A DNA stretch of 64,000 bases, from positions 62,001 to 126,000 of the forward strand of contig JAFXHE010000004.1 in NCBI GenBank assembly GCA_017536555.1, given 5' to 3'. Shown here piece by piece: positions 1 through 64,000 of this stretch. Position 1 is the stretch's first letter. Each line of letters begins with the position of its first letter. Made by a program: the position numbers and the translations under genes. Source of the DNA: Alistipes sp. (lineage in GTDB: Bacteria > Bacteroidota > Bacteroidia > Bacteroidales > Rikenellaceae). The notes under the pieces were generated by a model. It searched no databases. It was given only the letters and a program-made list of their open reading frames with translations, and was not told the origin of the DNA.

Positions 1-225
1 ATCTCAACGATAACAAGCACAAGTGCCACAATAATCCAAATATGCCAAATCTCCATACTTAAATAGGTTAAATTCACTCTCAAAGTTACATTTTTTATTT
101 GAGAATAACAAATTTTTATGCTCCATATAACATTGCCGCATAAATATTTCCGCGACAAGCAAAAAAAATTGCTTGACAGCATAAAAAAGGGTCGCTCGCA
201 CGTGCGTACATACGAAAATAATTCT

Positions 226-233
226 TATATTTG
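226..233 (+). promoter_or_regulatory. -7 promoter element for the hut operon
   Basis: TATATTTG matches the Bacteroidetes -7 consensus TAnnTTTG and lies about 45 bases before the first gene. No clean TTTG is seen 19-20 bases upstream. The rest of the stretch from base 1 to 277 is AT-rich and holds no gene I can support. Confidence 0.5.
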
Positions 234-277
234 TGAGTTAACTAAATAAACCGACTAAAACCTAAAACTACTCAACT

Positions 278-577
278 ATGATACGTCATATCGTTATGTG
301 GAAATTTCGCCGCGATTTGGACGAGACGCCACAGCAGATAGCACAAGAGATGAAGAGCCGTCTGGAGGCTCTCAATGGCAAGATTGATGGGCTGTTGCGC
401 GCCGAGGTAGGCGTAAACCTCAAGGAGACTGCATCGTCATTCGATGCTGTGCTCACTGCCGACTTCACCTCCTTCGAGGCTATGGAGGCATACAAAATAG
501 ACCCGCTACACGTAGTCATAAGCGACTACTGCAAGAGTCGTCGTTTAGAGAGAGTCGACGTGGACTACTCAATCTAA
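278..577 (+). CDS. Dabb (stress-responsive alpha/beta barrel) family protein
   Basis: A 99-residue protein that fits the full length of a single Dabb domain. The N-terminus MIRHIVMWKF and the late stretch DPLHVVISDYC are the usual hallmarks (a hydrophobic first strand with an invariant His, then an H-x-x-V helix). Family members form dimeric ferredoxin-like barrels; their role is mostly unknown, some being enzymes of polyketide or aromatic metabolism. It is the first gene of the histidine-degradation operon, 39 bases before ftcD, which suggests an accessory role there, but that is inference. The A-rich leader contains CTAAAACCTAAAAC and no Shine-Dalgarno site. Confidence 0.85.
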   Translation: MIRHIVMWKFRRDLDETPQQIAQEMKSRLEALNGKIDGLLRAEVGVNLKETASSFDAVLTADFTSFEAMEAYKIDPLHVVISDYCKSRRLERVDVDYSI

Positions 578-616
578 CAGAGCAGCAATATTAACTAAAA
601 TCAAAAATATACGAGT

Positions 617-2323
617 ATGCAGAAGAGAATTATTGAGTGCGTGCCCAACTTCTCGGAGGGACGCAATCTTGAGACTATCAAGCAGATTACAGACGTTATC
701 GACGCTGCAAAGGGCGTAAAGCTCTTGGACGTTGACCCAGGTGAGGCTACAAACCGCACTGTGGTAACCTTCGTAGGTGAGCCCGAGGCAGTATGTGATG
801 CCGCTGTTGCAGCTATCAAGCGCGCAACAGAGCTTATAGATATGCGTCAGCACAAGGGCGCACACCCCCATATGGGTGCGTGCGACGTATGCCCCTTGAT
901 TCCCGTATCAGGCATCACCCTTGAGGAGTGCGCAGTATTGGCACGAGCACTTGCACAGCGCATCGCCGAGGAGCTTGGCGTACCCACCTACTGCTATGAG
1001 GCTGCCGCCCTCAAGCCCGAGCGTCGCAACTTGGCAGTTTGCCGCGCTGGTGAGTATGAGGCATTGCCCGAGAAGATGACTAACGAGGAGCGTAAGCCCG
1101 ACTTCGGTGCTCGTCCGTACGATGAGGGCGTAGCAAAGACGGGTGCTACTGCCGTAGGTGCGCGCGACTTCCTGGTTGCCGTAAACTACAACCTCAACAC
1201 CACCTCTACACGTCGTGCCAACGCCATCGCCTTTGATGTGCGCGAGAAGGGTCGTCCTATGCGTGAGGGCAACCCCATCACAGGTAAGATTCTAAAGGAC
1301 GAGAACGGCAATACCATTATGAAGCCAGGTACATTGAAGGCTTGCAAGGCTATCGGCTGGTTTATCGAGGAGTATGGCATTGCACAGGTATCTATGAATA
1401 TGACCAACCTCGCGATAACACCTCTGCACGCTGCATTTGACGAGGTATGTCGCGCTGCCGATGCTCGTGGTGTGCGCGTTACAGGTGCCGAGATTGTGGG
1501 TCTTGTTCCAAAGAGCGCGTTGGTGGATGCTGGTCGCCACTTCTTGCGCAAGCAGAACCGCTCGACAGGTCTTCCCGAGAGAGAGTTGGTGCGCATAGCT
1601 ATCGAGAGTATGGGACTCTCTAACCTCAAGGAGTTCAAGCCCGAGGAGAAGGTCGTTGAGTACATCCTTGAGGCTGACGAGCAGAAGGGCAAGAAGAAGC
1701 TCGTAGACCTCACCTGCACAGGCTTTGCAGAGGAGACTGCAAGCGAGTCACCCGCACCTGGTGGCGGTTCTATTTCAGCATATATGGGCGCACTTGCTGC
1801 CGCTCTCGGCACAATGGTTGCCAACCTCTCATCACACAAGGCGGGCTGGGATGACCGCTGGGAGTACTTCTCTAACTGGGCAGACAACGGTATGGCTGTA
1901 ATGAACGAGCTGCTCTACTTGGTTGACGAGGATACCGAGGCGTTTAACAAGATTATGGCGGTGTTCGGAATGCCCAAGTCTACCGACGAGGAGAAGGCTG
2001 CACGTGCCGAGGCTATGGAGTCTGCAACACTCTACGCAACACAGGTGCCCTTGCGCACAATGAAGGCCGCATATAAGGCATTCGACGTGGTACGCGCAAT
2101 GGCAGAGGAGGGTAACCCCAACTCTGTATCTGACGCAGGTGTAGGTGCTTTGGCAGCACGCTCGGCTGTGATGGGCGCGTGCCTCAATGTGAAGATCAAC
2201 GCTGCTGGCTTGAAGGATCGCGCAGCTGCTGACGCTCTTGTGGGCGAGGCAGAGCAGATTCAGGCAAAGGCTATCGAGGCAGAGAGGGAGATTCTCGCAA
2301 TCGTAGAGAGCAAGATTCAGTAA
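617..2323 (+). CDS. ftcD: Bifunctional glutamate formiminotransferase / formimidoyltetrahydrofolate cyclodeaminase
   Basis: A 568-residue fusion. Residues about 1-300 are the formiminotransferase (start RIIECVPNFSEGRN, DPGEATNRTVV, and KGAHPHMGACDVCPL carrying the catalytic-His region). About 360-568 is the cyclodeaminase, with PAPGGGSISAYMGALAAALG. The first half moves the formimino group from N-formiminoglutamate to tetrahydrofolate, releasing glutamate; the second cyclises it to 5,10-methenyl-THF and ammonia. This is the last step of histidine breakdown in organisms that use the folate branch. Length and architecture match the mammalian-type fused enzyme. It sits 23 bases before hutU in the same operon. 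Confidence 0.96.
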   Translation: MQKRIIECVPNFSEGRNLETIKQITDVIDAAKGVKLLDVDPGEATNRTVVTFVGEPEAVCDAAVAAIKRATELIDMRQHKGAHPHMGACDVCPLIPVSGITLEECAVLARALAQRIAEELGVPTYCYEAAALKPERRNLAVCRAGEYEALPEKMTNEERKPDFGARPYDEGVAKTGATAVGARDFLVAVNYNLNTTSTRRANAIAFDVREKGRPMREGNPITGKILKDENGNTIMKPGTLKACKAIGWFIEEYGIAQVSMNMTNLAITPLHAAFDEVCRAADARGVRVTGAEIVGLVPKSALVDAGRHFLRKQNRSTGLPERELVRIAIESMGLSNLKEFKPEEKVVEYILEADEQKGKKKLVDLTCTGFAEETASESPAPGGGSISAYMGALAAALGTMVANLSSHKAGWDDRWEYFSNWADNGMAVMNELLYLVDEDTEAFNKIMAVFGMPKSTDEEKAARAEAMESATLYATQVPLRTMKAAYKAFDVVRAMAEEGNPNSVSDAGVGALAARSAVMGACLNVKINAAGLKDRAAADALVGEAEQIQAKAIEAEREILAIVESKIQ

Positions 2324-2346
2324 TCGCAAAAACACCGTTTATAGCT

Positions 2347-4362
2347 ATGACAGATTTTCAGAGAGATATATTGGCAGGTATCCCCGATCCGCTACCTGCA
2401 CCCAAGGCTTACGACCCCGCAGCAAACCACGCTCCGAAGCGTAAGGATATACTCACCGACGAAGAGAAGAAGCTCGCGTTGGCAAATGCTTTGCGCTACT
2501 TCCCCGAGAAGCACCACGCAGAGCTTGCTCCCGAGTTCCTCGACGAGTTGAAGAGATATGGACGTATCTATATGTATCGTCTGCGCCCCGACTATGAGAT
2601 GTATGCTCGCTCTATCGACGAGTATCCCGCACGCTCGCGTCAGGCAGCCGCTATTATGCTGATGATACAGAACAACCTCGACAAGGCTGTGGCACAACAT
2701 CCACACGAGCTTATCACATACGGCGGTAACGGTGCGGTATTCCAGAACTGGGCACAGTATCGCTTGGCAATGAAGTATCTTGCCGAGATGACCGACGAGC
2801 AGACACTCGTGATGTATTCGGGACACCCCCTCGGACTGTTCCCGTCACATAAGGATGCACCGCGCGTTATCGTGACTAACGGTATGGTCATCCCCAACCA
2901 CTCATCACAGGATGACTGGGAGCGTTTCAACGCTATGGGCGTATCGCAGTATGGTCAGATGACTGCTGGCTCATATATGTACATCGGCCCGCAGGGTATC
3001 GTTCACGGCACCACCATTACCGTAATGAATGCTGCACGCAAGCGTATGAAGCCCGAACAAAAAGATCTGCGCGGTATGTTGTTCGTAACAGCAGGTCTTG
3101 GCGGTATGTCGGGCGCACAGCCCAAGGCTGGTAATATCTCTGGCGTTGTGAGCATCACTGCCGAGGTTAATATTGCCGCAGCCGAGAAGCGTCACCAGCA
3201 GGGCTGGGTAGACGAACTATACTCATCACTCGACGAGCTTATCCCGCGCGTCAAGGAGGCTGTAGCCAACAAGGAGGTTATCTCATTTGCATACGTGGGC
3301 AACGTCGTAGACCTCTGGGAGCGTTTGGCAGAGGAGGATATCAACGTAGACCTCGGCTCTGACCAGACATCCCTGCACAACCCGTGGGCTGGCGGCTACT
3401 ACCCCGTGGGCTACTCATACGAGGAGTCTAACCGTATGATGGCAGAGGAGCCCGAGCGTTTCCGCGAGTGCGTGCGCGAGTCATTGCGTCGCCACGTAGC
3501 TGCCGTCAACAAGCTCACAGCACGCGGTATGTACTTCTTCGACTATGGTAACGCCTTCCTGCTTGAGTCATCACGCGCAGGTGCCGACATTATGGGCGAT
3601 AATGGCAAGTTCCGCTATCCGTCATACGTTCAGGATATTATGGGCCCGATGTTCTTCGACTATGGCTTCGGCCCATTCCGCTGGGTATGTACCTCGGGCA
3701 AGGAGCAAGACCTCGTAACCTCTGACCGTATCGCAGCCGAGGTGCTTGAGTCAATGCTCAAGGAGGCCCCCGCAGAGATTCAGGGTCAGCTTGCAGACAA
3801 CCTACACTGGATACGTGAGGCTATGGAGAATAGGCTCGTCGTAGGCTCACAGGCACGTATTCTCTACGCTGACTCGGAGGGACGTACACGTATCGCCTTG
3901 GCATTCAACGAGGCTATCAAGCGCGGCGAAATCTCTGCACCTATCGTGCTTGGTCGTGACCACCACGACGTATCGGGTACCGACTCACCCTACCGTGAGA
4001 CATCTAACATCTATGACGGCTCGCAGTTCTGTGCCGATATGGCTGTACACAACGTCATCGGCGACTCATTCCGTGGCGCAACGTGGGTATCTATCCACAA
4101 TGGCGGCGGCGTAGGCTGGGGCGAGGTTATGAATGGTGGCTTCGGTATGGTCATCGACGGCTCGGAGGACTCTGCACGCCACATCGAGGAGATGTTGTTG
4201 TGGGACGTTAACAACGGTATTGCACGTCGTAGCTGGGCTCGTAACGAGGGTGCTATGTTCGCTATCAAGCGTCAGATGGAGCGCACACCGCTCCTCAAGG
4301 TGACACTGCCCAACCTCGCAGATATGTCACTCATTGAGAAGGTGTACAACGAGAATAAGTAA
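2347..4362 (+). CDS. hutU: Urocanate hydratase (long form)
   Basis: A 671-residue urocanase that converts urocanate to 4-imidazolone-5-propionate with NAD+ as an electrophilic cofactor. Recognisable are the NAD-binding stretch TAGLGGMSGAQPKAG and the C-terminal region ATWVSIHNGGGVGWGE. It is over 100 residues longer than the common bacterial HutU (about 555) and close in size to the animal-type enzyme, with an N-terminal extension (about residues 1-100) in place of the short lead. It lies between ftcD and hutH in a compact operon (31 bases before hutH). Confidence 0.95.
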   Translation: MTDFQRDILAGIPDPLPAPKAYDPAANHAPKRKDILTDEEKKLALANALRYFPEKHHAELAPEFLDELKRYGRIYMYRLRPDYEMYARSIDEYPARSRQAAAIMLMIQNNLDKAVAQHPHELITYGGNGAVFQNWAQYRLAMKYLAEMTDEQTLVMYSGHPLGLFPSHKDAPRVIVTNGMVIPNHSSQDDWERFNAMGVSQYGQMTAGSYMYIGPQGIVHGTTITVMNAARKRMKPEQKDLRGMLFVTAGLGGMSGAQPKAGNISGVVSITAEVNIAAAEKRHQQGWVDELYSSLDELIPRVKEAVANKEVISFAYVGNVVDLWERLAEEDINVDLGSDQTSLHNPWAGGYYPVGYSYEESNRMMAEEPERFRECVRESLRRHVAAVNKLTARGMYFFDYGNAFLLESSRAGADIMGDNGKFRYPSYVQDIMGPMFFDYGFGPFRWVCTSGKEQDLVTSDRIAAEVLESMLKEAPAEIQGQLADNLHWIREAMENRLVVGSQARILYADSEGRTRIALAFNEAIKRGEISAPIVLGRDHHDVSGTDSPYRETSNIYDGSQFCADMAVHNVIGDSFRGATWVSIHNGGGVGWGEVMNGGFGMVIDGSEDSARHIEEMLLWDVNNGIARRSWARNEGAMFAIKRQMERTPLLKVTLPNLADMSLIEKVYNENK

Positions 4363-4393
4363 CAACCACTAAAACTAAAAACAAGATACTATT

Positions 4394-5884
4394 ATGATTC
4401 ATTATATCAGTGCAGAGAGACTCACTATCGCTCGCGTTGCCGAGATTCTTCAGAAGGGTTATAAGTTGGCGCTAAGCGACGATGCCAAGGCTCGCATCAA
4501 CCACTGTCGTGAATACCTCGACAAGAAGATGGAGAACCGCGATAAGCCCATCTATGGTGTTACCACAGGCTTCGGCTCACTGTGCAACATCTCTGTTGAG
4601 AAGGAGCAGTTGTCGCAGTTGCAGAAGAACCTTATGATGTCGCACGCTTGCGGCACAGGTCAGCGCGTGCCCTCGGAGATTGCCCGCCTTATGATACTCC
4701 TAAAGGTGCAGTCACTCTCTTATGGTCATTCAGGCGTGCAGCTCATCACCGTAGAGCGTCTTATCGAGATGTTCAACAACAACATCATCCCCGTAGTATA
4801 TGAGCAGGGCTCATTGGGTGCATCGGGCGACTTGTCACCATTGGCACATATGTGCTTACCCCTGTTGGGCTTGGGTCACGTAGAGATTGACGGCGAGGTT
4901 GTCGAGGGTAAGGTAATGATGGAGAAGATGGGCTGGGAGCCTATCACACTATGCTCTAAAGAGGGTCTTGCACTATTGAACGGCACACAGTTTATGTCGG
5001 CTTATGGCGTCTACTCACTTATCAACGCACAGCGTTTGAGCCGCTGGGCAGACTACATCGGCGCAATGTCTCTCGATGCTTTCGATGGCAGAATGGATCC
5101 CTTTGAGCACAACGTTCACGCGATACGTCCTCACAACGGACAGATTGAGACCGCCAAGAACTTCCGCGAGCTGTTGGCAGGTAGCGAGATTGGTCAGCAG
5201 CCCAAGCAGCACGTGCAGGATCCCTACTCATTCCGCTGCATACCACAGGTACACGGTGCGTCGAAGGATACTATTGCATACGTAGCAAGCGTGCTCGAGA
5301 CCGAGATTAACTCCGCTACGGATAACCCCACAATCTTCCCAGATACCGACGAGGTTATCTCGGCGGGTAACTTCCACGGTCAGCCTATAGCCGTAGCTAT
5401 GGACTTCCTCGCCATTGGTGTTGCCGAGCTTGGTAACATCTCGGAGCGTCGTACATATAAGCTCATATCTGGCGCACGCAACCTTCCCCACTTCCTCGTG
5501 GCACATCCAGGTTTGAACAGTGGCTTTATGATTCCGCAGTACACAGCGGCCTCTATCGTGAGCCAGTCAAAGGGGTTGTGCTGGCCTGCTTCGTGCGACT
5601 CAATACCTTCGTCACAGGGTCAGGAGGATCACGTGAGTATGGGCTCGAATGCAGCTACCAAGCTATGGAGAGTTGTTCAGAACACCGAGCGTGTACTCGC
5701 CATCGAGCTTATGAACTCTGCACAGGCACTCCAGTTCCGCCATCCTATGCGCTCATCAGACAAGGTGGAGGCACTCTTCGAGGCTTACCGCAAGGTTGTT
5801 CCCTTTGTTGATGACGATATGGTGATGTATCCACATATCGCAACATCTGTTAAGTTCCTGAACGACTATGAGCCTGCTTGTTAA
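4394..5884 (+). CDS. hutH: Histidine ammonia-lyase
   Basis: A 496-residue lyase that deaminates L-histidine to urocanate, the first step of the pathway. The self-forming MIO cofactor triad Ala143-Ser144-Gly145 is present inside GSLGASGDLSPLAHM, as is the active-site loop YGVTTGFG near residue 55. Length is normal for bacterial HutH. The leader is A-rich (CACTAAAACTAAAAAC). The last 17 bases overlap the start of hutI, pointing to translational coupling. Confidence 0.97.
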   Translation: MIHYISAERLTIARVAEILQKGYKLALSDDAKARINHCREYLDKKMENRDKPIYGVTTGFGSLCNISVEKEQLSQLQKNLMMSHACGTGQRVPSEIARLMILLKVQSLSYGHSGVQLITVERLIEMFNNNIIPVVYEQGSLGASGDLSPLAHMCLPLLGLGHVEIDGEVVEGKVMMEKMGWEPITLCSKEGLALLNGTQFMSAYGVYSLINAQRLSRWADYIGAMSLDAFDGRMDPFEHNVHAIRPHNGQIETAKNFRELLAGSEIGQQPKQHVQDPYSFRCIPQVHGASKDTIAYVASVLETEINSATDNPTIFPDTDEVISAGNFHGQPIAVAMDFLAIGVAELGNISERRTYKLISGARNLPHFLVAHPGLNSGFMIPQYTAASIVSQSKGLCWPASCDSIPSSQGQEDHVSMGSNAATKLWRVVQNTERVLAIELMNSAQALQFRHPMRSSDKVEALFEAYRKVVPFVDDDMVMYPHIATSVKFLNDYEPAC

Positions 5885-7106
5885 GAATATTGGTACGCTT
5901 GTCGGCATCGACGAGAGCGGCAGACTGCGTGTCGAGGGTAAGGCTATGGACAGCATAGAGACCCTTGATAATGCGTGGCTACTCACCGACGGTGACCGCA
6001 TTAAGGCGTACGGCACAATGGATACGCTACCCGACATCGAGAACTGTGAGGTTCTCGATGCCGAGGGTGGCTGGCTGTTCCCATCGTTCTGCGACTCGCA
6101 TACACATATCGTATATGCTGGCAGCCGCGAGCAGGAGTTCCTCGACAAGATCAACGGTCTTTCGTACGAGGAGATTGCAAAGCGCGGTGGTGGCATCCTC
6201 AACTCGGCAGATCGTCTGCACGACACATCGGAGGAGGAGCTTTATCGTCAGGCTATGGAGCGTGTAAACGAGATTATAGCGATGGGTACAGGTCTTGTGG
6301 AGATAAAGTCGGGCTATGGTCTTACGCTGGAGGATGAGCTGAAGATATTGCGTGTAATTCGCCGCATACGCGAGACATCGCCTATAGCTGTGCGTGCCAC
6401 ATTCCTTGGTGCTCACGCCGTAGGTCGTGCATATAAGGGTCGTCAGGCGGAGTACGTCGACCACGTATGCCGTGATATGATACCCGCGGTGGCAGCCGAG
6501 AATTTGGCAGATTTCGTTGATGTGTTCTGTGACCGCGGCTTCTTTAGTGTGGAGGAGACTGCAAAGATTATGCAGACGGGTGCAAAGTATGGTCTACGCG
6601 CGAAGATTCACGCCAACGAGCTTGCTGTATCGGGTGGCGTAGAGGTAGGTGTAGAGCACGGCGCACTCTCTGTTGACCACCTTGAGTCGATGGGCGATGA
6701 GCAGGTAGAGGCACTGCGTGGCACAACCACGATGCCCACGATGCTTCCAGGCTGTGCCTTCTTCCTCGGCATAGGCTACCCTCCCGCACGTAAGATGATT
6801 GACGCGGGACTCGCCGTAGCCCTTGCTTCGGACTTTAACCCAGGTACTGCCCCATCGGGCAATATGCGCTTTGTACTCTCTCTCGGCTCTATAAAGATGA
6901 AGATGACACCTGCCGAGGCACTCAACGCAGCAACGCTAAACTCGGCGTGCGCTATGGGCGAGAGCCGCGACTACGGCTCGATAACACGTGGCAAGGTTGC
7001 CAACTTCTACATCACCAAGCCACTTCCATCGCTGGCATATATGCCCTACGCTCACCAGACCCCAATTATTAGAAAGATAGTACTCAAAGGAGAGCTTATA
7101 AACTAA
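5868..7106 (+). CDS. hutI: Imidazolonepropionase
   Basis: A 412-residue amidohydrolase that opens imidazolone propionate to N-formimino-L-glutamate, the substrate of the FtcD product two genes upstream. Metal-site motifs are visible: CDSHTHIVYAG (HxH), IHANELAVSGG, SVDHLES and ASDFNPGTAPSGN. The ATG lies inside the 3' end of hutH (out of frame, 17-base overlap); this start gives a normal-length protein beginning MSLLVKNIGTLVG. With ftcD, hutU and hutH it completes histidine to glutamate. Confidence 0.96.
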   Translation: MSLLVKNIGTLVGIDESGRLRVEGKAMDSIETLDNAWLLTDGDRIKAYGTMDTLPDIENCEVLDAEGGWLFPSFCDSHTHIVYAGSREQEFLDKINGLSYEEIAKRGGGILNSADRLHDTSEEELYRQAMERVNEIIAMGTGLVEIKSGYGLTLEDELKILRVIRRIRETSPIAVRATFLGAHAVGRAYKGRQAEYVDHVCRDMIPAVAAENLADFVDVFCDRGFFSVEETAKIMQTGAKYGLRAKIHANELAVSGGVEVGVEHGALSVDHLESMGDEQVEALRGTTTMPTMLPGCAFFLGIGYPPARKMIDAGLAVALASDFNPGTAPSGNMRFVLSLGSIKMKMTPAEALNAATLNSACAMGESRDYGSITRGKVANFYITKPLPSLAYMPYAHQTPIIRKIVLKGELIN

Positions 7107-7118
7107 AAATTGTTGGTT

Positions 7119-7775
7119 ATGAAGGCTATTATTAAATCTGGTATTACGCTTATGGCGGCTATTGCTACTATTGGCTGCTGCTGCAACAAGGAGCAGGAGT
7201 GCAACAAGGAGTGTTGCGGCGAGGAGCTATCAAAGGAGCAGGTCGTAACAGAGAACATCCTAACACGCCGCTCGGTACGCGACTACAAGCCCGAGGCTGT
7301 TGACCGCGAACAGATGGCAAAGGTCATCGAGTGCGGCATCTACGCTCCAAGTGCTATGAACAAGCAGACGTGGGCAGTGCGCGTTGTTGATGCGCCCGAC
7401 TTTATCGAGGGTGTCACAGCCATTGCCGTAGAGCAGATGCCACAGCTCAAGGAGCAGCCCAACTTCCGCAACTTCTTCCGAAACGCTCCCACCGTTGCAT
7501 TTATAGCGTGCCCCGAGGAGAGCTACAGCGGCGAGTATGACTGCGGTCTGTTGTCCGAGAATATGATGCTCTCGGCGTGGTCAATGGGCATTGGCTCGTG
7601 CTGTCTTGGCAGCGTCGTTCCCGTAATGAACTCGGAGGCTGCAAAGCCCTATATGGAGCGTCTTCAGTTGCCCGAAGGCTACAAGCTACTTGTGGCAATC
7701 GCCTTTGGCTATCCCGCAGGTGATGCTCCCGTAGCTCCCGAGCGCGATGCTACAAAGGCATACTACGTGGAGTAG
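7119..7775 (+). CDS. Nitroreductase-family protein with a Cys-rich, lipoprotein-like N-terminus
   Basis: The 218-residue product has a nitroreductase fold domain from about residue 45 (ENILTRRSVRDYKPEAV, the FMN-phosphate RRS motif; YAPSAMNKQTW; GIGSCCLGSV). The first 40 residues are unusual: a basic start, a hydrophobic run, then ATIGCCCNKEQECNKECC, which looks like a lipoprotein signal followed by a Cys cluster. Most nitroreductases are cytosolic FMN flavoproteins, so envelope placement would be notable. The ATG at 7119 is preferred over an upstream TTG at 7110. It starts 12 bases after hutI, probably in the same transcript. Confidence 0.85.
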   Translation: MKAIIKSGITLMAAIATIGCCCNKEQECNKECCGEELSKEQVVTENILTRRSVRDYKPEAVDREQMAKVIECGIYAPSAMNKQTWAVRVVDAPDFIEGVTAIAVEQMPQLKEQPNFRNFFRNAPTVAFIACPEESYSGEYDCGLLSENMMLSAWSMGIGSCCLGSVVPVMNSEAAKPYMERLQLPEGYKLLVAIAFGYPAGDAPVAPERDATKAYYVE

Positions 7776-7800
7776 AGTGCTTACGCGTTGTATAGATATA

Positions 7801-7824
7801 GGGCTATTCCGTGAGGGATAGCCC
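7801..7824. terminator. Hairpin terminator between convergent genes
   Basis: A 10-bp stem (GGGCTATTCC / GGGATAGCCC, one G-U pair) closes a GTGA tetraloop. It lies between the nitroreductase (plus) and the GtrA gene (minus). The flanks are AT-rich but lack a strong T-run. Confidence 0.65.
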
Positions 7825-7846
7825 TATGTTGCATATATAGACATCG

Positions 7847-8224
7847 CTACGCCCAGCGTCTAAAGACATAGCGCACCATAAAGAAGTTGGCGGGAAAGGC
7901 GATGGTATAGACAAGTGGCGTGATGATGACATCGGGTACCGCAAGCCAGCGACATAGCGTAAAGCCTACGAGCTGTATAAGGTAGTATAGGCAGGCACTC
8001 ACAACAAAGCCCACGGCACTCTTAATTGTAGGGCGTGTATGAAAAGTGATGTAGTTGGATAGTAAAAAATTAGTTGCCGCCCACGACACATAGCCTGCAC
8101 TATAGGCGAGCATAGCATTAACAGCGAAGTGCGTGAGAAAGAGGTATATGAAGTTGTGGACGAGGAACGACACGCCCCCGACAGCAACAAACTTCAAAAA
8201 CTCACGTCGTGACTTACCCCTCAT
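7847..8224 (-). CDS. GtrA-like membrane protein
   Basis: A 125-residue protein with four predicted membrane helices and the GtrA signature: FLKFVAVGGVSFLVHNFIYLFL at the start, NFLLSNYITFHTR in the middle loop and NFFMVRYVFRRWA at the end. GtrA proteins are thought to help move lipid-linked sugars or teichoic/arabinogalactan precursors across the inner membrane. It begins 11 bases after plsY ends, so the two probably share a transcript; the substrate cannot be inferred. Confidence 0.85.
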   Translation of the reverse strand: MRGKSRREFLKFVAVGGVSFLVHNFIYLFLTHFAVNAMLAYSAGYVSWAATNFLLSNYITFHTRPTIKSAVGFVVSACLYYLIQLVGFTLCRWLAVPDVIITPLVYTIAFPANFFMVRYVFRRWA

Positions 8225-8235
8225 AGGCGGGGCTA

Positions 8236-8946
8236 CTATTTATCATCGAGGTCGATATCCTTGCCCTGATCCTCCTTAAGCCATAGGTAGACCTTCGACT
8301 CGGAGCCATCCATAAGGCGTTTGATATTCTTGCGGTGTGTCCACACGAGGAGTATCGCAACGACCCACGAGAAGATTATGAAGGGGATGCTCACTAAAGG
8401 AGCTGCAGGGTTATAGGTCATTGTAGAAAAAATCATAACAAGCAACGGATAGCAGCAACCAGCGATAATACTTGCCAAAGAGACATAGTGCCATACAGCA
8501 AAGACAAGACACCACACACCAAAGCACATTAGCACCAACGGCGGGTAGATACCCGTGCCTGCACCAAGGAGCGTCGCTACGCCCTTACCACCCTTGAAGC
8601 CAGCAAAGATGGGGAAGATGTGACCCAACACAACAGCAACTGTTGCAATGATACGGATGTTGATAAGCCACGCATCGTTGACAGCATCGTCGTAGCGCAG
8701 CAACGACGTAAGCATAACGGCACCAAAGCCCTTGAAATAGTCGATGATAAACACGGGTATAGCTGCACGCTTTCCCAACACGCGCAACATATTTGTCGTA
8801 CCAGCATTCTTCGAGCCGTGCTCACGAATATCTATGCCATAATATTTCTTTCCAATCCATACTGCGCTCGGAATAGAACCAAGCAGATATGCAATGATAA
8901 CAAGCGTTATCGCGCAATAGTAAGTTAATACTCCCCAATCTTGCAT
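8236..8946 (-). CDS. plsY: Glycerol-3-phosphate acyltransferase PlsY
   Basis: A 236-residue integral membrane enzyme that transfers an acyl group from acyl phosphate to glycerol 3-phosphate, making lysophosphatidic acid. Motifs are clear: LLGSIPSAVWIGKKYYGIDIREHGSKNAGTTN split over the first loop (S-x-P and GSxNxGxTN), the central loop GHIFPIFAGFKGGKGVAT, and later WVAILLVWTHRKNIKRLMDG with the usual H-R-x-N-I-x-R-L. It is slightly longer than the usual 200-215 residues because of its tail. It has its own promoter at 9009-9039. Confidence 0.95.
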   Translation of the reverse strand: MQDWGVLTYYCAITLVIIAYLLGSIPSAVWIGKKYYGIDIREHGSKNAGTTNMLRVLGKRAAIPVFIIDYFKGFGAVMLTSLLRYDDAVNDAWLINIRIIATVAVVLGHIFPIFAGFKGGKGVATLLGAGTGIYPPLVLMCFGVWCLVFAVWHYVSLASIIAGCCYPLLVMIFSTMTYNPAAPLVSIPFIIFSWVVAILLVWTHRKNIKRLMDGSESKVYLWLKEDQGKDIDLDDK

Positions 8947-9008
8947 ATTTTCATATTATTTATTGACTATCAGTCGATTAGACACCTATAGCCACGTTAC
9001 AGAATATA

Positions 9009-9039
9009 CAAAGTTAGTAATAAAACTAAATAAAACAAA
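9009..9039 (-). promoter_or_regulatory. plsY promoter
   Basis: Read on the minus strand: TTTG (9039-9036), 19 bases, TAACTTTG (9016-9009). This is a perfect-spacing Bacteroidetes promoter, with a start site expected near 9002, about 55 bases before the plsY ATG. Confidence 0.8.
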
Positions 9040-9098
9040 TTTTTTGCGTAAGTTATATATGCATTTTATGCACTGTGTATAAAAAAATGGTCTTGACT

Positions 9099-9129
9099 TT
9101 TGCAGTTTAAAAAATTATTCGTATCTTTG
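9099..9129 (+). promoter_or_regulatory. Promoter of the YitT-family gene
   Basis: TTTG (9099-9102), 19 bases, TATCTTTG (9122-9129). Divergent from the plsY promoter; the two do not overlap. The start site is expected near 9135, leaving a short AT-rich leader. Confidence 0.8.
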
Positions 9130-9168
9130 AGTGATATAGACGACTTAAAACTACATAATTGAATATTT

Positions 9169-10179
9169 ATGAAATCTTTTTCAGAAATTATCACCTCTAC
9201 CAAGGAGTCGATTTGCGACATTAAGTGGTGGGGCTCTATTCTGCAGATTGTCTTTGGATGCTTGCTTGTGGCCATCGCCTTTGTAGTATTCATCAACCCT
9301 TACGACATGGTGCCTGGCGGTATCTACGGTTTAGCCCTCGTATTGCACAACCTCTTCCCCTCAATTCAGGTGGGTACATTTGGTTATATGTTCGACGTGC
9401 CGTTGATTCTCACTGCACTGCTTATCTTCGGTGGTAAGTTTGGCGGCAGAACAATATTCGCATCATTCGTCACGCCTGGTTTGATGAACATCCTCGACTA
9501 CTTGGTATATCCCAACCAGGCGGCTATCGAAGCTCTCGACCCAACGCTGCTAATGGGTGGTGTCGTCGACCTATCTAACCACCTTATGCTCGCTGCAATC
9601 ATCGGTGGCTGCTTCAGTGGTGTGGGTGTAGGTATCGTTATTCGCAATAACGCTGCTACAGGTGGTACAGATATTACAGGTATGCTCCTGCACAAGTTTG
9701 CGAAGATGAAGTTCGCGAATGGCGTGCTTCTTTCGGATGCAATCATCGTTTTATGCGGTCTTATCGTCATCGGCTTTGGTATAGGTCTTCCCGAGGGTAA
9801 GGAGCCTGCAGGCTTGCTCCTGTCGCTCTACTCGGGTGTATGTATCTTTGTCAATGCTAAAGTTTTGGGCTTCACAATCGACGGTGCATCACGCGACAAG
9901 CTACTCTTTATCATCTGTGACGAGCACTCTGAAGATATGCGCAACTACATCCTTCACGAGCTTAACCGTGGCGGCACATACCTAAAGGCTACTGGTATGT
10001 ACACCCACAACGACAAGGAGATGATATTCCTGGTAATCAACCGCAAGGAGGTGCGCAACGTACAGCACAAGATTAAGGAGTTTGACAACCGTGCATTTGT
10101 GGTTGTTACGGATGCTTACGACACCTTTGGTGAGGGCTTTAAGCCATTCCCCGAGGAGGATGGTATGCCCGTAGAGTAG
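9169..10179 (+). CDS. YitT family membrane protein (DUF161 + DUF2179)
   Basis: A 336-residue protein with five to six hydrophobic segments over residues about 20-215, then a cytoplasmic C-terminal domain. NPYDMVPGGIYGLALVLHN and AATGGTDITGMLLHKF are characteristic of YitT proteins, and the C-terminal domain (LLFIICDEHSEDMRNYIL, RGGTYLKATGMYTHNDKEMI) is the DUF2179 module. Function is unknown; transport or sensing at the membrane is often supposed. It stands alone under its own promoter, 48 bases before miaB. Confidence 0.9.
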   Translation: MKSFSEIITSTKESICDIKWWGSILQIVFGCLLVAIAFVVFINPYDMVPGGIYGLALVLHNLFPSIQVGTFGYMFDVPLILTALLIFGGKFGGRTIFASFVTPGLMNILDYLVYPNQAAIEALDPTLLMGGVVDLSNHLMLAAIIGGCFSGVGVGIVIRNNAATGGTDITGMLLHKFAKMKFANGVLLSDAIIVLCGLIVIGFGIGLPEGKEPAGLLLSLYSGVCIFVNAKVLGFTIDGASRDKLLFIICDEHSEDMRNYILHELNRGGTYLKATGMYTHNDKEMIFLVINRKEVRNVQHKIKEFDNRAFVVVTDAYDTFGEGFKPFPEEDGMPVE

Positions 10180-10227
10180 CCACAAAATCGACTCATAGTT
10201 TAAAAGCGTATTCATAACATTAATAGT

Positions 10228-11583
10228 ATGAACAACATACCTATAAATAGTTTGCGACCTCTGACTGGCAGTGGTCGCAAACTATATATCGAGACATACG
10301 GCTGCCAGATGAATGTAGGCGATTCGGAGATTGTGGTATCTATTATGCAGGATGAGGGCTACCGCTATACCGAGAGCCTTGAGGAGGCAGACATAGTACT
10401 TATCAACACCTGCTCGATACGCGATAACGCCGAGCAGCGTATATGGGGACGACTCAGCGAGATGCGTCGTATGCGCAAGCAGAAGCCGTCGCTCATCATA
10501 GGCATCATTGGCTGTATGGCAGAGCGTCTTAAGGAGGAGCTTACAAAGGGAAATACAGGCGTTGACATCGTCGCAGGCCCCGACTCATACCGCGACCTTC
10601 CACGCCTTGTGCGCAGTGTCGACGATGGTGGCAAGGGTGTCAACGTGGAGCTTTCAAAGGAGGAGACATACGCCGAGATTGCCCCTGTGCGCCTTGACCG
10701 CAACGGTGTGAGTGCCTTCATCGCCATTATGCGTGGTTGCAACAACTACTGTTCATACTGCGTTGTGCCCTACACACGTGGTATTGAACGTAGCCGCGAT
10801 GCCGAGACTATCATTGCAGAGGCACGCACGCTCTTTGAAAATGGATACCGCGAAGTGACGCTCCTCGGTCAGAACGTAAACTCCTACCGCACGGGCGATG
10901 TAGACTTCCCAGAGCTACTGCGCCGCGTGGCGGAGATTTCGCCACTACTGCGCGTGCGCTTCGCCACATCACACCCCAAGGATATAAGCGACAAGCTACT
11001 TGAGATAATGGCGGCAACGCCAAATATCTGCAAGGCTATACACCTCCCTGCACAGTCAGGCTCAACGGAGATGCTCAAGCGTATGAACCGTAAGTATACG
11101 CGTGAGTGGTATTTGGAGCGCGTGGAGGCTATACGTCGCTATATGCCCGACTGCGCAATCACCACCGACCTTATCGCAGGCTTTGCGCACGAGAGCGAGG
11201 AGGAGCATCAAGCAACACTGTCGCTGATGCGCGAAGTGGGTTACGACTTTGCCTATATGTTCAAATACTCGGAGCGTCCAGGCACATTCGCACAGCGCAA
11301 CCTCGGCGACGACATACCCGAGGATGTCAAGACTCGCCGCCTGACAGAGATAATCGACTTGCAGAACATACTGTCGGAGCAGAGCAACAAGCGCGACGTG
11401 GGCAAGGAGTTTGAGATATTGGTGGAGTGTACATCAAAGCGTAGCGAGGAGCAGCTCTCGGGACGTACATCACAGAATAAGATGGTGGTATTTGATCGTG
11501 GCGACCACAAAGTGGGCGACTATGTAAAGGTACGTATCACAGGGTGCTCGTCAGCAACGCTCTTCGGCGAGGAGATAAAGTAA
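10228..11583 (+). CDS. miaB: tRNA-2-methylthio-N6-dimethylallyladenosine synthase
   Basis: A 451-residue radical-SAM methylthiotransferase that adds the methylthio group to i6A37 of tRNAs reading UNN codons. The N-terminal domain has its three cluster cysteines (Cys26 in YGCQMN, then INTCSIRDN and GCMAERL). The radical-SAM triad is Cys171-x3-Cys175-x2-Cys178 in GCNNYCSYC. A TRAM domain fills the last 65 residues. The order and length are those of MiaB rather than RimO or MtaB, supported by CMAERL. Confidence 0.96.
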   Translation: MNNIPINSLRPLTGSGRKLYIETYGCQMNVGDSEIVVSIMQDEGYRYTESLEEADIVLINTCSIRDNAEQRIWGRLSEMRRMRKQKPSLIIGIIGCMAERLKEELTKGNTGVDIVAGPDSYRDLPRLVRSVDDGGKGVNVELSKEETYAEIAPVRLDRNGVSAFIAIMRGCNNYCSYCVVPYTRGIERSRDAETIIAEARTLFENGYREVTLLGQNVNSYRTGDVDFPELLRRVAEISPLLRVRFATSHPKDISDKLLEIMAATPNICKAIHLPAQSGSTEMLKRMNRKYTREWYLERVEAIRRYMPDCAITTDLIAGFAHESEEEHQATLSLMREVGYDFAYMFKYSERPGTFAQRNLGDDIPEDVKTRRLTEIIDLQNILSEQSNKRDVGKEFEILVECTSKRSEEQLSGRTSQNKMVVFDRGDHKVGDYVKVRITGCSSATLFGEEIK

Positions 11584-11601
11584 CGGCATAAGAGCAACGA
11601 T

Positions 11602-11633
11602 AATAGGGATGGCGCTATTTTGCCATCCCTATT
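11602..11633. terminator. Bidirectional terminator
   Basis: A 12-bp perfect stem (AATAGGGATGGC / GCCATCCCTATT) with an 8-base loop, followed by TTATTTATAG. It serves miaB from the left and the BASS-type transporter from the right. Confidence 0.85.
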
Positions 11634-11676
11634 TTATTTATAGTATATAAGGTACTGATTAAGACGTGGACAGACA

Positions 11677-12570
11677 TTACTCCTTATGTCGCCATATCTG
11701 ATAGCTATTTACAAAGTTCTGCCATACGATATATGCCGTAGGAGCAACCGAGGCTACGGGGTTCAGGAAGTTGAGTGCCATCCACACAGCGAGCACCGTA
11801 TTTTTCTGTCCGAGCGACTGACCTCCCGCCACAACATCGCCTGCGGCACGTCCCAGCATACGACCAACCGAAAACTGCACAAGGCACAACACAAGGGCTA
11901 CCAATGCAAGCTCCACCTCAACGAAGGGGTCAGCCTCGGTATCGAGAATAAAGCAGGTAGTGCGTCCTATAACTAAAGTAAGCGACACAAGCCATAGGTA
12001 GAACGACAACTGCGAGTGCTCCGAGAGCCAATTGGCACCACTGCGCCACATATATCGGCACATCTGTCCAAGCAGGAAGGGGGCAATGAGCGTGGGTGCT
12101 ACGCGCGAGATAATCTCCACGAAGGTACACGTTCCATTACCGTATAGGTGGAGGATAGTGGGCGCAACGATGGCTGTTACCATATTGCATATCAGGCTAT
12201 ATGTCGCCATTGTCGTAACATTTGCACCGAGCATACCTCCAATAACGACAGCCGCCATAGCTATCGGCGCGAGAACACATATCATAGCTCCCTGACCTAC
12301 CAGCTCACCCAATAGAGGTGTCACAATATGGTAGACTGCAACCGAGCCAACAAACTGAAAGAGCAACATCCACAGATGTATCAGGCGCGGGCGCATAGCG
12401 CGCACATCCACGCGCGTGAATGTCAAGAAGAGCATTGCACCAATAAGCGTCGGTGTAAGCATATTGCCACTCGCACTCTCAAGTGCTGCAAGTGGACGAC
12501 ATAACAACGCTCCGACGACCATAGCCAAGGGCATAGTCACAGTACGTAACGTATGGCGGTCAAGACTCAT
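11677..12570 (-). CDS. Bile acid:sodium symporter (BASS)-like transporter
   Basis: The 297-residue product is almost wholly hydrophobic, with about nine to ten membrane segments. Two regions recall the BASS fold: LAPIAMAAVVIGGMLGANVTT and the late crossover segment GGQSLGQKNTVLAVWMALN, similar to the E-x-G-x-Q-N motif of the family. It could carry an organic acid, a bile salt or a related anion with sodium; the substrate is not deducible. Its start is 6 bases after the stop of the upstream amidase/golvesin gene, so both are likely co-transcribed. Confidence 0.75.
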   Translation of the reverse strand: MSLDRHTLRTVTMPLAMVVGALLCRPLAALESASGNMLTPTLIGAMLFLTFTRVDVRAMRPRLIHLWMLLFQFVGSVAVYHIVTPLLGELVGQGAMICVLAPIAMAAVVIGGMLGANVTTMATYSLICNMVTAIVAPTILHLYGNGTCTFVEIISRVAPTLIAPFLLGQMCRYMWRSGANWLSEHSQLSFYLWLVSLTLVIGRTTCFILDTEADPFVEVELALVALVLCLVQFSVGRMLGRAAGDVVAGGQSLGQKNTVLAVWMALNFLNPVASVAPTAYIVWQNFVNSYQIWRHKE

Positions 12571-12576
12571 AACGCA

Positions 12577-15500
12577 CTATTTATCAACATATTTAAGCAT
12601 CACACTCATAAGCTCGTCGCGCTCTTCCGCCGAGAGTATTGTCTCAAACGGAAAGCCGAGGACAACACAACGATAATCGCCCGAATAGGCAGCTGCAGCA
12701 GTCTGGTTATTTGAGGCGTAGCGCATAACGGTTGCTGCACCCTTGCCAGCAGGTCGCAACACCTCGGGCGACTCTACGCAGTATATATCCTCGCGCAACG
12801 CGGTATTGAAATTTACATCTACGCGACCACGTGGCGCAAAGTATGAGGGAGTGGTATACACCTCGCCCGAGCGCGTAGACATATTTCCGCCAAATGTCAC
12901 GTGCAGCACCTCCTCGGCAAAGAGCCTATCAGCATCATTAGCGAGGGGCGAGTGCCATAGGTCGGTGAGCATATATGAGCCAGAGAGTATCAGCGCACCG
13001 CCAGCTCGCGTATAGCTACGTATGGCTCGTTGCAACTCCTCGGTAAAGACCTCGTGGCGATGCTCTACAGCACCACGACCAACAACCGTCGTGCGCTGCT
13101 TGCCCATAATGACATCCACCACATCGTAGCTGTCAAGCGACACTGCACCACTCTCAACAGCCCTGCGCGATGCCGAGACAAAGCTATACCCCGCCTTGAC
13201 GATTGATGCGCCGTGCATCACGGGGTAGTCGAAGGTGTTACCAGCGATAGACTCCGCCTCATAGTCGTTATAAGATTGCCCGAGGGCGTAGTTATCATTC
13301 TCGGAGCGAGATAGCGTCCTATCGAAGTTTACCTGCTCACCGATAAACGAGATGTCGCTATGGTAGCCTACTCCGCTATCGTAGCGATTGAAGAAGCCTG
13401 CAATGGAGTCGCCCTGCACACTATATGGCGCAGCCACACGGTCAAAGCCATTTACCACCATCACGCATCCACGAGCATTGCTCACACGGCACGCCGCGAG
13501 GGTCTCCGAATCGAAGCTCTCGCCACCACTGTTTACCGCTGTTATGCGGTAGCTGTATATCTTATCGCTCTCCTGCGCAAGCTCCACCGATGTACCCTCA
13601 ACCCTACGACCACTGTCAAAGCCGCCGCCATCGACGCTGGTATATACCACATAGTAGTCGGGCGTTGCCGTAGACTCAAGCTCATCTACGGTAGGCTGCC
13701 AACTCAAGTGCGCGGCATTACCCTGCATCTCGACACTAAAGCTATTCACGGGCAAGGGCTGCACAACATAGTCTACACCATATTGGCTCGATAGATAGCG
13801 CAACATACCCTTATATATAGCACGACACACCGAGAAACGGAATGCAGGGTCGAGACCGTAGCGCATATCGGCAAAGTTCTGGTGCGACAACAGCTCAAGC
13901 AGCATCGTGGGACACCAGCCCACACGCGCCTCATAGTAAGACCTATCCCACATACCGCGACGCGTCCAGGTTGGCTCATACTGCGCGCGTATGTCGCCAA
14001 CAATCTGTGTCATAACAATATCTGTAAGGTCGCGCGAGCGCAGACGTGACACACCCTCCTCAAACTCTCCGTCATTATCCTTGGTACAGTAGATGCCAAG
14101 CGTACCTATAATGTCCTCGTTGAGCCTTACGCCCGCATCGGAGTGGAAGGCAAAGGCGAGGTCAAGGGGTATGCGCTTGCCCGCTGTGGTGTCGAGTTCC
14201 TCCTCCTTGCTCTTCTTGCGCGAGTCGCGCTCCTCGCTCTCCTCGCTCTCCTCGTCGTTTAGAGCCTCCGAGCCACGCATAAGGGCATTTACCCAGTGTG
14301 GTCGCGACATATAGTCGTCGCGGTAGTCATCCTTGCCGCGCTTCTGTCCGTAGACATCTTCGCCAAAGCCCGACCACTGCAACCAATAGCGCGCGCCCTC
14401 CGTGAAGCGCGGATAGCCGCTTGTCGTCGACTCGTATGTTATGCCTGACCTACGCAATGAGGGGTCTACGCTACGCTCGATATTTCCCATACCGCCACCA
14501 ATCTTTACTCCATCGGCTGTGACAACGCCAGACGCTGACGAGCTATTATCGAGCGTAACAAGCACGCGACTCTCCCCCGCCTCGAAGTAGAAGTCGCCGA
14601 GACACACCCACATAGCACCGCCCATACGTTGATTTACACGAAACTCCCTATCACCACCCGAGGCGTGTACCGTATAATGAGCGTCGGGTACAGAGTTATC
14701 GAGCGTCGTGTATGATACATAGACGCTATATACGCCAGACACAGCCACCTCTGCCGACCACGTAGCACGGCTCAAGTTGCTGGTGCCACGCTTGGCGGTC
14801 ACCTGGCGCGATGTGCCATCCTTAAATGGATTATGACCACTCTTATATGTCGACTTAAGGTGCGCAAAGCCAACACCTGCACGACTCCAGCTACCCACCT
14901 CACGGTAGGTCGTCTTATCAACGCCCTTGTCGTTGTCGATGATAATCTCCTCGCGGCGCATACTACGCTCACGCGGCAAGAGCACAGTAGCACCTGCACG
15001 CTCAAGCATAGGCAATAGAAATGGTATTACGTAGCTCTGCGTGTACATATCCTCAACACTCTCCCATAGGCGAGAACGTTGCCAACGCCATAGTGCCATA
15101 TTGTTATCGAAGTATCTGCCGTGGCTCTGCCAGAGCGCAATATGTCGTCCCACAAGACCCTTTGTAGGTTGTGACAACGAGCTTATGCGGCTCACAAGCG
15201 GCTTGTCGACGGTAGCTCGAAAGCTCGCGCCACGCTTACGCGATGCGTAGTACTGCGGCACAAGTCTGTCGATAAGCTCGCCCTTGCTATATATCAGCAG
15301 AGTATATTTACGATAGTTCTCTGGCAACTGACGGCGCACAGCATCATAGAATGCCTCAACACTCTCGCTACGCATCGGGTAGTATGCCAACTCGTCCGAT
15401 GCACGTATCTCGATGACACGCTCCGAGCCTCGCTCACGTATGCGTATGCTCTCGACCTTGACATAGCCGCCAGCAACCTCCTGAAGTGTCATACGACGCA

Positions 15501-15624
15501 ACACCTTGCCAATAGAGTCTTGCACAGAGCGCGGTAGAGAATTGGCAGCAGAGACGGGTGACACAGTGGCTGATAATGCCAACACAAATAACAGAGATGA
15601 TATTAATAGTTTCGTAATTCGCAT
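12577..15624 (-). CDS. Secreted N-acetylmuramoyl-L-alanine amidase-like protein with golvesin and FnIII domains
   Basis: A 1015-residue exported protein (signal MRITKLLISSLLFVLALSA...AANS). Visible parts: an unknown N-terminal domain; an amidase_3-like half (ALWQSHGRYFDNN, about residues 175-250); a golvesin C-terminal-like beta domain (SWSRAGVGFAHL to GGVKIGGG, about 270-400); the remainder of the amidase fold (LAFAFHSDAG, EARVGWCPTMLLELLSHQN, about 490-630); FnIII (YYVVYTSVDGG to YSYRITAVNSGG); and a C-terminal domain that may resemble glutamine amidotransferases. A charged Ser/Glu/Lys stretch lies near residue 460. The golvesin domain seems inserted within the amidase. The start at 15624 is chosen because an upstream ATG at 15654 overlaps the -7 box. 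Confidence 0.75.
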   Translation of the reverse strand: MRITKLLISSLLFVLALSATVSPVSAANSLPRSVQDSIGKVLRRMTLQEVAGGYVKVESIRIRERGSERVIEIRASDELAYYPMRSESVEAFYDAVRRQLPENYRKYTLLIYSKGELIDRLVPQYYASRKRGASFRATVDKPLVSRISSLSQPTKGLVGRHIALWQSHGRYFDNNMALWRWQRSRLWESVEDMYTQSYVIPFLLPMLERAGATVLLPRERSMRREEIIIDNDKGVDKTTYREVGSWSRAGVGFAHLKSTYKSGHNPFKDGTSRQVTAKRGTSNLSRATWSAEVAVSGVYSVYVSYTTLDNSVPDAHYTVHASGGDREFRVNQRMGGAMWVCLGDFYFEAGESRVLVTLDNSSSASGVVTADGVKIGGGMGNIERSVDPSLRRSGITYESTTSGYPRFTEGARYWLQWSGFGEDVYGQKRGKDDYRDDYMSRPHWVNALMRGSEALNDEESEESEERDSRKKSKEEELDTTAGKRIPLDLAFAFHSDAGVRLNEDIIGTLGIYCTKDNDGEFEEGVSRLRSRDLTDIVMTQIVGDIRAQYEPTWTRRGMWDRSYYEARVGWCPTMLLELLSHQNFADMRYGLDPAFRFSVCRAIYKGMLRYLSSQYGVDYVVQPLPVNSFSVEMQGNAAHLSWQPTVDELESTATPDYYVVYTSVDGGGFDSGRRVEGTSVELAQESDKIYSYRITAVNSGGESFDSETLAACRVSNARGCVMVVNGFDRVAAPYSVQGDSIAGFFNRYDSGVGYHSDISFIGEQVNFDRTLSRSENDNYALGQSYNDYEAESIAGNTFDYPVMHGASIVKAGYSFVSASRRAVESGAVSLDSYDVVDVIMGKQRTTVVGRGAVEHRHEVFTEELQRAIRSYTRAGGALILSGSYMLTDLWHSPLANDADRLFAEEVLHVTFGGNMSTRSGEVYTTPSYFAPRGRVDVNFNTALREDIYCVESPEVLRPAGKGAATVMRYASNNQTAAAAYSGDYRCVVLGFPFETILSAEERDELMSVMLKYVDK

Positions 15625-15651
15625 AACATATAAAAATAGGGTGTAAAGATA

Positions 15652-15659
15652 CAAAAATA
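15652..15659 (-). promoter_or_regulatory. -7 element for the amidase/golvesin-BASS operon
   Basis: TATTTTTG on the minus strand, about 28 bases before the chosen ATG at 15624. No clear TTTG partner is seen. It argues against the in-frame ATG at 15654. Confidence 0.45.
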
Positions 15660-15705
15660 AAGAGAAAGTAGAAAGCCTATATTTTTACTTTTCGCAATAA
15701 TTTCA

Positions 15706-15713
15706 TATCTTTG
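15706..15713 (+). promoter_or_regulatory. -7 element for the M64 peptidase gene
   Basis: TATCTTTG; upstream at the expected distance is only a T-run (TTTTT, 15682-15686). The leader of about 100 bases ends in AAAACCTAAAACAG before the ATG. Confidence 0.55.
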
Positions 15714-15822
15714 TACGATTAAGGGGCAAATTGGCTGTTGGCATACAGTATTGCAAAGAGCCAACTACGCAACATAGAGGTTACACCAACCCCAAAGTTA
15801 AATAGAATAAAACCTAAAACAG

Positions 15823-17118
15823 ATGTATAAAATGAGAAGACTGACACTGATTTTTGCGATGCTCATCGCTGCGACCACAACATACGCACAGAGCTTCGAC
15901 ACACACTTTGAGGATGCCACGTTGCGCCTCGACCTGACATTCGCAGGCTCTGCCACAGAGCAAATCGTGGCACTCAAGAGCCTGTCATCGACAGAGCACT
16001 GGTGGGGACGACGCATCAACCTCGACACAGTGCCACTACGCGGCAATGGCGACATCACGCTATATGATGCAGCAACAGGTATAAAGATATACACGACATC
16101 TTTCTCGTCGCTGTTTCAGGAGTGGATTACAACACCCGAGGCAGCTACGTCATACCGCAGCTTTGAGTTTACGCTGCTTACACCTATGCCACGCAGCGAG
16201 GCTATTGCCGAGGTTGTGTTGCGCAACAACCGTGGTGAGGTGGCAGCACGTCTCAAGCACACAATACGCCCTGACGATGTGCTTATACGCGACCTCTCGA
16301 AGCAAGAGGCACTACCCCACACCTATCTACACCGTGGCGGCGACTCGCGTGACTGCATAGATGTTGTGATACTCGCCGAGGGCTACACAGCCGACGAGAT
16401 GGAGCTATTTATGAAGGATGCACAGATTGCCACAGACGAAATATTGTCTTATGAGCCCTTCAACAGCCACCGCGACAAGTTTAACTTCATCGCCATTGAG
16501 AGCGCATCTAAAGATAGCAACGTGAGTGTTCCACAGGATATGGCGTGGAGAGAGACTGCCGTGATGTCTAACTTTATGACATTCTATATGGAGCGTTACC
16601 TAACGTCGGATGCTGTGTATAATATGTATGACCTCGCAACAAACATCCCCTGCGAGCACTTTATCATTCTTGCTAACACCGACACGTATGGTGGCGGCGG
16701 CATATACAACTCATATACGCTTACTACGGCTCATCACCCCGCATTCCGCCCCGTTGTTGTCCACGAGTTCGGACACTCGTTTGGCGGCTTGGGCGACGAG
16801 TATTTCTATGAGAACAGCGACTCAAACGACGAGATGCACTCGATAGCACACGAGCCCTGGGAGCCAAACATCACAACACTCGTAGACTTTGAGTCGAAGT
16901 GGGCAGATATGGTTGACAAGGGCGTAGAGATACCTACAACTGTCACAGAGAGCCGTTCAGAGAACTATGTTGTGGGCGTTTACGAGGGTGCTGGCTACCG
17001 CACAAAGGGCATCTATCGCCCAACTGACGTATGCCGTATGCGCAACAACACAGCTACGCGCTTCTGCCCCATATGTGAGCGTGCGCTTGAGCGCGTGATA
17101 CTCCATCAGGCAGAGTAA
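15823..17118 (+). CDS. Secreted M64 (IgA peptidase-like) zinc metallopeptidase
   Basis: A 431-residue protein with a signal peptide (RRLTLIFAMLIAATTTYAQ). The N-terminal beta-rich domain (about 25-150) is the M64 N-domain, and the catalytic domain follows from DCIDVVILAEGYTADEME. The zinc site is intact: VVHEFGHSFGGLGDEY carries HExxH plus the downstream GxxDE. The late Cys pair CRMRNNTATRFCPIC is also typical. The family founder cleaves human IgA1 and IgA2 in Clostridium ramosum; many gut Bacteroidales have homologues whose substrates are untested. Translation may begin at 15823 or at the ATG at 15832. Confidence 0.9.
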   Translation: MYKMRRLTLIFAMLIAATTTYAQSFDTHFEDATLRLDLTFAGSATEQIVALKSLSSTEHWWGRRINLDTVPLRGNGDITLYDAATGIKIYTTSFSSLFQEWITTPEAATSYRSFEFTLLTPMPRSEAIAEVVLRNNRGEVAARLKHTIRPDDVLIRDLSKQEALPHTYLHRGGDSRDCIDVVILAEGYTADEMELFMKDAQIATDEILSYEPFNSHRDKFNFIAIESASKDSNVSVPQDMAWRETAVMSNFMTFYMERYLTSDAVYNMYDLATNIPCEHFIILANTDTYGGGGIYNSYTLTTAHHPAFRPVVVHEFGHSFGGLGDEYFYENSDSNDEMHSIAHEPWEPNITTLVDFESKWADMVDKGVEIPTTVTESRSENYVVGVYEGAGYRTKGIYRPTDVCRMRNNTATRFCPICERALERVILHQAE

Positions 17119-17188
17119 GCGCAGTGGGCAAACTAGAGTAGTTGAGCGGCGCAAAAAACCGTAAAACTACCCACTATTTACCAGAGAT

Positions 17189-17244
17189 ATGCTGTTTAAG
17201 AGGTGTAAAAGCAACTTTTCACTACTTAAACAGCATTTTTTTTG
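17189..17244 (+). terminator. Long hairpin terminator after the M64 gene
   Basis: A 12-bp stem (ATGCTGTTTAAG / CTTAAACAGCAT), extended inward by GTG-t-AAAAG / CTTTTCAC, followed by eight T. The intergenic stretch 17119-17374 otherwise holds only the promoter for the next gene. Confidence 0.9.
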
Positions 17245-17252
17245 ACGAAATG

Positions 17253-17284
17253 TTTGGAATTTTAGGAAATATATGCTACATTTG
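17253..17284 (+). promoter_or_regulatory. Promoter of the biotin-carboxyltransferase gene
   Basis: TTTG (17253-17256), 20 bases, TACATTTG (17277-17284). The leader runs about 85 bases and contains CAACTAAAACTAACTAAATAACC before the ATG at 17375. Confidence 0.75.
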
Positions 17285-17374
17285 TTATTCAGATAACAGA
17301 TGCACGGTGTAACATCTGATAGACAACATAGAGACTAACAACTAAAACTAACTAAATAACCTTATTGAAAGACT

Positions 17375-19717
17375 ATGACAAAGATCCTAAAAATTCGCGA
17401 TCTTACGTTGCGCGACGGACAGCAGTCGTCATTTGCAACACGTATGACTCAACAGCAGGTTGACCGCTGTCTCCCCTACTACAAGGATGCAGGCTTCTAT
17501 GCTATGGAGGTATGGGGCGGTGCAGTGCCCGACTCTGTGATGCGCTACCTCAACGAGAACCCCTGGACTCGTTTGGAGACTATCAAGAAGGCGGTGGGCG
17601 ACGTATCAAAGCTCACAGCTCTATCACGTGGTCGTAACCTCTTTGGTTATGCCCCCTACACCGACGAAATCATCGACGGTTTCTCACGTAACGCTATCGA
17701 GAGCGGTCTTGGCATTATGCGTATCTTCGATGCCTTGAACGATGTCGACAACGTGAAGTCAACAATCAAGTACATCAAGCAGTATGGCGGTATCGCTGAC
17801 TGCGCAGTTTGCTATACAGTAGACCCCAAGTACAACGACGGCGAGGAGCACGAGAAGGTATTTACCGACGAGTACTTCCTTGACAAGGCTCGCCAGATGG
17901 CTGCCCTCGGTGCTGATATGATCACCATCAAGGATATGTCTGGTTTGATTCCTCCCGCACGTGTAGCAGGTCTTATCAAACTTCTTAAGAAGGAGCTTGG
18001 CGTGGTTGTCGACTTCCACACACACTGTACCCCAGGCTACGGTCTCGGTTCGGTATATGCAGCTATCGTAGCTGGTGTTGACATCGTCGATACCAACTGC
18101 TGGTGGTTTGGTGGTGGTACAGGTGCACCCGCCGTAGAGCTTGTATACCTCTTCTGCAAGAAGCTCGGCATAGAGCTTGGTGCAAATATGGAGGCTGTTG
18201 CCAAGATTAATGGCGAGTTGAAAGGTATCCGCAAGGAGCTTGAGTTATCGGTATTTGGTGCCGAGAAGCCCCTGCCCAAGCCCTTCAACCCCCTCACTGA
18301 TGAGACTCCCGCCGAGGTTGATGCACTTCTCGACCGCTGCGTGAAGGCTGCACAGGAGGAGAACTGGGATGAGTTGCTTACAGCATCACAGGCTATCGAG
18401 GCATACTTCGGCTTCCCCGCACCCAACAAGCTCGTTCAGGATGCAGAGATTCCTGGTGGTATGTACTCTAATATGGTGGCACAGCTCAAGCAGCTCGGCG
18501 CAGAGGACATCCTGCCTCGCGCAATGGAGCTTATTCCTCCCGTACGTCTTGCAGCAGGTTTGCCACCCCTCGTAACTCCTACATCACAGATTGTGGGCGC
18601 ACAGGCTGTAAACTGCGCTATGGACGAGAAGGCGGGTCGCGCTATGTATACCAACAAGTCAGCACAGTTTGTAGGCTTGGTTAAGGGTGACTATGGTCGC
18701 ACACCTGTTAAGATTTCAGAGGACTTCCGTGAGAAGATTTGTGGCTTCCGCGAGGAGCGTCCCTACGACACATCGAAGTACCAGAAGCAGCCCAACCCCG
18801 TATTGGAGGAGGCTGGTGGCGTATTGCTTGCCGAGAACGAGAAGGAGGAGCTCTTGCTCGAGTTGTTCCCATTGGTAGCAAAGAGCTACCTCACAGGTAT
18901 TAAGAAGGCTGCCTACGCAGAGAAGGTTGCTGCCGATCCCTCATTGAAGAAGGAGGAGGCTACAGTATTGCAGCCCATCACTGGCGATACCATCCTTGCA
19001 CCGCTACCTGGACGTGTTATCGAGCTTAAGGTTAAGGTGGGTGACACCGTAGCCGTAGGTCAGGAGGTTGCTATCCTTGAGGCTATGAAGATGGAGAACT
19101 CTATCACTTCGGACTTCGCTGGTAAGGTTAAGCAGATAATCGTCAAGGAGGGTGACACCGTACAGGCTGACGGCATCATCATAGAGATTGAGAGCGCAAA
19201 GGCTGCTGCATCGGCTGCAAAGCGTATGCCTGTGACAGGTAAGACTGTAAACGCTCCGCTGCCTGGTCGTGTTATCGAGCTCAAGGTTAAGGTTGGCGAC
19301 AAGGTTGCAATAGGTCAGGAGGTTATGATTCTTGAGGCTATGAAGATGGAGAACTCTATCACCACCGACCACGCAGGCTTCGTTAAGCAGATTCTTGTTG
19401 CCGAGGGTGACACCGTACAGGCTGATGCTATCCTTATCGAGATTGCCGACTCTATGGAGGCTACCGAGGAGGCTGCACAGGAGAAGAGGGTGACTGCCGC
19501 TGATGGCAAGACTGTGAATGCTCCGCTGCCTGGTCGCGTTATCGAGATTAAGGTGAAGGCTGGTGACACCGTGACCGTAGGTCAGGAGGTTATGATTCTT
19601 GAGGCTATGAAGATGGAGAACTCTATCTCTTCAGACTATGCAGGAAAGGTGCTTGGTCTGTTGGTTGAGGAGGGTGCTACCGTTCAGGCTGACCAGCCAT
19701 TGTTGGTAATCGAGTAA
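17375..19717 (+). CDS. Oxaloacetate decarboxylase alpha / pyruvate carboxylase subunit B-like protein with three biotinyl domains
   Basis: A 780-residue protein. Residues about 1-300 are the HMGL-like carboxyltransferase (LTLRDGQQSSFATRM; metal site DFHTHCTPGYGLGS); about 310-510 is the conserved C-terminal carboxyltransferase region. Three tandem biotinyl domains follow, each with EAMKMEN, the target lysines being Lys572, Lys657 and Lys746. Family members usually carry one biotinyl domain. The reaction is transfer of CO2 between biotin and pyruvate/oxaloacetate. No membrane decarboxylase (beta, gamma) or biotin carboxylase subunit is nearby, so the partner and direction are open. Confidence 0.9.
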   Translation: MTKILKIRDLTLRDGQQSSFATRMTQQQVDRCLPYYKDAGFYAMEVWGGAVPDSVMRYLNENPWTRLETIKKAVGDVSKLTALSRGRNLFGYAPYTDEIIDGFSRNAIESGLGIMRIFDALNDVDNVKSTIKYIKQYGGIADCAVCYTVDPKYNDGEEHEKVFTDEYFLDKARQMAALGADMITIKDMSGLIPPARVAGLIKLLKKELGVVVDFHTHCTPGYGLGSVYAAIVAGVDIVDTNCWWFGGGTGAPAVELVYLFCKKLGIELGANMEAVAKINGELKGIRKELELSVFGAEKPLPKPFNPLTDETPAEVDALLDRCVKAAQEENWDELLTASQAIEAYFGFPAPNKLVQDAEIPGGMYSNMVAQLKQLGAEDILPRAMELIPPVRLAAGLPPLVTPTSQIVGAQAVNCAMDEKAGRAMYTNKSAQFVGLVKGDYGRTPVKISEDFREKICGFREERPYDTSKYQKQPNPVLEEAGGVLLAENEKEELLLELFPLVAKSYLTGIKKAAYAEKVAADPSLKKEEATVLQPITGDTILAPLPGRVIELKVKVGDTVAVGQEVAILEAMKMENSITSDFAGKVKQIIVKEGDTVQADGIIIEIESAKAAASAAKRMPVTGKTVNAPLPGRVIELKVKVGDKVAIGQEVMILEAMKMENSITTDHAGFVKQILVAEGDTVQADAILIEIADSMEATEEAAQEKRVTAADGKTVNAPLPGRVIEIKVKAGDTVTVGQEVMILEAMKMENSISSDYAGKVLGLLVEEGATVQADQPLLVIE
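18955..19717 (+). repeat. Three tandem biotinyl-domain coding repeats
   Basis: Three copies of about 230-265 bases. Near-identical blocks recur, such as CTATGAAGATGGAGAACTCT at about 19083, 19338 and 19605, and CCGCTGCCTGGTCG or close variants at each start. Spacing of the target lysines is 85 and 89 residues. The high DNA similarity suggests duplication that is recent or kept homogeneous. Confidence 0.9.
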
Positions 19718-19739
19718 TCATATAACATATATGAATGAA

Positions 19740-19773
19740 GGGGGCTGTCCAACAAGTATGTTGCGACAGCCTC
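19740..19773 (+). terminator. Hairpin after the triple-biotinyl gene
   Basis: GGGGGCTGTC-CAACA / TGTTG-c-GACAGCCTCC forms a 15-bp stem with a small loop and one bulge. It is followed by TATATTT rather than a pure T-run. The rest of 19774-19956 has no gene I can support. Confidence 0.65.
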
Positions 19774-19956
19774 CTATATTTGAAGCTGTATAATAAGAGG
19801 AATTTCAAGGTTTGCGAAACCCTAAAAAGCGGAGTTTACTTAAGCGTAAATAAGCATTTTGAGGGCGAGCATAACGCAGAAATCACCTTATTAGACTCCT
19901 CTTTTGTGCGTAGAGCGAGCAACGCCAACTATGGAAATTACATAGCGCGACGAGTG

Positions 19957-20571
19957 CTAATATACGGCATCCTCGTAGCGTTGCTCGACAACACGCCAGT
20001 CAAGCACCCTCCACAGCTCCTCAACAGCCTGCTTGCGGTGGTTACGGTAGTCGATGTAGTAGGCGTGCTCCCACACATCTACACACATAAGCGGTGTAAG
20101 ACCATCCGTGAGAGGTGTGCCAGCATTGGGCTTCGACACGATATATAAGCGACCATCGCCATCCGTGGCTAACCATACCCAGCCCGAGCCAAAGAGCGAC
20201 GTGGCAGCCGTGTTGATGCGCTTGCGTAGCTCGTCGACGCTACCAAATGTCTGGTCGATAGCGCGACGCAGATGCCCCTCGGGAGTATGACGGGGGTTGT
20301 GTGCGAGCTGCTCGAAGTAGAATACGTGGTTCCAAGCCTGCGAGGCGTTGTTGAAGATAGCACCATCGCTCTCACGAACAATATCTTCGAGCGACATTGT
20401 TGCATAGCGCGTGCCCTCGACAAGCTCTTCGAGTTTTGCCACGTAGCCCGCATAGTGCATATCGTGATGGAAATGGAGTGTCTCTGCCGAGATATACGGC
20501 TCAAGAGCATCGTAGGCATAAGGTAGCTCCACGATGGCGAAGAGTGTTGTTGCAACAGTGGTCATAGTCAT
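19957..20571 (-). CDS. sodB: Superoxide dismutase (Fe/Mn type)
   Basis: A 204-residue cytosolic enzyme that disproportionates superoxide. The N-terminus ELPYAYDALEPYISAETLHFHHDMH carries the first metal-ligand His (near residue 35); QAWNHVFYFEQL the second; and CVDVWEHAYYIDY the last Asp and His. GSGWVWL is the usual core. Telling Fe from Mn (many Bacteroidales enzymes are cambialistic) is not secure from sequence alone. No strong promoter match was found in the 159-base gap to ssb. Confidence 0.95.
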   Translation of the reverse strand: MTMTTVATTLFAIVELPYAYDALEPYISAETLHFHHDMHYAGYVAKLEELVEGTRYATMSLEDIVRESDGAIFNNASQAWNHVFYFEQLAHNPRHTPEGHLRRAIDQTFGSVDELRKRINTAATSLFGSGWVWLATDGDGRLYIVSKPNAGTPLTDGLTPLMCVDVWEHAYYIDYRNHRKQAVEELWRVLDWRVVEQRYEDAVY

Positions 20572-20658
20572 ATATTATTGGTTTAAAATGTTTACTCGAC
20601 GATGTGCAATAACAGAGCCAAACAGTGCAACATTTAGCAATTATAGAGCGGTAAAAGA

Positions 20659-20693
20659 GATGCGAGCAACAGACATATTGTCTTGCTCGCATC
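20659..20693 (-). terminator. Terminator of the lpxK-ssb unit
   Basis: GATGCGAGCA / TGCTCGCATC with an inner AGACA / TGTCT extension forms a nearly unbroken 15-bp hairpin. On the minus strand it is followed by TCTTTTACC. Confidence 0.8.
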
Positions 20694-20730
20694 AAACTAT
20701 TACTTGCAACAGGTGCGCAGGGCGCAGTTA

Positions 20731-21231
20731 TTAGAACGGCAAATCGTCGGGATCATCCTGCGGTAAGGTGGGTGCTGCAACAGGCTGTGGCGCGGGTTGC
20801 TGGTACTGCGGTGCGGCAGACTGCTGATACTGCGGTGCAGCGGGCTGTTGGTACTGCGGGGCGGCGGGCTGCTGGTACTGCGGTGCAGCAGGCTGTGTGC
20901 CATCCTGGCGACGACCAAGAAGTTTCATCTCGTCGGCAACAATGTCCACGCCATAGTGCTTAACGCCATCTTTCTCCCACTCACGACCGCGCAGACGACC
21001 CTCGATATAGAGCTGTGTACCCTTACGAACATACTTATCTGCGACATCAGCCAAACCGCGCCACAAGGTGATTGTATGCCACTCTGTGTGCTCCGTAGTC
21101 TCGTTTGTCTGACGATTAAACATTCGCTCTGTGGTAGCAAGACGAATACGTGCCACCTTAACGCCCGTCTCCAACGAGCGCACCTCGGGATCGAAACCCA
21201 CGTTTCCTACTAAAATTACCTTATTCACCAT
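20731..21231 (-). CDS. ssb: Single-stranded DNA-binding protein
   Basis: A 166-residue SSB: an OB-fold over residues 1-105 (MVNKVILVGNVGFDPEVR, WHTITLWRGLADVADKYVRKG, QLYIEGRLRGREWEKDGVKH), a linker and the acidic tip DDPDDLPF that docks partner proteins. The linker is built of QYQQPAAP-type units, about four in a row, then PQPVAAP. It protects single-stranded DNA in replication and repair. It lies 30 bases after lpxK. Confidence 0.96.
   Translation of the reverse strand: MVNKVILVGNVGFDPEVRSLETGVKVARIRLATTERMFNRQTNETTEHTEWHTITLWRGLADVADKYVRKGTQLYIEGRLRGREWEKDGVKHYGVDIVADEMKLLGRRQDGTQPAAPQYQQPAAPQYQQPAAPQYQQSAAPQYQQPAPQPVAAPTLPQDDPDDLPF
20783..20890. repeat. 24-base tandem repeat in the SSB linker
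   Basis: About four imperfect 24-base units (core GGTACTGCGGTGCAGC as written on the plus strand), encoding QYQQPAAP repeats. Units differ at a few third positions. Copy number may vary between strains. Confidence 0.85.
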
Positions 21232-21261
21232 ATCTTTCTCTATCTAAATTTCTAAAAACCA

Positions 21262-22329
21262 TTAACGTACTGCTCCCACTCTGTTGTCATCGTCGATATG
21301 CTCTATCTCCGATACAAGATGACCTATAAAGTTACGGTCAGGGCCATCGACAAGCGTCATCTCTATAGGCTGGTAGTACATAGCACGTCGCAGACGCTCT
21401 GGCAGACGCTTTGAGCGGCGCAATTTCACGGCATCCTTCTCGGTCATAAGTATAATGGCGCGAGGGTTGCGCTGCAACTTCTTGTAGACCATCTTAAGAT
21501 CATCAATAGAGTAGCGGTGATGGTCTGCAAAGATACATTTGCTCACAACATTAAATCGCTCGTTTGCGGCGCGCACAAAGGGTCGCGGATTGCCTATGCC
21601 ACTCATAAGTATCGCCTGCTGACCAAATATCGGCTCTTCGCGGTCTTCGTACTCAAAGAGCGGTACTACGGGGAGCTGCGATATTGTCGAGAAGTAAATC
21701 TTCTGGTAGGCTATCGAGCGTAACTTATTGCACCACAAGCGTCTATCGAGTGGCGACATATCCTCGGGACACTTTGTCACAATGAAGAAGTGTGCAGCCG
21801 AGAGACGTGAGCGCAGGTCGCGCAGGCTGCCTAAAGGCAACATCTTATCACTCTCAACGGGGCGCGTAGCATCCATAATAAGGATGTTAATCTTGGCGCG
21901 CACCCTGCGATGCTGAAAGCCGTCGTCCATAAGTATAAGGTTTACCTCGGGATGCTCCTTGCGGATACGCTGTATGGCGGCTACCCTATCTTCGGCAACG
22001 ATGACCACAGTCTGCGGAAACTTGAGCTTCACCTGCAACGCCTCGTCGCCTACGTTAAGGTAGGAGTCCGAGGCTGAAACCTCGCGGTAGCCCTTGGTGC
22101 GACGACCATAGCCGCGCGAGAGCAACGCAATGTTGTATGATGCCGACAACGACGACAACAAGAACTCTGCCGCGGGGGTCTTACCTGTGCCACCCACGGT
22201 GATATTACCTATGCAGACAATGGGTATGTCGAAGGTGTAGCTCTTGAACACGCCCCAATCATAGAGACGATGTCGCATAGCTATCACCATCGTATATATC
22301 CACGATGCTATGGTTCTCAACGCTTTCAT
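21262..22329 (-). CDS. lpxK: Tetraacyldisaccharide 4'-kinase
   Basis: A 355-residue lipid A enzyme that phosphorylates the 4'-position of the tetraacyldisaccharide, giving lipid IVA at the inner membrane. The P-loop is VGGTGKTPAAEF near residue 50 after CIGNITVGG; LLSRGYGRRTKGY and LILMDDGFQHRRV are family hallmarks. Length is normal. It has its own promoter and probably reads into ssb. Confidence 0.95.
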   Translation of the reverse strand: MKALRTIASWIYTMVIAMRHRLYDWGVFKSYTFDIPIVCIGNITVGGTGKTPAAEFLLSSLSASYNIALLSRGYGRRTKGYREVSASDSYLNVGDEALQVKLKFPQTVVIVAEDRVAAIQRIRKEHPEVNLILMDDGFQHRRVRAKINILIMDATRPVESDKMLPLGSLRDLRSRLSAAHFFIVTKCPEDMSPLDRRLWCNKLRSIAYQKIYFSTISQLPVVPLFEYEDREEPIFGQQAILMSGIGNPRPFVRAANERFNVVSKCIFADHHRYSIDDLKMVYKKLQRNPRAIILMTEKDAVKLRRSKRLPERLRRAMYYQPIEMTLVDGPDRNFIGHLVSEIEHIDDDNRVGAVR

Positions 22330-22369
22330 CTGCCGTCACACATTACAACACATAATGTCACAATTCGGT

Positions 22370-22401
22370 CAAAGATAATATATTTTTTCATAATAACCAA
22401 A
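22370..22401 (-). promoter_or_regulatory. lpxK-ssb promoter
   Basis: Minus strand: TTTG (22401-22398), 20 bases, TATCTTTG (22377-22370). The start site is expected near 22363, about 35 bases before the ATG. Confidence 0.8.
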
Positions 22402-22436
22402 TTTATTGGTGCATAGGGGCAGATATGGGTACAAAA

Positions 22437-22469
22437 ACAGCACCCATAGCCCAATGCTACGGGTGCTGT
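22437..22469 (-). terminator. Terminator of the outer-membrane protein gene
   Basis: ACAGCACCC / GGGTGCTGT with inner TAGC / GCTA, followed on the minus strand by TTTTTGTACC. Confidence 0.85.
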
Positions 22470-22496
22470 ACTCGCTAAATTATCTCTTTTCCACTG

Positions 22497-23171
22497 CTAC
22501 TTTCCGAGCCTTACGCCAAGCTTGATAAGGAAGAGATTACTCATAAATGATTTATACTCGTCTGCTATTAAATCTCTTGTCCATAAACCCTCATAGCCAA
22601 GAATTATGCTGAAACGTGAGATATCAACGCCTGCACCGTAACTCATATATGCTCCACCGTAATCTGCTTCATACTCATAGTTCCATCCCAAATTGACATC
22701 GAAGAAGGGTGTGACTTTACTGCTCTTTGTGGGGATAAACACTTTGAGATTTGCAGACCAGTGGAAAAATGCATTATACCAAAATCTAGCTAATCCCTCT
22801 GGTAGACCATTGTTACGTGTAATATCTCTGTTACGTTTATGTGAATATCCATAGATAGGTATTGATGAGCCAATATTTCCGCCAATATAGATATACTTAT
22901 TGATACGACTGCCCAAACTTACATCTAATTTAGGACCAAACATATCTTTGCTAAGATTAGGACGGTTGAAATCTGCCACCATACCAGCATAGATATATGC
23001 GTTGAATTTTGGCTTTGTATAGTCTGGTATATTATATCCGTTGCTAACGCTGTTTTGCACCGACGATATAGCAGAATCTATGGTCTGCGCGTTGCTCTGT
23101 TGTGCATAGGCTGTCTGACAAGCTACTATTGCCATAGAGAGTAGTAGCGAAAAAAGATAAAATTTTCTCAT
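22497..23171 (-). CDS. Predicted outer-membrane beta-barrel protein
   Basis: A 224-residue exported protein (signal MRKFYLFSLLLSMAIVACQTAYAQ). The mature part has alternating hydrophobic strands, many Tyr and Gly, and ends FLIKLGVRLGK, as in small porin-like barrels. No enzymatic motif is seen. The start at 23171 is chosen over an upstream ATG at 23264 because a promoter match lies at 23234-23263 and the signal peptide begins here. It is more AT-rich than its neighbours. Confidence 0.7.
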   Translation of the reverse strand: MRKFYLFSLLLSMAIVACQTAYAQQSNAQTIDSAISSVQNSVSNGYNIPDYTKPKFNAYIYAGMVADFNRPNLSKDMFGPKLDVSLGSRINKYIYIGGNIGSSIPIYGYSHKRNRDITRNNGLPEGLARFWYNAFFHWSANLKVFIPTKSSKVTPFFDVNLGWNYEYEADYGGAYMSYGAGVDISRFSIILGYEGLWTRDLIADEYKSFMSNLFLIKLGVRLGK

Positions 23172-23233
23172 AATTGTTAAATTTTTGAGGGTAAACTTGT
23201 TTGTTATGAGATACACATCTCGCGTCACATTTA

Positions 23234-23263
23234 CAAAATTAAGCAAAAACACGTAATTATGCA
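23234..23263 (-). promoter_or_regulatory. Promoter of the outer-membrane protein gene
   Basis: Minus strand: GTTG (23263-23260), 18 bases, TAATTTTG (23241-23234), about 60 bases before the chosen ATG. Confidence 0.55.
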
Positions 23264-23349
23264 ACTTTTTAGAGATAAAAGATGTATTGGAGATAGGGAT
23301 AATAGTAAAATTAGCGGCTCTGATTATTCTTTTTTATCCATTTTTTTTG

Positions 23350-23357
23350 TACTTTTG
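23350..23357 (+). promoter_or_regulatory. -7 element directly before the M23 gene
   Basis: TACTTTTG ends six bases before the ATG at 23364, so transcription would start at or next to the start codon. No TTTG partner is clear in the T-rich upstream DNA. Confidence 0.45.
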
Positions 23358-23363
23358 CCGAGT

Positions 23364-24707
23364 ATGAAAGCATCACTCCGCATAACTACCCTACTGCTGA
23401 TGCTTGGCACGGCAGCGTGTGGCGGCTTCTCGTCCGACAACGAGACAAACGAAGAGAATACACCCATCGTCGAGCAGGAGCCCGAAAAGCTCTACGACAT
23501 TGAGATTGAGGGATATACAATAGCAACCGACACGGTGCGTATGGGCGAGACCGTAGGCGGCATACTCGGCAGACGTGGCATATCACCCGTAAAGGTTGAC
23601 CGCCTCGACAAGGTGGCGGCAGAGGTATTCCCCTTGCGACAGATACGCGCCGACAACGCCTACACGACATTTACGCGCACCGTACAGGACTCCACAGGTA
23701 GCCACGAAGTGCTCGACTATGTAATATACCACCGCAACGCCATCGACTACGTGACATTTGCCTTCGTAGGCGACTCGGTGTCGGTAAAGTTGGGCGCGCG
23801 CCCCGTAGAGATTGTACGTCAGCGTCGTCAGGCAACAATAACATCGTCGCTGTGGGGTGCTATTATGGAGCAGGATATGCCCTATGCACTTGCGGCAGAG
23901 TTTGAGGATATATATCAGTGGACTGTCGACTTCTTTGGCATACAGGCAGGCGACTCATTCACGGTGCTCTACGACGAGAAGTATGTGGACTCTACGTCTG
24001 TAGGTATCGGCAGGATATGGGGCGCAGAGTTCTCGCACGGCGGTAAGGTATACTACGCGATACCCTTTGCACAGGACAGCGCAAAGCTACGCTACTGGGA
24101 GGCAAACGGCGAGTCGCTACGTAAGCAGATGCTTAAGGCTCCGCTCAAGTACACGCGCATAAGCTCGAAGTTCTCGAACTCGCGCCTACACCCCGTACAC
24201 AAGGTATATCGTCCGCACCACGGCGTAGATTATGCCGCACCGTCAGGCACTCCCGTACACTCGGTGGCGGATGGCGTAGTGACATTCCGCGGCTGGGGCG
24301 GTGGTGGCGGTAACACCATAAAAATCAAGCACGCGGGCAACATTATGACAGGCTATCTCCACCTTCGCGGCTTCGCCAAGGGCATAGCCGTAGGTACTCG
24401 CGTATCGCAGGGACAGCTAATCGGATATGTTGGCTCGACAGGTACGTCGACAGGGCCGCACCTCGACTATCGCGTATGGAAGAATGGCAAGGCGATAGAC
24501 CCGCTGAAGATACCACAGGAGCCAGCAGAGCCTATAACCGAGGCAAATATGGCGGAGTTTGAGGCTATACGTGACCGCGTGATTGCCGAGCTTGAGGGCA
24601 GGGCATCTGCAGATATGCTCATAACAGAGGATGATATATTCCGCCGCAAGGCTTCCAACGCCATTGCAGACACAACAAACGTAGTGGCTAAAACGGAGCT
24701 TAAGTAA
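23364..24707 (+). CDS. M23-family (LytM-type) murein endopeptidase lipoprotein
   Basis: A 447-residue protein. A lipobox (LLLMLGTAAC) follows the basic start. Residues about 50-260 resemble the N-terminal modules of YebA/MepM-like proteins, and the M23 domain runs about 285-380: HHGVDYAAPSGTPVHSVADGVV, MTGYLHL and STGTSTGPHLDYRVW carry the zinc ligands. It should cut peptidoglycan cross-links or act in division and growth. An in-frame ATG at 23259 is rejected since it lacks the signal peptide. It overlaps the next gene by one base. Confidence 0.9.
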   Translation: MKASLRITTLLLMLGTAACGGFSSDNETNEENTPIVEQEPEKLYDIEIEGYTIATDTVRMGETVGGILGRRGISPVKVDRLDKVAAEVFPLRQIRADNAYTTFTRTVQDSTGSHEVLDYVIYHRNAIDYVTFAFVGDSVSVKLGARPVEIVRQRRQATITSSLWGAIMEQDMPYALAAEFEDIYQWTVDFFGIQAGDSFTVLYDEKYVDSTSVGIGRIWGAEFSHGGKVYYAIPFAQDSAKLRYWEANGESLRKQMLKAPLKYTRISSKFSNSRLHPVHKVYRPHHGVDYAAPSGTPVHSVADGVVTFRGWGGGGGNTIKIKHAGNIMTGYLHLRGFAKGIAVGTRVSQGQLIGYVGSTGTSTGPHLDYRVWKNGKAIDPLKIPQEPAEPITEANMAEFEAIRDRVIAELEGRASADMLITEDDIFRRKASNAIADTTNVVAKTELK

Positions 24708-25126
24708 TGGGTTGCATTGACGAGCGCATAACGCGATTTATAGGCAAGCACCACGTATTGACGGTAGCGACAGCGAGCAACAACACGCCATACGTGGCAA
24801 GTTGCTTCTATGCATACGACAGCCAGCGCAACATCTTCATATTCACATCCGACAACACGACGCGTCACGGTGGCGAGATGGCTGCAAACAGCCGCGTGGC
24901 ACTCAACATAACACTTGAGACGCGCATCGTGGGACGTGTACAAGGGTTGCAAGTAACGGGCAGTGCAGAGCCTGGCGACGAAGAGGCGAAGAGTCGCTAC
25001 CTGAAACGCTTCCCATACGCTGTGGCGACACCTCTCACACTATGGATGGTGCGTCCAGAGATGATGAAGCTGACGGACAACACACTTGGATTTGGCAAAA
25101 AACTGATATGGCAAAGCGAGGAGTAA
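24707..25126 (+). CDS. Pyridoxamine 5'-phosphate oxidase-like FMN-binding protein (YhbP type)
   Basis: A 139-residue split-barrel protein. KHHVLTVATASNNTPYVASCFYAYD, RNIFIFTSDNTTRHGGEM and NSRVALNI are typical of PNPOx-like proteins that bind FMN or related cofactors. YhbP-group members have no assigned reaction. Its ATG shares a base with the M23 stop (TAATG), and its 3' end overlaps ispD by 19 bases, so the three genes are translationally coupled. Confidence 0.85.
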   Translation: MGCIDERITRFIGKHHVLTVATASNNTPYVASCFYAYDSQRNIFIFTSDNTTRHGGEMAANSRVALNITLETRIVGRVQGLQVTGSAEPGDEEAKSRYLKRFPYAVATPLTLWMVRPEMMKLTDNTLGFGKKLIWQSEE

Positions 25127-25797
25127 TTATCGTTGCGGGGGGCAGTGGCAGCAGAATGAAGGCGGCACTACCAAAGCAGTTTCTGCTGTTGGGCGGCGAG
25201 CCTGTCTTGGCACGCACCATAAACACCTTCCGCGAGGCTATGCCCACGGCAGATATAGTCGTGGTGCTACCCGAGGAGCATATACCGCTATGGCGCAACC
25301 TTGCGGCACGCTTCGACGTGGCAGTACACCGCTGCGTGGCAGGGGGCAAGGAGCGTTTTCACTCGGTGAAGCAGGGTATAGAGGCGTTGGCGGAGGATGT
25401 GGAGTATGTGGCGATACACGATGGCGTGCGCTCATTGGTGAGCAAGCGACTGATAATACGCACGCTGCTCGATTCGGAACAACACGGAGCGACAATTCCC
25501 GCGATAACCGTATCAGACTCCTATCGCCGTGTAGAGAGCGACGGCAGCTCGACAATAGTGCCTCGCTCGGAGCTGCGCATAGTGCAGACACCACAGGTAT
25601 TTCGCAGCGACATACTGCGCAAGGCGTACACACAGCCCTACGACACCTCATTTACCGACGATGCCTCGGTAGTAGAGAGCGCAGGATACAGCATATCGCT
25701 TGTCGAGGGTGAACGCACAAACATAAAGCTCACCACGCCCGAGGATATGCAGTATGCCGAGTGGCTGCTACACAGCGACGACGACAAAGCTATGTAG
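25108..25797 (+). CDS. ispD: 2-C-methyl-D-erythritol 4-phosphate cytidylyltransferase
   Basis: A 229-residue enzyme of the non-mevalonate isoprenoid pathway, joining CTP and methylerythritol phosphate. The nucleotide-binding start GVIIVAGGSGSRMKAALPKQF has the G-x-G-x-R-M and PKQF motifs; IHDGVRSLVS and NIKLTTPEDM complete the family pattern. The ATG at 25108, inside the preceding gene, gives the family-standard N-terminus; an in-frame ATG at 25042 would add 22 unrelated residues. Confidence 0.96.
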   Translation: MAKRGVIIVAGGSGSRMKAALPKQFLLLGGEPVLARTINTFREAMPTADIVVVLPEEHIPLWRNLAARFDVAVHRCVAGGKERFHSVKQGIEALAEDVEYVAIHDGVRSLVSKRLIIRTLLDSEQHGATIPAITVSDSYRRVESDGSSTIVPRSELRIVQTPQVFRSDILRKAYTQPYDTSFTDDASVVESAGYSISLVEGERTNIKLTTPEDMQYAEWLLHSDDDKAM

Positions 25798-25842
25798 AGG
25801 TAGCGAGAAGGCGCACGACCTACATAGGCTATACAATAAGCA

Positions 25843-25872
25843 GCGAGGCTCTTCTGATTGGAAGAGCCTCGC
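25843..25872. terminator. Bidirectional terminator
   Basis: A perfect 12-bp stem (GCGAGGCTCTTC / GAAGAGCCTCGC) with a 6-base loop, between the convergent ispD and DUF4923 genes. Confidence 0.85.
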
Positions 25873-25894
25873 ATCGTTTATCACAGCGTATAAG

Positions 25895-26533
25895 CTACTT
25901 GGTGAAACGAACAGCTATATATGCGCCGTCGAGGTTGTTTAGCACCTCCTTAATCATCAGCACAGTCTGGTCTGTGGCATACTTGGGCGACACCTTGACA
26001 AAGGCATCGACAGCATCACGGGCATTGAGCAACACCGTGAAGAGACCCCCCGCGAGCTTAATATAACCACCGCAACTAACCTTCGTATCATTGACGGTGA
26101 TGCTAATTGTCACAGCTCCCGTAGCCTCGTCGTAGGCATATCTACCCGAGCCTGAAGAGTCCTCCGTGGTGACAACAGCCGTACCATTACGACGCATCTG
26201 CAACTTGAAAGCACCAGAGGTAATGCCCTCGGCACGTAGTGCCTGCTCGATATATGGCTCTGCCTGTGTTAGCGCAAAGGCAGCAAGCTGATTTACACCA
26301 AGGTATTCAGCACCAACAGACTGATAACGCCACGTAGCAGCTATGTCGCGCGCCGAGGGCGCCGACTCTGCAATAAGCTGCAACGGTGTCTTAGGCTGCG
26401 TAGGCTGACTCTGCTGCGAGGCCGAGCCAAAGAGCGCGCCAAAGGCTTTAGAGAGGTCGAGCTGCGCCATAGCCTCGTGCGGCATAGCGACAGTTGCCAC
26501 AACCATAAGAAGTGTGATAATTAGTCGTCTCAT
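25895..26533 (-). CDS. DUF4923-family secreted protein (copy 1)
   Basis: A 212-residue protein with a signal peptide (MRRLIITLLMVVATVAMPHEAMAQ). Shared with the next gene are a WxYxxxGxEY/WSYSEPA segment, a short helical region ending near EGITSGAFKLQM, a TxxDSSGSGRYAYD turn and a hydrophobic tail. This fits the lipocalin-like DUF4923 family of Bacteroidales, of unknown function, probably periplasmic or outer-membrane associated. Assignment is from remembered family features. It follows copy 2 by 14 bases. Confidence 0.7.
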   Translation of the reverse strand: MRRLIITLLMVVATVAMPHEAMAQLDLSKAFGALFGSASQQSQPTQPKTPLQLIAESAPSARDIAATWRYQSVGAEYLGVNQLAAFALTQAEPYIEQALRAEGITSGAFKLQMRRNGTAVVTTEDSSGSGRYAYDEATGAVTISITVNDTKVSCGGYIKLAGGLFTVLLNARDAVDAFVKVSPKYATDQTVLMIKEVLNNLDGAYIAVRFTK

Positions 26534-26547
26534 AGCTATATGTGATA

Positions 26548-27147
26548 CTATTTTCTGTCAAACTCGAAGCCTACCATCATACCGTTGAAGCTGTTAACAA
26601 TCTTGGTGATGCCATTGAGGGCAGATACCTTTGAGCCGAGTTTCGACAAGAAGGTCATAAGCTTCGAGCAGTCGAAGACCAAGTCCAAAGAGTCGCCATC
26701 GAGATAGGCATAACCCTTCATTGTGCCGAGGTTAAGCAGCTTGGTAGAGTACTTAAGTTCGATGGCGTGTGTTGCAGCATCATAGGTATATGTACCCGAC
26801 AATGAGTGCTTGCCCATCTGCGCAGTAAAGCTCTTATCGGCGTTGAACACATACATACAAGAGCCACTTTTAATGCCAATAGCCTTATATACCTTCTCTA
26901 ACTTGGTCTCAACAGATGATGTAGCCGAAGAGGCAAGTGCATCTGTAAGAGCATTATCGCTGACGAGCTTAATAGCTGGCTCCGAGTAGCTCCACGTACC
27001 AGGCAACATAACCTCGGTAGCCTTACCACCTGTAGCCTCATCAATCAAAGCACCAGCAACCCCCTTAAGCGACTCCAGCAAATTCTGTGCAGAGACCGTG
27101 CCGCACATAACAAAGAGTGCCGCGAATAGAACTAATACCTTTTTCAT
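26548..27147 (-). CDS. DUF4923-family secreted protein (copy 2)
   Basis: A 199-residue paralogue of its downstream neighbour: signal MKKVLVLFAALFVMCGTVSAQ, then LLESLKGVAGALIDEATGG, a WSYSEPAIKLVSDNAL block, GIKSGSCMYVFNADKSF, GTYTYDAATHAIEL and the tail MMVGFEFDRK. The order of blocks matches copy 1, so they arose by tandem duplication. A start three codons upstream (27156) is possible. It lies 63 bases after nadE and may belong to the same unit. Confidence 0.7.
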   Translation of the reverse strand: MKKVLVLFAALFVMCGTVSAQNLLESLKGVAGALIDEATGGKATEVMLPGTWSYSEPAIKLVSDNALTDALASSATSSVETKLEKVYKAIGIKSGSCMYVFNADKSFTAQMGKHSLSGTYTYDAATHAIELKYSTKLLNLGTMKGYAYLDGDSLDLVFDCSKLMTFLSKLGSKVSALNGITKIVNSFNGMMVGFEFDRK

Positions 27148-27210
27148 ATTTTCCATCTATTTATTTAACAACTGTAAATCAAACGATTACGAAACGATTT
27201 TATTGTCTCG

Positions 27211-29160
27211 TTACTCGATAGCATCCAACTCGCGCTCAATCTCCTCAACCTCGGCGAGCCAAGCACGCTCCTGTGCATCTGACGGCATATGCAGGTCACC
27301 ACGTGGCGACAAGCCCACAGCACCAACCTTCGGGCCATCAGGCATAGCAGAACGCTTGAACTGCTGCGTGAAGAAGCGGTGGAAGAAGACCTTGAGCCAC
27401 TTGACAATAGTCCTCTTATCGTAGACACCCTCAAAGGCGATAGATGCCAGCATAGCAATCTTTCCAGGTGAGTAGCGACGACGCAGCGTGCAGTACAAGA
27501 AGAAGTCGTGAAGCTCGTAGGGGCCAACGACATTCTCTGTAATTTGCGATATATTGCCATCAGCCGTTGCTGGCAAGAGCTCGGGGCTAACAGGTGTAGC
27601 CACAACATCGAGCAACGCCTCGCGCAACACACCCTCGGCACGGTTCATAGCATACCAATCGACCATATAGCGCACCAGGGTCTTGGGCACTGACGAGTTG
27701 ATGCCGTACATAGACATCTGGTCGCCGTTGTATGTAGCCCAGCCTAAAGCAAGCTCACTCATATCGCCTGTGCCGATAACCATACCGCCACACATATTAG
27801 CGACATCCATAAGTATCTGTGTGCGCTCGCGCGCCTGCGAGTTCTCATAGGCGACATTGCGCTCCGCAGCGTCAAGACCGATATCCTTGAAGTGCTGCTC
27901 ACAGGCCTCACGTATAGGTATCTCGCGCAGCGTACAACCAAGCTCCTTAACCATCTTAAGGGCATTCTGGTAGGTGCGATCAGTAGTGCCAAAGCCTGGC
28001 ATTGTGACACCTATGATACCCTTGCGGTCAAGACCCAACATATCGAAGGTGTCGCACACAGCCAAGAGTGCCAATGTAGAGTCAAGACCTCCCGATATGC
28101 CGATAACTGCGGTGTTACAACGTGTATGCTCAAGACGCTGCGCCAAAGCAGCCGACTGTATTGCAAAGACCTCACGACAGTGGACTGCACGTGCCGCCTC
28201 ATCCTCGGGAACGAAGTACAGAGGCTCGATATGGCGGCGAACATCGCCGTGATAGCATATCTCGTCAACGTCAATCTCAACGACACGCATCTCGGGAGCC
28301 TCGGGATAGTAGAAGGTGTTACGCGCAGTACGGCGCGTAGAGATATACTCAACGTCGATATCGCAGATAACCATACGGTCATCACGCTTGAAACGCTCAC
28401 TGACACCCAGTACACGACCAAGCTCGGCAACAACAGCGTTACCAGCGAAGACAAGGTCGCTCGACGACTCACCGTGACCCGACGACGCGTAGATATAGGC
28501 AGCCATAGTACGCGACGACTGCTCGGCGATAAGCGAGATGAGGTAGTCGTGCTTACACACCGACTCGGGCGATGCCGAGAGGTTAAACAGCAACTTCGCA
28601 CCCTGCACTGCCTGCATAGATGACGGTGGTACGGGTACCCACATATCCTCACATATCTCAACACCGAACTCTACGCCGTGTATGTCGAACATAAGGTCGC
28701 TACCAAAGGGGCACTCCTGACCTGCAAAGCGGATGTGACGATCCTTGATAGAGTAGCCAGATACCCACCAACGAAGCTCCGAGAACTCGCCATAGTTGGG
28801 TATGTATGACTTTGGAACGATACCCCACAGGCGACCCTGACCAAAGACGGCAGCACAGTTATACAGGCGGTCAGCATAGACAACGGGCAGACCCACAATA
28901 CCGATAGTAGGGATGTCGACACACTCCTCCATAAGCCACTGCAACGCCTTCTCGGCATCGCTCAACAGCTTCTTCTGAAGTATCATATCGCCGCAGGTGT
29001 AACCCACCAACGACAACTCGGGCATAACAACAACCTCGACACCCTCACGGAAGGCATCCTCCATAATCTTGAGAGCTCCCTCGGCGTTGCGATGGGCGTC
29101 GGCAATGTGCACGCGTGGCACAGCTGCCGCAACTCTCATATATCCGTAAATATTATTCAT
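27211..29160 (-). CDS. nadE: Glutamine-dependent NAD+ synthetase
   Basis: A 649-residue two-domain enzyme converting deamido-NAD to NAD with ammonia from glutamine. The N-terminal nitrilase-type glutaminase (about 1-280) shows VVVMPELSLVGYTCGD (catalytic Glu), PKSYIPNYGEFSE (Lys) and GVEICEDMWVP (Cys). The synthetase domain (about 320-649) has the ATP loop VIGISGGLDSTLALLAV and GTGDMSELALGW. Length is in the normal range for the glutaminase-fused class. It lies 63 bases after pepT. Confidence 0.96.
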   Translation of the reverse strand: MNNIYGYMRVAAAVPRVHIADAHRNAEGALKIMEDAFREGVEVVVMPELSLVGYTCGDMILQKKLLSDAEKALQWLMEECVDIPTIGIVGLPVVYADRLYNCAAVFGQGRLWGIVPKSYIPNYGEFSELRWWVSGYSIKDRHIRFAGQECPFGSDLMFDIHGVEFGVEICEDMWVPVPPSSMQAVQGAKLLFNLSASPESVCKHDYLISLIAEQSSRTMAAYIYASSGHGESSSDLVFAGNAVVAELGRVLGVSERFKRDDRMVICDIDVEYISTRRTARNTFYYPEAPEMRVVEIDVDEICYHGDVRRHIEPLYFVPEDEAARAVHCREVFAIQSAALAQRLEHTRCNTAVIGISGGLDSTLALLAVCDTFDMLGLDRKGIIGVTMPGFGTTDRTYQNALKMVKELGCTLREIPIREACEQHFKDIGLDAAERNVAYENSQARERTQILMDVANMCGGMVIGTGDMSELALGWATYNGDQMSMYGINSSVPKTLVRYMVDWYAMNRAEGVLREALLDVVATPVSPELLPATADGNISQITENVVGPYELHDFFLYCTLRRRYSPGKIAMLASIAFEGVYDKRTIVKWLKVFFHRFFTQQFKRSAMPDGPKVGAVGLSPRGDLHMPSDAQERAWLAEVEEIERELDAIE

Positions 29161-29223
29161 AGCAAAGTATGGTTTAAGGTGTAGGCTACAACGCTACTCA
29201 CATCGTAGCCCATATAACGGCTG

Positions 29224-30441
29224 CTACTCTGCCCAGATACGAGCAAGGTTGATGATGACGTTCATCGCCTTGTTCATAGTCGTAAGCGACGCATACTCAT
29301 ATCTGCCGTGGAAGTTCATACCACCAGTAAAGAGGTTGGGGCAAGGAAGACCCATAAACGACAAGCGTGAGCCATCGGTACCACCACGAATAGGCTTAAC
29401 GGTAGGCTTAACACCCGCCTCCAACATAGCCTTCTTCGCCTTCTCGATTACGCGAGGATGTGGCTCGACCATCTTGCGCATATTGTAGTACTGGTCTTTG
29501 AGAGTAAGCACCAAAACGTGCTCACCATACTTTCTCTGCAAGAAGTTTACGACATCCCACATAAGCTGCTTCTTATGCTCAAACTTATCAGAGTCATGGT
29601 CACGGATGATATAGTTAATCTCTGCCTCCTCGACGCTACCAGAGATACCCACACAGTGGAAGAAGCCCTCGTAGCCCTCGGTGAACTGCGGACGGTCACC
29701 CGCAGGCAACATACCGTTAAGCTCGGTGGCGATGTCGATAGCGTTAATCATCTTATTCTTGGCTGCACCAGGGTGAACGTTACGACCCTTAATCTGAATC
29801 TTTGCACCTGCGGCATTGAAGTTCTCATACTCCAACTCGCCCTCCATACCGCCATCCATAGTGTAGGCGAAGTCTGCGGCAAACTTCTCAACAGAGAAGT
29901 AGTCTACGCCGCGACCAATCTCCTCATCGGGAGTAAAGCCAACGCGAATCTTGCCGTGTGCCACCTCGGGGTGCTTCTTGAGCCACTCCATAGCGGTAAC
30001 AATCTCGGCAACACCAGCCTTATCGTCAGCACCAAGCAGCGTAGTGCCGTCGGTGTGGATAAGGGTATGACCCTTGAAGAACTTAAGCTCGGGAAACTCC
30101 TCGACCTTGAGCCATACGTCGTGACCAAGCATAATGTCACGTCCGTCGTACTCCTCGATGATATGGGGCTTAACATTTGCGCCACTCATATCGGGAGATG
30201 TATCTACGTGCGAGATAAAGCCAATGGTAGGAACATTCTCCTTACCAGGTGTGGCGGGAAGTGTAGCCATAACGTAGCCATACTCGTCCATAGTGACATC
30301 CTCCAAACCGATGGTCTCAAGCTCCTCCTTGAGGTAGCGGAGCAATACGAGCTGCTTCTCTGTCGAGGGATAGCTCTCGCTACGCTCGTCAGACTGTGTA
30401 TCAAAAGATACGTACTTTAAAAATCTATTTTTCAGTTCCAT
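29224..30441 (-). CDS. pepT: Peptidase T (tripeptide aminopeptidase)
   Basis: A 405-residue M20B enzyme that removes the N-terminal residue of tripeptides in the cytoplasm. The dizinc ligands and general base are visible: FISHVDTSPD (His, Asp), LLGADDKAGVAE (bridging Asp), TPDEEIGRG (Glu-Glu) and AYTMDGGMEGELEYENFNAA. The late GGTDGSRLSFMG also fits. It starts 25 bases after the OPT transporter ends, which suggests uptake and cleavage of small peptides by one unit. Confidence 0.96.
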   Translation of the reverse strand: MELKNRFLKYVSFDTQSDERSESYPSTEKQLVLLRYLKEELETIGLEDVTMDEYGYVMATLPATPGKENVPTIGFISHVDTSPDMSGANVKPHIIEEYDGRDIMLGHDVWLKVEEFPELKFFKGHTLIHTDGTTLLGADDKAGVAEIVTAMEWLKKHPEVAHGKIRVGFTPDEEIGRGVDYFSVEKFAADFAYTMDGGMEGELEYENFNAAGAKIQIKGRNVHPGAAKNKMINAIDIATELNGMLPAGDRPQFTEGYEGFFHCVGISGSVEEAEINYIIRDHDSDKFEHKKQLMWDVVNFLQRKYGEHVLVLTLKDQYYNMRKMVEPHPRVIEKAKKAMLEAGVKPTVKPIRGGTDGSRLSFMGLPCPNLFTGGMNFHGRYEYASLTTMNKAMNVIINLARIWAE

Positions 30442-30466
30442 ATAGCGTTAGTCTAATTATCTGTTA

Positions 30467-32452
30467 TTACTCTCCAATCTTCGCCTTGCGTGAATGCCAG
30501 ATGAAGTATGCTATGATTGCAATGTACATCACAATACCGAGGTACTCTGCGCCAGATGTGCCTGCCCAGCCCTCAAGAGTCCAGTTGATACCCACAAAGG
30601 CGAGGATAGCACTTACCACACCCATCAATGCGCCACCAGCAATGAAGCCCGATGCGATGAGCGTACCACGATTGTTGTTTGCCTTTGCCTGCTCTGAATC
30701 CTTATGGCGGTTAACAGCCCAAGAGACCAAACCACCCACAACCAGCGGCGCATTTAGCTCCATAGGGATAAACATACCGAGTGCAAAGGGCAGTGCGGGA
30801 ACCTTCAAGAAGGTAAGCAATAGTGCTATGAGAGCACCCACGCCATAGAGCAACCACGGCGTGGCACCACCTGTCATCAACGGCTTGATAACAGCCGCCA
30901 TAGCATTAGCCTGCGGTGCTACAAGGGCATTTTCACCAACAAAGCCGTAGGTCTTATTCATAATAATCATAACACCTGCAACAGTAGCTGCCGATACAAA
31001 TGTGCCGACAAACTTCCATGTCTCCTGCTTGCGGGGTGTTGTACCAAGCCAATAGCCAATCTTAAGGTCGGTGATAAAGCCACCAGCCATAGAGAGAGCT
31101 GTACATACCACGCCACCGATGACAAGTGCGGCAATCATACCACTCTGACCCTCAAGACCCACAGATACGAGTACCAATGATGAGAGGATAAGTGTCATAA
31201 GCGTCATACCCGACACGGGGTTAGAGCCTACAATAGCGATTGCGTTGGCAGCAACGGTAGTAAAGAGGAAGGCGATGACAAAGACGATAAGAAGTGCCAC
31301 GATGGTCTGGAACCAGTTGTTAAGAACGCCAAACTGGAAGAAGAAGAGTGTAGCAACAAGCGTAGCGACGATAATAGTCATAATGGTCTTCATACGGATA
31401 TCCTGCTGCGTGCGAGGCTCTTCAACAGATGCCGACTTACCACCAAGCTCACTCTTTGCCAGCGACAACGCGCTCTTGATGATGCCCGCCTGACGGATAA
31501 TGCCGATAAGACCAGCCATAGCGATACCACCGATACCAATAGGACGACCAATCTCACGGAAGATGCCCTCGGGGGTATTAAGCTCTGCGGGGTTGATACC
31601 CATACCTACGAGCGTGTCGTTGATGCTGGCAGCATCAAACAGCGACAACAGCGGATTGACAAGCGGAATGACAACAAACCACACCAAAGCCGAACCACCA
31701 GCGATGATAAGCGCGTACTTCAAGCCGATGATATAGCCAAGACCGAGCACAGCAGCCGACGTATTAAGACCCAGCGTCAACTTTGCCTTGGCAGCGAGAG
31801 CCTGACCCCAGCCCCACATCTGCGTAGATATTGAAGAGACCCACGCGCCGAATGTAGAGACGATAAAGTCGTAAAGACCACCGATAAGACCTGCGGTAAC
31901 AAGAATCTTTGCCTGCGAGCCGCCCTTCTCACCAGATACGAGCACCTCGGTAGTAGCTGTCGCCTCGGGGAAGGGGTACTTACCGTGCATCTGCTTAACG
32001 AAATATTTGCGGAATGGGATAAGGAGCACAATACCGAGGATACCTCCCAACAATGATGACAGGAAGACCTGATAGAACTTGGCATCAAGACCAAGGATGT
32101 AGAGCGCGGGCAGTGTGAAGATAGCACCTGCCACGATAACTCCCGACGATGCACCGATAGACTGAATGATGACATTCTGTCCGAGCATATTCTTCTTGCC
32201 GCGCATCTGACCCAAGCCAACAGCGATAATGGCAATAGGGATTGCAGCCTCAAAGACCTGACCCACCTTAAGACCGAGGTAGGCTGCAGCAGCCGAGAAT
32301 ATTACAGCCATAATAATACCCACAGTCACAGAGTATGGCGTAACCTCCACTGGTGACTGCTCTGCGCCCATAATAGGCTGATACTCCTCGCCCGCACGAA
32401 GCTCACGATAGGCGTTCTCGGGGAGCGATGTTTTAGGTTGTTGGTTTTGCAT
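30467..32452 (-). CDS. OPT-family oligopeptide transporter
   Basis: A 661-residue polytopic protein with about 15-16 membrane helices and no signal peptide. The opening YRELRAGEEYQPIM, PYSVTVGIIMAVIFSAAAAYLGLKVGQ, and FPEATATTEVLVSGEKGG are typical of prokaryotic OPT transporters. The family imports short peptides or metal-chelate complexes. Placement directly before pepT favours peptides (inference). It has its own promoter, and the whole minus-strand run down to the DUF4923 genes may depend on it. Confidence 0.93.
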   Translation of the reverse strand: MQNQQPKTSLPENAYRELRAGEEYQPIMGAEQSPVEVTPYSVTVGIIMAVIFSAAAAYLGLKVGQVFEAAIPIAIIAVGLGQMRGKKNMLGQNVIIQSIGASSGVIVAGAIFTLPALYILGLDAKFYQVFLSSLLGGILGIVLLIPFRKYFVKQMHGKYPFPEATATTEVLVSGEKGGSQAKILVTAGLIGGLYDFIVSTFGAWVSSISTQMWGWGQALAAKAKLTLGLNTSAAVLGLGYIIGLKYALIIAGGSALVWFVVIPLVNPLLSLFDAASINDTLVGMGINPAELNTPEGIFREIGRPIGIGGIAMAGLIGIIRQAGIIKSALSLAKSELGGKSASVEEPRTQQDIRMKTIMTIIVATLVATLFFFQFGVLNNWFQTIVALLIVFVIAFLFTTVAANAIAIVGSNPVSGMTLMTLILSSLVLVSVGLEGQSGMIAALVIGGVVCTALSMAGGFITDLKIGYWLGTTPRKQETWKFVGTFVSAATVAGVMIIMNKTYGFVGENALVAPQANAMAAVIKPLMTGGATPWLLYGVGALIALLLTFLKVPALPFALGMFIPMELNAPLVVGGLVSWAVNRHKDSEQAKANNNRGTLIASGFIAGGALMGVVSAILAFVGINWTLEGWAGTSGAEYLGIVMYIAIIAYFIWHSRKAKIGE

Positions 32453-32512
32453 AGTTTATCTGTTTTTAAGTTTGTACTTCACGCCTGCGCTCGTTACGCG
32501 CATATAATCATA

Positions 32513-32544
32513 CAAAGATAGACTTTTTTATTCAAAAAAGCAAC
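32513..32544 (-). promoter_or_regulatory. Promoter of the OPT-pepT unit
   Basis: Minus strand: GTTG (32544-32541), 20 bases, TATCTTTG (32520-32513), about 60 bases before the ATG. Confidence 0.65.
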
Positions 32545-32562
32545 GCATTACACATATTTTTA

Positions 32563-32570
32563 TACCTTTG
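32563..32570 (+). promoter_or_regulatory. Possible upstream -7 element before the TonB receptor
   Basis: TACCTTTG matches the -7 consensus but lacks a clear TTTG partner. It lies upstream of the palindrome at 32593-32630 and could be a second start for the receptor gene. Confidence 0.35.
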
Positions 32571-32592
32571 CTGCCCTAAAATATGGGGTAAA

Positions 32593-32630
32593 CCTGTGAA
32601 TAATACCAACATTATGGTATGTTTAACAGG
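32593..32630. promoter_or_regulatory. Hyphenated palindrome (candidate operator) before the TonB receptor
   Basis: Outer arms CCTGT / ACAGG and inner arms ATACCA / TGGTAT (6-base centre) share one axis near 32611. It lies between two -7 matches and about 100 bases before the ATG. Placement suggests a binding site for a dimeric regulator; a transcript hairpin is the alternative. Confidence 0.5.
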
Positions 32631-32651
32631 AAAATTAGCCATTAAATGCTA

Positions 32652-32682
32652 TTGTCAGGGTACAACGAACAGAATACCTTTG
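32652..32682 (+). promoter_or_regulatory. Promoter of the TonB-dependent receptor
   Basis: TTG (32652-32654), 20 bases, TACCTTTG (32675-32682). The predicted start site is near 32689, 36 bases before the ATG at 32725. Confidence 0.7.
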
Positions 32683-32724
32683 CACCGTGAAAAATAGCAA
32701 ACTAAACCAGGAAGATAACCAGAT

Positions 32725-35061
32725 ATGAAAAGACTTATCATTGCCTCATTTGCGATGCTTATGCCACTGCTTGCGGCAGCATCTACACCCATTACAAATG
32801 AGACTACCGTAGAGGTAGCAGGTCAAAACCCACAGAAGCGAGCAACAGATGCAAATGTGACAGGACACGTCATCGCCGCAGAGACTGGAGAGCACCTGCC
32901 CTATGCAACAGTGGCTATTAAGGGCACAACGATAGGTTGTGCAGCCGACGGTACAGGACACTTCCACTTGAGCAACCTCCCCGAAGGCGACCACACGCTG
33001 GTTGTGTCGGCTGTGGGCTACCGCACAGTGGAGATGCCCATACACGCAAAGCCCAAGCATACATTAGAGCTAAACTTCACACTCATCGAGTCTACGCTCA
33101 TTGTCGACGAGGTAGTGGTGTCGGCAACACGCAACGAGACAAACCGTCGCAAGACCTCAACAGTGGTCAACGTAGCCTCAACAAAGCTCTTTGAGGGCAC
33201 CGCCTCGGCAAACCTCTCGGAGGCAATGAGCTTTCAGTCGGGACTTCGCATAGAGAACACTTGCGGAAACTGTGGCGCACCACAGCTCCGCATAAATGGT
33301 TTGGAGGGTCAGTACTCACAGATTTTGCTCGATAGCCGAGCAATATTCTCATCGCTTGCCGCCGTATATGGTCTTGACCTATTGCCCGTTGCAATGGTTG
33401 AGCGCGTAGAGGTGATACGTGGTGGCGGCTCGGCACTCTTCGGCTCGTCAGCAATTGGCGGCGTGGTAAATATCATCACCAAAGACCCTGTGCGCAACAC
33501 CCTATCATTGGCAAATACGTCCAATATTATGAAGGACGGCACGCCCGACATCAACACCTCGATAGGTGGTGCCTTTGTGTCGGACGACTACAAGATGGGA
33601 GCATACGTCTTCGGACAGGTCAAGTCGCGCGGTGCGTATGACCGCAACGAGGATGGTTTCTCGGATCTCACAAAGCTCCAGTCAGAGACAATGGGCTTCC
33701 GCGCATACTACAAGACATCGGCATACTCGCGCCTTACAGCCGAGTACCACCACATCCACGAGTTCCGACGCGGCGGCGACAACCTCGACATAGCCCCACA
33801 TATGGCGATGATATGCGAGCAACTCGACCACAACATCGACGGCGGCGGTCTTAAGTTTGACATCTTTCCCTCGATACGTCACCGCGCCAGCGCATACGTA
33901 TCGGCACAGGGCATCAACCGCTCAAGCTACTTCGGTGCAGATATGAACCCCGATGCATACGGTACTACACGCGACTTCACAATCGTAGGCGGCGTGCAGT
34001 ACACCTTCAACTACAAGGCGGGACTCCCCGCGGAGCTTACAGTGGGTGCAGAGTACAACTACAACAACCTCAACGACTACTACATAGCCACAGAGCGTCG
34101 CCTTTTGCAGCAGACACAGACCTACGGCGTCTTTGCACAGAACGAGTGGAAGAGCGATAAGTTCAACGCCCTCATAGGCTTCCGCCTTGATAAGCACAAT
34201 ATGATATCAAAGCCCATATTCTCACCACGTGCGACGCTGCGTTACAGCCCCATTGAGGATTTGAGCTTGCGTGCAAGCTACTCGAGTGGCTACCGCGCAC
34301 CACAGGCATACAACGAGGACCTACATATAGACGCACTCAACCATACCGTATCTATTATACGTCTAGCCGATGACCTTCGTCCCGAGTACTCACACTCTAT
34401 GAGCCTCTCGGCAGACTACTATCACAACTTTGGTCGCTTGCAGACAAACTTTATGTTGGAGGGATTTTACACCATTCTCGACGATGTATTCACACTTGAG
34501 AAGGTCGGCTTTGACGATCAGGGCAACACCATCAAGGAGCGTCGCAATGCATCAGGAGCAACAGTTGGTGGCGTGACATTGGAGGCGAAGTTAGGCATCG
34601 ACAAGGTATTTGATATTCAGCTTGGCTACACCTACCAGCAGAGCCGCTACAAGGAGCCCGAGCAGTGGTCAGAGGATGTTGCTGCACAGCGCACAATGTT
34701 CCGCTCGCCCGACCACTACGGCTACCTAACATCAAACTTCTTCATCACAAAGCAGTTGCAGGCATCGCTCTTTGGCACCTTCACAGGCCCTATGCTCGTG
34801 CAGCACAACGCCTACTCGATTGGTGATGTGGAGTATGGCGACTCGGAGCACACAACAGAGCCATTCTGGGATATGGGTATTAAGTTTGGCTACACATTCC
34901 ACCTCACGCGCATCATCAATTTAGAGATAAACGCAGGTGTGAAGAATATCTTTGATATGTACCAGAAGGATATTGACGTGGGTGCAGGACGCGACTCGGC
35001 ATATATCTATGGCCCCTCGCTACCACGCACATACTTCGTAGGCGTAAAGCTCTATCTATAA
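32725..35061 (+). CDS. TonB-dependent receptor with N-terminal carboxypeptidase-like domain
   Basis: A 778-residue outer-membrane receptor. Order: signal peptide (to about residue 20); CarboxypepD_reg-like Ig fold (VTGHVIAAETGEHLPYATVAIKGT to LVVSAVGYRTVE); a TonB-box-like link (IVDEVVVSATRN); plug (FEGTASANLSEAMSFQSGLRIENT, CGNCG, LLPVAMVERVEVIRGGGSALFGSSAIGGVVNI); and a 22-strand barrel ending YFVGVKLYL. SSGYRAPQAYNEDLH in the barrel is also common in iron/haem-type receptors. There is no SusD gene, so glycan uptake is less likely than a metal complex, cofactor or vitamin (inference). Confidence 0.92.
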   Translation: MKRLIIASFAMLMPLLAAASTPITNETTVEVAGQNPQKRATDANVTGHVIAAETGEHLPYATVAIKGTTIGCAADGTGHFHLSNLPEGDHTLVVSAVGYRTVEMPIHAKPKHTLELNFTLIESTLIVDEVVVSATRNETNRRKTSTVVNVASTKLFEGTASANLSEAMSFQSGLRIENTCGNCGAPQLRINGLEGQYSQILLDSRAIFSSLAAVYGLDLLPVAMVERVEVIRGGGSALFGSSAIGGVVNIITKDPVRNTLSLANTSNIMKDGTPDINTSIGGAFVSDDYKMGAYVFGQVKSRGAYDRNEDGFSDLTKLQSETMGFRAYYKTSAYSRLTAEYHHIHEFRRGGDNLDIAPHMAMICEQLDHNIDGGGLKFDIFPSIRHRASAYVSAQGINRSSYFGADMNPDAYGTTRDFTIVGGVQYTFNYKAGLPAELTVGAEYNYNNLNDYYIATERRLLQQTQTYGVFAQNEWKSDKFNALIGFRLDKHNMISKPIFSPRATLRYSPIEDLSLRASYSSGYRAPQAYNEDLHIDALNHTVSIIRLADDLRPEYSHSMSLSADYYHNFGRLQTNFMLEGFYTILDDVFTLEKVGFDDQGNTIKERRNASGATVGGVTLEAKLGIDKVFDIQLGYTYQQSRYKEPEQWSEDVAAQRTMFRSPDHYGYLTSNFFITKQLQASLFGTFTGPMLVQHNAYSIGDVEYGDSEHTTEPFWDMGIKFGYTFHLTRIINLEINAGVKNIFDMYQKDIDVGAGRDSAYIYGPSLPRTYFVGVKLYL

Positions 35062-35091
35062 GCTGTCTACAAGCACACAATACCACAAAAC

Positions 35092-35124
35092 AAGGGTGTT
35101 AGACGACGTGTCCGACACCCTTTT
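35092..35124. terminator. Bidirectional terminator between the TonB receptor and rnpB
   Basis: AAGGGTGT / ACACCCTT (8 bp) with a 15-base loop. TTTTAAGTT follows on the plus strand; TTGTTTTG follows on the minus strand, after the 3' end of the RNase P RNA. Confidence 0.75.
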
Positions 35125-35149
35125 AAGTTACCCTTGCGGGCACTATTTT

Positions 35150-35497
35150 GGCATACGCTATAAGCCGAGTTCTGTACTCCGCCGAGGCAGAGCCTCTATC
35201 ATTTATCTACGACAGCAATCACTTGCAGCCTCCAGCAACCTACCCCCCGACATTGGACGAGCAACCCTTAATTGTCGGTATACATGGTCTTGCAACCCAC
35301 GAGGCGTACAGCCGAGGAGTATTGCTACCCTCGCGGTGGGCTCTTACCCCGCCTTCTCACCCTTACCCTTGCGGGCGGTCATTCTCTTCTACACTACTAT
35401 ACTCTCACGAGTATCAAGCCGTTAACTTGCGTGGTGCTCTATGTTGCTCGGACTTTCCTCCCCCACCTTGCGGTGGCAGCGATAGAGCGCGTATGCG
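35150..35497 (-). ncRNA. rnpB: RNase P RNA (class A)
   Basis: The catalytic RNA that trims tRNA 5' leaders. On the minus strand the 5' P4 motif GAGGAAAGTCCGAGC (35460-35446) and the 3' universal motif ACAGAACTCGGCTTAT (about 35177-35162) are both present, about 270 bases apart. The ends pair as helix P1: GCATACGC (35496-35489) with GCGTATGC (35158-35151). Total length is about 347 bases, normal for Bacteroidetes. A -7 element lies just upstream at 35501-35508. Confidence 0.95.
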
Positions 35498-35500
35498 GCG

Positions 35501-35508
35501 CAAAGGTA
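35501..35508 (-). promoter_or_regulatory. rnpB promoter -7 element
   Basis: TACCTTTG on the minus strand ends four bases before the predicted RNA 5' end, as expected for a -7 box. No clean TTTG upstream. Confidence 0.65.
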
Positions 35509-35551
35509 TAAAAAAATCGGCAATAACTGCTTAATTTTCCAATTTGTTTCG

Positions 35552-35559
35552 TATCTTTG
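35552..35559 (+). promoter_or_regulatory. valS promoter -7 element
   Basis: TATCTTTG, divergent from the rnpB promoter and about 70 bases before the valS ATG. No well-spaced TTTG. Confidence 0.55.
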
Positions 35560-35630
35560 TCGATTGTATGCGCATATATGCGCGCACGGCGCACACAAGC
35601 GAACAATAATTACAAAAAATATAGACAGTT

Positions 35631-38255
35631 ATGCAGATTGCAGACAAGTATTCTCCCGAACAGATTGAACAGAAGTGGTATGACTTCTGGATTGAGAAAA
35701 ATCTATTCCACTCGGAGCCCGATGAGCGCGAGCCATACACAATCGTAATTCCGCCACCCAACGTGACAGGTATGTTGCACATGGGTCATATGCTTAACAA
35801 CACATTGCAGGATGTGCTGGTGCGTCGCGCACGTATGCAGGGCAAGAATGCCTGCTGGGTTCCTGGCACCGACCACGCCTCGATTGCTACCGAGGCAAAG
35901 GTTGTGGCAAAGCTGAAGGCAGAGGGCATCGACAAGGCTACGCTGACACGTGAGGAGTTTCTCAAGCACGCGTGGGAGTGGAAGGAGACACACGGTGGCA
36001 TCATCCTCAAGCAGTTGCGCAAGCTCGGTGCTTCGTGCGACTGGGAGCGCACGTGCTTCACAATGGATGAGGCGCGCTCGGCAGGTGTCATCAAGGTATT
36101 TGTAGACCTCTTCCGCAAGGGTCGCATCTACCGCGGCGTACGTATGGTAAACTGGGATCCCTCGGCAAAGACAGCCCTCTCGGATGAGGAGGTTATCTAC
36201 AAGGAGTCACAGGGTAAGCTCTACTACTTGCGCTATAAGGTAGAGGGTATGGATAGGTATATCGTGGTGGCAACGACACGCCCCGAGACCATTCTCGGCG
36301 ATACTGCTCTCTGCGTAAACCCCAACGACGAGCGTTACAAGTGGTTGCCCGAGGATGCACGCGTTATCGTGCCCCTCGTAGGTCGCTCTATACCCGTAAT
36401 ACGCGATGAGTACGTAGACCTCGAGTTCGGTACAGGTGCTCTGAAGGTTACCCCCGCACACGACGTAAACGACTATATGCTCGGCGAGAAGTACGGCTTG
36501 GAGACAATCGACATCTTCAACGACGATGGCACAATCAACGACAAGGTGGGTATGTACGTGGGTGTTGACCGCTTCGAGTGCCGCAAGGTTATTGAGGGCG
36601 ACCTCACAGCAGCCAACCTTATGGAGAAGGTTGAGCCATACACCAACAACGTAGGTTACTCGGAGCGCACAGGCGTAGCCATTGAGCCGAAGCTCTCTAT
36701 GCAGTGGTTCCTCTCTATGGAGGAGCTTGCGAAGCCTGCGACATCTGCCGTTCTCGACGATATCATCAAGTTTGTACCCGCCAAGTACAAGAACACATAC
36801 CGCCACTGGATGGAGAACATCAAGGACTGGTGTATCTCACGCCAGCTGTGGTGGGGTCAGCGCATACCCGCATACTACCTCCCCAAGGGTGGCTATGTTG
36901 TAGCGGAGACCGCAGAGGAGGCATTGGCACTCGCACGCGAGAAGGATGCATCGCTCACAATGGCTGACCTGCGTCAGGACGAGGATGTGCTCGACACCTG
37001 GTTCTCGTCGTGGTTGTGGCCTATCTCGGTATTTGACGGCATACGCTATCCCAACAACCCCGAGATTGAGTACTACTACCCCACCAACGACCTTATCACA
37101 GGCCCAGACATCATCTTCTTCTGGGTAGCACGTATGATTATGGCGGGCTACGAGTACCGCAACGAGATGCCCTTTGGCAATGTCTACTTCACAGGTATCG
37201 TGCGCGACAAGCTCGGACGCAAGATGTCGAAGCAGCTGGGCAACTCACCCGACCCGCTCGACCTTATCGCAAAATATGGTGCTGACGGTATGCGTGTGGC
37301 TATGCTTATGTCGACATCGGCAGGTAACGATGTTATGTTCGACGAGGCATTGTGCGAGCAGGGACGCAACTTCGGCAACAAGATATGGAATGCCTACCGC
37401 CTTATCAATATGTGGGAGGTGGACAACACCCTTGAGCAGTCGGAGGCGTGCAAGGAGGCTGTGGCGTGGTTTGACGAGGTTATGCTGGAGCGCATCGAGC
37501 GCATCAACCACAATATGGAGCAGTATCGTATTTCGGAGGCATTCACAGAGCTTTACCGTCTCTTCTGGGACGACTTCAGCGGCTGGTATCTCGAGATGAT
37601 AAAGCCCGCATATCAGGCACCCGCAGATGCCGCTACAATAGCACGCACAAAGCACTACTTCGATATGTTGCTGCGTATGTTGCACCCCTTTATGCCCTTC
37701 ATCACAGAGGAGATATGGCAGGACTTGAAGCCCGAGGAGGGTGTATGCTCGATTGTTATAGCACAGCAGCCTAAGGTTGAGCGCAAGGCTGACGAGAAGA
37801 TTTTGGCACGCTTCGCCCTTGCACAGGAGGTTATCTCAAATATACGTAACATCCGCAAGCAGAAGAACATAGCACAGAAGGAGGCTATCTCGCTCAACTA
37901 CATCAAGGATGAGAACTACCCCGCAGAGTACGAGGCAGTAATCGCCAAGATGGGTAACCTTAAGGAGGTTAGCACAACCGACGAGAAGGATCCCACAGCG
38001 GCAGCATTCATCGTTAAGACCACGCAGTACTTCGTGCCTATGGAGGGTAAGATAGACAAGGAGGCAGAGCTGAAGAAGCTCAACGCCGACTTGGAGTACT
38101 ACGAGGGCTTCCTTGCATCGGTTATGAAGAAGCTCTCTAACGAGCGTTTCGTAAGCTCTGCACCCGAAAAGGTTGTAGCCAACGAGCGTGCAAAGCAGGC
38201 AGATGCCGAGGCGAAGATTGCAGCAATCAAGGAGCAGATTAACGCACTGAAGTAA
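35631..38255 (+). CDS. valS: Valyl-tRNA synthetase
   Basis: An 874-residue class I synthetase charging tRNA-Val. The HIGH region appears as [14 protein letters not shown] (about residues 42-55), the editing (CP1) domain includes [12 protein letters not shown], and the KMSKS loop is [12 protein letters not shown]. The C-terminal coiled-coil arm (about 800-874) is rich in Lys/Glu/Ala. Length is normal. It is followed 61 bases later by rnhA. Confidence 0.97.
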
Positions 38256-38316
38256 CAACGCTTGTGCGGTGCGCGATGGCTCCTATGGCGCGCGTCACCT
38301 ACAAAAACACCACACG

Positions 38317-38772
38317 ATGGCAGATATCACGATATATACCGATGGCTCGGCTCTGGGTAACCCAGGGCCTGGTGGCTACGGTGTTGTTCTACTATCGGGG
38401 CCATATCGCAAGGAGCTGTCGGCAGGCTTCCGCCTTACCACCAACAACCGTATGGAGCTGATGGCGGTGTGCGTAGCACTTGAGGCACTCAAGTATGATG
38501 GCTGCAACGTCACGATATACTCCGACTCAAAGTATGTCGTGGAGGCTGTCAACCAACGTTGGGTCTTCGGCTGGGAGCAGAAGCGTTTTAAGGATAAGAA
38601 AAATCCCGATTTGTGGATGCGTTTCTTGCGCATATATCGCCGCCACAGAGTGCGCTTTATATGGGTGAAGGGGCACGCGACGACTGTTGAGAATAACCGT
38701 TGCGATGAGCTTGCTGTGGCTGCGGCAAATGGTGTAAACCTCTTTGAAGATACAGGATATGACGGAGTTTAA
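38317..38772 (+). CDS. rnhA: Ribonuclease HI
   Basis: A 151-residue nuclease that cuts RNA in RNA-DNA hybrids. All four catalytic acids are in context: YTDGSALGNPG (Asp), NNRMELMAV (Glu), YSDSKYVVEA (Asp) and ENNRCDELAV (Asp); KGHAT supplies the usual His. The ATG at 38317 is used because it yields MADITIYTDG, the family start; an in-frame ATG at 38269 adds unrelated residues. Its last 14 bases overlap the next gene. Confidence 0.96.
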   Translation: MADITIYTDGSALGNPGPGGYGVVLLSGPYRKELSAGFRLTTNNRMELMAVCVALEALKYDGCNVTIYSDSKYVVEAVNQRWVFGWEQKRFKDKKNPDLWMRFLRIYRRHRVRFIWVKGHATTVENNRCDELAVAAANGVNLFEDTGYDGV

Positions 38773-39355
38773 GAAGCAGTCGTGGAAGCCTGGGACACTT
38801 ATCTACCCGCTACCTGCGGTGTTGGTGAGCTGTGGCGAGACTTCTGACGAGTATAACATATTTACTGTGGCTTGGACGGGCACGGTGTGTACCGAGCCGC
38901 CGATGTGCTACATATCGGTACGCAAGCAGCGTCACTCCTACGACATCATACGTCGCACAGGTGAGTTTGCCATAAACCTCACAACGGAGGAGCTGGCACG
39001 CGCCACAGACTGGTGTGGTGTACGCTCGGGCAAGAGCGAGAATAAGTGGGAGGCGATGCACCTCACACCCTTGACAACAAGCCACATCAAGGCACCCATC
39101 ATCGCCGAAAGCCCACTGTCGATATGCTGCAAGGTGCGACAGGTCATCGAGTTAGGCACACACGATATGTTCCTTGCCGATGTTGTGGGCATAGAGGCTG
39201 ACGAGAGGTATATCGACCCCGAGACAGGCAAGTTCTCGTTAGATAAGGCGCGCCCGATAGTCTACTCACACGGCGAGTACTTCACACTCGGCAAGCTGAT
39301 AGGTCACTTCGGGTGGTCGGTAAAGAAGAAAACAACAAAGAGACGAAGAAAGTAG
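38759..39355 (+). CDS. Flavin reductase-like (FMN-binding split barrel) protein
   Basis: A 198-residue protein of the flavin reductase-like family: PGTLIYPLPAVLVSCG, NIFTVAWTGTVCTEPPMCYISVRKQRHSYDIIRRTGEFAINL, and DMFLADVVGIEADERYID. These bind FMN and reduce flavins or act on undefined substrates. The ATG at 38759 lies inside the end of rnhA. Two bases separate its stop from the next gene, so rnhA, this gene and the next are coupled. Confidence 0.88.
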   Translation: MTEFKKQSWKPGTLIYPLPAVLVSCGETSDEYNIFTVAWTGTVCTEPPMCYISVRKQRHSYDIIRRTGEFAINLTTEELARATDWCGVRSGKSENKWEAMHLTPLTTSHIKAPIIAESPLSICCKVRQVIELGTHDMFLADVVGIEADERYIDPETGKFSLDKARPIVYSHGEYFTLGKLIGHFGWSVKKKTTKRRRK

Positions 39356-39357
39356 CT

Positions 39358-39930
39358 ATGACAGAACAGCAACACGAAGTATTAAACAAATATGAGGAGG
39401 CTCTGCGCAAGACTCTCACAGATAGACTCTCCGAGAATAAGTGGCTTGAGGGTCGTCTGCTTGAGGTAGAGGAGCTTAACGAGAAGTGGCGCACGTCGGC
39501 ACCATCATATATGGCCGATGCCGTGCCCGAGATTGCGAAGTATCCCCTTGTGGCGATAGCGTGGGCTATGTACGAGGGTATGGCGGCGGCTGTACTATGG
39601 GATAAGGAGTGGAAGAGATACGAGGCAGTAGAGGATCTGCACAAGATGCTTTGTGAGCCTCGCGGCTTCGACTGTATGGACGAGTATATCACCGAGATAC
39701 TGCTCTGCCACCCGTTGGGTAGCGACGAGGCTAACAAGGTCGAGGATATGGTGCGCTCAACAGCCGAGATTGCGCAGTCGATGATACGCAAGGAGCAGAT
39801 TGAGGCACAGAGCGTTATGGCATTCCACATCTTCGCGCGCACCTGCAAGGTGATGTTCGAGGCGGGTGTTGCAGTGCAGCTTAAGCGTATGGGCTACAAC
39901 TATGTAAAGGTCAATGTAAACATTTCATGA
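39358..39930 (+). CDS. Conserved hypothetical protein, predicted helical and cytoplasmic
   Basis: I do not recognise this 190-residue protein. It has no signal or membrane segment. It is rich in Glu, Lys and Met, starts with a long helix (TEQQHEVLNKYEEALRKTL) and contains PLVAIAWAMYEGMAAAVLW and LCEPRGFDCMDEYI. Cysteines at CEPRGFDC and later TCKV do not form an obvious metal site. It is two bases downstream of the flavin reductase gene, the last of the valS-side run. The start MTEQQ follows the usual spacing; an earlier in-frame ATG at 39313 would overlap its neighbour. Confidence 0.75.
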   Translation: MTEQQHEVLNKYEEALRKTLTDRLSENKWLEGRLLEVEELNEKWRTSAPSYMADAVPEIAKYPLVAIAWAMYEGMAAAVLWDKEWKRYEAVEDLHKMLCEPRGFDCMDEYITEILLCHPLGSDEANKVEDMVRSTAEIAQSMIRKEQIEAQSVMAFHIFARTCKVMFEAGVAVQLKRMGYNYVKVNVNIS

Positions 39931-39958
39931 TACACTGCTCACAAATTGTGGTAGAACA

Positions 39959-39990
39959 TTTGTTTTTTGAATAATTATTTTATACATTTG
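39959..39990 (+). promoter_or_regulatory. Promoter of the AT-rich lipoprotein gene
   Basis: TTTG (39959-39962), 20 bases, TACATTTG (39983-39990), about 50 bases before the ATG. Confidence 0.65.
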
Positions 39991-40040
39991 TAGTGGTGTC
40001 ATATATATTTAAGTGTATAATACCCAAAGTTAATAGTATT

Positions 40041-40673
40041 ATGAGGAAATTATTATTGTTTTTAATTGTTGTTCTTGGCGTTGGTTGCCTATTTTCTTGC
40101 GTTCAACAAAATCAGCAATCGCCTAGTACAGAGAAAAATCAATCTGTTGAACCCTATAAAGTTCAAGAATTGATAGATACAATGCTATCAAAGTATCCCA
40201 ATACATATGTAAATGATGTACAAAAAGAAAGAGCCATCAAATTTTTACGTCAAGAATTAAACGAAAAACTTACAAAAGACTATTCTTTCTTATCTGAAAT
40301 TCCAATGGAATTTCGAACGATGCTAAAAACAGAGCACGACAAATATATTATAAAATTTGAGTGCGGAGAGTACACCACTAATGATAGGAGATTAATTTCT
40401 GAAACAAGTCAAACCTCTATCCACTATGCTATATTTGCCATAGTAAACGCCGAATTAGCATCTACGTTAGAAGATGGTGCTATGTATATATTGACAGGAG
40501 AATATAAAGGATTTGTAGATGGGAAGTTGCGATTACCTAGTGGTAATTTGTTTGATTATGATAGTGATTGCTACAAATTTTCTAGTGATAAATATGCGTC
40601 AATATGTTTAGGTGGCTTTTTATTTGATAAAATAAAATTTACAAAAACTCAGATCCAACACAAAACACGATAG
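40041..40673 (+). CDS. Hypothetical lipoprotein, AT-rich
   Basis: A 210-residue predicted lipoprotein: basic MRKLLLF, hydrophobic core, and Cys in VGCLFSCVQQ (either Cys could be the anchor). I recognise no domain. The mature part begins with a Gln/Ser/Asn-rich linker, then KVQELIDTMLSKYPNTYVND, and ends with a beta-rich half. Codon choice (AAA, TTT, ATT, TTA) differs sharply from the GAG/CTC-rich genes on both sides, so it may have been acquired. It has its own promoter; thiL lies convergent 258 bases away. Confidence 0.7.
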   Translation: MRKLLLFLIVVLGVGCLFSCVQQNQQSPSTEKNQSVEPYKVQELIDTMLSKYPNTYVNDVQKERAIKFLRQELNEKLTKDYSFLSEIPMEFRTMLKTEHDKYIIKFECGEYTTNDRRLISETSQTSIHYAIFAIVNAELASTLEDGAMYILTGEYKGFVDGKLRLPSGNLFDYDSDCYKFSSDKYASICLGGFLFDKIKFTKTQIQHKTR

Positions 40674-40860
40674 TGCAGACAACTTTGACACGCTGCGAGA
40701 ATCGTCAATTGTTTTTATTGCAAATCTTGCAAATAAACAAAAATAATAGGCGAGAGTTTCACAACGACCTCTTACCTCGAAACTCATTGCGAGTTTCTTA
40801 CTAACCCAAAGGTCAATGCCGAGGTGGTGAGCTAAACGCCGAGGTTAGGCACAACGTAAA

Positions 40861-40894
40861 AAGCAGGGTTATCCTATGGTGGATAACCCTGCTT
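40861..40894 (-). terminator. thiL terminator
   Basis: A perfect 14-bp stem (AAGCAGGGTTATCC / GGATAACCCTGCTT) with a 6-base loop, followed on the minus strand by TTTTACG. Between 40674 and 40860 there is only a small hairpin (GAAACTC / GAGTTTC, 40779-40797). Confidence 0.85.
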
Positions 40895-40931
40895 TACGTA
40901 TAGGCGTAACGAGCGCAGCCTCGCGCACCTC

Positions 40932-41960
40932 TTATCTATCAAAGGCTGTCGCCTTGAGTGCTATGCCCTCGCCATCAGGCGTCACCAGCACCACGCCCGA
41001 CTCCTCGCGCGTGATATGACCAATGACATCCACCAAGCCGAGGCGCATAACAGCCTCCTGCTTGTCGAGGGGCACAGTAAAGAGCAGCTCGTGATCCTCG
41101 CCACCGTTGAGTGCCGCGATAACGGGGTCTATGTGCATCTCCTCTGCAAGCTCCGAGGTCTGACGGGCAATAGGTATGCGCTCAAGGTAGATGCGCGCAC
41201 CGCACTTCGACGAGCGGCATATCTGACGCAGGTCGCTGGCAAGACCATCCGACATATCAATCATAGCAGTAGGTCGAATACCCTCCTCGCGCAGTGCCTC
41301 AAGGACATTTACGCGCGCGCGTGGCTTGAGGTAACGCTCCAGGAGGTACTCATAGCCAGCAAACTGTGGCTCGGGGTTGGCTACTCCTTTCAGCACGCGC
41401 TTCTCGCGCTCCAAGAGGTGCAGACCCATATATGCAGCACCGAGGTTCGAGCTTATACATATTAAATCGTGCTCGCGCGCGCCCGAGCGATAGACTACAT
41501 CCTCCCTCTTGGCACGTCCCACAACACTCAAGCTCACAACCAAACCATTCATAGAGGCGGTAGTATCGCCACCCACGAGGTCGACACCAAGCTCCTTGCA
41601 CGCCTGCTCCATACCCTCGTACAGCTCATCGAGAGCCTCAACAGATATCTTTGCCGAGACACCGAGAGCCACCACAAGCTGCTGCGGCGTACCATTCATC
41701 GCAAGGATGTCGTTCACAGCGCGCACTACACACTTGTAGCCGAGGTGCTTAAGCGGGAAGTAGCTCAAGTCGAAGTCTACACCCTCGGTAAGCATATCTG
41801 TTGTGAGGAGCAACACCTCGTCACCGAGGTCGATGACGGCAGCGTCGTCGCCAGCAGCCATAAGCGTAGTGTCGCAACGTTTGCCCAAGCGTGATGCAAG
41901 GCGGTCAATAAGTCCGAATTCACCCAATGCGGCAATCTCGGTTGTCTTCTTTACGGTCAT
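40932..41960 (-). CDS. thiL: Thiamine-monophosphate kinase
   Basis: A 342-residue PurM-like kinase that makes thiamine diphosphate from thiamine monophosphate and ATP. Typical are ALGEFGLIDRLASRL, LMAAGDDAAVIDLGDEVLLLTTDMLTEGVDFDL, VVRAVNDILAMNG, DLVGGDTTAS, MIDMSDGLASDLRQI and ALNGGEDHELLFTV. Length is normal. It is transcribed alone from a promoter that faces adk. Confidence 0.95.
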   Translation of the reverse strand: MTVKKTTEIAALGEFGLIDRLASRLGKRCDTTLMAAGDDAAVIDLGDEVLLLTTDMLTEGVDFDLSYFPLKHLGYKCVVRAVNDILAMNGTPQQLVVALGVSAKISVEALDELYEGMEQACKELGVDLVGGDTTASMNGLVVSLSVVGRAKREDVVYRSGAREHDLICISSNLGAAYMGLHLLEREKRVLKGVANPEPQFAGYEYLLERYLKPRARVNVLEALREEGIRPTAMIDMSDGLASDLRQICRSSKCGARIYLERIPIARQTSELAEEMHIDPVIAALNGGEDHELLFTVPLDKQEAVMRLGLVDVIGHITREESGVVLVTPDGEGIALKATAFDR

Positions 41961-41981
41961 AATAGTTTATTAAAATTTTTG

Positions 41982-42013
41982 CAAATTTACTTTTTTGATT
42001 GCTATTTTACAAA
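41982..42013 (-). promoter_or_regulatory. thiL promoter
   Basis: Minus strand: TTTG (42013-42010), 20 bases, TAAATTTG (41989-41982). It interlocks with the adk promoter region at 42022-42029. Confidence 0.7.
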
Positions 42014-42021
42014 AAATTTCA

Positions 42022-42029
42022 TAACTTTG
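42022..42029 (+). promoter_or_regulatory. adk promoter -7 element
   Basis: TAACTTTG, 38 bases before the adk ATG. The nearest TTTG (41994-41997) is 24 bases upstream, longer than usual. Confidence 0.55.
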
Positions 42030-42066
42030 TGGCATATTTTTTTAACCGAACTTATTAAAAGAGACT

Positions 42067-42639
42067 ATGCTTAATATAATACTATTTGGTGCTCCTGGCT
42101 GTGGCAAAGGTACACAGGCGAAGCGTCTGGCAGAGCACTACGATCTGTATCACATCTCAACAGGTGAGGTGATACGTTCAGAGATTGCTCGTGGCACAGA
42201 GCTTGGTAAAAGTATGGAGGGCTACATCTCACGCGGCGAGCTCGCCCCCGACTCAATCGTCGTTGAGATGGTACGCGACTATATGCGTACACACGCCGAC
42301 AAGGGTTGCATCTTCGATGGCTTCCCTCGTACCACAGCACAGGCAGAGATCTTCGACGCTATGCTCGATGAGATGGGGGCAAAGGTAGATATTATGGTAT
42401 ATATGGATGTTCCCGAAGAGGAGCTTATTAAGCGCATCTTGTTGCGCGGCAAGGACTCGGGACGTGCAGATGACGCATCAGAAGATGTAATCCGCAACCG
42501 CATCGACATATATCGCGCACAGACCGCAATCGTCGCCGACCACTACACAGCACAGCAGAAGTACTCAGAGATAGATGGTCTCGGAACCTTCGACGAGGTA
42601 TTTGACCGCTTATGCGAAGTTATAGATGCCAAGAGATAG
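42067..42639 (+). CDS. adk: Adenylate kinase
   Basis: A 190-residue enzyme interconverting ATP + AMP and 2 ADP. P-loop GAPGCGKGTQAKRLAEHY at the start, HISTGEVIRSEI and FDGFPRTTAQAE for AMP binding, and LLRGKDSGRADD after the lid. The lid is the short type without a zinc-binding insert, so the protein is about 190 residues rather than 214. A terminator follows. Confidence 0.97.
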   Translation: MLNIILFGAPGCGKGTQAKRLAEHYDLYHISTGEVIRSEIARGTELGKSMEGYISRGELAPDSIVVEMVRDYMRTHADKGCIFDGFPRTTAQAEIFDAMLDEMGAKVDIMVYMDVPEEELIKRILLRGKDSGRADDASEDVIRNRIDIYRAQTAIVADHYTAQQKYSEIDGLGTFDEVFDRLCEVIDAKR

Positions 42640-42659
42640 CAAACCGAAGATAACAGACG

Positions 42660-42694
42660 AAGCGGACAAGATGTAACATCTATGTCCGCTTTTA
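42660..42694 (+). terminator. adk terminator
   Basis: AAGCGGACA-AGATG / CATCT-a-TGTCCGCTT, loop TAA, then TTTA. One bulged base interrupts the stem. Confidence 0.8.
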
Positions 42695-42713
42695 CTTACC
42701 ATATTAACGAAGT

Positions 42714-43625
42714 ATGAAACAGTTTATTTTGACCATCATAGCCGCTGTGACGATGCTCGGTGTCGCCTCTGCCGCAACATACCGCACAGAGGATATCCCC
42801 AACGTGCAGCTGCAAGACCGCACACGCTTCGTCTCAAACCCCGATGGACTGCTCAATGAGAGTGCCGTACGCGAGATAGACGCTTTATGCCTGTCGCTAC
42901 GTGAGCGCGGCTTGGCAGAGGTCGTCGTCGTGGCTGTGGAGTCGATAGAGCCTGATGATGTATTTAGCTTTGCCCACACACTCTTTGAGGGGTGGGGCGT
43001 GGGCGACGATAAGCTCGACAACGGTCTTGGCATACTCCTCGTTGACGACCAGCACGAGATACGCTTTGTCACGGGCTATGGTCTCGAAAGCGTGCTTACA
43101 GATGCGCTGTGCATACGCCTGCAACAGAGATATATGCTTCCACACTTCCGCGAGGGCGACTACTCGACAGGTATGGTTGAGGGCGTGAAGGCGGTAGACG
43201 CGCTACTTACAAATGGCGACCTGCCCATAGCCGAGGATGATGTGGCATCGGATGGCGAGATTACGGCAATAATAATCTTTGTGACACTGATGATTATGCT
43301 GCCACTAATATTAATCGTCGTTGTAGATCGCCAAAGCAGAAAGTGTCCCACCTGCGGCAAGGTAGCTCTGCGCATTGTCGACAGCAACATCATCAACCGC
43401 TCGGCACTATCGACAACAATACGTCAGACCCTTGTCTGCGACAAGTGTGGCGCGGAGCATAAGCGCACAAAGAAGCACGACAACCTCACAGGCGGCAAGG
43501 GTGGCGGCCCCATCATCTTTGGTGGCGGAGGCGGCTTCGGCGGTGGCGGCTTCGGTGGCGGTGGCTTCGGTGGCGGCTTCGGCGGTGGTAGCTTCGGCGG
43601 TGGCGGCGGCGGCTCACGCTGGTAA
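42714..43625 (+). CDS. TPM-domain protein with zinc-ribbon and Gly/Phe-rich tail
   Basis: A 303-residue membrane protein: signal peptide (FILTIIAAVTMLGVASAA), an extracytoplasmic TPM domain (about 30-160, with VSNPDGLLNESAV, WGVGDDKLDNGLGILLV, VTGYGLE), a membrane helix (about 184-202, AIIIFVTLMIMLPLILIVVV), a four-Cys ribbon (CPTCG and CDKCG) and a tail of FGGGG units. TPM proteins with LemA partners are widespread and linked to envelope or membrane-protein quality control, with no settled function. The zinc ribbon would sit in the cytoplasm. LemA follows. Confidence 0.88.
   Translation: MKQFILTIIAAVTMLGVASAATYRTEDIPNVQLQDRTRFVSNPDGLLNESAVREIDALCLSLRERGLAEVVVVAVESIEPDDVFSFAHTLFEGWGVGDDKLDNGLGILLVDDQHEIRFVTGYGLESVLTDALCIRLQQRYMLPHFREGDYSTGMVEGVKAVDALLTNGDLPIAEDDVASDGEITAIIIFVTLMIMLPLILIVVVDRQSRKCPTCGKVALRIVDSNIINRSALSTTIRQTLVCDKCGAEHKRTKKHDNLTGGKGGGPIIFGGGGGFGGGGFGGGGFGGGFGGGSFGGGGGGSRW
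43517..43618 (+). repeat. Gly/Phe-rich coding repeat at the TPM protein C-terminus
   Basis: Units such as GGTGGCGGCTTC repeat about eight times, encoding FGGGGFGGGG-type sequence. Such tracts slip easily in replication, so length may differ between strains. Confidence 0.8.
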
Positions 43626-43653
43626 TAGAGCGAATTTTTAGATAGACGACAAA

Positions 43654-43690
43654 GAGAGCAAGTGAGCAAGTGAGCAAGAGAGCAAGAGAG
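43654..43690. repeat. 8-base tandem repeat in the TPM-lemA gap
   Basis: Four and a half copies of an 8-mer of the form GWGAGCAA (GAGAGCAA GTGAGCAA GTGAGCAA GAGAGCAA GAGAG). It lies in the 113-base untranslated stretch between the two genes and contains no stop-free reading frame of note. Confidence 0.85.
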
Positions 43691-43738
43691 TAACAAACAG
43701 AATAAAATATACACAAACAATTTAACAACCAACAGATT

Positions 43739-44320
43739 ATGAAGAAGAGCACATTGATTATTTTGGCAGTAGTTGCCGTAGTTGCTGTATGGGCTATCGG
43801 CGCATATAACGGCTTGGTATCGAGCGACGAGAAGGTATCGGAGGCTTGGGCAAATGTCGAGACAGCATATCAGCGTCGTGCCGACCTCATTCCCAACCTT
43901 GTGAACACCGTTAAGGGCTACGCCTCACACGAGCAGGCGACACTTCAGGCTGTGACAGATGCACGCACCAAGGCTACATCTATCACCATCGACCCCTCGA
44001 CAGCTACACCCGAGCAGATGCAGCAGTGGATGGCAGCACAGGAGGAGGTAGGCTCGGCACTTGGTCGCCTTATCGCCATCTCGGAGGCATATCCCGACTT
44101 GAAGGCAAACCAGAACTTCTTGGAGCTTCAGGCACAGTTGGAGGGCACCGAGAACCGCATCTCAACAGAGCGCAAAAAGTACAACGAGATTGTTAAGGAG
44201 TACAACGTGAAGACACGCAAGTTCCCCACAAACCTCCTTGCAGGCGTGTTTGGCTTCGACCAGAAGACAATGTTCGAGGCACAGGAGGGCGCAGAGGTTG
44301 CTCCCACCGTGCAGTTCTAA
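43739..44320 (+). CDS. lemA: LemA family protein
   Basis: A 193-residue protein anchored by one N-terminal helix (STLIILAVVAVVAVWAIGAYNGLV) with an outward helical bundle. WANVETAYQRRADLIPNLVNTVKGYASHE, LGRLIAISEAYPDLKANQNFLELQAQLEGTENRI and YNVKTRKFPTNLLAGVFGF are the family core (shown here as separate signature parts). The pairing with a TPM protein directly upstream is a common bacterial gene pair. A strong terminator follows. Confidence 0.95.
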   Translation: MKKSTLIILAVVAVVAVWAIGAYNGLVSSDEKVSEAWANVETAYQRRADLIPNLVNTVKGYASHEQATLQAVTDARTKATSITIDPSTATPEQMQQWMAAQEEVGSALGRLIAISEAYPDLKANQNFLELQAQLEGTENRISTERKKYNEIVKEYNVKTRKFPTNLLAGVFGFDQKTMFEAQEGAEVAPTVQF

Positions 44321-44340
44321 ACATTGCAACACAACACAAC

Positions 44341-44374
44341 AAAATACCCGACAGAGTGTTCTGTCGGGTATTTT
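44341..44374. terminator. Bidirectional terminator
   Basis: A perfect 15-bp stem (AAAATACCCGACAGA / TCTGTCGGGTATTTT) with a GTGT tetraloop, between convergent lemA and the TonB-like gene. Both strands give a terminal T-run. Confidence 0.92.
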
Positions 44375-44434
44375 ACTATGTATGGCAGAGTGCTAACCTC
44401 ACTATTTTTGCATCATTACCCTATTTTTAAAATT

Positions 44435-45046
44435 CTACTCACCCTTCGCTGGGGTGTTCTCCACGTAGTCGGCAGGGATAGTAAAGTCAATAGGCAGAAT
44501 AAAGCTCACAGCAACAGGCTCGCCATCATCCATACCTGGTGTCCAGCGCGGCGACTTCTCGAAGACGCGGATAACCTCGTCGTGGAGCACTGCGCCACAC
44601 TTATCGAAGAAGTTGAGGCGATTCATATTTATATAGCCCTCCTTATCAACAATAAATTTCACTGTAACGCGCCCCTGCATACGCTTCTCGATAGCCTCCT
44701 TGGGATAGCGTATATTCTGCATAACCCACGTGCGGAAGGTTGTTAGGTCGCCACCCATAAATGTAGGGGCTACGTCGGTTGACACATACTCTACATCCGC
44801 TTTATCGTCGCTCTTGAGCTTAATTAAAATAACACCATTTGACGTGTCGCCAAGCTCGGCATACTGCACCAACAAATCGGTATCGGTCTTGACTACAGTC
44901 ATCGACTCGATATCGGTGGGGGCAATTTTAGCGACCTCCTCCGCAGAGACTACCCTATTATTTACTACATATAAAGGCTTCTGCTCCTCGGCAAAGAGCT
45001 TAACAGAGATAAGGGTCATCACGACAAGAATTATAAGACGTTTCAT
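44435..45046 (-). CDS. TonB-family energy-transducer-like protein
   Basis: A 203-residue exported protein. After the N-terminal hydrophobic segment (MKRLIILVVMTLISVKLFAE) comes a short plug-like domain (LYVVNNRVVSAEEVAKIAPTDIESMTVVK, ending SNGVILIKLK) such as is seen before SusC-type plugs, then a TonB C-terminal domain (FRTWVMQNIRYPKEAIEKRMQGRVTVKFIVDKEG, WTPGMDDGEPVAVSFILPIDF). It lacks the long Pro-rich spacer of true TonB, so it may act at the outer membrane side or as an adaptor. Divergent from the two-component genes. Confidence 0.82.
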   Translation of the reverse strand: MKRLIILVVMTLISVKLFAEEQKPLYVVNNRVVSAEEVAKIAPTDIESMTVVKTDTDLLVQYAELGDTSNGVILIKLKSDDKADVEYVSTDVAPTFMGGDLTTFRTWVMQNIRYPKEAIEKRMQGRVTVKFIVDKEGYINMNRLNFFDKCGAVLHDEVIRVFEKSPRWTPGMDDGEPVAVSFILPIDFTIPADYVENTPAKGE

Positions 45047-45095
45047 AGTTCAAAGTTTTTAAGAGTTAATAATTGCAGCTGCTCTTTTTCTATTG

Positions 45096-45127
45096 CAAAG
45101 GTAGGGAGATTATACCGCCACGCCAAA
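45096..45127 (-). promoter_or_regulatory. Promoter of the TonB-like gene
   Basis: Minus strand: TTTG (45127-45124), 20 bases, TACCTTTG (45103-45096). The TGTTAA repeat array begins 8 bases upstream of the TTTG box, a usual activator position. Confidence 0.75.
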
Positions 45128-45134
45128 TATTTTG

Positions 45135-45172
45135 TGTTAAACAATGTTAACGCAAATGTTAAATAATGTTAA
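45135..45172 (+). promoter_or_regulatory. Four TGTTAA direct repeats, candidate response-regulator site
   Basis: TGTTAA at 45135, 45145, 45157 and 45167 (starts), giving spacings of 10, 12 and 10 bases, i.e. all on about one helix face. Three copies are AATGTTAA. Direct repeats near 11 bases apart are the usual sites of OmpR/PhoB-type regulators, and such a regulator is encoded in the adjoining operon. Confidence 0.65.
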
Positions 45173-45210
45173 ATGTGTCGGCAGGCGCATCGAACCACCT
45201 ATTTTTTTTA

Positions 45211-45218
45211 TAACTTTG
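45211..45218 (+). promoter_or_regulatory. -7 element of the two-component operon
   Basis: TAACTTTG ends 4 bases before the kinase ATG at 45223, so the message would have little or no leader. There is no TTTG at the expected upstream place, consistent with a need for an activator. Confidence 0.55.
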
Positions 45219-45222
45219 TGAT

Positions 45223-46434
45223 ATGAAACGTGGTCGCTTTATAATCGTGCTACTCGCAGTAATAGGCTCGCTGGTGCTACTCGCATTGGTGGAGGCACTG
45301 TGGGCTGTGAGTACATACCGCGATATGCGACAAAAGTACACCCAACAACTCGAAAGTATCATCGAGGAGGTGAGGTGGCAGTATGTGACACCGAGTGGCA
45401 GCCAAACATTTAGCATCGGTAGCATTGAGCGTCTATACACCATAGCGCAAGATGAGCTGCGCACGGCGGGTCTACATACCGACCATAAGGTAGAGGTGCT
45501 ATCCACCACCGACACCACGCCGATAGTGTTGATGGCGAAGGGTGGCGAGAATTTAGGCAGCGAGCAACTCTGCGTAGAGCATACGCTAACACCCATCATC
45601 CTGCGCCTGACGGTGAACGACCCGCACACAGCCATTATGCGCAATATGCGCCTCACGCTGCTGCTACAGCTGCTATCCATAGCGGTCATCACAATAGCCT
45701 TTATACTGCTACTACGCACGCTCTTTCGTGCCAAGAGCATCGAAGAGATACGCCGCGACCTCACGCACAACATCACACACGAGCTTAAGACACCTATTGC
45801 CGCTGCATACGCTGCAACAGATGCACTGATTACAATGCCCGAAATTGCCGAAGATGCCGCACAACGCAACGACTACCTAAAGATGGCGCAAGCAGAGCTA
45901 CAACGCCTCGGAGCAATGGTCGAGGAGATACTGCGCTCGTCGACAGAGGAGTACAGCACAGCCGCCCTGCGCTATGAGTCGTGCGACATTAAGGCGATTG
46001 TAGCGGAGGTGCGCACAACACTCGATATGAAGTACTCGTCGCGCGGCACACAGTGGGTGATAGATATAGAGCAAAACGCACACATCACAGCCGACAGATT
46101 TCACCTTATGGGCATTATAAGCGCGCTTGCCGACAATGCCATAAAGTATTGCGACAAAGCTCCACGCGTCAAAATAGAGGCTACGACACACGGCAGCTAC
46201 ACCTATATAGCAATAGAGGATAATGGCAAGGGGATACCTCGTCGTGAGCAGAAGCACATCTTCGAGAAGTTCTACCGCATATCTACGGGCAATCGCCACG
46301 ACACCAAAGGCTACGGACTGGGGCTATACTACGTGAAGTGTATGGTGAAGCGTCACGGAGGCAGCATAACGCTTCGCTCAGAGATGGGGCAAGGCACCTG
46401 TTTTACGATTAAACTACCACGATATGAGCAGTAG
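45223..46434 (+). CDS. Sensor histidine kinase (RprX-like)
   Basis: A 403-residue inner-membrane kinase. Two helices (about 5-27 and 143-167) frame a 115-residue periplasmic sensor of no recognised fold; there is no clear HAMP. The H-box is HNITHELKTPIAAAYA, the N-box ADNAIKYCDKAP, the G1 box EDNGKGIP and the G2 box GYGLGLYYV. All key residues are kept. Its last 11 bases overlap the response regulator. The layout resembles Bacteroides RprXY. Its promoter and the TGTTAA array upstream suggest autoregulation. Confidence 0.92.
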   Translation: MKRGRFIIVLLAVIGSLVLLALVEALWAVSTYRDMRQKYTQQLESIIEEVRWQYVTPSGSQTFSIGSIERLYTIAQDELRTAGLHTDHKVEVLSTTDTTPIVLMAKGGENLGSEQLCVEHTLTPIILRLTVNDPHTAIMRNMRLTLLLQLLSIAVITIAFILLLRTLFRAKSIEEIRRDLTHNITHELKTPIAAAYAATDALITMPEIAEDAAQRNDYLKMAQAELQRLGAMVEEILRSSTEEYSTAALRYESCDIKAIVAEVRTTLDMKYSSRGTQWVIDIEQNAHITADRFHLMGIISALADNAIKYCDKAPRVKIEATTHGSYTYIAIEDNGKGIPRREQKHIFEKFYRISTGNRHDTKGYGLGLYYVKCMVKRHGGSITLRSEMGQGTCFTIKLPRYEQ

Positions 46435-47104
46435 ACGAATACTTATTGTCGAGGACGAGGCAGTTTTAAGACGCATCGTTGCCGACGCTATGACAATTGC
46501 GGGCTACGAGGTGCGCACAGCCGAGAATGGCGAAGAGGGGCTACATATATTCAGCGAGTTCAGCCCCCACTTGGTAATTGCCGATATTATGATGCCACGT
46601 ATGGACGGCTTGGAGATGGTGGATAAGATGCAGGCGATGTGTCGCAGCACGATGTTCATATTTTTATCGGCACGCAGCGGTGCAGACGACGTGGTGGAGG
46701 GTTTTCGGGCTGGCGGCAACGACTATCTACGCAAACCATTCGCTATGAGCGAGTTGCTGGTGCGCGTGGAGGCGTTACTGAAGCGTGAGGAGCACAACGA
46801 CGGCAACACACTATTTAACATCGGAGCCTATCTCTATGACACCCAGCAGTGGACATTAGAGCATAATGGCACGGTGCAGCGACTCTCGGCGCGCGAGGCT
46901 GCGGTGCTCACAATGCTCATAAAGAATAGTGAGCAGGTGGTCACAACACGCGCCATACTCCTCGATATATGGGGTGACGACAGCTACTACAACCAACGCT
47001 CACTAAATGTCTTTGTGTCGAAACTACGCAGCAGGCTCGCAGACGACCCAAACGTAGAGATTACTGCCATACGCGGCATAGGATATAAAATAAGATGCAG
47101 GTAG
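46424..47104 (+). CDS. OmpR/PhoB-type response regulator (RprY-like)
   Basis: A 226-residue regulator: receiver domain (about 5-120) with acidic pair in IVEDEAVL, phospho-acceptor Asp in VIADIMMPRMDG, and Lys in YLRKPFAMSELL; then a winged-helix DNA-binding domain (LSAREAAVLTMLIKNSEQVV, DIWGDDSYYNQRSLNVFVSKLR, IRGIGYKIR). WGDDxYxNxRSxxVxxxKLR is typical of the RprY group in Bacteroidetes. The final codons and stop lie within the terminator stem. Likely target: the TGTTAA repeats at 45135-45172 (inference). Confidence 0.93.
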   Translation: MSSRRILIVEDEAVLRRIVADAMTIAGYEVRTAENGEEGLHIFSEFSPHLVIADIMMPRMDGLEMVDKMQAMCRSTMFIFLSARSGADDVVEGFRAGGNDYLRKPFAMSELLVRVEALLKREEHNDGNTLFNIGAYLYDTQQWTLEHNGTVQRLSAREAAVLTMLIKNSEQVVTTRAILLDIWGDDSYYNQRSLNVFVSKLRSRLADDPNVEITAIRGIGYKIRCR

Positions 47105-47125
47105 ACCACTCCACCTGCATCTTTT
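47093..47125 (+). terminator. Terminator overlapping the response-regulator stop
   Basis: AGATGCAGGT / ACCTGCATCT with a 10-base loop, then TTTC. The left arm is made of the last codons of the response-regulator gene, whose TAG is at 47102-47104. It can also serve purC from the other side (TTATTTTAT on the minus strand). Confidence 0.8.
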
Positions 47126-47147
47126 CGCTCTATTAGCACATCTGCTA

Positions 47148-48095
47148 CTACTTAAGCTCCTTAAGGTATGCCGATACATTGTCGAAGATACGCTTCTCGA
47201 CATCGTCAGCCTCGGCACGCACAAACTTCTCGCCTGTGACAGCCTCATAGAGCTCAATGTAACGCTCGGTGATGCTCGACACAACCTCCTCGGTCATCTC
47301 GGGAACCTGCTGTCCCTCGTGACCCTGGAAGCCGTTTGCCATAAGCCACTCGCGCACAAACTCCTTCGAGAGCTGCTTCTGCTTCTCGCCACGGGCAAGA
47401 CGCTCCTCGTAGCCCTCCTTATAGAAGTAACGCGATGAGTCGGGGGTGTGTATCTCGTCCATAAGGTAGATTACACCATTCTTCTTACCAAACTCATACT
47501 TCGTGTCTACCAAGATAAGACCCATCTTGGCTGCAATCTCTGTACCACGCTGGAAGATAGCACGTGTGTATGCCTCCAACTGCTCATACTCCTCGCGCGA
47601 CACGAGTCCCTGAGCGATAATCTCCTCCTTTGAGATATCCTCGTCGTGACCCTCATCTGCCTTGGTCGTCGGCGTGATGATAGGCTCGGGGAACTTCTGG
47701 TTCTCGACCATACCATCGGGCATAGCAACACCACAGATAGTGCGCTTGCCTGCCTGATACTCTCTCCACGCGTGTCCCGAGAGATAGCCGCGGATAACCA
47801 TCTCGACCTTATAAGGCTCGCAACGGTGACCTACGGTGACCATAGGATCGGGCACTGCAATCTTCCAGTTAGGAAGGATGTCAGCAGTGGCATCGAGGAA
47901 CTTGGCTGCAATCTGGTTAAGCACCTGACCCTTGAAGGGAATACCCTTGGGCAGCACCACATCAAATGCAGAGATACGGTCCGAAACGACCATTACGAGG
48001 TAGTCGTCATTGATGTTATAGACATCGCGCACCTTGCCTACATAGTGACCCTTCTGACCCTCAAACTCGAAGTTGTTCTTAACAATAGCGTTCAT
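47148..48095 (-). CDS. purC: Phosphoribosylaminoimidazole-succinocarboxamide synthase
   Basis: A 315-residue enzyme of purine synthesis that joins CAIR and aspartate using [59 protein letters not shown], and [30 protein letters not shown] (in parts) are the family core. It belongs to the longer type (about 300 residues) found also in fungi, not the 240-residue bacterial type. It follows proS by 60 bases. Confidence 0.96.
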
Positions 48096-48155
48096 ATATT
48101 TTCTCGTTTTAGTTTTATGCTAAATTTGTCGTTGCACCCTGAGCATCGCACTCCG

Positions 48156-49640
48156 TTAATATGACTTTGCGAAGAGTACACGATAGGGCGAAGGCTTGCC
48201 AGAGAATACGCACTTGCCCTCCTCGGGCTCTACATTCATCGGTATACAACGGATAGTTGCCTTGGTAGCATCCTTGATAGCCTGCTCGGTCTCGGGAGTA
48301 CCGTCCCAGTGGGCGAGGATGAAGCCACCCTTCTCGTTGAGCACACTCTTAAACTCCTCCCAGCTATCAACCTTCGTAATCATTGAGTTACGGAAGTCGA
48401 GAGCCTTCTTAAAGATGTTCTGCTGTATCTCGTCGAGAAGTGCCACGATACGCTCTGCAAGACCCTCCTGCGAAACGACCTCCTTGGTAAGCGTATCACG
48501 TCGAGCAAGCTCGATAGTGCCATTCTCAAGGTCACGTGGGCCGAGTGCCAAACGTACAGGCACACCCTTAAGCTCATACTCGGCAAACTTAAAGCCCGAG
48601 CGCACATTATCACGACCATCAATCTTTACAGAGACACCCTTGGCACGAAGCTCCTTGGCAATCTCCTCAAAACGCTCAACAGCCTGCACGCGCTGCTCCT
48701 CGCCACGGTAAATAGGCACCATAACGACCTGAATAGGTGCAAGCCTTGGAGGCAACACAAGACCGTTGTTGTCAGAGTGAGCCATAATCAAAGCACCCAT
48801 AAGACGTGTTGACACGCCCCACGATGTTGCCCACACATACTCCTGCTTGCCCTCCTTATTGGTGTACTGAACATCGAAAGCCTTGGCGAAGTTCTGACCG
48901 AGGAAGTGCGAAGTACCGCTCTGCAAAGCCTTACCATCCTGCATCAATGCCTCGATGGTGAGGGTGTCGACAGCACCTGCAAAACGCTCATTAGGCGACT
49001 TGTGACCAACCATAACGGGGACACCCATCCACTCCTCGGCAAAGCTCTTATAGACGTTAATCATACGCTCTGCCTCCTCGATAGCCTCCTGCTCGGTGGC
49101 GTGGGCTGTGTGACCCTCCTGCCACAAGAACTCTGCGGTACGCAGGAACAGACGTGTACGCATCTCCCAGCGCACGACATTTGCCCACTGGTTACAGAGG
49201 ATAGGAAGGTCGCGGTATGAGGTAATCCAGTTCTTGTAGGTATTCCAGATGATGGTCTCCGATGTAGGACGCACGATAAGCTCCTCCTCGAGGCGTGCTG
49301 CGGGGTCTACCACAACGCCATTGCCGTCGGGGTCGTTCTTAAGGCGGTAGTGCGTAACAACTGCACACTCCTTGGCAAAGCCCTCAACGTGGCTCGCCTC
49401 ACGCGAGAAGAATGACTTGGGAATGAAGAGTGGGAAGTAGGCGTTCTCGTGTCCCGTCTCCTTAAACATACGGTCAAGCACGTCGCGCATCTTCTCCCAG
49501 ATAGCATAGCCGTAGGGCTTGATGACCATACAGCCGCGCACTGCCGAGTTCTCGGCAAGACCAGCCTTTATTACAAGTTCGTTATACCACTGCGAATAGT
49601 TCTCATCGCTCTTGGTAAGATCTTTCAGTTCAACTGCCAT
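48156..49640 (-). CDS. proS: Prolyl-tRNA synthetase (archaeal/eukaryote-like type)
   Basis: A 494-residue class II synthetase. Motif 2 [24 protein letters not shown] and motif 3 [28 protein letters not shown] (in parts) are present, with [14 protein letters not shown] early. There is no INS editing insert between motifs 2 and 3, so it is the short ProS3-type with an extra C-terminal zinc-like domain ending [11 protein letters not shown]. This type is standard in Bacteroidetes. Confidence 0.96.
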
Positions 49641-49698
49641 TGTATAATTTTTTTAGCTAATTTTCGAGAGTGTGATTATATAGTCATACAATCGAGCG

Positions 49699-49706
49699 CA
49701 AAGATA
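49699..49706 (-). promoter_or_regulatory. proS-purC promoter -7 element
   Basis: TATCTTTG on the minus strand, with a start site expected near 49693, about 50 bases before the ATG. The expected TTTG position falls in the upstream terminator hairpin. Confidence 0.55.
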
Positions 49707-49711
49707 ATAAA

Positions 49712-49745
49712 AAAAAGTGAAAGGCGAACACTCACCTCTCACTTT
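49712..49745 (-). terminator. Terminator of the DPP IV/PNGase-like unit
   Basis: Minus strand: AAAAGTGAGAGG / CCTTTCACTTTT (one G-U pair) with a 10-base loop, running into a long T-run. It abuts the proS promoter. Confidence 0.8.
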
Positions 49746-49777
49746 TAGAGCAAAGTAGCATAGATGCTCAATTGCCA

Positions 49778-50896
49778 CTACTTCAGATAGAAGGCATACA
49801 CCGTGACAATGTAGTTTGCTACACCCTCGGCATTGGGCTGGTCGAAGGTCGAAACAAAAGGCTGAAGGTCGATATCAATGCTCATTGTAGCACCCTTTGC
49901 AGCACCTACATTAAGTGACCAGTAGTGGGTATTTATAGGGTTACCTGGTGCCCAGTTAGCACGGTCATACATATACGTACCCGACTGGTAGTAGTTGTTG
50001 GCATTTGAATAGAAAATGGGTGCGTACGCAGCCTGCATAACATCGTTTACGGTCATAAAGTATTTGTTGAATACAAATTCCGCAGCATTCTCTGGTACAT
50101 AGCCCTCAATATCTGGGAAATCGCCCATATCGTGACCGTGACCTGTGATTGCTACACGCAGCAGCACCTCGCCTGTGCCTGCGGGCAGTGTAAGCGTTCT
50201 CTGACCAAGACGCTCCTCGCTTTCAATATCGTGACCAGCCACGCCATACGCCCAACTACGATAGCCCGTATTGGGGTTTATCGACGAGTCGTAGACGCAC
50301 TCTGCACCAAGCACCTCCTGCTCCTCATCGCCAACATAGCCGTTGAAACTAACGCTAAAGGCGTGTGCGCGCCTCTCGGTTGCATCGAAACCAGAATAGT
50401 AATACTTGAACTCCGTACTACCCTTCAGCATCTCACGATACTCCGTAACGTCAATGTAGAAGGACTTGCTCCACGACTGGTCAAACTCATCGCCAAATGG
50501 GGTCATAGCGCGCGCTATCTCATACCACACACCATCCGCCTTATTACGCACGTAGAGCATAACGGTATTATCATAGTCGGCAGGGCCCTCACCCTCGGAG
50601 CACATAGTGTAGCATAGCACAACACGACGGTAGTCACCCTCCTCTGGGAAGTCGAGTGTGAATGTAGGGTCGTCAGCACCCCAGCCCGCAAACTCCAGAC
50701 GATGCTTCGCGCTACTTACGGTATATGTAGGCGCGCTACTCTCGGGGTTACGGTCATAGAAGGGCTTACGCTTAAGTTGCGTAGCAACCTTGTCGGCATC
50801 TACCTGCGGGAGCTGCTCATCGTCATCTGCGCAGGCGACAGCAGCAACAGCAAGCAGTGCGATAAATATCTGTTTCAAGCTCATAGAATGGCGCAT
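49778..50896 (-). CDS. PNGase F-like lipoprotein
   Basis: A 372-residue predicted lipoprotein (LLAVAAVACADDD). The pattern resembles peptide-N-glycosidase F: an N-terminal jelly roll with YDNTVMLYVR, where PNGase F has a catalytic Asp, and a C-terminal jelly roll with AITGHGHD, NAAEFVFNKYF and TYMYDRANWAPG. PNGase F releases whole N-glycans from Asn. The match is by remembered motif, so catalytic residues need checking. It starts 12 bases after the peptidase gene upstream (or 24, from the ATG at 50884); together they could process host glycoproteins. Confidence 0.72.
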   Translation of the reverse strand: MRHSMSLKQIFIALLAVAAVACADDDEQLPQVDADKVATQLKRKPFYDRNPESSAPTYTVSSAKHRLEFAGWGADDPTFTLDFPEEGDYRRVVLCYTMCSEGEGPADYDNTVMLYVRNKADGVWYEIARAMTPFGDEFDQSWSKSFYIDVTEYREMLKGSTEFKYYYSGFDATERRAHAFSVSFNGYVGDEEQEVLGAECVYDSSINPNTGYRSWAYGVAGHDIESEERLGQRTLTLPAGTGEVLLRVAITGHGHDMGDFPDIEGYVPENAAEFVFNKYFMTVNDVMQAAYAPIFYSNANNYYQSGTYMYDRANWAPGNPINTHYWSLNVGAAKGATMSIDIDLQPFVSTFDQPNAEGVANYIVTVYAFYLK

Positions 50897-50908
50897 TTAT
50901 GGTAGCTA

Positions 50909-53347
50909 TTAGATGTCATTGTTCAACTGCGGGATATCGGTAGTCGTCTCGCGCTCACCCAAAAGGTGCTCGGCAAAGTAGTCTGCCATACGCCAGAAGA
51001 AGTACTCGTTCATATCGCCAAAGCCGTGGTGCTGACCTGGCAATAACAACATATCGAAACGCTTATTTGCGCGAATCAACGCATCGACAACACGCAGCGT
51101 GTTACCAGGGTGTACATTCTCGTCAACGTCGCCGTGTACCAACAGCAGATGACCCTTAAGGCGTGATGCTATCTCGGGATTAGACGTAATCTTATACTCG
51201 AAGCTTATCTCGCCGCCCTCCTTCTCGCGCTCCATAATGCCGTGGTGCTTCTCGCTCCACCAGCGGTTGTAGATGTTGTTGTCGTGGTTGCCTGCACACG
51301 ATACAGCGACATCGAAGAAGTCGGGATACATAAGTATAGCCGCCGTAGACATAAAGCCACCGCCCGAGTGACCGTGGATACCTACGCGCGAGATGTCGAT
51401 AAAGTCATACTGCGCTGCGAGCTGCTGTGCTGCAACAACCTTATCCTTAAGACCATAGTCACGCATATTGCCATAACCGTAGTTGTGATACCACTTCGAG
51501 CGATCGGGGTGTCCACCGCGGTTACCCACAGTGATAACGATGAAGCCAATCTGCGCAAGGCGGTCTATACGGTTCATAGAGGCATTCCACGACTGCTCAA
51601 CAGCCTCGGTCTGCGGCCCTGGGTAGACATACTCAATTATAGGATACTTCTTCGCGGGGTCGAAGTCAAAGGGCTTGTACATAACGCCGTGCAGGTCAGT
51701 GATACCGTCGGCAGCCTTAACAACGAAGGGCTCGGGGTAGGTGTAGCCCGTAGCAAAGAGCGGCTCAAGGTCTACGCTTTGGAGTGTCAGCACCTTGCGA
51801 CCCTCGGTAGTGTACAGCTCCGATACAGGAGCAGCGTTTACGCGCGAATAGGTTGTCGTGAAGTAACGGCAATCATCCGACAGCGAGAACATACCATTGA
51901 AATCCTTGGGGTCGAGCTGCTTGAGACCTGTGCCATCGTAGTTTACGCGGAAGAGGTGGAGGTAGTATGGGTTCTCATCCTTGTTGTAGCCCGTAGCAGT
52001 GAAGTAGATGACACGGCGCGTGTCATCAACACCCAAGATATCGGATACGTGCCACTCGCCCTTGGTAATCTGACCGAGTAGCTCGCCATCTGTTGAGTAG
52101 CGATAGAGGTGCGCCCAGCCTGTGCGCTCCGACCACTGCAACAGCTCCTTACCACCATTCACAAGCACAGGGTAGCGGTACTCAATAGAGGTCTCCATCT
52201 CCTCGTGTACAACCTCCCGACACTCGCCCGTAGCAACGTCTACGCGGCAGAGGTCAACACGCTGAATATCACGGCTCTGGCGCAACACATAGAACGACTC
52301 GTTATCGCCCTGCCATATCGAGCGGCGCGGTCTATCGTAGCCGTGGCTATGCTTATAGTCGCGCGGACAGATAAAGAGCATCTGCTCGGTGTACTTCTCC
52401 ATATCTATCTCGCGGCGCGAGAAGTCCTCGGTGTTAAATATCTCGAGCTTGAAGGCGGGGCTCGACTCACCTGGCATCTGATACTTGTAGGTGAATAGCT
52501 CGGGACGCTCCTTCAGCACGTCGATAACCCAGAAGTCCTTAAGCATCCCAGTATGGCTACGCACCGTAGCGAAGTGCTTTGAGTCGGGTGACCACTGCAA
52601 GAATACGCGGTAACGCTCGAGGGGCTTAATCTGTTCGATGCAGTCCTCAAACCAGTGGTAGGCATTAGCCTCGACAGCATCAGTGGTGATAGGATGCTCG
52701 ACAATGGTTGTATCCTCGGGATTTTTGATGAACTTCTCCACATCCTCCGTAGACATATACCAGAGGTTGTAGTCCTTCTGGTAGACAGCAATCTTGCCAT
52801 CGGGCGAAACATTAGCCCACTCGGGGTAGCGACCCTCACGCTCGTCGAGCTGCGTAAGCTCACGTGAGGCGATATCCCACTTGAAGTGGAACACCAACGG
52901 CTTACCCTCATCATCCTTCGGCTCATAGAGGTTGGGCGAAACCATAGCTTTAGCAGGGCTAACATCGAACAAGACATATTTGTCATCCTTAAGCTCGATG
53001 CGGTCAATAGGCAGGTGCTGCGCATCGAAAGCATAACCCGTAGCCATCGTAACCTTCTCTGCCAATTCGGCCATATTCCACATCTCGGTCTGCTTGCCCG
53101 CAGCAGGGTCAACGATATTGTAAGTGATGGCATCACGTGTCTGCCACTTATACCACATCTTGCTCTCTGACTTAAACCAATTAGGGCGCACAAAGGTCTG
53201 TGGCACAAGTCGTCGCACCTTAACGGGCGAATACTGCTCGGCAAGAGCATAGTTAGGCTTTACCGTCTCCGGCTGCTCGGCACGGAGAGCTGTAGCAGAG
53301 AGAATCATCGCTGCTGCCACAAGGATAGTAGATAGTCGTTTAATCAT
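50909..53347 (-). CDS. Prolyl oligopeptidase / DPP IV-family serine peptidase (S9)
   Basis: An 812-residue exported peptidase with a signal peptide (MIKRLSTILVAAAMILSATALRAE). Residues about 60-530 form the DPP IV beta-propeller, including DISRRE-like and CRDY/RSIWQGDNESFYVLRQ segments. The alpha/beta hydrolase holds Ser in GIHGHSGGGFMS, Asp in LVHGDVDENVHPG and His in PGQHHGFGD. It should remove X-Pro or X-Ala dipeptides. ATGs at 53392 and 53371 are possible, but the -7 box at 53390-53397 rules out the first. Confidence 0.9.
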   Translation of the reverse strand: MIKRLSTILVAAAMILSATALRAEQPETVKPNYALAEQYSPVKVRRLVPQTFVRPNWFKSESKMWYKWQTRDAITYNIVDPAAGKQTEMWNMAELAEKVTMATGYAFDAQHLPIDRIELKDDKYVLFDVSPAKAMVSPNLYEPKDDEGKPLVFHFKWDIASRELTQLDEREGRYPEWANVSPDGKIAVYQKDYNLWYMSTEDVEKFIKNPEDTTIVEHPITTDAVEANAYHWFEDCIEQIKPLERYRVFLQWSPDSKHFATVRSHTGMLKDFWVIDVLKERPELFTYKYQMPGESSPAFKLEIFNTEDFSRREIDMEKYTEQMLFICPRDYKHSHGYDRPRRSIWQGDNESFYVLRQSRDIQRVDLCRVDVATGECREVVHEEMETSIEYRYPVLVNGGKELLQWSERTGWAHLYRYSTDGELLGQITKGEWHVSDILGVDDTRRVIYFTATGYNKDENPYYLHLFRVNYDGTGLKQLDPKDFNGMFSLSDDCRYFTTTYSRVNAAPVSELYTTEGRKVLTLQSVDLEPLFATGYTYPEPFVVKAADGITDLHGVMYKPFDFDPAKKYPIIEYVYPGPQTEAVEQSWNASMNRIDRLAQIGFIVITVGNRGGHPDRSKWYHNYGYGNMRDYGLKDKVVAAQQLAAQYDFIDISRVGIHGHSGGGFMSTAAILMYPDFFDVAVSCAGNHDNNIYNRWWSEKHHGIMEREKEGGEISFEYKITSNPEIASRLKGHLLLVHGDVDENVHPGNTLRVVDALIRANKRFDMLLLPGQHHGFGDMNEYFFWRMADYFAEHLLGERETTTDIPQLNNDI

Positions 53348-53389
53348 ATTATTAAAGTTTTTTCGGTTCATCATCCACCAAGATAGACG

Positions 53390-53397
53390 CAAAGATA
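53390..53397 (-). promoter_or_regulatory. DPP IV-like gene promoter -7 element
   Basis: TATCTTTG on the minus strand; start expected near 53384, about 37 bases before the chosen ATG. No clean TTTG partner. Confidence 0.55.
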
Positions 53398-53772
53398 ACT
53401 AAAAAAGTGTAAACTAAAAATGTTATTCTGCGCTTTTATTCATCAGACTTGATTGTTAGATGTTTAATATGACAATTTTTTCATATATAAACACTCTCTG
53501 CAACGTCGTAGAATGCCACAAAGAGTCGCACTTTTTGGGTAGCCCTAACGCCTCACCTTGCGGCTAAACAACAGCCTAAAATCTATTTTTTTTGGCAATT
53601 TGTATAGTTTTAAGTTTTTTTTCATATATTTGCGTACAATATATACTGTGGGTATATAGTTTGTAGATTTTTTTATGCATCAAGCGGGTGTGTATCATAT
53701 TGACAATGATGTTATTATGCCACATAGCGCAGTGCATTTGGGGTTTATTAACTACTAATACTTATTTGCAAA
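53398..53772. other. AT-rich intergenic region before potA
   Basis: 375 bases with no gene I can support. It contains the potA promoter match at 53599-53632 and, otherwise, T-rich stretches and the small GC-richer patch at about 53540-53580. No riboswitch or RNA gene was recognised. Confidence 0.6.
53599..53632 (+). promoter_or_regulatory. potABCD promoter
   Basis: TTTG (53599-53602), 22 bases, TATATTTG (53625-53632). Spacing is slightly long. The leader would be about 135 bases, long for this window, leaving room for control after initiation. Confidence 0.55.
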
Positions 53773-55164
53773 ATGGTGAAATCAAATTACATCATCGAGC
53801 TAACCAACATTACGAAGTCTTTTCCCGACAAGGTTGTCCTCGACGATGTCAGTTTGTCAGTAAAGAAGGGCGAGTTTCTCACTATACTCGGTCCTTCGGG
53901 TTGTGGCAAGACCACCCTACTGCGTCTCTTGGCGGGCTTCAACACCGCCACAAGTGGTGAGATTCGTATTGATGGAGAGATTATGACAGATGTGCCGCCA
54001 CATCTTCGTCCAGTAAACACAGTGTTTCAACGCTATGCGCTCTTTCCTAATTACAACGTTTATGACAATATTGCCTTCGGTCTGAAGCTTCAGAAGGTCG
54101 ACAAGAAGGAGATTGAACAGCGTGTCAAGCGCGCCCTCAAGATGGTGGGTATGACCGACTATGAGCACCGCGACGTGCAGTCGCTGTCGGGAGGTCAGCA
54201 GCAGCGTGTGGCGATAGCGCGCGCTATTGTCAACCGTCCGCAGGTGTTGCTCCTCGACGAGCCATTGGCAGCCCTCGACCTGAAGATGCGCAAGGATATG
54301 CAGATGGAGCTTAAGGAGATGCACCGCTCTTTAGGTATTACCTTTGTATATGTTACTCACGACCAGGAGGAGGCACTTACGCTCTCTGACACCATCGTAG
54401 TAATGAACGAGGGAAAGATTCAGCAAATAGGCACACCTACAGACATTTACAATGAGCCGTGCAACTCGTTTGTAGCCGACTTTATTGGCGAGAGCAACAT
54501 CCTAAATGCCACAATGGTACGTGACCGCTTGGTACGTTTTATGGACAAGGAGTTTGAGTGCATTGACGAGGGCTTCGGCGAGAACACCCCCGTAGATGTT
54601 GTCATCCGCCCCGAGGATGTATACATCATTCGCAATGCCGAGGCAGCTATGTTCCACGGCGTTGTGCGCTCGTGTATATTCAAGGGTGTCCACTACGAGA
54701 TGTTTGTCGACACACCCGACGGCTATGAAATTCAGATACAGGACTATAACTGCTTTGAGCCTGGCGAGGAGGTGGGTATGATGATAAAGCCCGCCGACAT
54801 CCACGTTATGCAGAAGGAGCGCACAGAGAACCACGTAAAGGGTACTATGGTTGATGCTACGCACGTGGAGATACTTGGCGAGGTGTTCGAGTGCCAAGAG
54901 CAGGCGAACATTGAGCAGGGCGCAGAGGTTGACGTAGCCTTTAACTTTACCGCCGTAGAGCTTACTGACGACTCGGAGGATGGTACCTCGTGGGGTATCA
55001 TACGCTTCATCCTCTATAAGGGTGACCGCTACCACCTCACCGTGCGCACCGACGATGGCGAGAACATCTATGTCGACACGCACGACGTATGGGAGGACTT
55101 GGACGAGGTAGGTATCAAGATTGCACCGTCGGAGCTTCGTATAACCCCCGTTAAGAGTAAGTAA
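53773..55164 (+). CDS. potA: Spermidine/putrescine ABC transporter ATPase PotA, extended
   Basis: A 463-residue ATPase energising PotBC. Walker [10 protein letters not shown], signature [14 protein letters not shown], Walker [13 protein letters not shown] and switch His VYVTHD are intact. Typical PotA is about 370 residues; the extra 90 are C-terminal. There two similar 50-residue TOBE-like units occur at about 297-347 and 409-459, each with [VI][VI]R-x3-[FY]KG-x2-Y, T-x-DG and EVG. The C-terminus of this ATPase class is regulatory. First gene of the pot operon. Confidence 0.93.
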
Positions 55165-55213
55165 CAGCTTTTTTTCGTTGTCTGGCACTATGCCACTAAC
55201 CCTTTAAAGGAGA

Positions 55214-56014
55214 ATGCAAAGCAGATTTGTAAAATTCTTTTCTCGCAGGCGCAACTGGAGCATACCCTACGTATTGTTTCTCGTAGTGTTTGTTGTAGTG
55301 CCCCTCGTGCTGATTATGTTCTACGCCTTTCAGTCAAAGGACGGAGGCTTCTCGTTGGAGAACTTCCAGCGATTTATAAACCAGCCCGAGGCGGCAAATA
55401 CCTTTATATATTCTATTGGTATTGCGCTCATTACAACCATTATATGTATTCTTTTAGGCTACCCCGCAGCCTATGTCCTCGCGCGACTGAATAGCTCCAC
55501 AGCACGCGTTGTTGTGATGCTTTTCATCTTGCCGATGTGGGTCAACGTGCTTGTAAGAACACTCGCCACAGTTGCCCTGTTCGACTTCCTGAAGCTACCA
55601 CTTGGCGAGGGCGCACTCATCTTCGGTATGGTGTATAACTTCCTGCCGTTTATGATCTACCCCATCTATAACGTTTTGCAGAAGATGGATCGCTCGCTTA
55701 TCGAGGCCGCCGAGGATCTCGGAGCCACACCACGACAGGTATTTACGCGCGTGGTATTCCCGCTATCTATGCCAGGTATTGTGAGTGGTGTGATGATGGT
55801 CTTTATGCCCACCATCTCTACTTTTGCCATTGCCGAGTTGCTCACAATGAACAACATAAAGCTCTTTGGTACCACTATTCAGGAGAATATTAACAATGGT
55901 ATGTGGCACTATGGCGCGGCGTTGTCGCTCATAATGCTTGTGATAATTGGTATAACCTCGCTCTTCACCGACTCGGAGGCTGAAGAGGCGGCTAATGATG
56001 GAGGATTGCTATGA
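55214..56014 (+). CDS. potB: Spermidine/putrescine ABC transporter permease PotB
   Basis: A 266-residue permease with six membrane segments. The EAA loop, which touches PotA, is IEAAEDLGATPRQVFTRVVFPLSMPGI. SIPYVLFLVVFVVVPLVLIMFYAF is the first segment with the usual short basic cytoplasmic lead. It starts 49 bases after potA and overlaps potC by four bases (ATGA). Confidence 0.95.
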   Translation: MQSRFVKFFSRRRNWSIPYVLFLVVFVVVPLVLIMFYAFQSKDGGFSLENFQRFINQPEAANTFIYSIGIALITTIICILLGYPAAYVLARLNSSTARVVVMLFILPMWVNVLVRTLATVALFDFLKLPLGEGALIFGMVYNFLPFMIYPIYNVLQKMDRSLIEAAEDLGATPRQVFTRVVFPLSMPGIVSGVMMVFMPTISTFAIAELLTMNNIKLFGTTIQENINNGMWHYGAALSLIMLVIIGITSLFTDSEAEEAANDGGLL

Positions 56015-56832
56015 TAAAGCGTTTACTCTCGTCGACATATCTTGTCGTATTGCTGTTGATGTTGTATGCACCCATCATCATCATCGCCATATACTCGTTC
56101 ACCGAGTCGCGCGTGCTGGGTAACTGGACAGGTTTCTCCACGGAGCTATATTCATCGCTCTTTTCTGGCGGCGTGAATAACTCGCTCATAGATGCTATTA
56201 AAAATACCTTTATCATCGCTATTGTTGCTGCCGTAGCCTCAACGCTGCTCGGCACAATAGCCGCCATAGGTATTCACGATATGAAGTATCGCAAGCGTCG
56301 TGTGGTGAACTTTATGAACAACCTGCCTATCCTCAACCCAGATATCATTACAGGTATCTCACTCTTCCTGCTCTTCGTGTCGTTGGGCGTTACACAGGGC
56401 TACACAACAGTAATCCTTGCCCACATCGCCTTCTGTACGCCATACGTGGTATTGAGTGTTATGCCACGTCTTGTGCAGATGAACCCCAATATCTATGAGG
56501 CGGCACTCGACCTTGGAGCGACACCCTTTCAGGCTATGCGCCACGTCATCATACCCGAGATACGTCCTGGTATGATTTCGGGCTTGTTGCTCTCGTTCAC
56601 ACTCTCTATCGACGACTTTGCCGTGACCATCTTCACCAATGGTACAGATGGCTTGCAGACGCTGTCGACATATATCTATGCCGATGCGCGCAAGGGCGGT
56701 CTTACGCCAGAGCTACGCGCACTATCTACAATCATCCTTGTAGTGGTGTTGGTGCTACTTATCGTTGTTAACTTCCGCGCACGCCGTCAGGCAAAGCAGG
56801 CGGAGGAGCAGCGCATAACCCTTAAAAATTAG
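56011..56832 (+). CDS. potC: Spermidine/putrescine ABC transporter permease PotC
   Basis: A 273-residue permease, also six segments. The EAA loop is YEAALDLGATPFQAMRHVIIPEIRPGM, and SFTLSIDDFAVTIFTNG is the usual PotC signature. A charged C-terminus (RARRQAKQAEEQR) faces the cytoplasm. Its ATG overlaps the end of potB, and potD follows after 6 bases. Confidence 0.95.
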   Translation: MIKRLLSSTYLVVLLLMLYAPIIIIAIYSFTESRVLGNWTGFSTELYSSLFSGGVNNSLIDAIKNTFIIAIVAAVASTLLGTIAAIGIHDMKYRKRRVVNFMNNLPILNPDIITGISLFLLFVSLGVTQGYTTVILAHIAFCTPYVVLSVMPRLVQMNPNIYEAALDLGATPFQAMRHVIIPEIRPGMISGLLLSFTLSIDDFAVTIFTNGTDGLQTLSTYIYADARKGGLTPELRALSTIILVVVLVLLIVVNFRARRQAKQAEEQRITLKN

Positions 56833-56838
56833 GCGACG

Positions 56839-58263
56839 ATGATTAAGAGAATTTTTAAGACTATACCTCTCGCAGCTACTCTTCTTGGTGTGGCTATGGC
56901 GTCTACATCGTGTGATGATGGACGAGAGAATATATTAAAGGTGTATAACTGGGGCGACTATATCGACGAAGACCTATTAGTGGAGTTCGAAGAGTGGTAT
57001 ATGGAGCAGACAGGCGAAGAGGTGGAGATAATCTACCAGACCTTCGACATTAACGAGGTTATGCTCGCAAAGATTGAAAACGGACACGCCGATTTCGACG
57101 TGGTGTGCCCCTCGGAGTATATCGTGGAGCGTATGATGCGCGACGAGATGATACTGCCGATACTCACACCCGACTTCCTGGCGGAGCTCGACAGCAAGGG
57201 CATAAACTACTTCGACTGCATATCGCCATATATCAAGGAGCAGTTCTCGCTACTTGAGGCACCCGAGGGTCAAGACCCCAACGACTATGCCGTAGGTTAT
57301 ATGTGGGGTACTACGGGTATACTATACAACAAGGAGTATATCACAGACGAGGAGGCTCTGTCGTGGGAGTTGATGTTCGATAAGCGACTCAACGACAAGA
57401 TACTCGTCAAGGATGCCTTCCGCGATGTATACTCGCCGATGCTCATCTATGCCAAGACCCTTGAGGCACGCGCCAACGGCACACTTGGCGAGGATGAGAT
57501 GCTCGATATTGAGTATATCCGCGAGCTTATGTTCGACTCGTCGGATGAGTCTATTGCCATTGTCGAGAGCTACCTCAAGCGTATGAAGGATCTCGTGGCA
57601 GGCTGGGAGGCCGACTTCGGCAAGGAGATGATGACGCAGGAGAAGGCGTGGATAAACCTTATGTGGAGTGGCGATGCTGTGTGGGCTATCGAGGAGGCTG
57701 CCGAGGTAGATGTGGAGCTCGCATACGCCGTGCCACACGAAGGTAGCGTGGTGTGGTTTGACGGCTGGGTGATACCCAAGTATGCCAAGAATGTGCGCGC
57801 CGCGCGCTACTTCATCGACTATATGTGTATGCCCGAGAATGCCATCCGCAATATGGATATGACGGGCTACGTGAGCGTTATTGCCACCGAGGAGGTACTC
57901 GAGGCTATGCGTGACGACGAGTTAGAGACGGTATGCGACTTAAGCTACCTCTTTAGACACAGCGACGGCACACCCATCGAGGGTGCCGACAGTGTCCATA
58001 TCGACGATGTTATGTACCCCGACATCTCTATTATTGAGCGTTGTGCCGTTATGCACGACTCGGGTGAGCGCACCGATAAGATGCTTGAGATGTGGTCGCG
58101 CGTGAAGGGCGACAACCTCTCTGTGGGTATGCTCGTGGGCATCATCCTCTTCTTCACAACACTCTTCCTGTGGGGTATATGGCGCAAGATAGATACGTAT
58201 CGCAAGCGTCAGCGACATATCAAGCGTCGTCGCGGTCACAACGAGCGCAAAGCAAAGAGCTAA
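56839..58263 (+). CDS. potD: Polyamine-binding protein PotD with extra C-terminal membrane anchor
   Basis: A 474-residue solute-binding protein, versus about 350 for typical PotD. Signal and lipobox (LLGVAMASTSC), then VYNWGDYIDEDLLVEFE, YQTFDINEVMLAKIENGHADFDVV, GYMWGTTGILYN and WINLMWSGDAVWAIEEA, the family core. The last 50 residues form a helix (about 428-448, VGMLVGIILFFTTLFLWGIW) and a strongly basic tail. It would thus be held by a lipid at one end and a membrane helix at the other, near PotBC. Confidence 0.93.
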   Translation: MIKRIFKTIPLAATLLGVAMASTSCDDGRENILKVYNWGDYIDEDLLVEFEEWYMEQTGEEVEIIYQTFDINEVMLAKIENGHADFDVVCPSEYIVERMMRDEMILPILTPDFLAELDSKGINYFDCISPYIKEQFSLLEAPEGQDPNDYAVGYMWGTTGILYNKEYITDEEALSWELMFDKRLNDKILVKDAFRDVYSPMLIYAKTLEARANGTLGEDEMLDIEYIRELMFDSSDESIAIVESYLKRMKDLVAGWEADFGKEMMTQEKAWINLMWSGDAVWAIEEAAEVDVELAYAVPHEGSVVWFDGWVIPKYAKNVRAARYFIDYMCMPENAIRNMDMTGYVSVIATEEVLEAMRDDELETVCDLSYLFRHSDGTPIEGADSVHIDDVMYPDISIIERCAVMHDSGERTDKMLEMWSRVKGDNLSVGMLVGIILFFTTLFLWGIWRKIDTYRKRQRHIKRRRGHNERKAKS

Positions 58264-58450
58264 TATACACTCATAACGCCCGATCTACTCTCTCATAGTC
58301 GTAATGTATCAAGGTAAAACTTAAATCGGTGAGTAGGTCGGACGGTGAGTGTTGCAACACCCTCTCGGCAGCGCAGAGCGCGATACGCCGAGTGGATATT
58401 TTACTAATCATTCATTAAATTACTAACACCTTAAAACACTTATTTTAGAG

Positions 58451-59287
58451 ATGACAAGAGAGATTCTTCTTACCCTTGCCACATTCGTACTCACCTGTGC
58501 GACACAGGCGCAAGAGATCACCTCTGCCGCAGAGAGCAACACAGCCACCACAACACAGCTGTCTAATGACAATGATGACAAGTATAAGTGGGAATTTTGG
58601 TGGGGCGGCGGCTTCGACCTCGCCTCAAACTATATGTGGCGAGGCTTCGACCAGTCGTATCGTGGCGGCAATCGCACAATGCTCGACCCATCGTTGCAGC
58701 CAAGCGTGGCGTTTGGTTACGGCAAGTTCTACGTCGAGTTCTGGGGCAACGCCTCACTTATTAGCGACTATAAGGAGTTTGACATCTTCCTCGGCTTCGA
58801 GCACGAGAATCTGCTTATCACACTATACGATGTATTCTGTGGCGTAGGCAGCGACTTCAACAAGCCATTCTTCGATAAGCGTATGACTAACCATAGCCTC
58901 ACTGCTACTATCGACTACACACTCTTTGACCGCCTGCGCCTACACTGGGCAACAACCTTCCTGCACCCCGACGACTATATCGAGACGGGTAAGCGTACTG
59001 GCAAGCGTGCCTTCTCGTCATATTTCGAGATAGCATACACACAGCCTGTCAAAGATCTCTTCGACATTGAGATTTCGGCGGGTGCATCGCCTTGGACAGC
59101 CCCCTTCTGGTGCTTTGAGAACGATATGGAGAGCGTAGCCAAGGGCTTCAACGTAACCAACTTAAGCGTAATGCTTAACCGCGAATTTGAGATTGGCAAC
59201 GTGGCACTCCCCGTGCAGCTCGGTTATATTTATAACCCCACTACGCGCTACCACTACGCAATGCTTATCGCGGGCTTCTCGTTCTAA
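58451..59287 (+). CDS. Outer-membrane porin-like protein (TorF/Gcw_chp-like)
   Basis: A 278-residue exported protein (signal MTREILLTLATFVLTCATQAQ). The mature part has many short amphipathic strands, with FDLASNYMWRGFDQSY near the start recalling the SNYxxRG motif of TorF porins, and ends HYAMLIAGFSF, an aromatic C-terminal strand. No enzymatic motif. The 187-base gap from potD has a weak hairpin (CTCGGC / GCCGAG, 58364-58392) and no clear promoter, so read-through from pot is possible. Confidence 0.72.
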   Translation: MTREILLTLATFVLTCATQAQEITSAAESNTATTTQLSNDNDDKYKWEFWWGGGFDLASNYMWRGFDQSYRGGNRTMLDPSLQPSVAFGYGKFYVEFWGNASLISDYKEFDIFLGFEHENLLITLYDVFCGVGSDFNKPFFDKRMTNHSLTATIDYTLFDRLRLHWATTFLHPDDYIETGKRTGKRAFSSYFEIAYTQPVKDLFDIEISAGASPWTAPFWCFENDMESVAKGFNVTNLSVMLNREFEIGNVALPVQLGYIYNPTTRYHYAMLIAGFSF

Positions 59288-59337
59288 TAAGCAGGTAGTA
59301 CGCAGCGAGATAGCTCGACCAAACGAGCATAAACAAG

Positions 59338-59368
59338 TTAGGCTGTGTGAAGCAATCACACAGCCTAA
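59338..59368. terminator. Bidirectional terminator
   Basis: A 13-bp perfect stem (TTAGGCTGTGTGA / TCACACAGCCTAA) with a 5-base loop, between the porin and repressor genes. Confidence 0.88.
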
Positions 59369-59390
59369 TTTCGTATTTGGGCGCGGAGAA

Positions 59391-60071
59391 CTACCCTATC
59401 GTATGCATACGCACCGATGCCTTGATAAGTGCTATCGCCCTGATACGGCTCACCTCAACCTCCTTGTCGGCGTGGTGCTGATTTTGGCTCACAAGCCTTA
59501 CATAACCCTCGTGCTCCGACTTCTGGACATACTTAACTGTGATATACTCCTCGCCATCAATATCTATCGACAACAGGTACATATCTCCCCAGAAGATATC
59601 CTCAACATTGTTCAGCTGCTTGTATAACACAATATCGCCACTCTTCAGCAGCGGATACATCGAGTCGCCCACGACATATATCGCGCCGTCGCACTTCGGC
59701 AGGTTGGGTATGTGTATAAAGTTCACAGGCTTGACTGTCGATTGCTCTGCAAAGATAGGCACCAGACCCGCTGTTCCCTCAATCGAGTAGAGTGGCACCG
59801 ACTGTAGCGGTAGCGACTTGTCTGTTCGGTGCATAAATGCCGTCAAGTCGGGCTCTGCATTAAACATATTACCCCTACCCGTCTCAATCCAATCAGGGTT
59901 AAGATTAAAATCTTGAACAAGGATATTCTTATTGCGCATCGACAACCCTGCCTTACCTGTCTCAATCATCGAAAGCGCAGCCTTACCTATGCCAAGTCGT
60001 TGAGCAAGTTGGTCTTGCGTCATATTTAGCTGCTTGCGCATAAGCCTTAATCGTGAGCCAATCGTTTCCAT
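59391..60071 (-). CDS. Phage-type repressor: HTH plus S24 (LexA/CI-like) peptidase domain
   Basis: A 226-residue regulator. An XRE-type HTH fills about residues 5-60 (RLRLMRKQLNMTQDQLAQRLGIGKAALSMIETGK). The S24 domain (about 95-215) has a possible Ala-Gly cleavage site in EGTAGLVP, the nucleophile Ser in VVGDSMYPLLKSGD and the Lys in YITVKYVQ. All parts of a self-cleaving, DNA-damage-responsive repressor are present. It diverges from a small gene and a terminase, as in a phage switch, but no other phage genes follow. Confidence 0.9.
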   Translation of the reverse strand: METIGSRLRLMRKQLNMTQDQLAQRLGIGKAALSMIETGKAGLSMRNKNILVQDFNLNPDWIETGRGNMFNAEPDLTAFMHRTDKSLPLQSVPLYSIEGTAGLVPIFAEQSTVKPVNFIHIPNLPKCDGAIYVVGDSMYPLLKSGDIVLYKQLNNVEDIFWGDMYLLSIDIDGEEYITVKYVQKSEHEGYVRLVSQNQHHADKEVEVSRIRAIALIKASVRMHTIG

Positions 60072-60108
60072 ATAAAAATATTTTATAGTAAATTTTTGTA
60101 CTTTTCTA

Positions 60109-60139
60109 TTGACAGAGTAAATATTTGAACATATATTTG
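60109..60139 (+). promoter_or_regulatory. Promoter of the 96-aa/terminase unit
   Basis: TTG (60109-60111), 20 bases, TATATTTG (60132-60139), about 70 bases before the ATG. An inverted repeat AAATAT / ATATTT (60119-60138) covers its core. Confidence 0.65.
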
Positions 60140-60144
60140 CACTA

Positions 60145-60175
60145 CAAAGTTAAGCAATTTATATTAATTACCAAA
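60145..60175 (-). promoter_or_regulatory. Repressor promoter
   Basis: Minus strand: TTTG (60175-60172), 19 bases, TAACTTTG (60152-60145). The predicted start near 60138 lies inside the opposing promoter, so the two promoters face each other and cannot both be freely occupied. Confidence 0.75.
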
Positions 60176-60207
60176 ATTTTTATCAACAATTTTACACCAA
60201 ATGAACT

Positions 60208-60498
60208 ATGTACGAAATTTCACCTCAACTTTACCTTGAGATTGCCAACGCGCTATTGAGCGAAATAGGCACAGCCAACTTCTTCAGTGGCTCGATAAAT
60301 TTGACCCACCACGACATCTTTTGCAAGCTCATCTGCACCGTAATTGTCCGAAGAGAACGCACAATCGAGCCAGAGGATAGCCATCCCGCAGTGGAGCAAC
60401 TATGCGACGTATGGTGGGAGTTTCACACCACCGAGGGTGGCGAGGAGATATGTAACGACTTCTCGTTCAGCACACTCCAACAATACATTTATACCTAA
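60208..60498 (+). CDS. Hypothetical 96-residue protein of the phage-derived island
   Basis: I do not recognise this protein. It is acidic, soluble and without signal or membrane segment. Notable stretches are LYLEIANALLSEIGTANFFSGS, ICTVIVRRERTIEPED, EQLCDVWWEFHTTEGGEEICNDF. It could be a small phage regulator or packaging accessory (its position directly before a terminase large subunit would suit a small subunit), but no HTH is visible. Codon use is like its neighbours. Confidence 0.65.
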   Translation: MYEISPQLYLEIANALLSEIGTANFFSGSINLTHHDIFCKLICTVIVRRERTIEPEDSHPAVEQLCDVWWEFHTTEGGEEICNDFSFSTLQQYIYT

Positions 60499-60583
60499 CA
60501 ATCAACAACCTAAAACGTAAAAACCTAAAAACGTAAAACGTAAAAGCCTAAAACCTAAAATTAAATCCTAAAAAACTAAAACT
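60499..60583 (+). repeat. CCTAAAA/CGTAAAA-rich leader of the terminase gene
   Basis: The whole 85-base gap is built from short repeats: CCTAAAA at 60509, 60524, 60548, 60554 and 60568, with CGTAAAA between. It has almost no stable pairing. Similar but shorter CTAAAA clusters precede several genes in this window. Confidence 0.75.
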
Positions 60584-62014
60584 ATGCAAGTAGAGAAGAC
60601 AACAACTACAGGGTCGTTCATCGACTTCTCGATGGAGGTCTACCCCTTTTTGGAGATGACCGCATTTCATCGCACCTACTACACCATCTTGGAGAGCTTC
60701 GCACGTGGGCACATACGCAAGCTAATAGTATCTATGCCACCGCAGCACGGCAAGAGCGTGGGAGCGACAACACTACTACCAGCATATATGCTCGGACTAA
60801 ATCCCGATTTGCGCATAGCCATAGCATCATACTCGGGGACACTCGCCTCGAAGTTCAACCGCCGCGTACAGCGCATAATAGAGTCGCGCGAGTATGCCGC
60901 GATATTTCCCGAGACGACAATCAAGCGGGGCACGAAGCCTGCCAACTACATACGCACCTCGGACGAGGTTGAGATAATTGACCACCACGGCGAGCTACTA
61001 TCCGTAGGTCGTGAGGGGTCGCTCACAGGCAACCGCGTAGACTGCTTCATCCTCGACGACCTCTATAAAGATGCTATGGAGGCACAGTCGCCCATTGTGC
61101 GCGACAACTGCTGGGACTGGTACACCTCGGTAGTACGTACACGTATGCACAACACATCGCGCGAACTGATAGTATTCACGCGCTGGCACGAGGAGGATCT
61201 TATAGGTAGGCTGATGCGTACAGAGAGGTGCCGTATGCTAACCTCAATGAGAGATATAGAGAGCGTGGAGACAAACCAGTGGCTATACCTCAACTTCGAG
61301 GCACTTAAGGCTTCGGAGCCAACAGAGCTCGACCCTCGTGAACGCGGCGAGGCACTGTGGGAAGAGCAGCAGAGTGTCGAGCTACTCCAGAGCAAGCAAC
61401 GTCTCGACCCGCAACGCTTCGAGGCGATGTATCAGGGACACCCCACGTCGCGTGAGGGCTTGCTCTATGGCGATAACTTCCGCGAGTATGACACCCTGCC
61501 ACGCGACATTGTGGCGCGCGCAAGCTACACCGATACGGCAGACACAGGCAGCGACTATCTATGCTCCTATGCCTATGTCATTGACACCGACGGGGTGATA
61601 TATATAACAGATGTCGTCTACTCGCGCGAGCCTATGGAGCACACCGAGCGACTTGTTGCGGCAATGTTTATGAAGAATGACACGCGCCGCGCCTACATAG
61701 AGAGCAACAACGGCGGCAGGGGCTTCGCTCGCGCGCTGCAACGCCTCGCACCTCGCGTACACATAGAGTGGTTTCACCAGAGCGACAACAAGGAGGCGCG
61801 CATACTCTCCAACTCGGCAACGGTGCTACACAACGTGCGTATGCCCCGCGGCTGGCACCTGCGCTGGGCAGAGCTATACACACACCTGACGACCTACCGT
61901 CGACTATTTCGTGCAAACAGCCACGACGACGCAGCAGATGCTCTCACGGGCATCGTCGAGCGCGAAATATCTGTTGCCTCAAGTGGTAGATGGCAACGAG
62001 CACGCTTTATATAA
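60584..62014 (+). CDS. Phage terminase large subunit
   Basis: A 476-residue packaging motor with both halves. ATPase: Walker A in SMPPQHGKSVGATT, Walker B in DCFILDDLYKDA, coupling motif LIVFTRWHEEDLIGRL. Nuclease: RNase H-like acids in SYTDTADTG, AYIESNNGGRG and HDDAADALTG. All key motifs are complete, yet no portal, capsid, tail or integrase gene is in the window. Base and codon usage is like the host genes, implying a long stay. It is convergent with ubiX at 18 bases. Confidence 0.9.
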   Translation: MQVEKTTTTGSFIDFSMEVYPFLEMTAFHRTYYTILESFARGHIRKLIVSMPPQHGKSVGATTLLPAYMLGLNPDLRIAIASYSGTLASKFNRRVQRIIESREYAAIFPETTIKRGTKPANYIRTSDEVEIIDHHGELLSVGREGSLTGNRVDCFILDDLYKDAMEAQSPIVRDNCWDWYTSVVRTRMHNTSRELIVFTRWHEEDLIGRLMRTERCRMLTSMRDIESVETNQWLYLNFEALKASEPTELDPRERGEALWEEQQSVELLQSKQRLDPQRFEAMYQGHPTSREGLLYGDNFREYDTLPRDIVARASYTDTADTGSDYLCSYAYVIDTDGVIYITDVVYSREPMEHTERLVAAMFMKNDTRRAYIESNNGGRGFARALQRLAPRVHIEWFHQSDNKEARILSNSATVLHNVRMPRGWHLRWAELYTHLTTYRRLFRANSHDDAADALTGIVEREISVASSGRWQRARFI

Positions 62015-62032
62015 CATTTTACTTTAGTGGAG

Positions 62033-62581
62033 TTATTCGCCCCACGCGCGGTGACTGACACTTACGCCCGCCATCTCGACAACACGCATAACGAGCGTCA
62101 TCGTAAGCTCGTCTATAGACGAGGGGTTGAAGTAGAATGAGGGTGATGCGGGCATAATGACAGCACCAGCCTCGGTAAGTGTAGTCATATTGCGTAGATG
62201 AACAAGCGAGTAGGGGCTTTCGCGCACAACCATAACAAGCGGTCTTCGCTCCTTGAGCATAACATCGGCAGCACGCTCGATGAGTGTCTGCGACACACCC
62301 GCCGCCACACGTCCCACCGTACCCATAGAGGCAGGCACGACAATCATAGCATCCCAACGTGCCGAGCCACTCGCCACAGACGACCACATATTGTCGTTGG
62401 CATAGCGTTCCACGCGCTCACACTGCGGCAGCTCAACACCCTCGGCGCGCAACACATCTTCAGCCGATGAGCTTAATATAAGGGCGATGCGCTCCACCTC
62501 GCTTGAGGCGGCAAGCACCTCAAGTGTCTGGCGCGCATATATAGCACCGCTGGCTCCTGTTATGGCAACTATGATATTCAT
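62033..62581 (-). CDS. ubiX: Flavin prenyltransferase UbiX
   Basis: A 182-residue flavoprotein that makes prenylated FMN, the cofactor of UbiD-type decarboxylases. NIIVAITGASGAIYARQTLEVL is the start, SGSARWDAMIVVPASMGTVGRVAAG the FMN loop, and RRPLVMVVRESPYSLVHLRNMTTL the later hallmark. Length is normal. Its ATG overlaps the stop of the deacetylase gene by one base. No ubiD is in this window. Confidence 0.95.
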   Translation of the reverse strand: MNIIVAITGASGAIYARQTLEVLAASSEVERIALILSSSAEDVLRAEGVELPQCERVERYANDNMWSSVASGSARWDAMIVVPASMGTVGRVAAGVSQTLIERAADVMLKERRPLVMVVRESPYSLVHLRNMTTLTEAGAVIMPASPSFYFNPSSIDELTMTLVMRVVEMAGVSVSHRAWGE

Positions 62582-63189
62582 TATAGTTCAAGTATCTTGC
62601 ACTCCAAGCCGCGCTCGCGCACGTGGCGCAGTAGCTGCGGCAGGACGTAGCTGGTATTACGGAACGACTTTGCGCTGTCGTGCAGCGAGATGATATCGCC
62701 AGCCCTTAAATCACGAATTGTACCTTGCAGGCATCGCTTGGGCGAGAGGCTGCGGTTATAGTCGCGCGAAAGCACGCTCCACATAACAACCCTGAAACGC
62801 TTTGCCACCTCGCGCAGTTGTGCGCGTGTTATCTGCGCGTAGGGCGGTCTAAACAGCTCGGAATGTACCATATCGGCAGCAAGGTCGACATCCTCGACAT
62901 ATCTATCCAACGACATAGTCCACCCCTTCTGGTGCGAATAGGTGTGGTTACCCACCTTATGTCCGCGCTCAAGTATCATCTGGTAGAGGTCGGGGTATAA
63001 CTCGACATTCTTGCCCAGCACAAAGAAGGTAGCCTTGGCGTTATATCTATCCAACATATTGAGTATCCACTCCGTAACACCAGGCGTAGGGCCATCGTCA
63101 AAGGTGAGATATACACCTTCGTCATCCTCCACGCGCCATATCATCTCGGGGTAGAGCCTCTTAACTATTTTGGGCGGGTCTATACGCAT
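62581..63189 (-). CDS. Polysaccharide deacetylase (NodB-type)
   Basis: A 202-residue metal-dependent deacetylase with the NodB motifs: YLTFDDGPTPGVTEW (Asp-Asp), VGNHTYSHQKGW (His-x3-His), and LFRPPYAQI (Arg-Pro-Pro-Tyr). IISLHDSAK is motif 5. There is no signal peptide, so a cytoplasmic or unconventionally exported role is implied; it may act on peptidoglycan or another N-acetylated sugar. It precedes ubiX, overlapping it by one base. Confidence 0.9.
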   Translation of the reverse strand: MRIDPPKIVKRLYPEMIWRVEDDEGVYLTFDDGPTPGVTEWILNMLDRYNAKATFFVLGKNVELYPDLYQMILERGHKVGNHTYSHQKGWTMSLDRYVEDVDLAADMVHSELFRPPYAQITRAQLREVAKRFRVVMWSVLSRDYNRSLSPKRCLQGTIRDLRAGDIISLHDSAKSFRNTSYVLPQLLRHVRERGLECKILEL

Positions 63190-63235
63190 ACTCTCTAAAC
63201 TGCTCCTGTGAGCCGCAATCTACTCTTTTAACGCA

Positions 63236-63243
63236 CAAAAGTA
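63236..63243 (-). promoter_or_regulatory. Deacetylase-ubiX promoter -7 element
   Basis: TACTTTTG on the minus strand, about 46 bases before the ATG at 63189. No well-spaced TTTG partner. Confidence 0.45.
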
Positions 63244-63273
63244 ACTTTTTTTTCGCAATTTGAGAAATATAGC

Positions 63274-63281
63274 TACCTTTG
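63274..63281 (+). promoter_or_regulatory. DUF4837 gene promoter -7 element
   Basis: TACCTTTG, about 40 bases before the ATG at 63324, divergent from the deacetylase promoter. No well-spaced TTTG partner. Confidence 0.5.
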
Positions 63282-63323
63282 TATGGCAATCATCCTGAAA
63301 AATTGCCCACATTTTGTAACATA

Positions 63324-64000
63324 ATGCAAAAACAACATACTATGACACACCTTATAAACAAACTTCTCGCCATTGTAGCGATACTCTTCGTGGGTGCGTG
63401 CACCACCATAAATACTGTGCCGACAAAGACCACCACAGGCGAACCCTATGACGTATTTGTGATATGTGACAACGCTGCGTGGCAGGGCGACTTGTCGATG
63501 GTCGTATGCGATATGCTTGAGGAGGATGCCATAGGGCTGACACGTCCGCAGGGCTACTTCAACATCGTGCGCCAGGCAAATAGCCAAAACACATCGGACA
63601 TAGACCTTAAATACAGCAACATCCTGCGTCTGAACATCGACGCTATAAACGCCACACCGTCGACAAGTGTTGCACGCAACGTCTATGCCCGTCCACAGAC
63701 AGTGGTTACTATAAAGGCACCCGACAGTGCCACAGCAGCACTCTACATCGAGCACTCGGCAGCAGCCATACGCGACCTCTTCGAGAGCGGCGAGCGCGAT
63801 GCCAGCAACAGCTACTACCGTGGTCACCACTCACCAGAGCTTATCAACGACTTTAAGGCACACACAGGCTTCGAGATGCTTATACCCGCAAACTACTACA
63901 AGGCGACAACCGCCGACAAGGAGCTTTTGTGGTATATACGCGACTATGAGAAGAAGGCGCAGTATATCTTTGCCTACTCGTATGACTACACCTCGGAGGA
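63324..64000 (+). CDS. DUF4837-family lipoprotein (3' end beyond the window)
   Basis: An open frame runs off the right edge after 225 residues. A basic start and lipobox are present (LLAIVAILFVGACTTIN). Then PYDVFVICDNAAWQGDLSMVV, MLEEDAIGLTRPQGYFNIVR and a later segment with NSYYRGHHSPELINDFKAHTGF. This fits the DUF4837 family of Bacteroidetes, whose full length is about 330-350 residues and whose role is unknown. ATGs at 63324 and 63342 are both possible; the second is closer to the hydrophobic core. Confidence 0.75.
   Translation, partial: MQKQHTMTHLINKLLAIVAILFVGACTTINTVPTKTTTGEPYDVFVICDNAAWQGDLSMVVCDMLEEDAIGLTRPQGYFNIVRQANSQNTSDIDLKYSNILRLNIDAINATPSTSVARNVYARPQTVVTIKAPDSATAALYIEHSAAAIRDLFESGERDASNSYYRGHHSPELINDFKAHTGFEMLIPANYYKATTADKELLWYIRDYEKKAQYIFAYSYDYTSE

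Follow-up and report, generated by a model that had tools for sequence, protein, structure and literature searches.

The window is the whole stretch of DNA that was analysed, 64,000 nucleotides (64 kb) of an Alistipes genome. Three of its genes, an S24 repressor, a 96-residue protein (P96) and a large terminase (TerL), form the locus studied here, which we call the trio. All three open reading frames of the original prediction were confirmed at their coordinates, and the locus reads as follows.

59335..59371, no strand: inverted repeat resembling a terminator, with the porin-like gene on one side and the repressor on the other
59391..60071, minus strand: repressor of S24/CI type, 226 aa, carrying self-cleavage residues; divergent from P96 and TerL
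60072..60207, plus strand: control region common to both directions, containing a promoter-like box (TATATTTG) and, conserved among relatives, a CAAAGTTAA element
60208..60498, plus strand: P96, a 96-aa protein of unknown family with an alpha-beta-alpha model
60499..60583, plus strand: AT-rich spacer from P96 to TerL, with CCTAAAA/CGTAAAA repeats
60584..62014, plus strand: large terminase TerL, 476 aa, with intact ATPase and RNase H-like nuclease residues

The original prediction placed a porin and a terminator on one side of the trio and ubiX on the other. The terminator is present as the inverted repeat listed above, the supposed porin is an outer-membrane-like protein that has no Pfam match, and the gene on the far side belongs to the Flavoprotein family (PF02441), as ubiX would. 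GC content is host-like (0.499 for the trio vs 0.509 for the window), and the third-position GC of TerL is 0.65, while two genes next to the trio have 0.64 and 0.67. Between positions 58900 and 62700, direct repeats are confined to the P96-TerL spacer and none of att type (14 nt or longer) was reported, and reading of the genes beside the trio revealed no integrase. The flanks differ from subgroup to subgroup (35 of 38 loci compared; three were lost in gene calling), and the 20 neighbouring gene clusters look host-like by reading. No full prophage was seen at the same site in relatives.

The repressor matches PF00717 (E 4e-13), PF12844 (2.6e-12) and phrog_4 (1.4e-33). It was predicted to have complete self-cleavage residues, and we find a cleavage pair, A101-G102, together with catalytic S137 and K180, which we take to be the relevant positions by analogy with S24 motifs. 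In an alignment to which, outside the genus, only homologues at E<=1e-50 were added, these four letters are shared by 126/130, 130/130, 125/129 and 127/129 sequences, respectively. In the control region, the CAAAGTTAA element lies at about 60132-60153, just 3' of the TATATTTG box, presumably a promoter of the Bacteroidetes type. The 8-mers AAAGTTAA and CAAAGTTA occur in 83 and 81 of 85 repressor-P96 intergenic regions (90-210 nt, either strand), and the pattern TAnnTTTG-N3-9-CAAAGTTAA occurs once in the 64-kb window, in the control region of the trio. The CAAAGTTAA element is described here as a candidate repressor operator.

TerL matches phrog_38 (3.1e-94), exceeds the cut-offs of PF03237, PF22530 and TIGR01630, and has a weak match among PDB sequences (8dgc, E 0.0011). 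The predicted complete ATPase and nuclease motifs are confirmed in that the Walker and nuclease residues are present. Eight residues, which we presume to be the catalytic ones from general terminase motifs (K57, D158, D159, D317, D320, E373, D449 and D452), are invariant in complete copies (139 rows; five phage-like rows were excluded beforehand). Gaps at these positions in L146, L147 and L153 probably reflect over-trimmed rows, and the other departures fall at a contig end (L066), at one masked letter (L068) and in damaged copies (L203, L230, L239).

No family of Pfam, PHROGs, NCBIfam or PADLOC matched P96. The protein is predicted to be a small alpha-beta-alpha protein (mean pLDDT 93.3); the model has no PDB match at E<=0.001, and a sequence search of the PDB returned none. 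A single-protein scan of viral contigs confirmed no relative. One phage relative sits in a phage contig between exonuclease-like and RecT-like genes, the former presumably YqaJ-like, both names being our assignment from the sequences. We considered that P96 might be the small terminase. This is unsupported, given that the model has no PDB match and that the single phage relative stands in a recombination-type operon. The position of that relative leads us to guess that P96 is an accessory of packaging or DNA processing.

Conservation of the trio in the Rikenellaceae

Among Alistipes genomes, TerL is present in 169 of 180 (68 of the 70 good ones), and in the family Rikenellaceae it is present in 106 of 120 genomes (70 of the 72 good ones), covering 18 of 22 genera. 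It was found in none of 24 genomes from other families of the order, sampled at one genome per family. Public records of TerL, 80 among the matches listed, are titled Alistipes, Rikenellaceae or Tidjanibacter, with one titled Bacteroidaceae. P96 occurs in 166 of the 180 genus genomes (66 of the 70 good ones) and in three of 247 genomes of the order, all three Rikenellaceae.

There are 104 distinct TerL loci, and the gene-order count is based on the 98 for which 1.5 kb or more of upstream sequence was available. Divergent repressor, P96 and TerL stand in order at 91 of these, which rules out a chance arrangement. The seven off-pattern loci are three phage-like contigs (L064, L065, L067), three in which no repressor was found (L144, L145, L150), and L053, which has all members of the trio with an over-long P96 frame. 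The distance from the P96 stop to TerL varies among relatives, from 2 to 331 nt (90 loci).

For the eight closest pairs (Nei-Gojobori), dN/dS is 0.03-0.07 for the repressor, 0.05-0.12 for TerL and 0.08-0.37 for P96; the medians over all pairs with dS 0.05-1.2 are higher, at 0.10 (689 pairs), 0.18 (697 pairs) and 0.37 (255 pairs). The closest-pair values are far below the 1 expected of a plain remnant. P96 evolves fast, with 27-55% identity to the copy of the window where BLAST matched. Nearly all TerL copies are open among the matches listed, and a few broken ones exist: TerL is split in two pieces in G069, G463 and G487, and also in G008, where letters are masked, and carries stops in G430, G431 and G140.

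Head genes at a second site

It had been stated that nothing else from a phage is present. This holds beside the trio and fails genome-wide, as the assembly has head genes on a different contig. Their identification relied on deeper genera, two of which have a trio-type terminase followed by capsid-like, portal and connector genes. In G438 (L208), a single run comprises a divergent repressor, a P96-like gene (78 aa, recognised by eye), an 88-aa gene, TerL, a ClpP-type protease, a capsid-like gene, a portal and a connector; in G432 and G450, TerL likewise stays near head genes. Using a profile built from three portals of deeper genera, we found a portal in 101 of the 120 family genomes (68 of the 72 good ones), usually apart from TerL.

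In the window's own genome the portal lies at C16:37543-38655. It is part of a second island (C16:36258-44116) that encodes a 322-aa and a 774-aa protein, a protease, a capsid-like protein, the portal, a connector, a holin and an endolysin, between genes read as release factor 1 and PEP carboxykinase. Across 19 family portal loci, capsid-like protein and portal are present in all 19, the connector in 19 by clustering, and the protease in 15 by direct match. No phage replication or integration genes were recognised near the trio or the head island by reading of neighbours.

The protease of this genome matches phrog_94 (1.2e-36), and its portal matches phrog_11226 (1.5e-19), with PF04860 below threshold. 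Its capsid-like protein matches phrog_11320 (3.6e-12), a family whose function is unknown, and among PDB sequences has a chance-level match only (E 0.2); the L327 copy matches the capsid families phrog_1623 (3.4e-8) and phrog_212 (5.6e-4). On the basis of these matches of a homologue and of gene order, we regard the protein as a putative capsid. For the lysis genes, the L324 copy of the holin matches PF05105 (6.9e-11) and the L277 copy of the endolysin-like protein matches phrog_873 (2e-47). Median dN/dS is 0.38 for the capsid-like protein (32 pairs) and 0.54 for the 774-aa protein (18 pairs), with gene starts loosely called.

Common portal and capsid families are infrequent in the genus: among 36 genomes (the window's own and 35 at least 95% complete), PF05133 occurs in three and PF05065 in eight, and phrog_7376 in none, in a search that matched nothing, controls included. 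We had treated the scarcity of such families as an argument against a gene transfer agent (GTA), which was overturned by the divergent portal and capsid-like protein of the deeper genera.

The tail region is less clear. The nearest phage terminase, 60% identical to TerL, lies in a prophage-like region (L065) of G006, a genome whose trio-type TerL is on a different contig. Beside the L065 terminase stands a small one (phrog_51), and after it come relatives of T257, T137, T320 and T774 (E 4e-18, 3e-4, 0.002 and 2e-26), with a tape measure (phrog_167) downstream. L065 resembles the trio system in its terminase and in these genes, and differs from it in being a contiguous set of phage-type genes with small terminase and tape measure. 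The 322-aa and 774-aa proteins of the head island have no family match. We call them tail-region-like because their relatives (E 0.002 and 2e-26) precede the tape measure in L065, a tie that is weak for the 322-aa protein. A conserved tape measure was not found in 60 family genomes, nine of which gave short or prophage-like matches to the L065 type, and in Alistipes we recognised no small terminase. The particle may therefore be short-tailed, or its remaining parts may be encoded at other loci.

TerL and portal tend to occur together. Of the 120 family genomes, 100 have both, six TerL only, one the portal only and 13 neither. For instance, all eight sampled genomes of genera g175, g183, g185 and g194 lack both, and G167 and G199 have TerL with no portal match. 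In the single-contig genome G177, TerL (at 3,272,256) and the portal (at 1,255,239) are about 2 Mb apart, the distance is 9-19 kb in G451, G477, G482 and G392, and in many other family genomes the two are on different contigs. Protein distances correlate across 22 genomes (rho 0.62 for TerL-portal, 0.39 for TerL-capsid-like and 0.42 for portal-capsid-like), and none of 2000 permutations gave correlations as high. The 22 TerLs, together with contig L064, fall on one side of a branch with support 100/99.

Both operons of the window's own genome have promoters similar to TTGACA-N17-TATATT, and a promoter-like sequence is present at the head operon in 12 of 13 loci searched. An operator common to the two was looked for and not found: none of 20 loci showed the CAAAGTTAA element of the trio 5' of the head operon. 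Because of this, common control of the trio and the head operon remains putative.

A putative gene transfer agent and its alternatives

We think it likely that the trio serves as the locus for control and motor in a GTA-type system, domesticated from a phage, that is split over the chromosome and vertically inherited in the Rikenellaceae. The genes retained include phage-type packaging and head genes (TerL, portal, capsid-like protein, protease), which the host lineage appears to keep by vertical descent under purifying selection, and the operons are dispersed over the host chromosome, to use the wording of PMC12946183. As for a delivery device, the two tail-region-like proteins are kept and no conserved tape measure was found in the 60 family genomes searched. 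The system is GTA-like in that genes for packaging (TerL), head (portal, capsid-like protein, protease) and lysis seem to be inherited vertically, with no phage replication genes recognised among the neighbours read. The original prediction had offered domestication and a DNA-transfer role among its options, and the sequences favour both: the genes occur in most of the family, are under purifying selection and are matched by a head locus that these genomes carry elsewhere. Weighing against the GTA reading are the damaged TerL copies, the four genera whose sampled genomes lack both loci, the higher dN/dS medians, the weak tie of the 322-aa protein to a tail region, the failure to see the CAAAGTTAA element at the head operon, and the failure to find a conserved tape measure or, in Alistipes, a small terminase.

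In the mechanism that we propose, the S24 repressor would keep P96 and TerL off until DNA damage triggers its self-cleavage. TerL would then dock on the portal made by the head locus and fill capsids with host DNA, which we infer because there is no phage genome there to package. P96 would assist packaging or DNA processing, and the holin and endolysin would free the particles.

Among the alternatives, we consider it unlikely that the genes serve the host as a weapon or defence against phages, through packaging interference, nuclease action or altruistic death with the holin, and not in DNA movement. A self-cleaving repressor adjoining TerL, the fast evolution of P96 and the missing tape measure would all suit such a role. 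However, P96 and TerL have no PADLOC match at E<=1, the repressor matches PADLOC only via its HTH part, and the retained portal, capsid-like protein, maturation protease, connector and TerL suit DNA packaging better than nuclease action.

It seems very unlikely that TerL and the repressor took on a new role in processing or repairing the chromosome, with no connection to the head island. The separate operons, for which no common operator was found, and the YqaJ-like and RecT-like neighbours of the P96 relative agree with this reading, but TerL and portal are jointly present or absent in 113 of 120 genomes (a raw count that ignores kinship and missing contigs) and lie close together in deeper genera.

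Highly improbable, in our estimate, is that the two loci are slowly decaying remnants of a dead prophage, with TerL and head genes left over. Some TerL copies do have stops or are in pieces, and tape measure and small terminase seem lost. However, TerL is kept throughout most of the genus and family and is nearly always open among the matches listed, its catalytic residues are invariant in complete copies, the closest pairs show the low dN/dS given above, and independent leftovers would not retain a single lineage of terminase and a single type of portal in the same genomes. The suggestion of a deletion too recent to show is disfavoured by the separation of TerL and head genes in much of the family. 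Nor is this an intact prophage with contiguous replication, lysogeny, head and tail genes, as the trio stands between host genes and the head island is on another contig.

Phage satellites can carry small islands of repressor and terminase, so the trio was also proposed to be satellite-like, but we give almost no credence to a satellite or capsid-stealing element relying on a helper phage, since reading of the genes nearby showed no integrase or replication gene, no att-type repeat was reported in 58900-62700, inheritance follows the family and looks vertical, and a capsid locus is already present in the host genome. In sum, the trio is unlikely to be a satellite or a recent remnant.

For the GTA-type system, we lean slightly towards a broader view, namely that a GTA of Bacteroidota is ancestral to the Rikenellaceae, is built from unlinked loci and has its motor alone behind a DNA-damage-cleavable repressor, and that isolated portal islands of a second, distinct lineage, in a different family of the Bacteroidales, would make this a widespread mode of gene flow in the order. 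Alistipes and Rikenellaceae are common gut bacteria. If the system works as a GTA, a whole family would swap chromosomal DNA packed into virus-like shells, with DNA damage as the switch, and split GTAs of this kind would escape prophage finders that seek contiguous clusters.

Relatives among phages and known gene transfer agents

Gene transfer agents already known include RcGTA, CcGTA and BaGTA. GTAs have dispersed operons and no replication machinery, and their terminases are able to package random cellular DNA, according to PMC12946183. The Rikenellaceae system, known from genes alone, resembles these agents and the FpGTA of Faecalibacterium (PMC12946183) in having phage head and packaging genes kept by the host, its own TerL, more than one locus and no recognised replication genes. 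It differs in belonging to another phylum and descending from another ancestor, in having a motor locus that is apart from the head locus and faces a self-cleavage S24 repressor, and in that no tape measure or small terminase was found.

No described GTA of Rikenellaceae or Bacteroidota emerged from a literature search covering few subscription papers, and PMC7947584 has a table listing Salinibacter viruses. Alistipes is absent from the text of PMC12946183. The same text places Rikenellaceae among the most abundant families of total gut DNA and reports that other families dominate the particle fractions, a difference that was not significant. We counted this against the GTA reading.

The terminases of the Bacteroides phage B40-8 group are 47% identical to TerL; these phages differ from the trio system in having a full genome, with a portal of family phrog_7376.

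Virus catalogues hold short contigs that resemble the host head islands (L321, L322, L324, L327 and L328, the five whose context was read); three further contigs (L323, L325, L326) also matched.

Leader of the head operon

The head operon of the genome itself (in the island with two tail-region-like proteins, protease, capsid-like protein, portal, connector, holin and endolysin) is preceded by a long, AT-rich leader, as it is at six other loci (L281-L286):

C16:44117-44516 (locus L301), leader of the head operon

The leaders have boxes similar to TTATCAACA, which resemble DnaA boxes; the genome itself shows two in 420 nt here, whereas their density across the window is 0.11 per kb. At 12 of the 13 loci searched, the head operon carries a promoter-like sequence, TTGACA-N17-TATATTTG.

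P96, its spacer and the neighboring repressor

window:60504-60549, CCTAAAA/CGTAAAA repeats between the genes for P96 (the 96-residue protein) and the large terminase, TerL
L187 (MT837081.1) 5126-5419, P96 relative in a faecal phage contig

The spacer that holds the repeats measures 2-331 nt in relatives (90 loci). The phage-borne P96 relative lies between genes that we presume to be YqaJ-like on one side and RecT-like on the other. At two loci of genus g192 (L212 and L223), P96 was not detected and the TerL-adjacent repressor is divergent; in L223, a glycine seems by eye to replace the catalytic serine.

Portal and head-gene islands in other genomes

The portal occurs in 25 of 61 genomes of another Bacteroidales family, f20, including 17/18 in genus g20, 5/5 in g126 and 0/21 in g198. 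Among the copies listed, four carry one stop each. The portal and connector genes of this family may represent a second domesticated system.

In the two f20 loci whose context was read (L305 and L306; genomes G312 and G055), isolated portal and connector genes sit amid host-looking genes.

Small islands of protease-, capsid-, portal- and connector-like genes, surrounded by mostly host-looking genes, were also seen in genomes G337 (L302) and G351, which holds two (L303 and L304); their terminase-like genes, named like the others by reading, are of another type.
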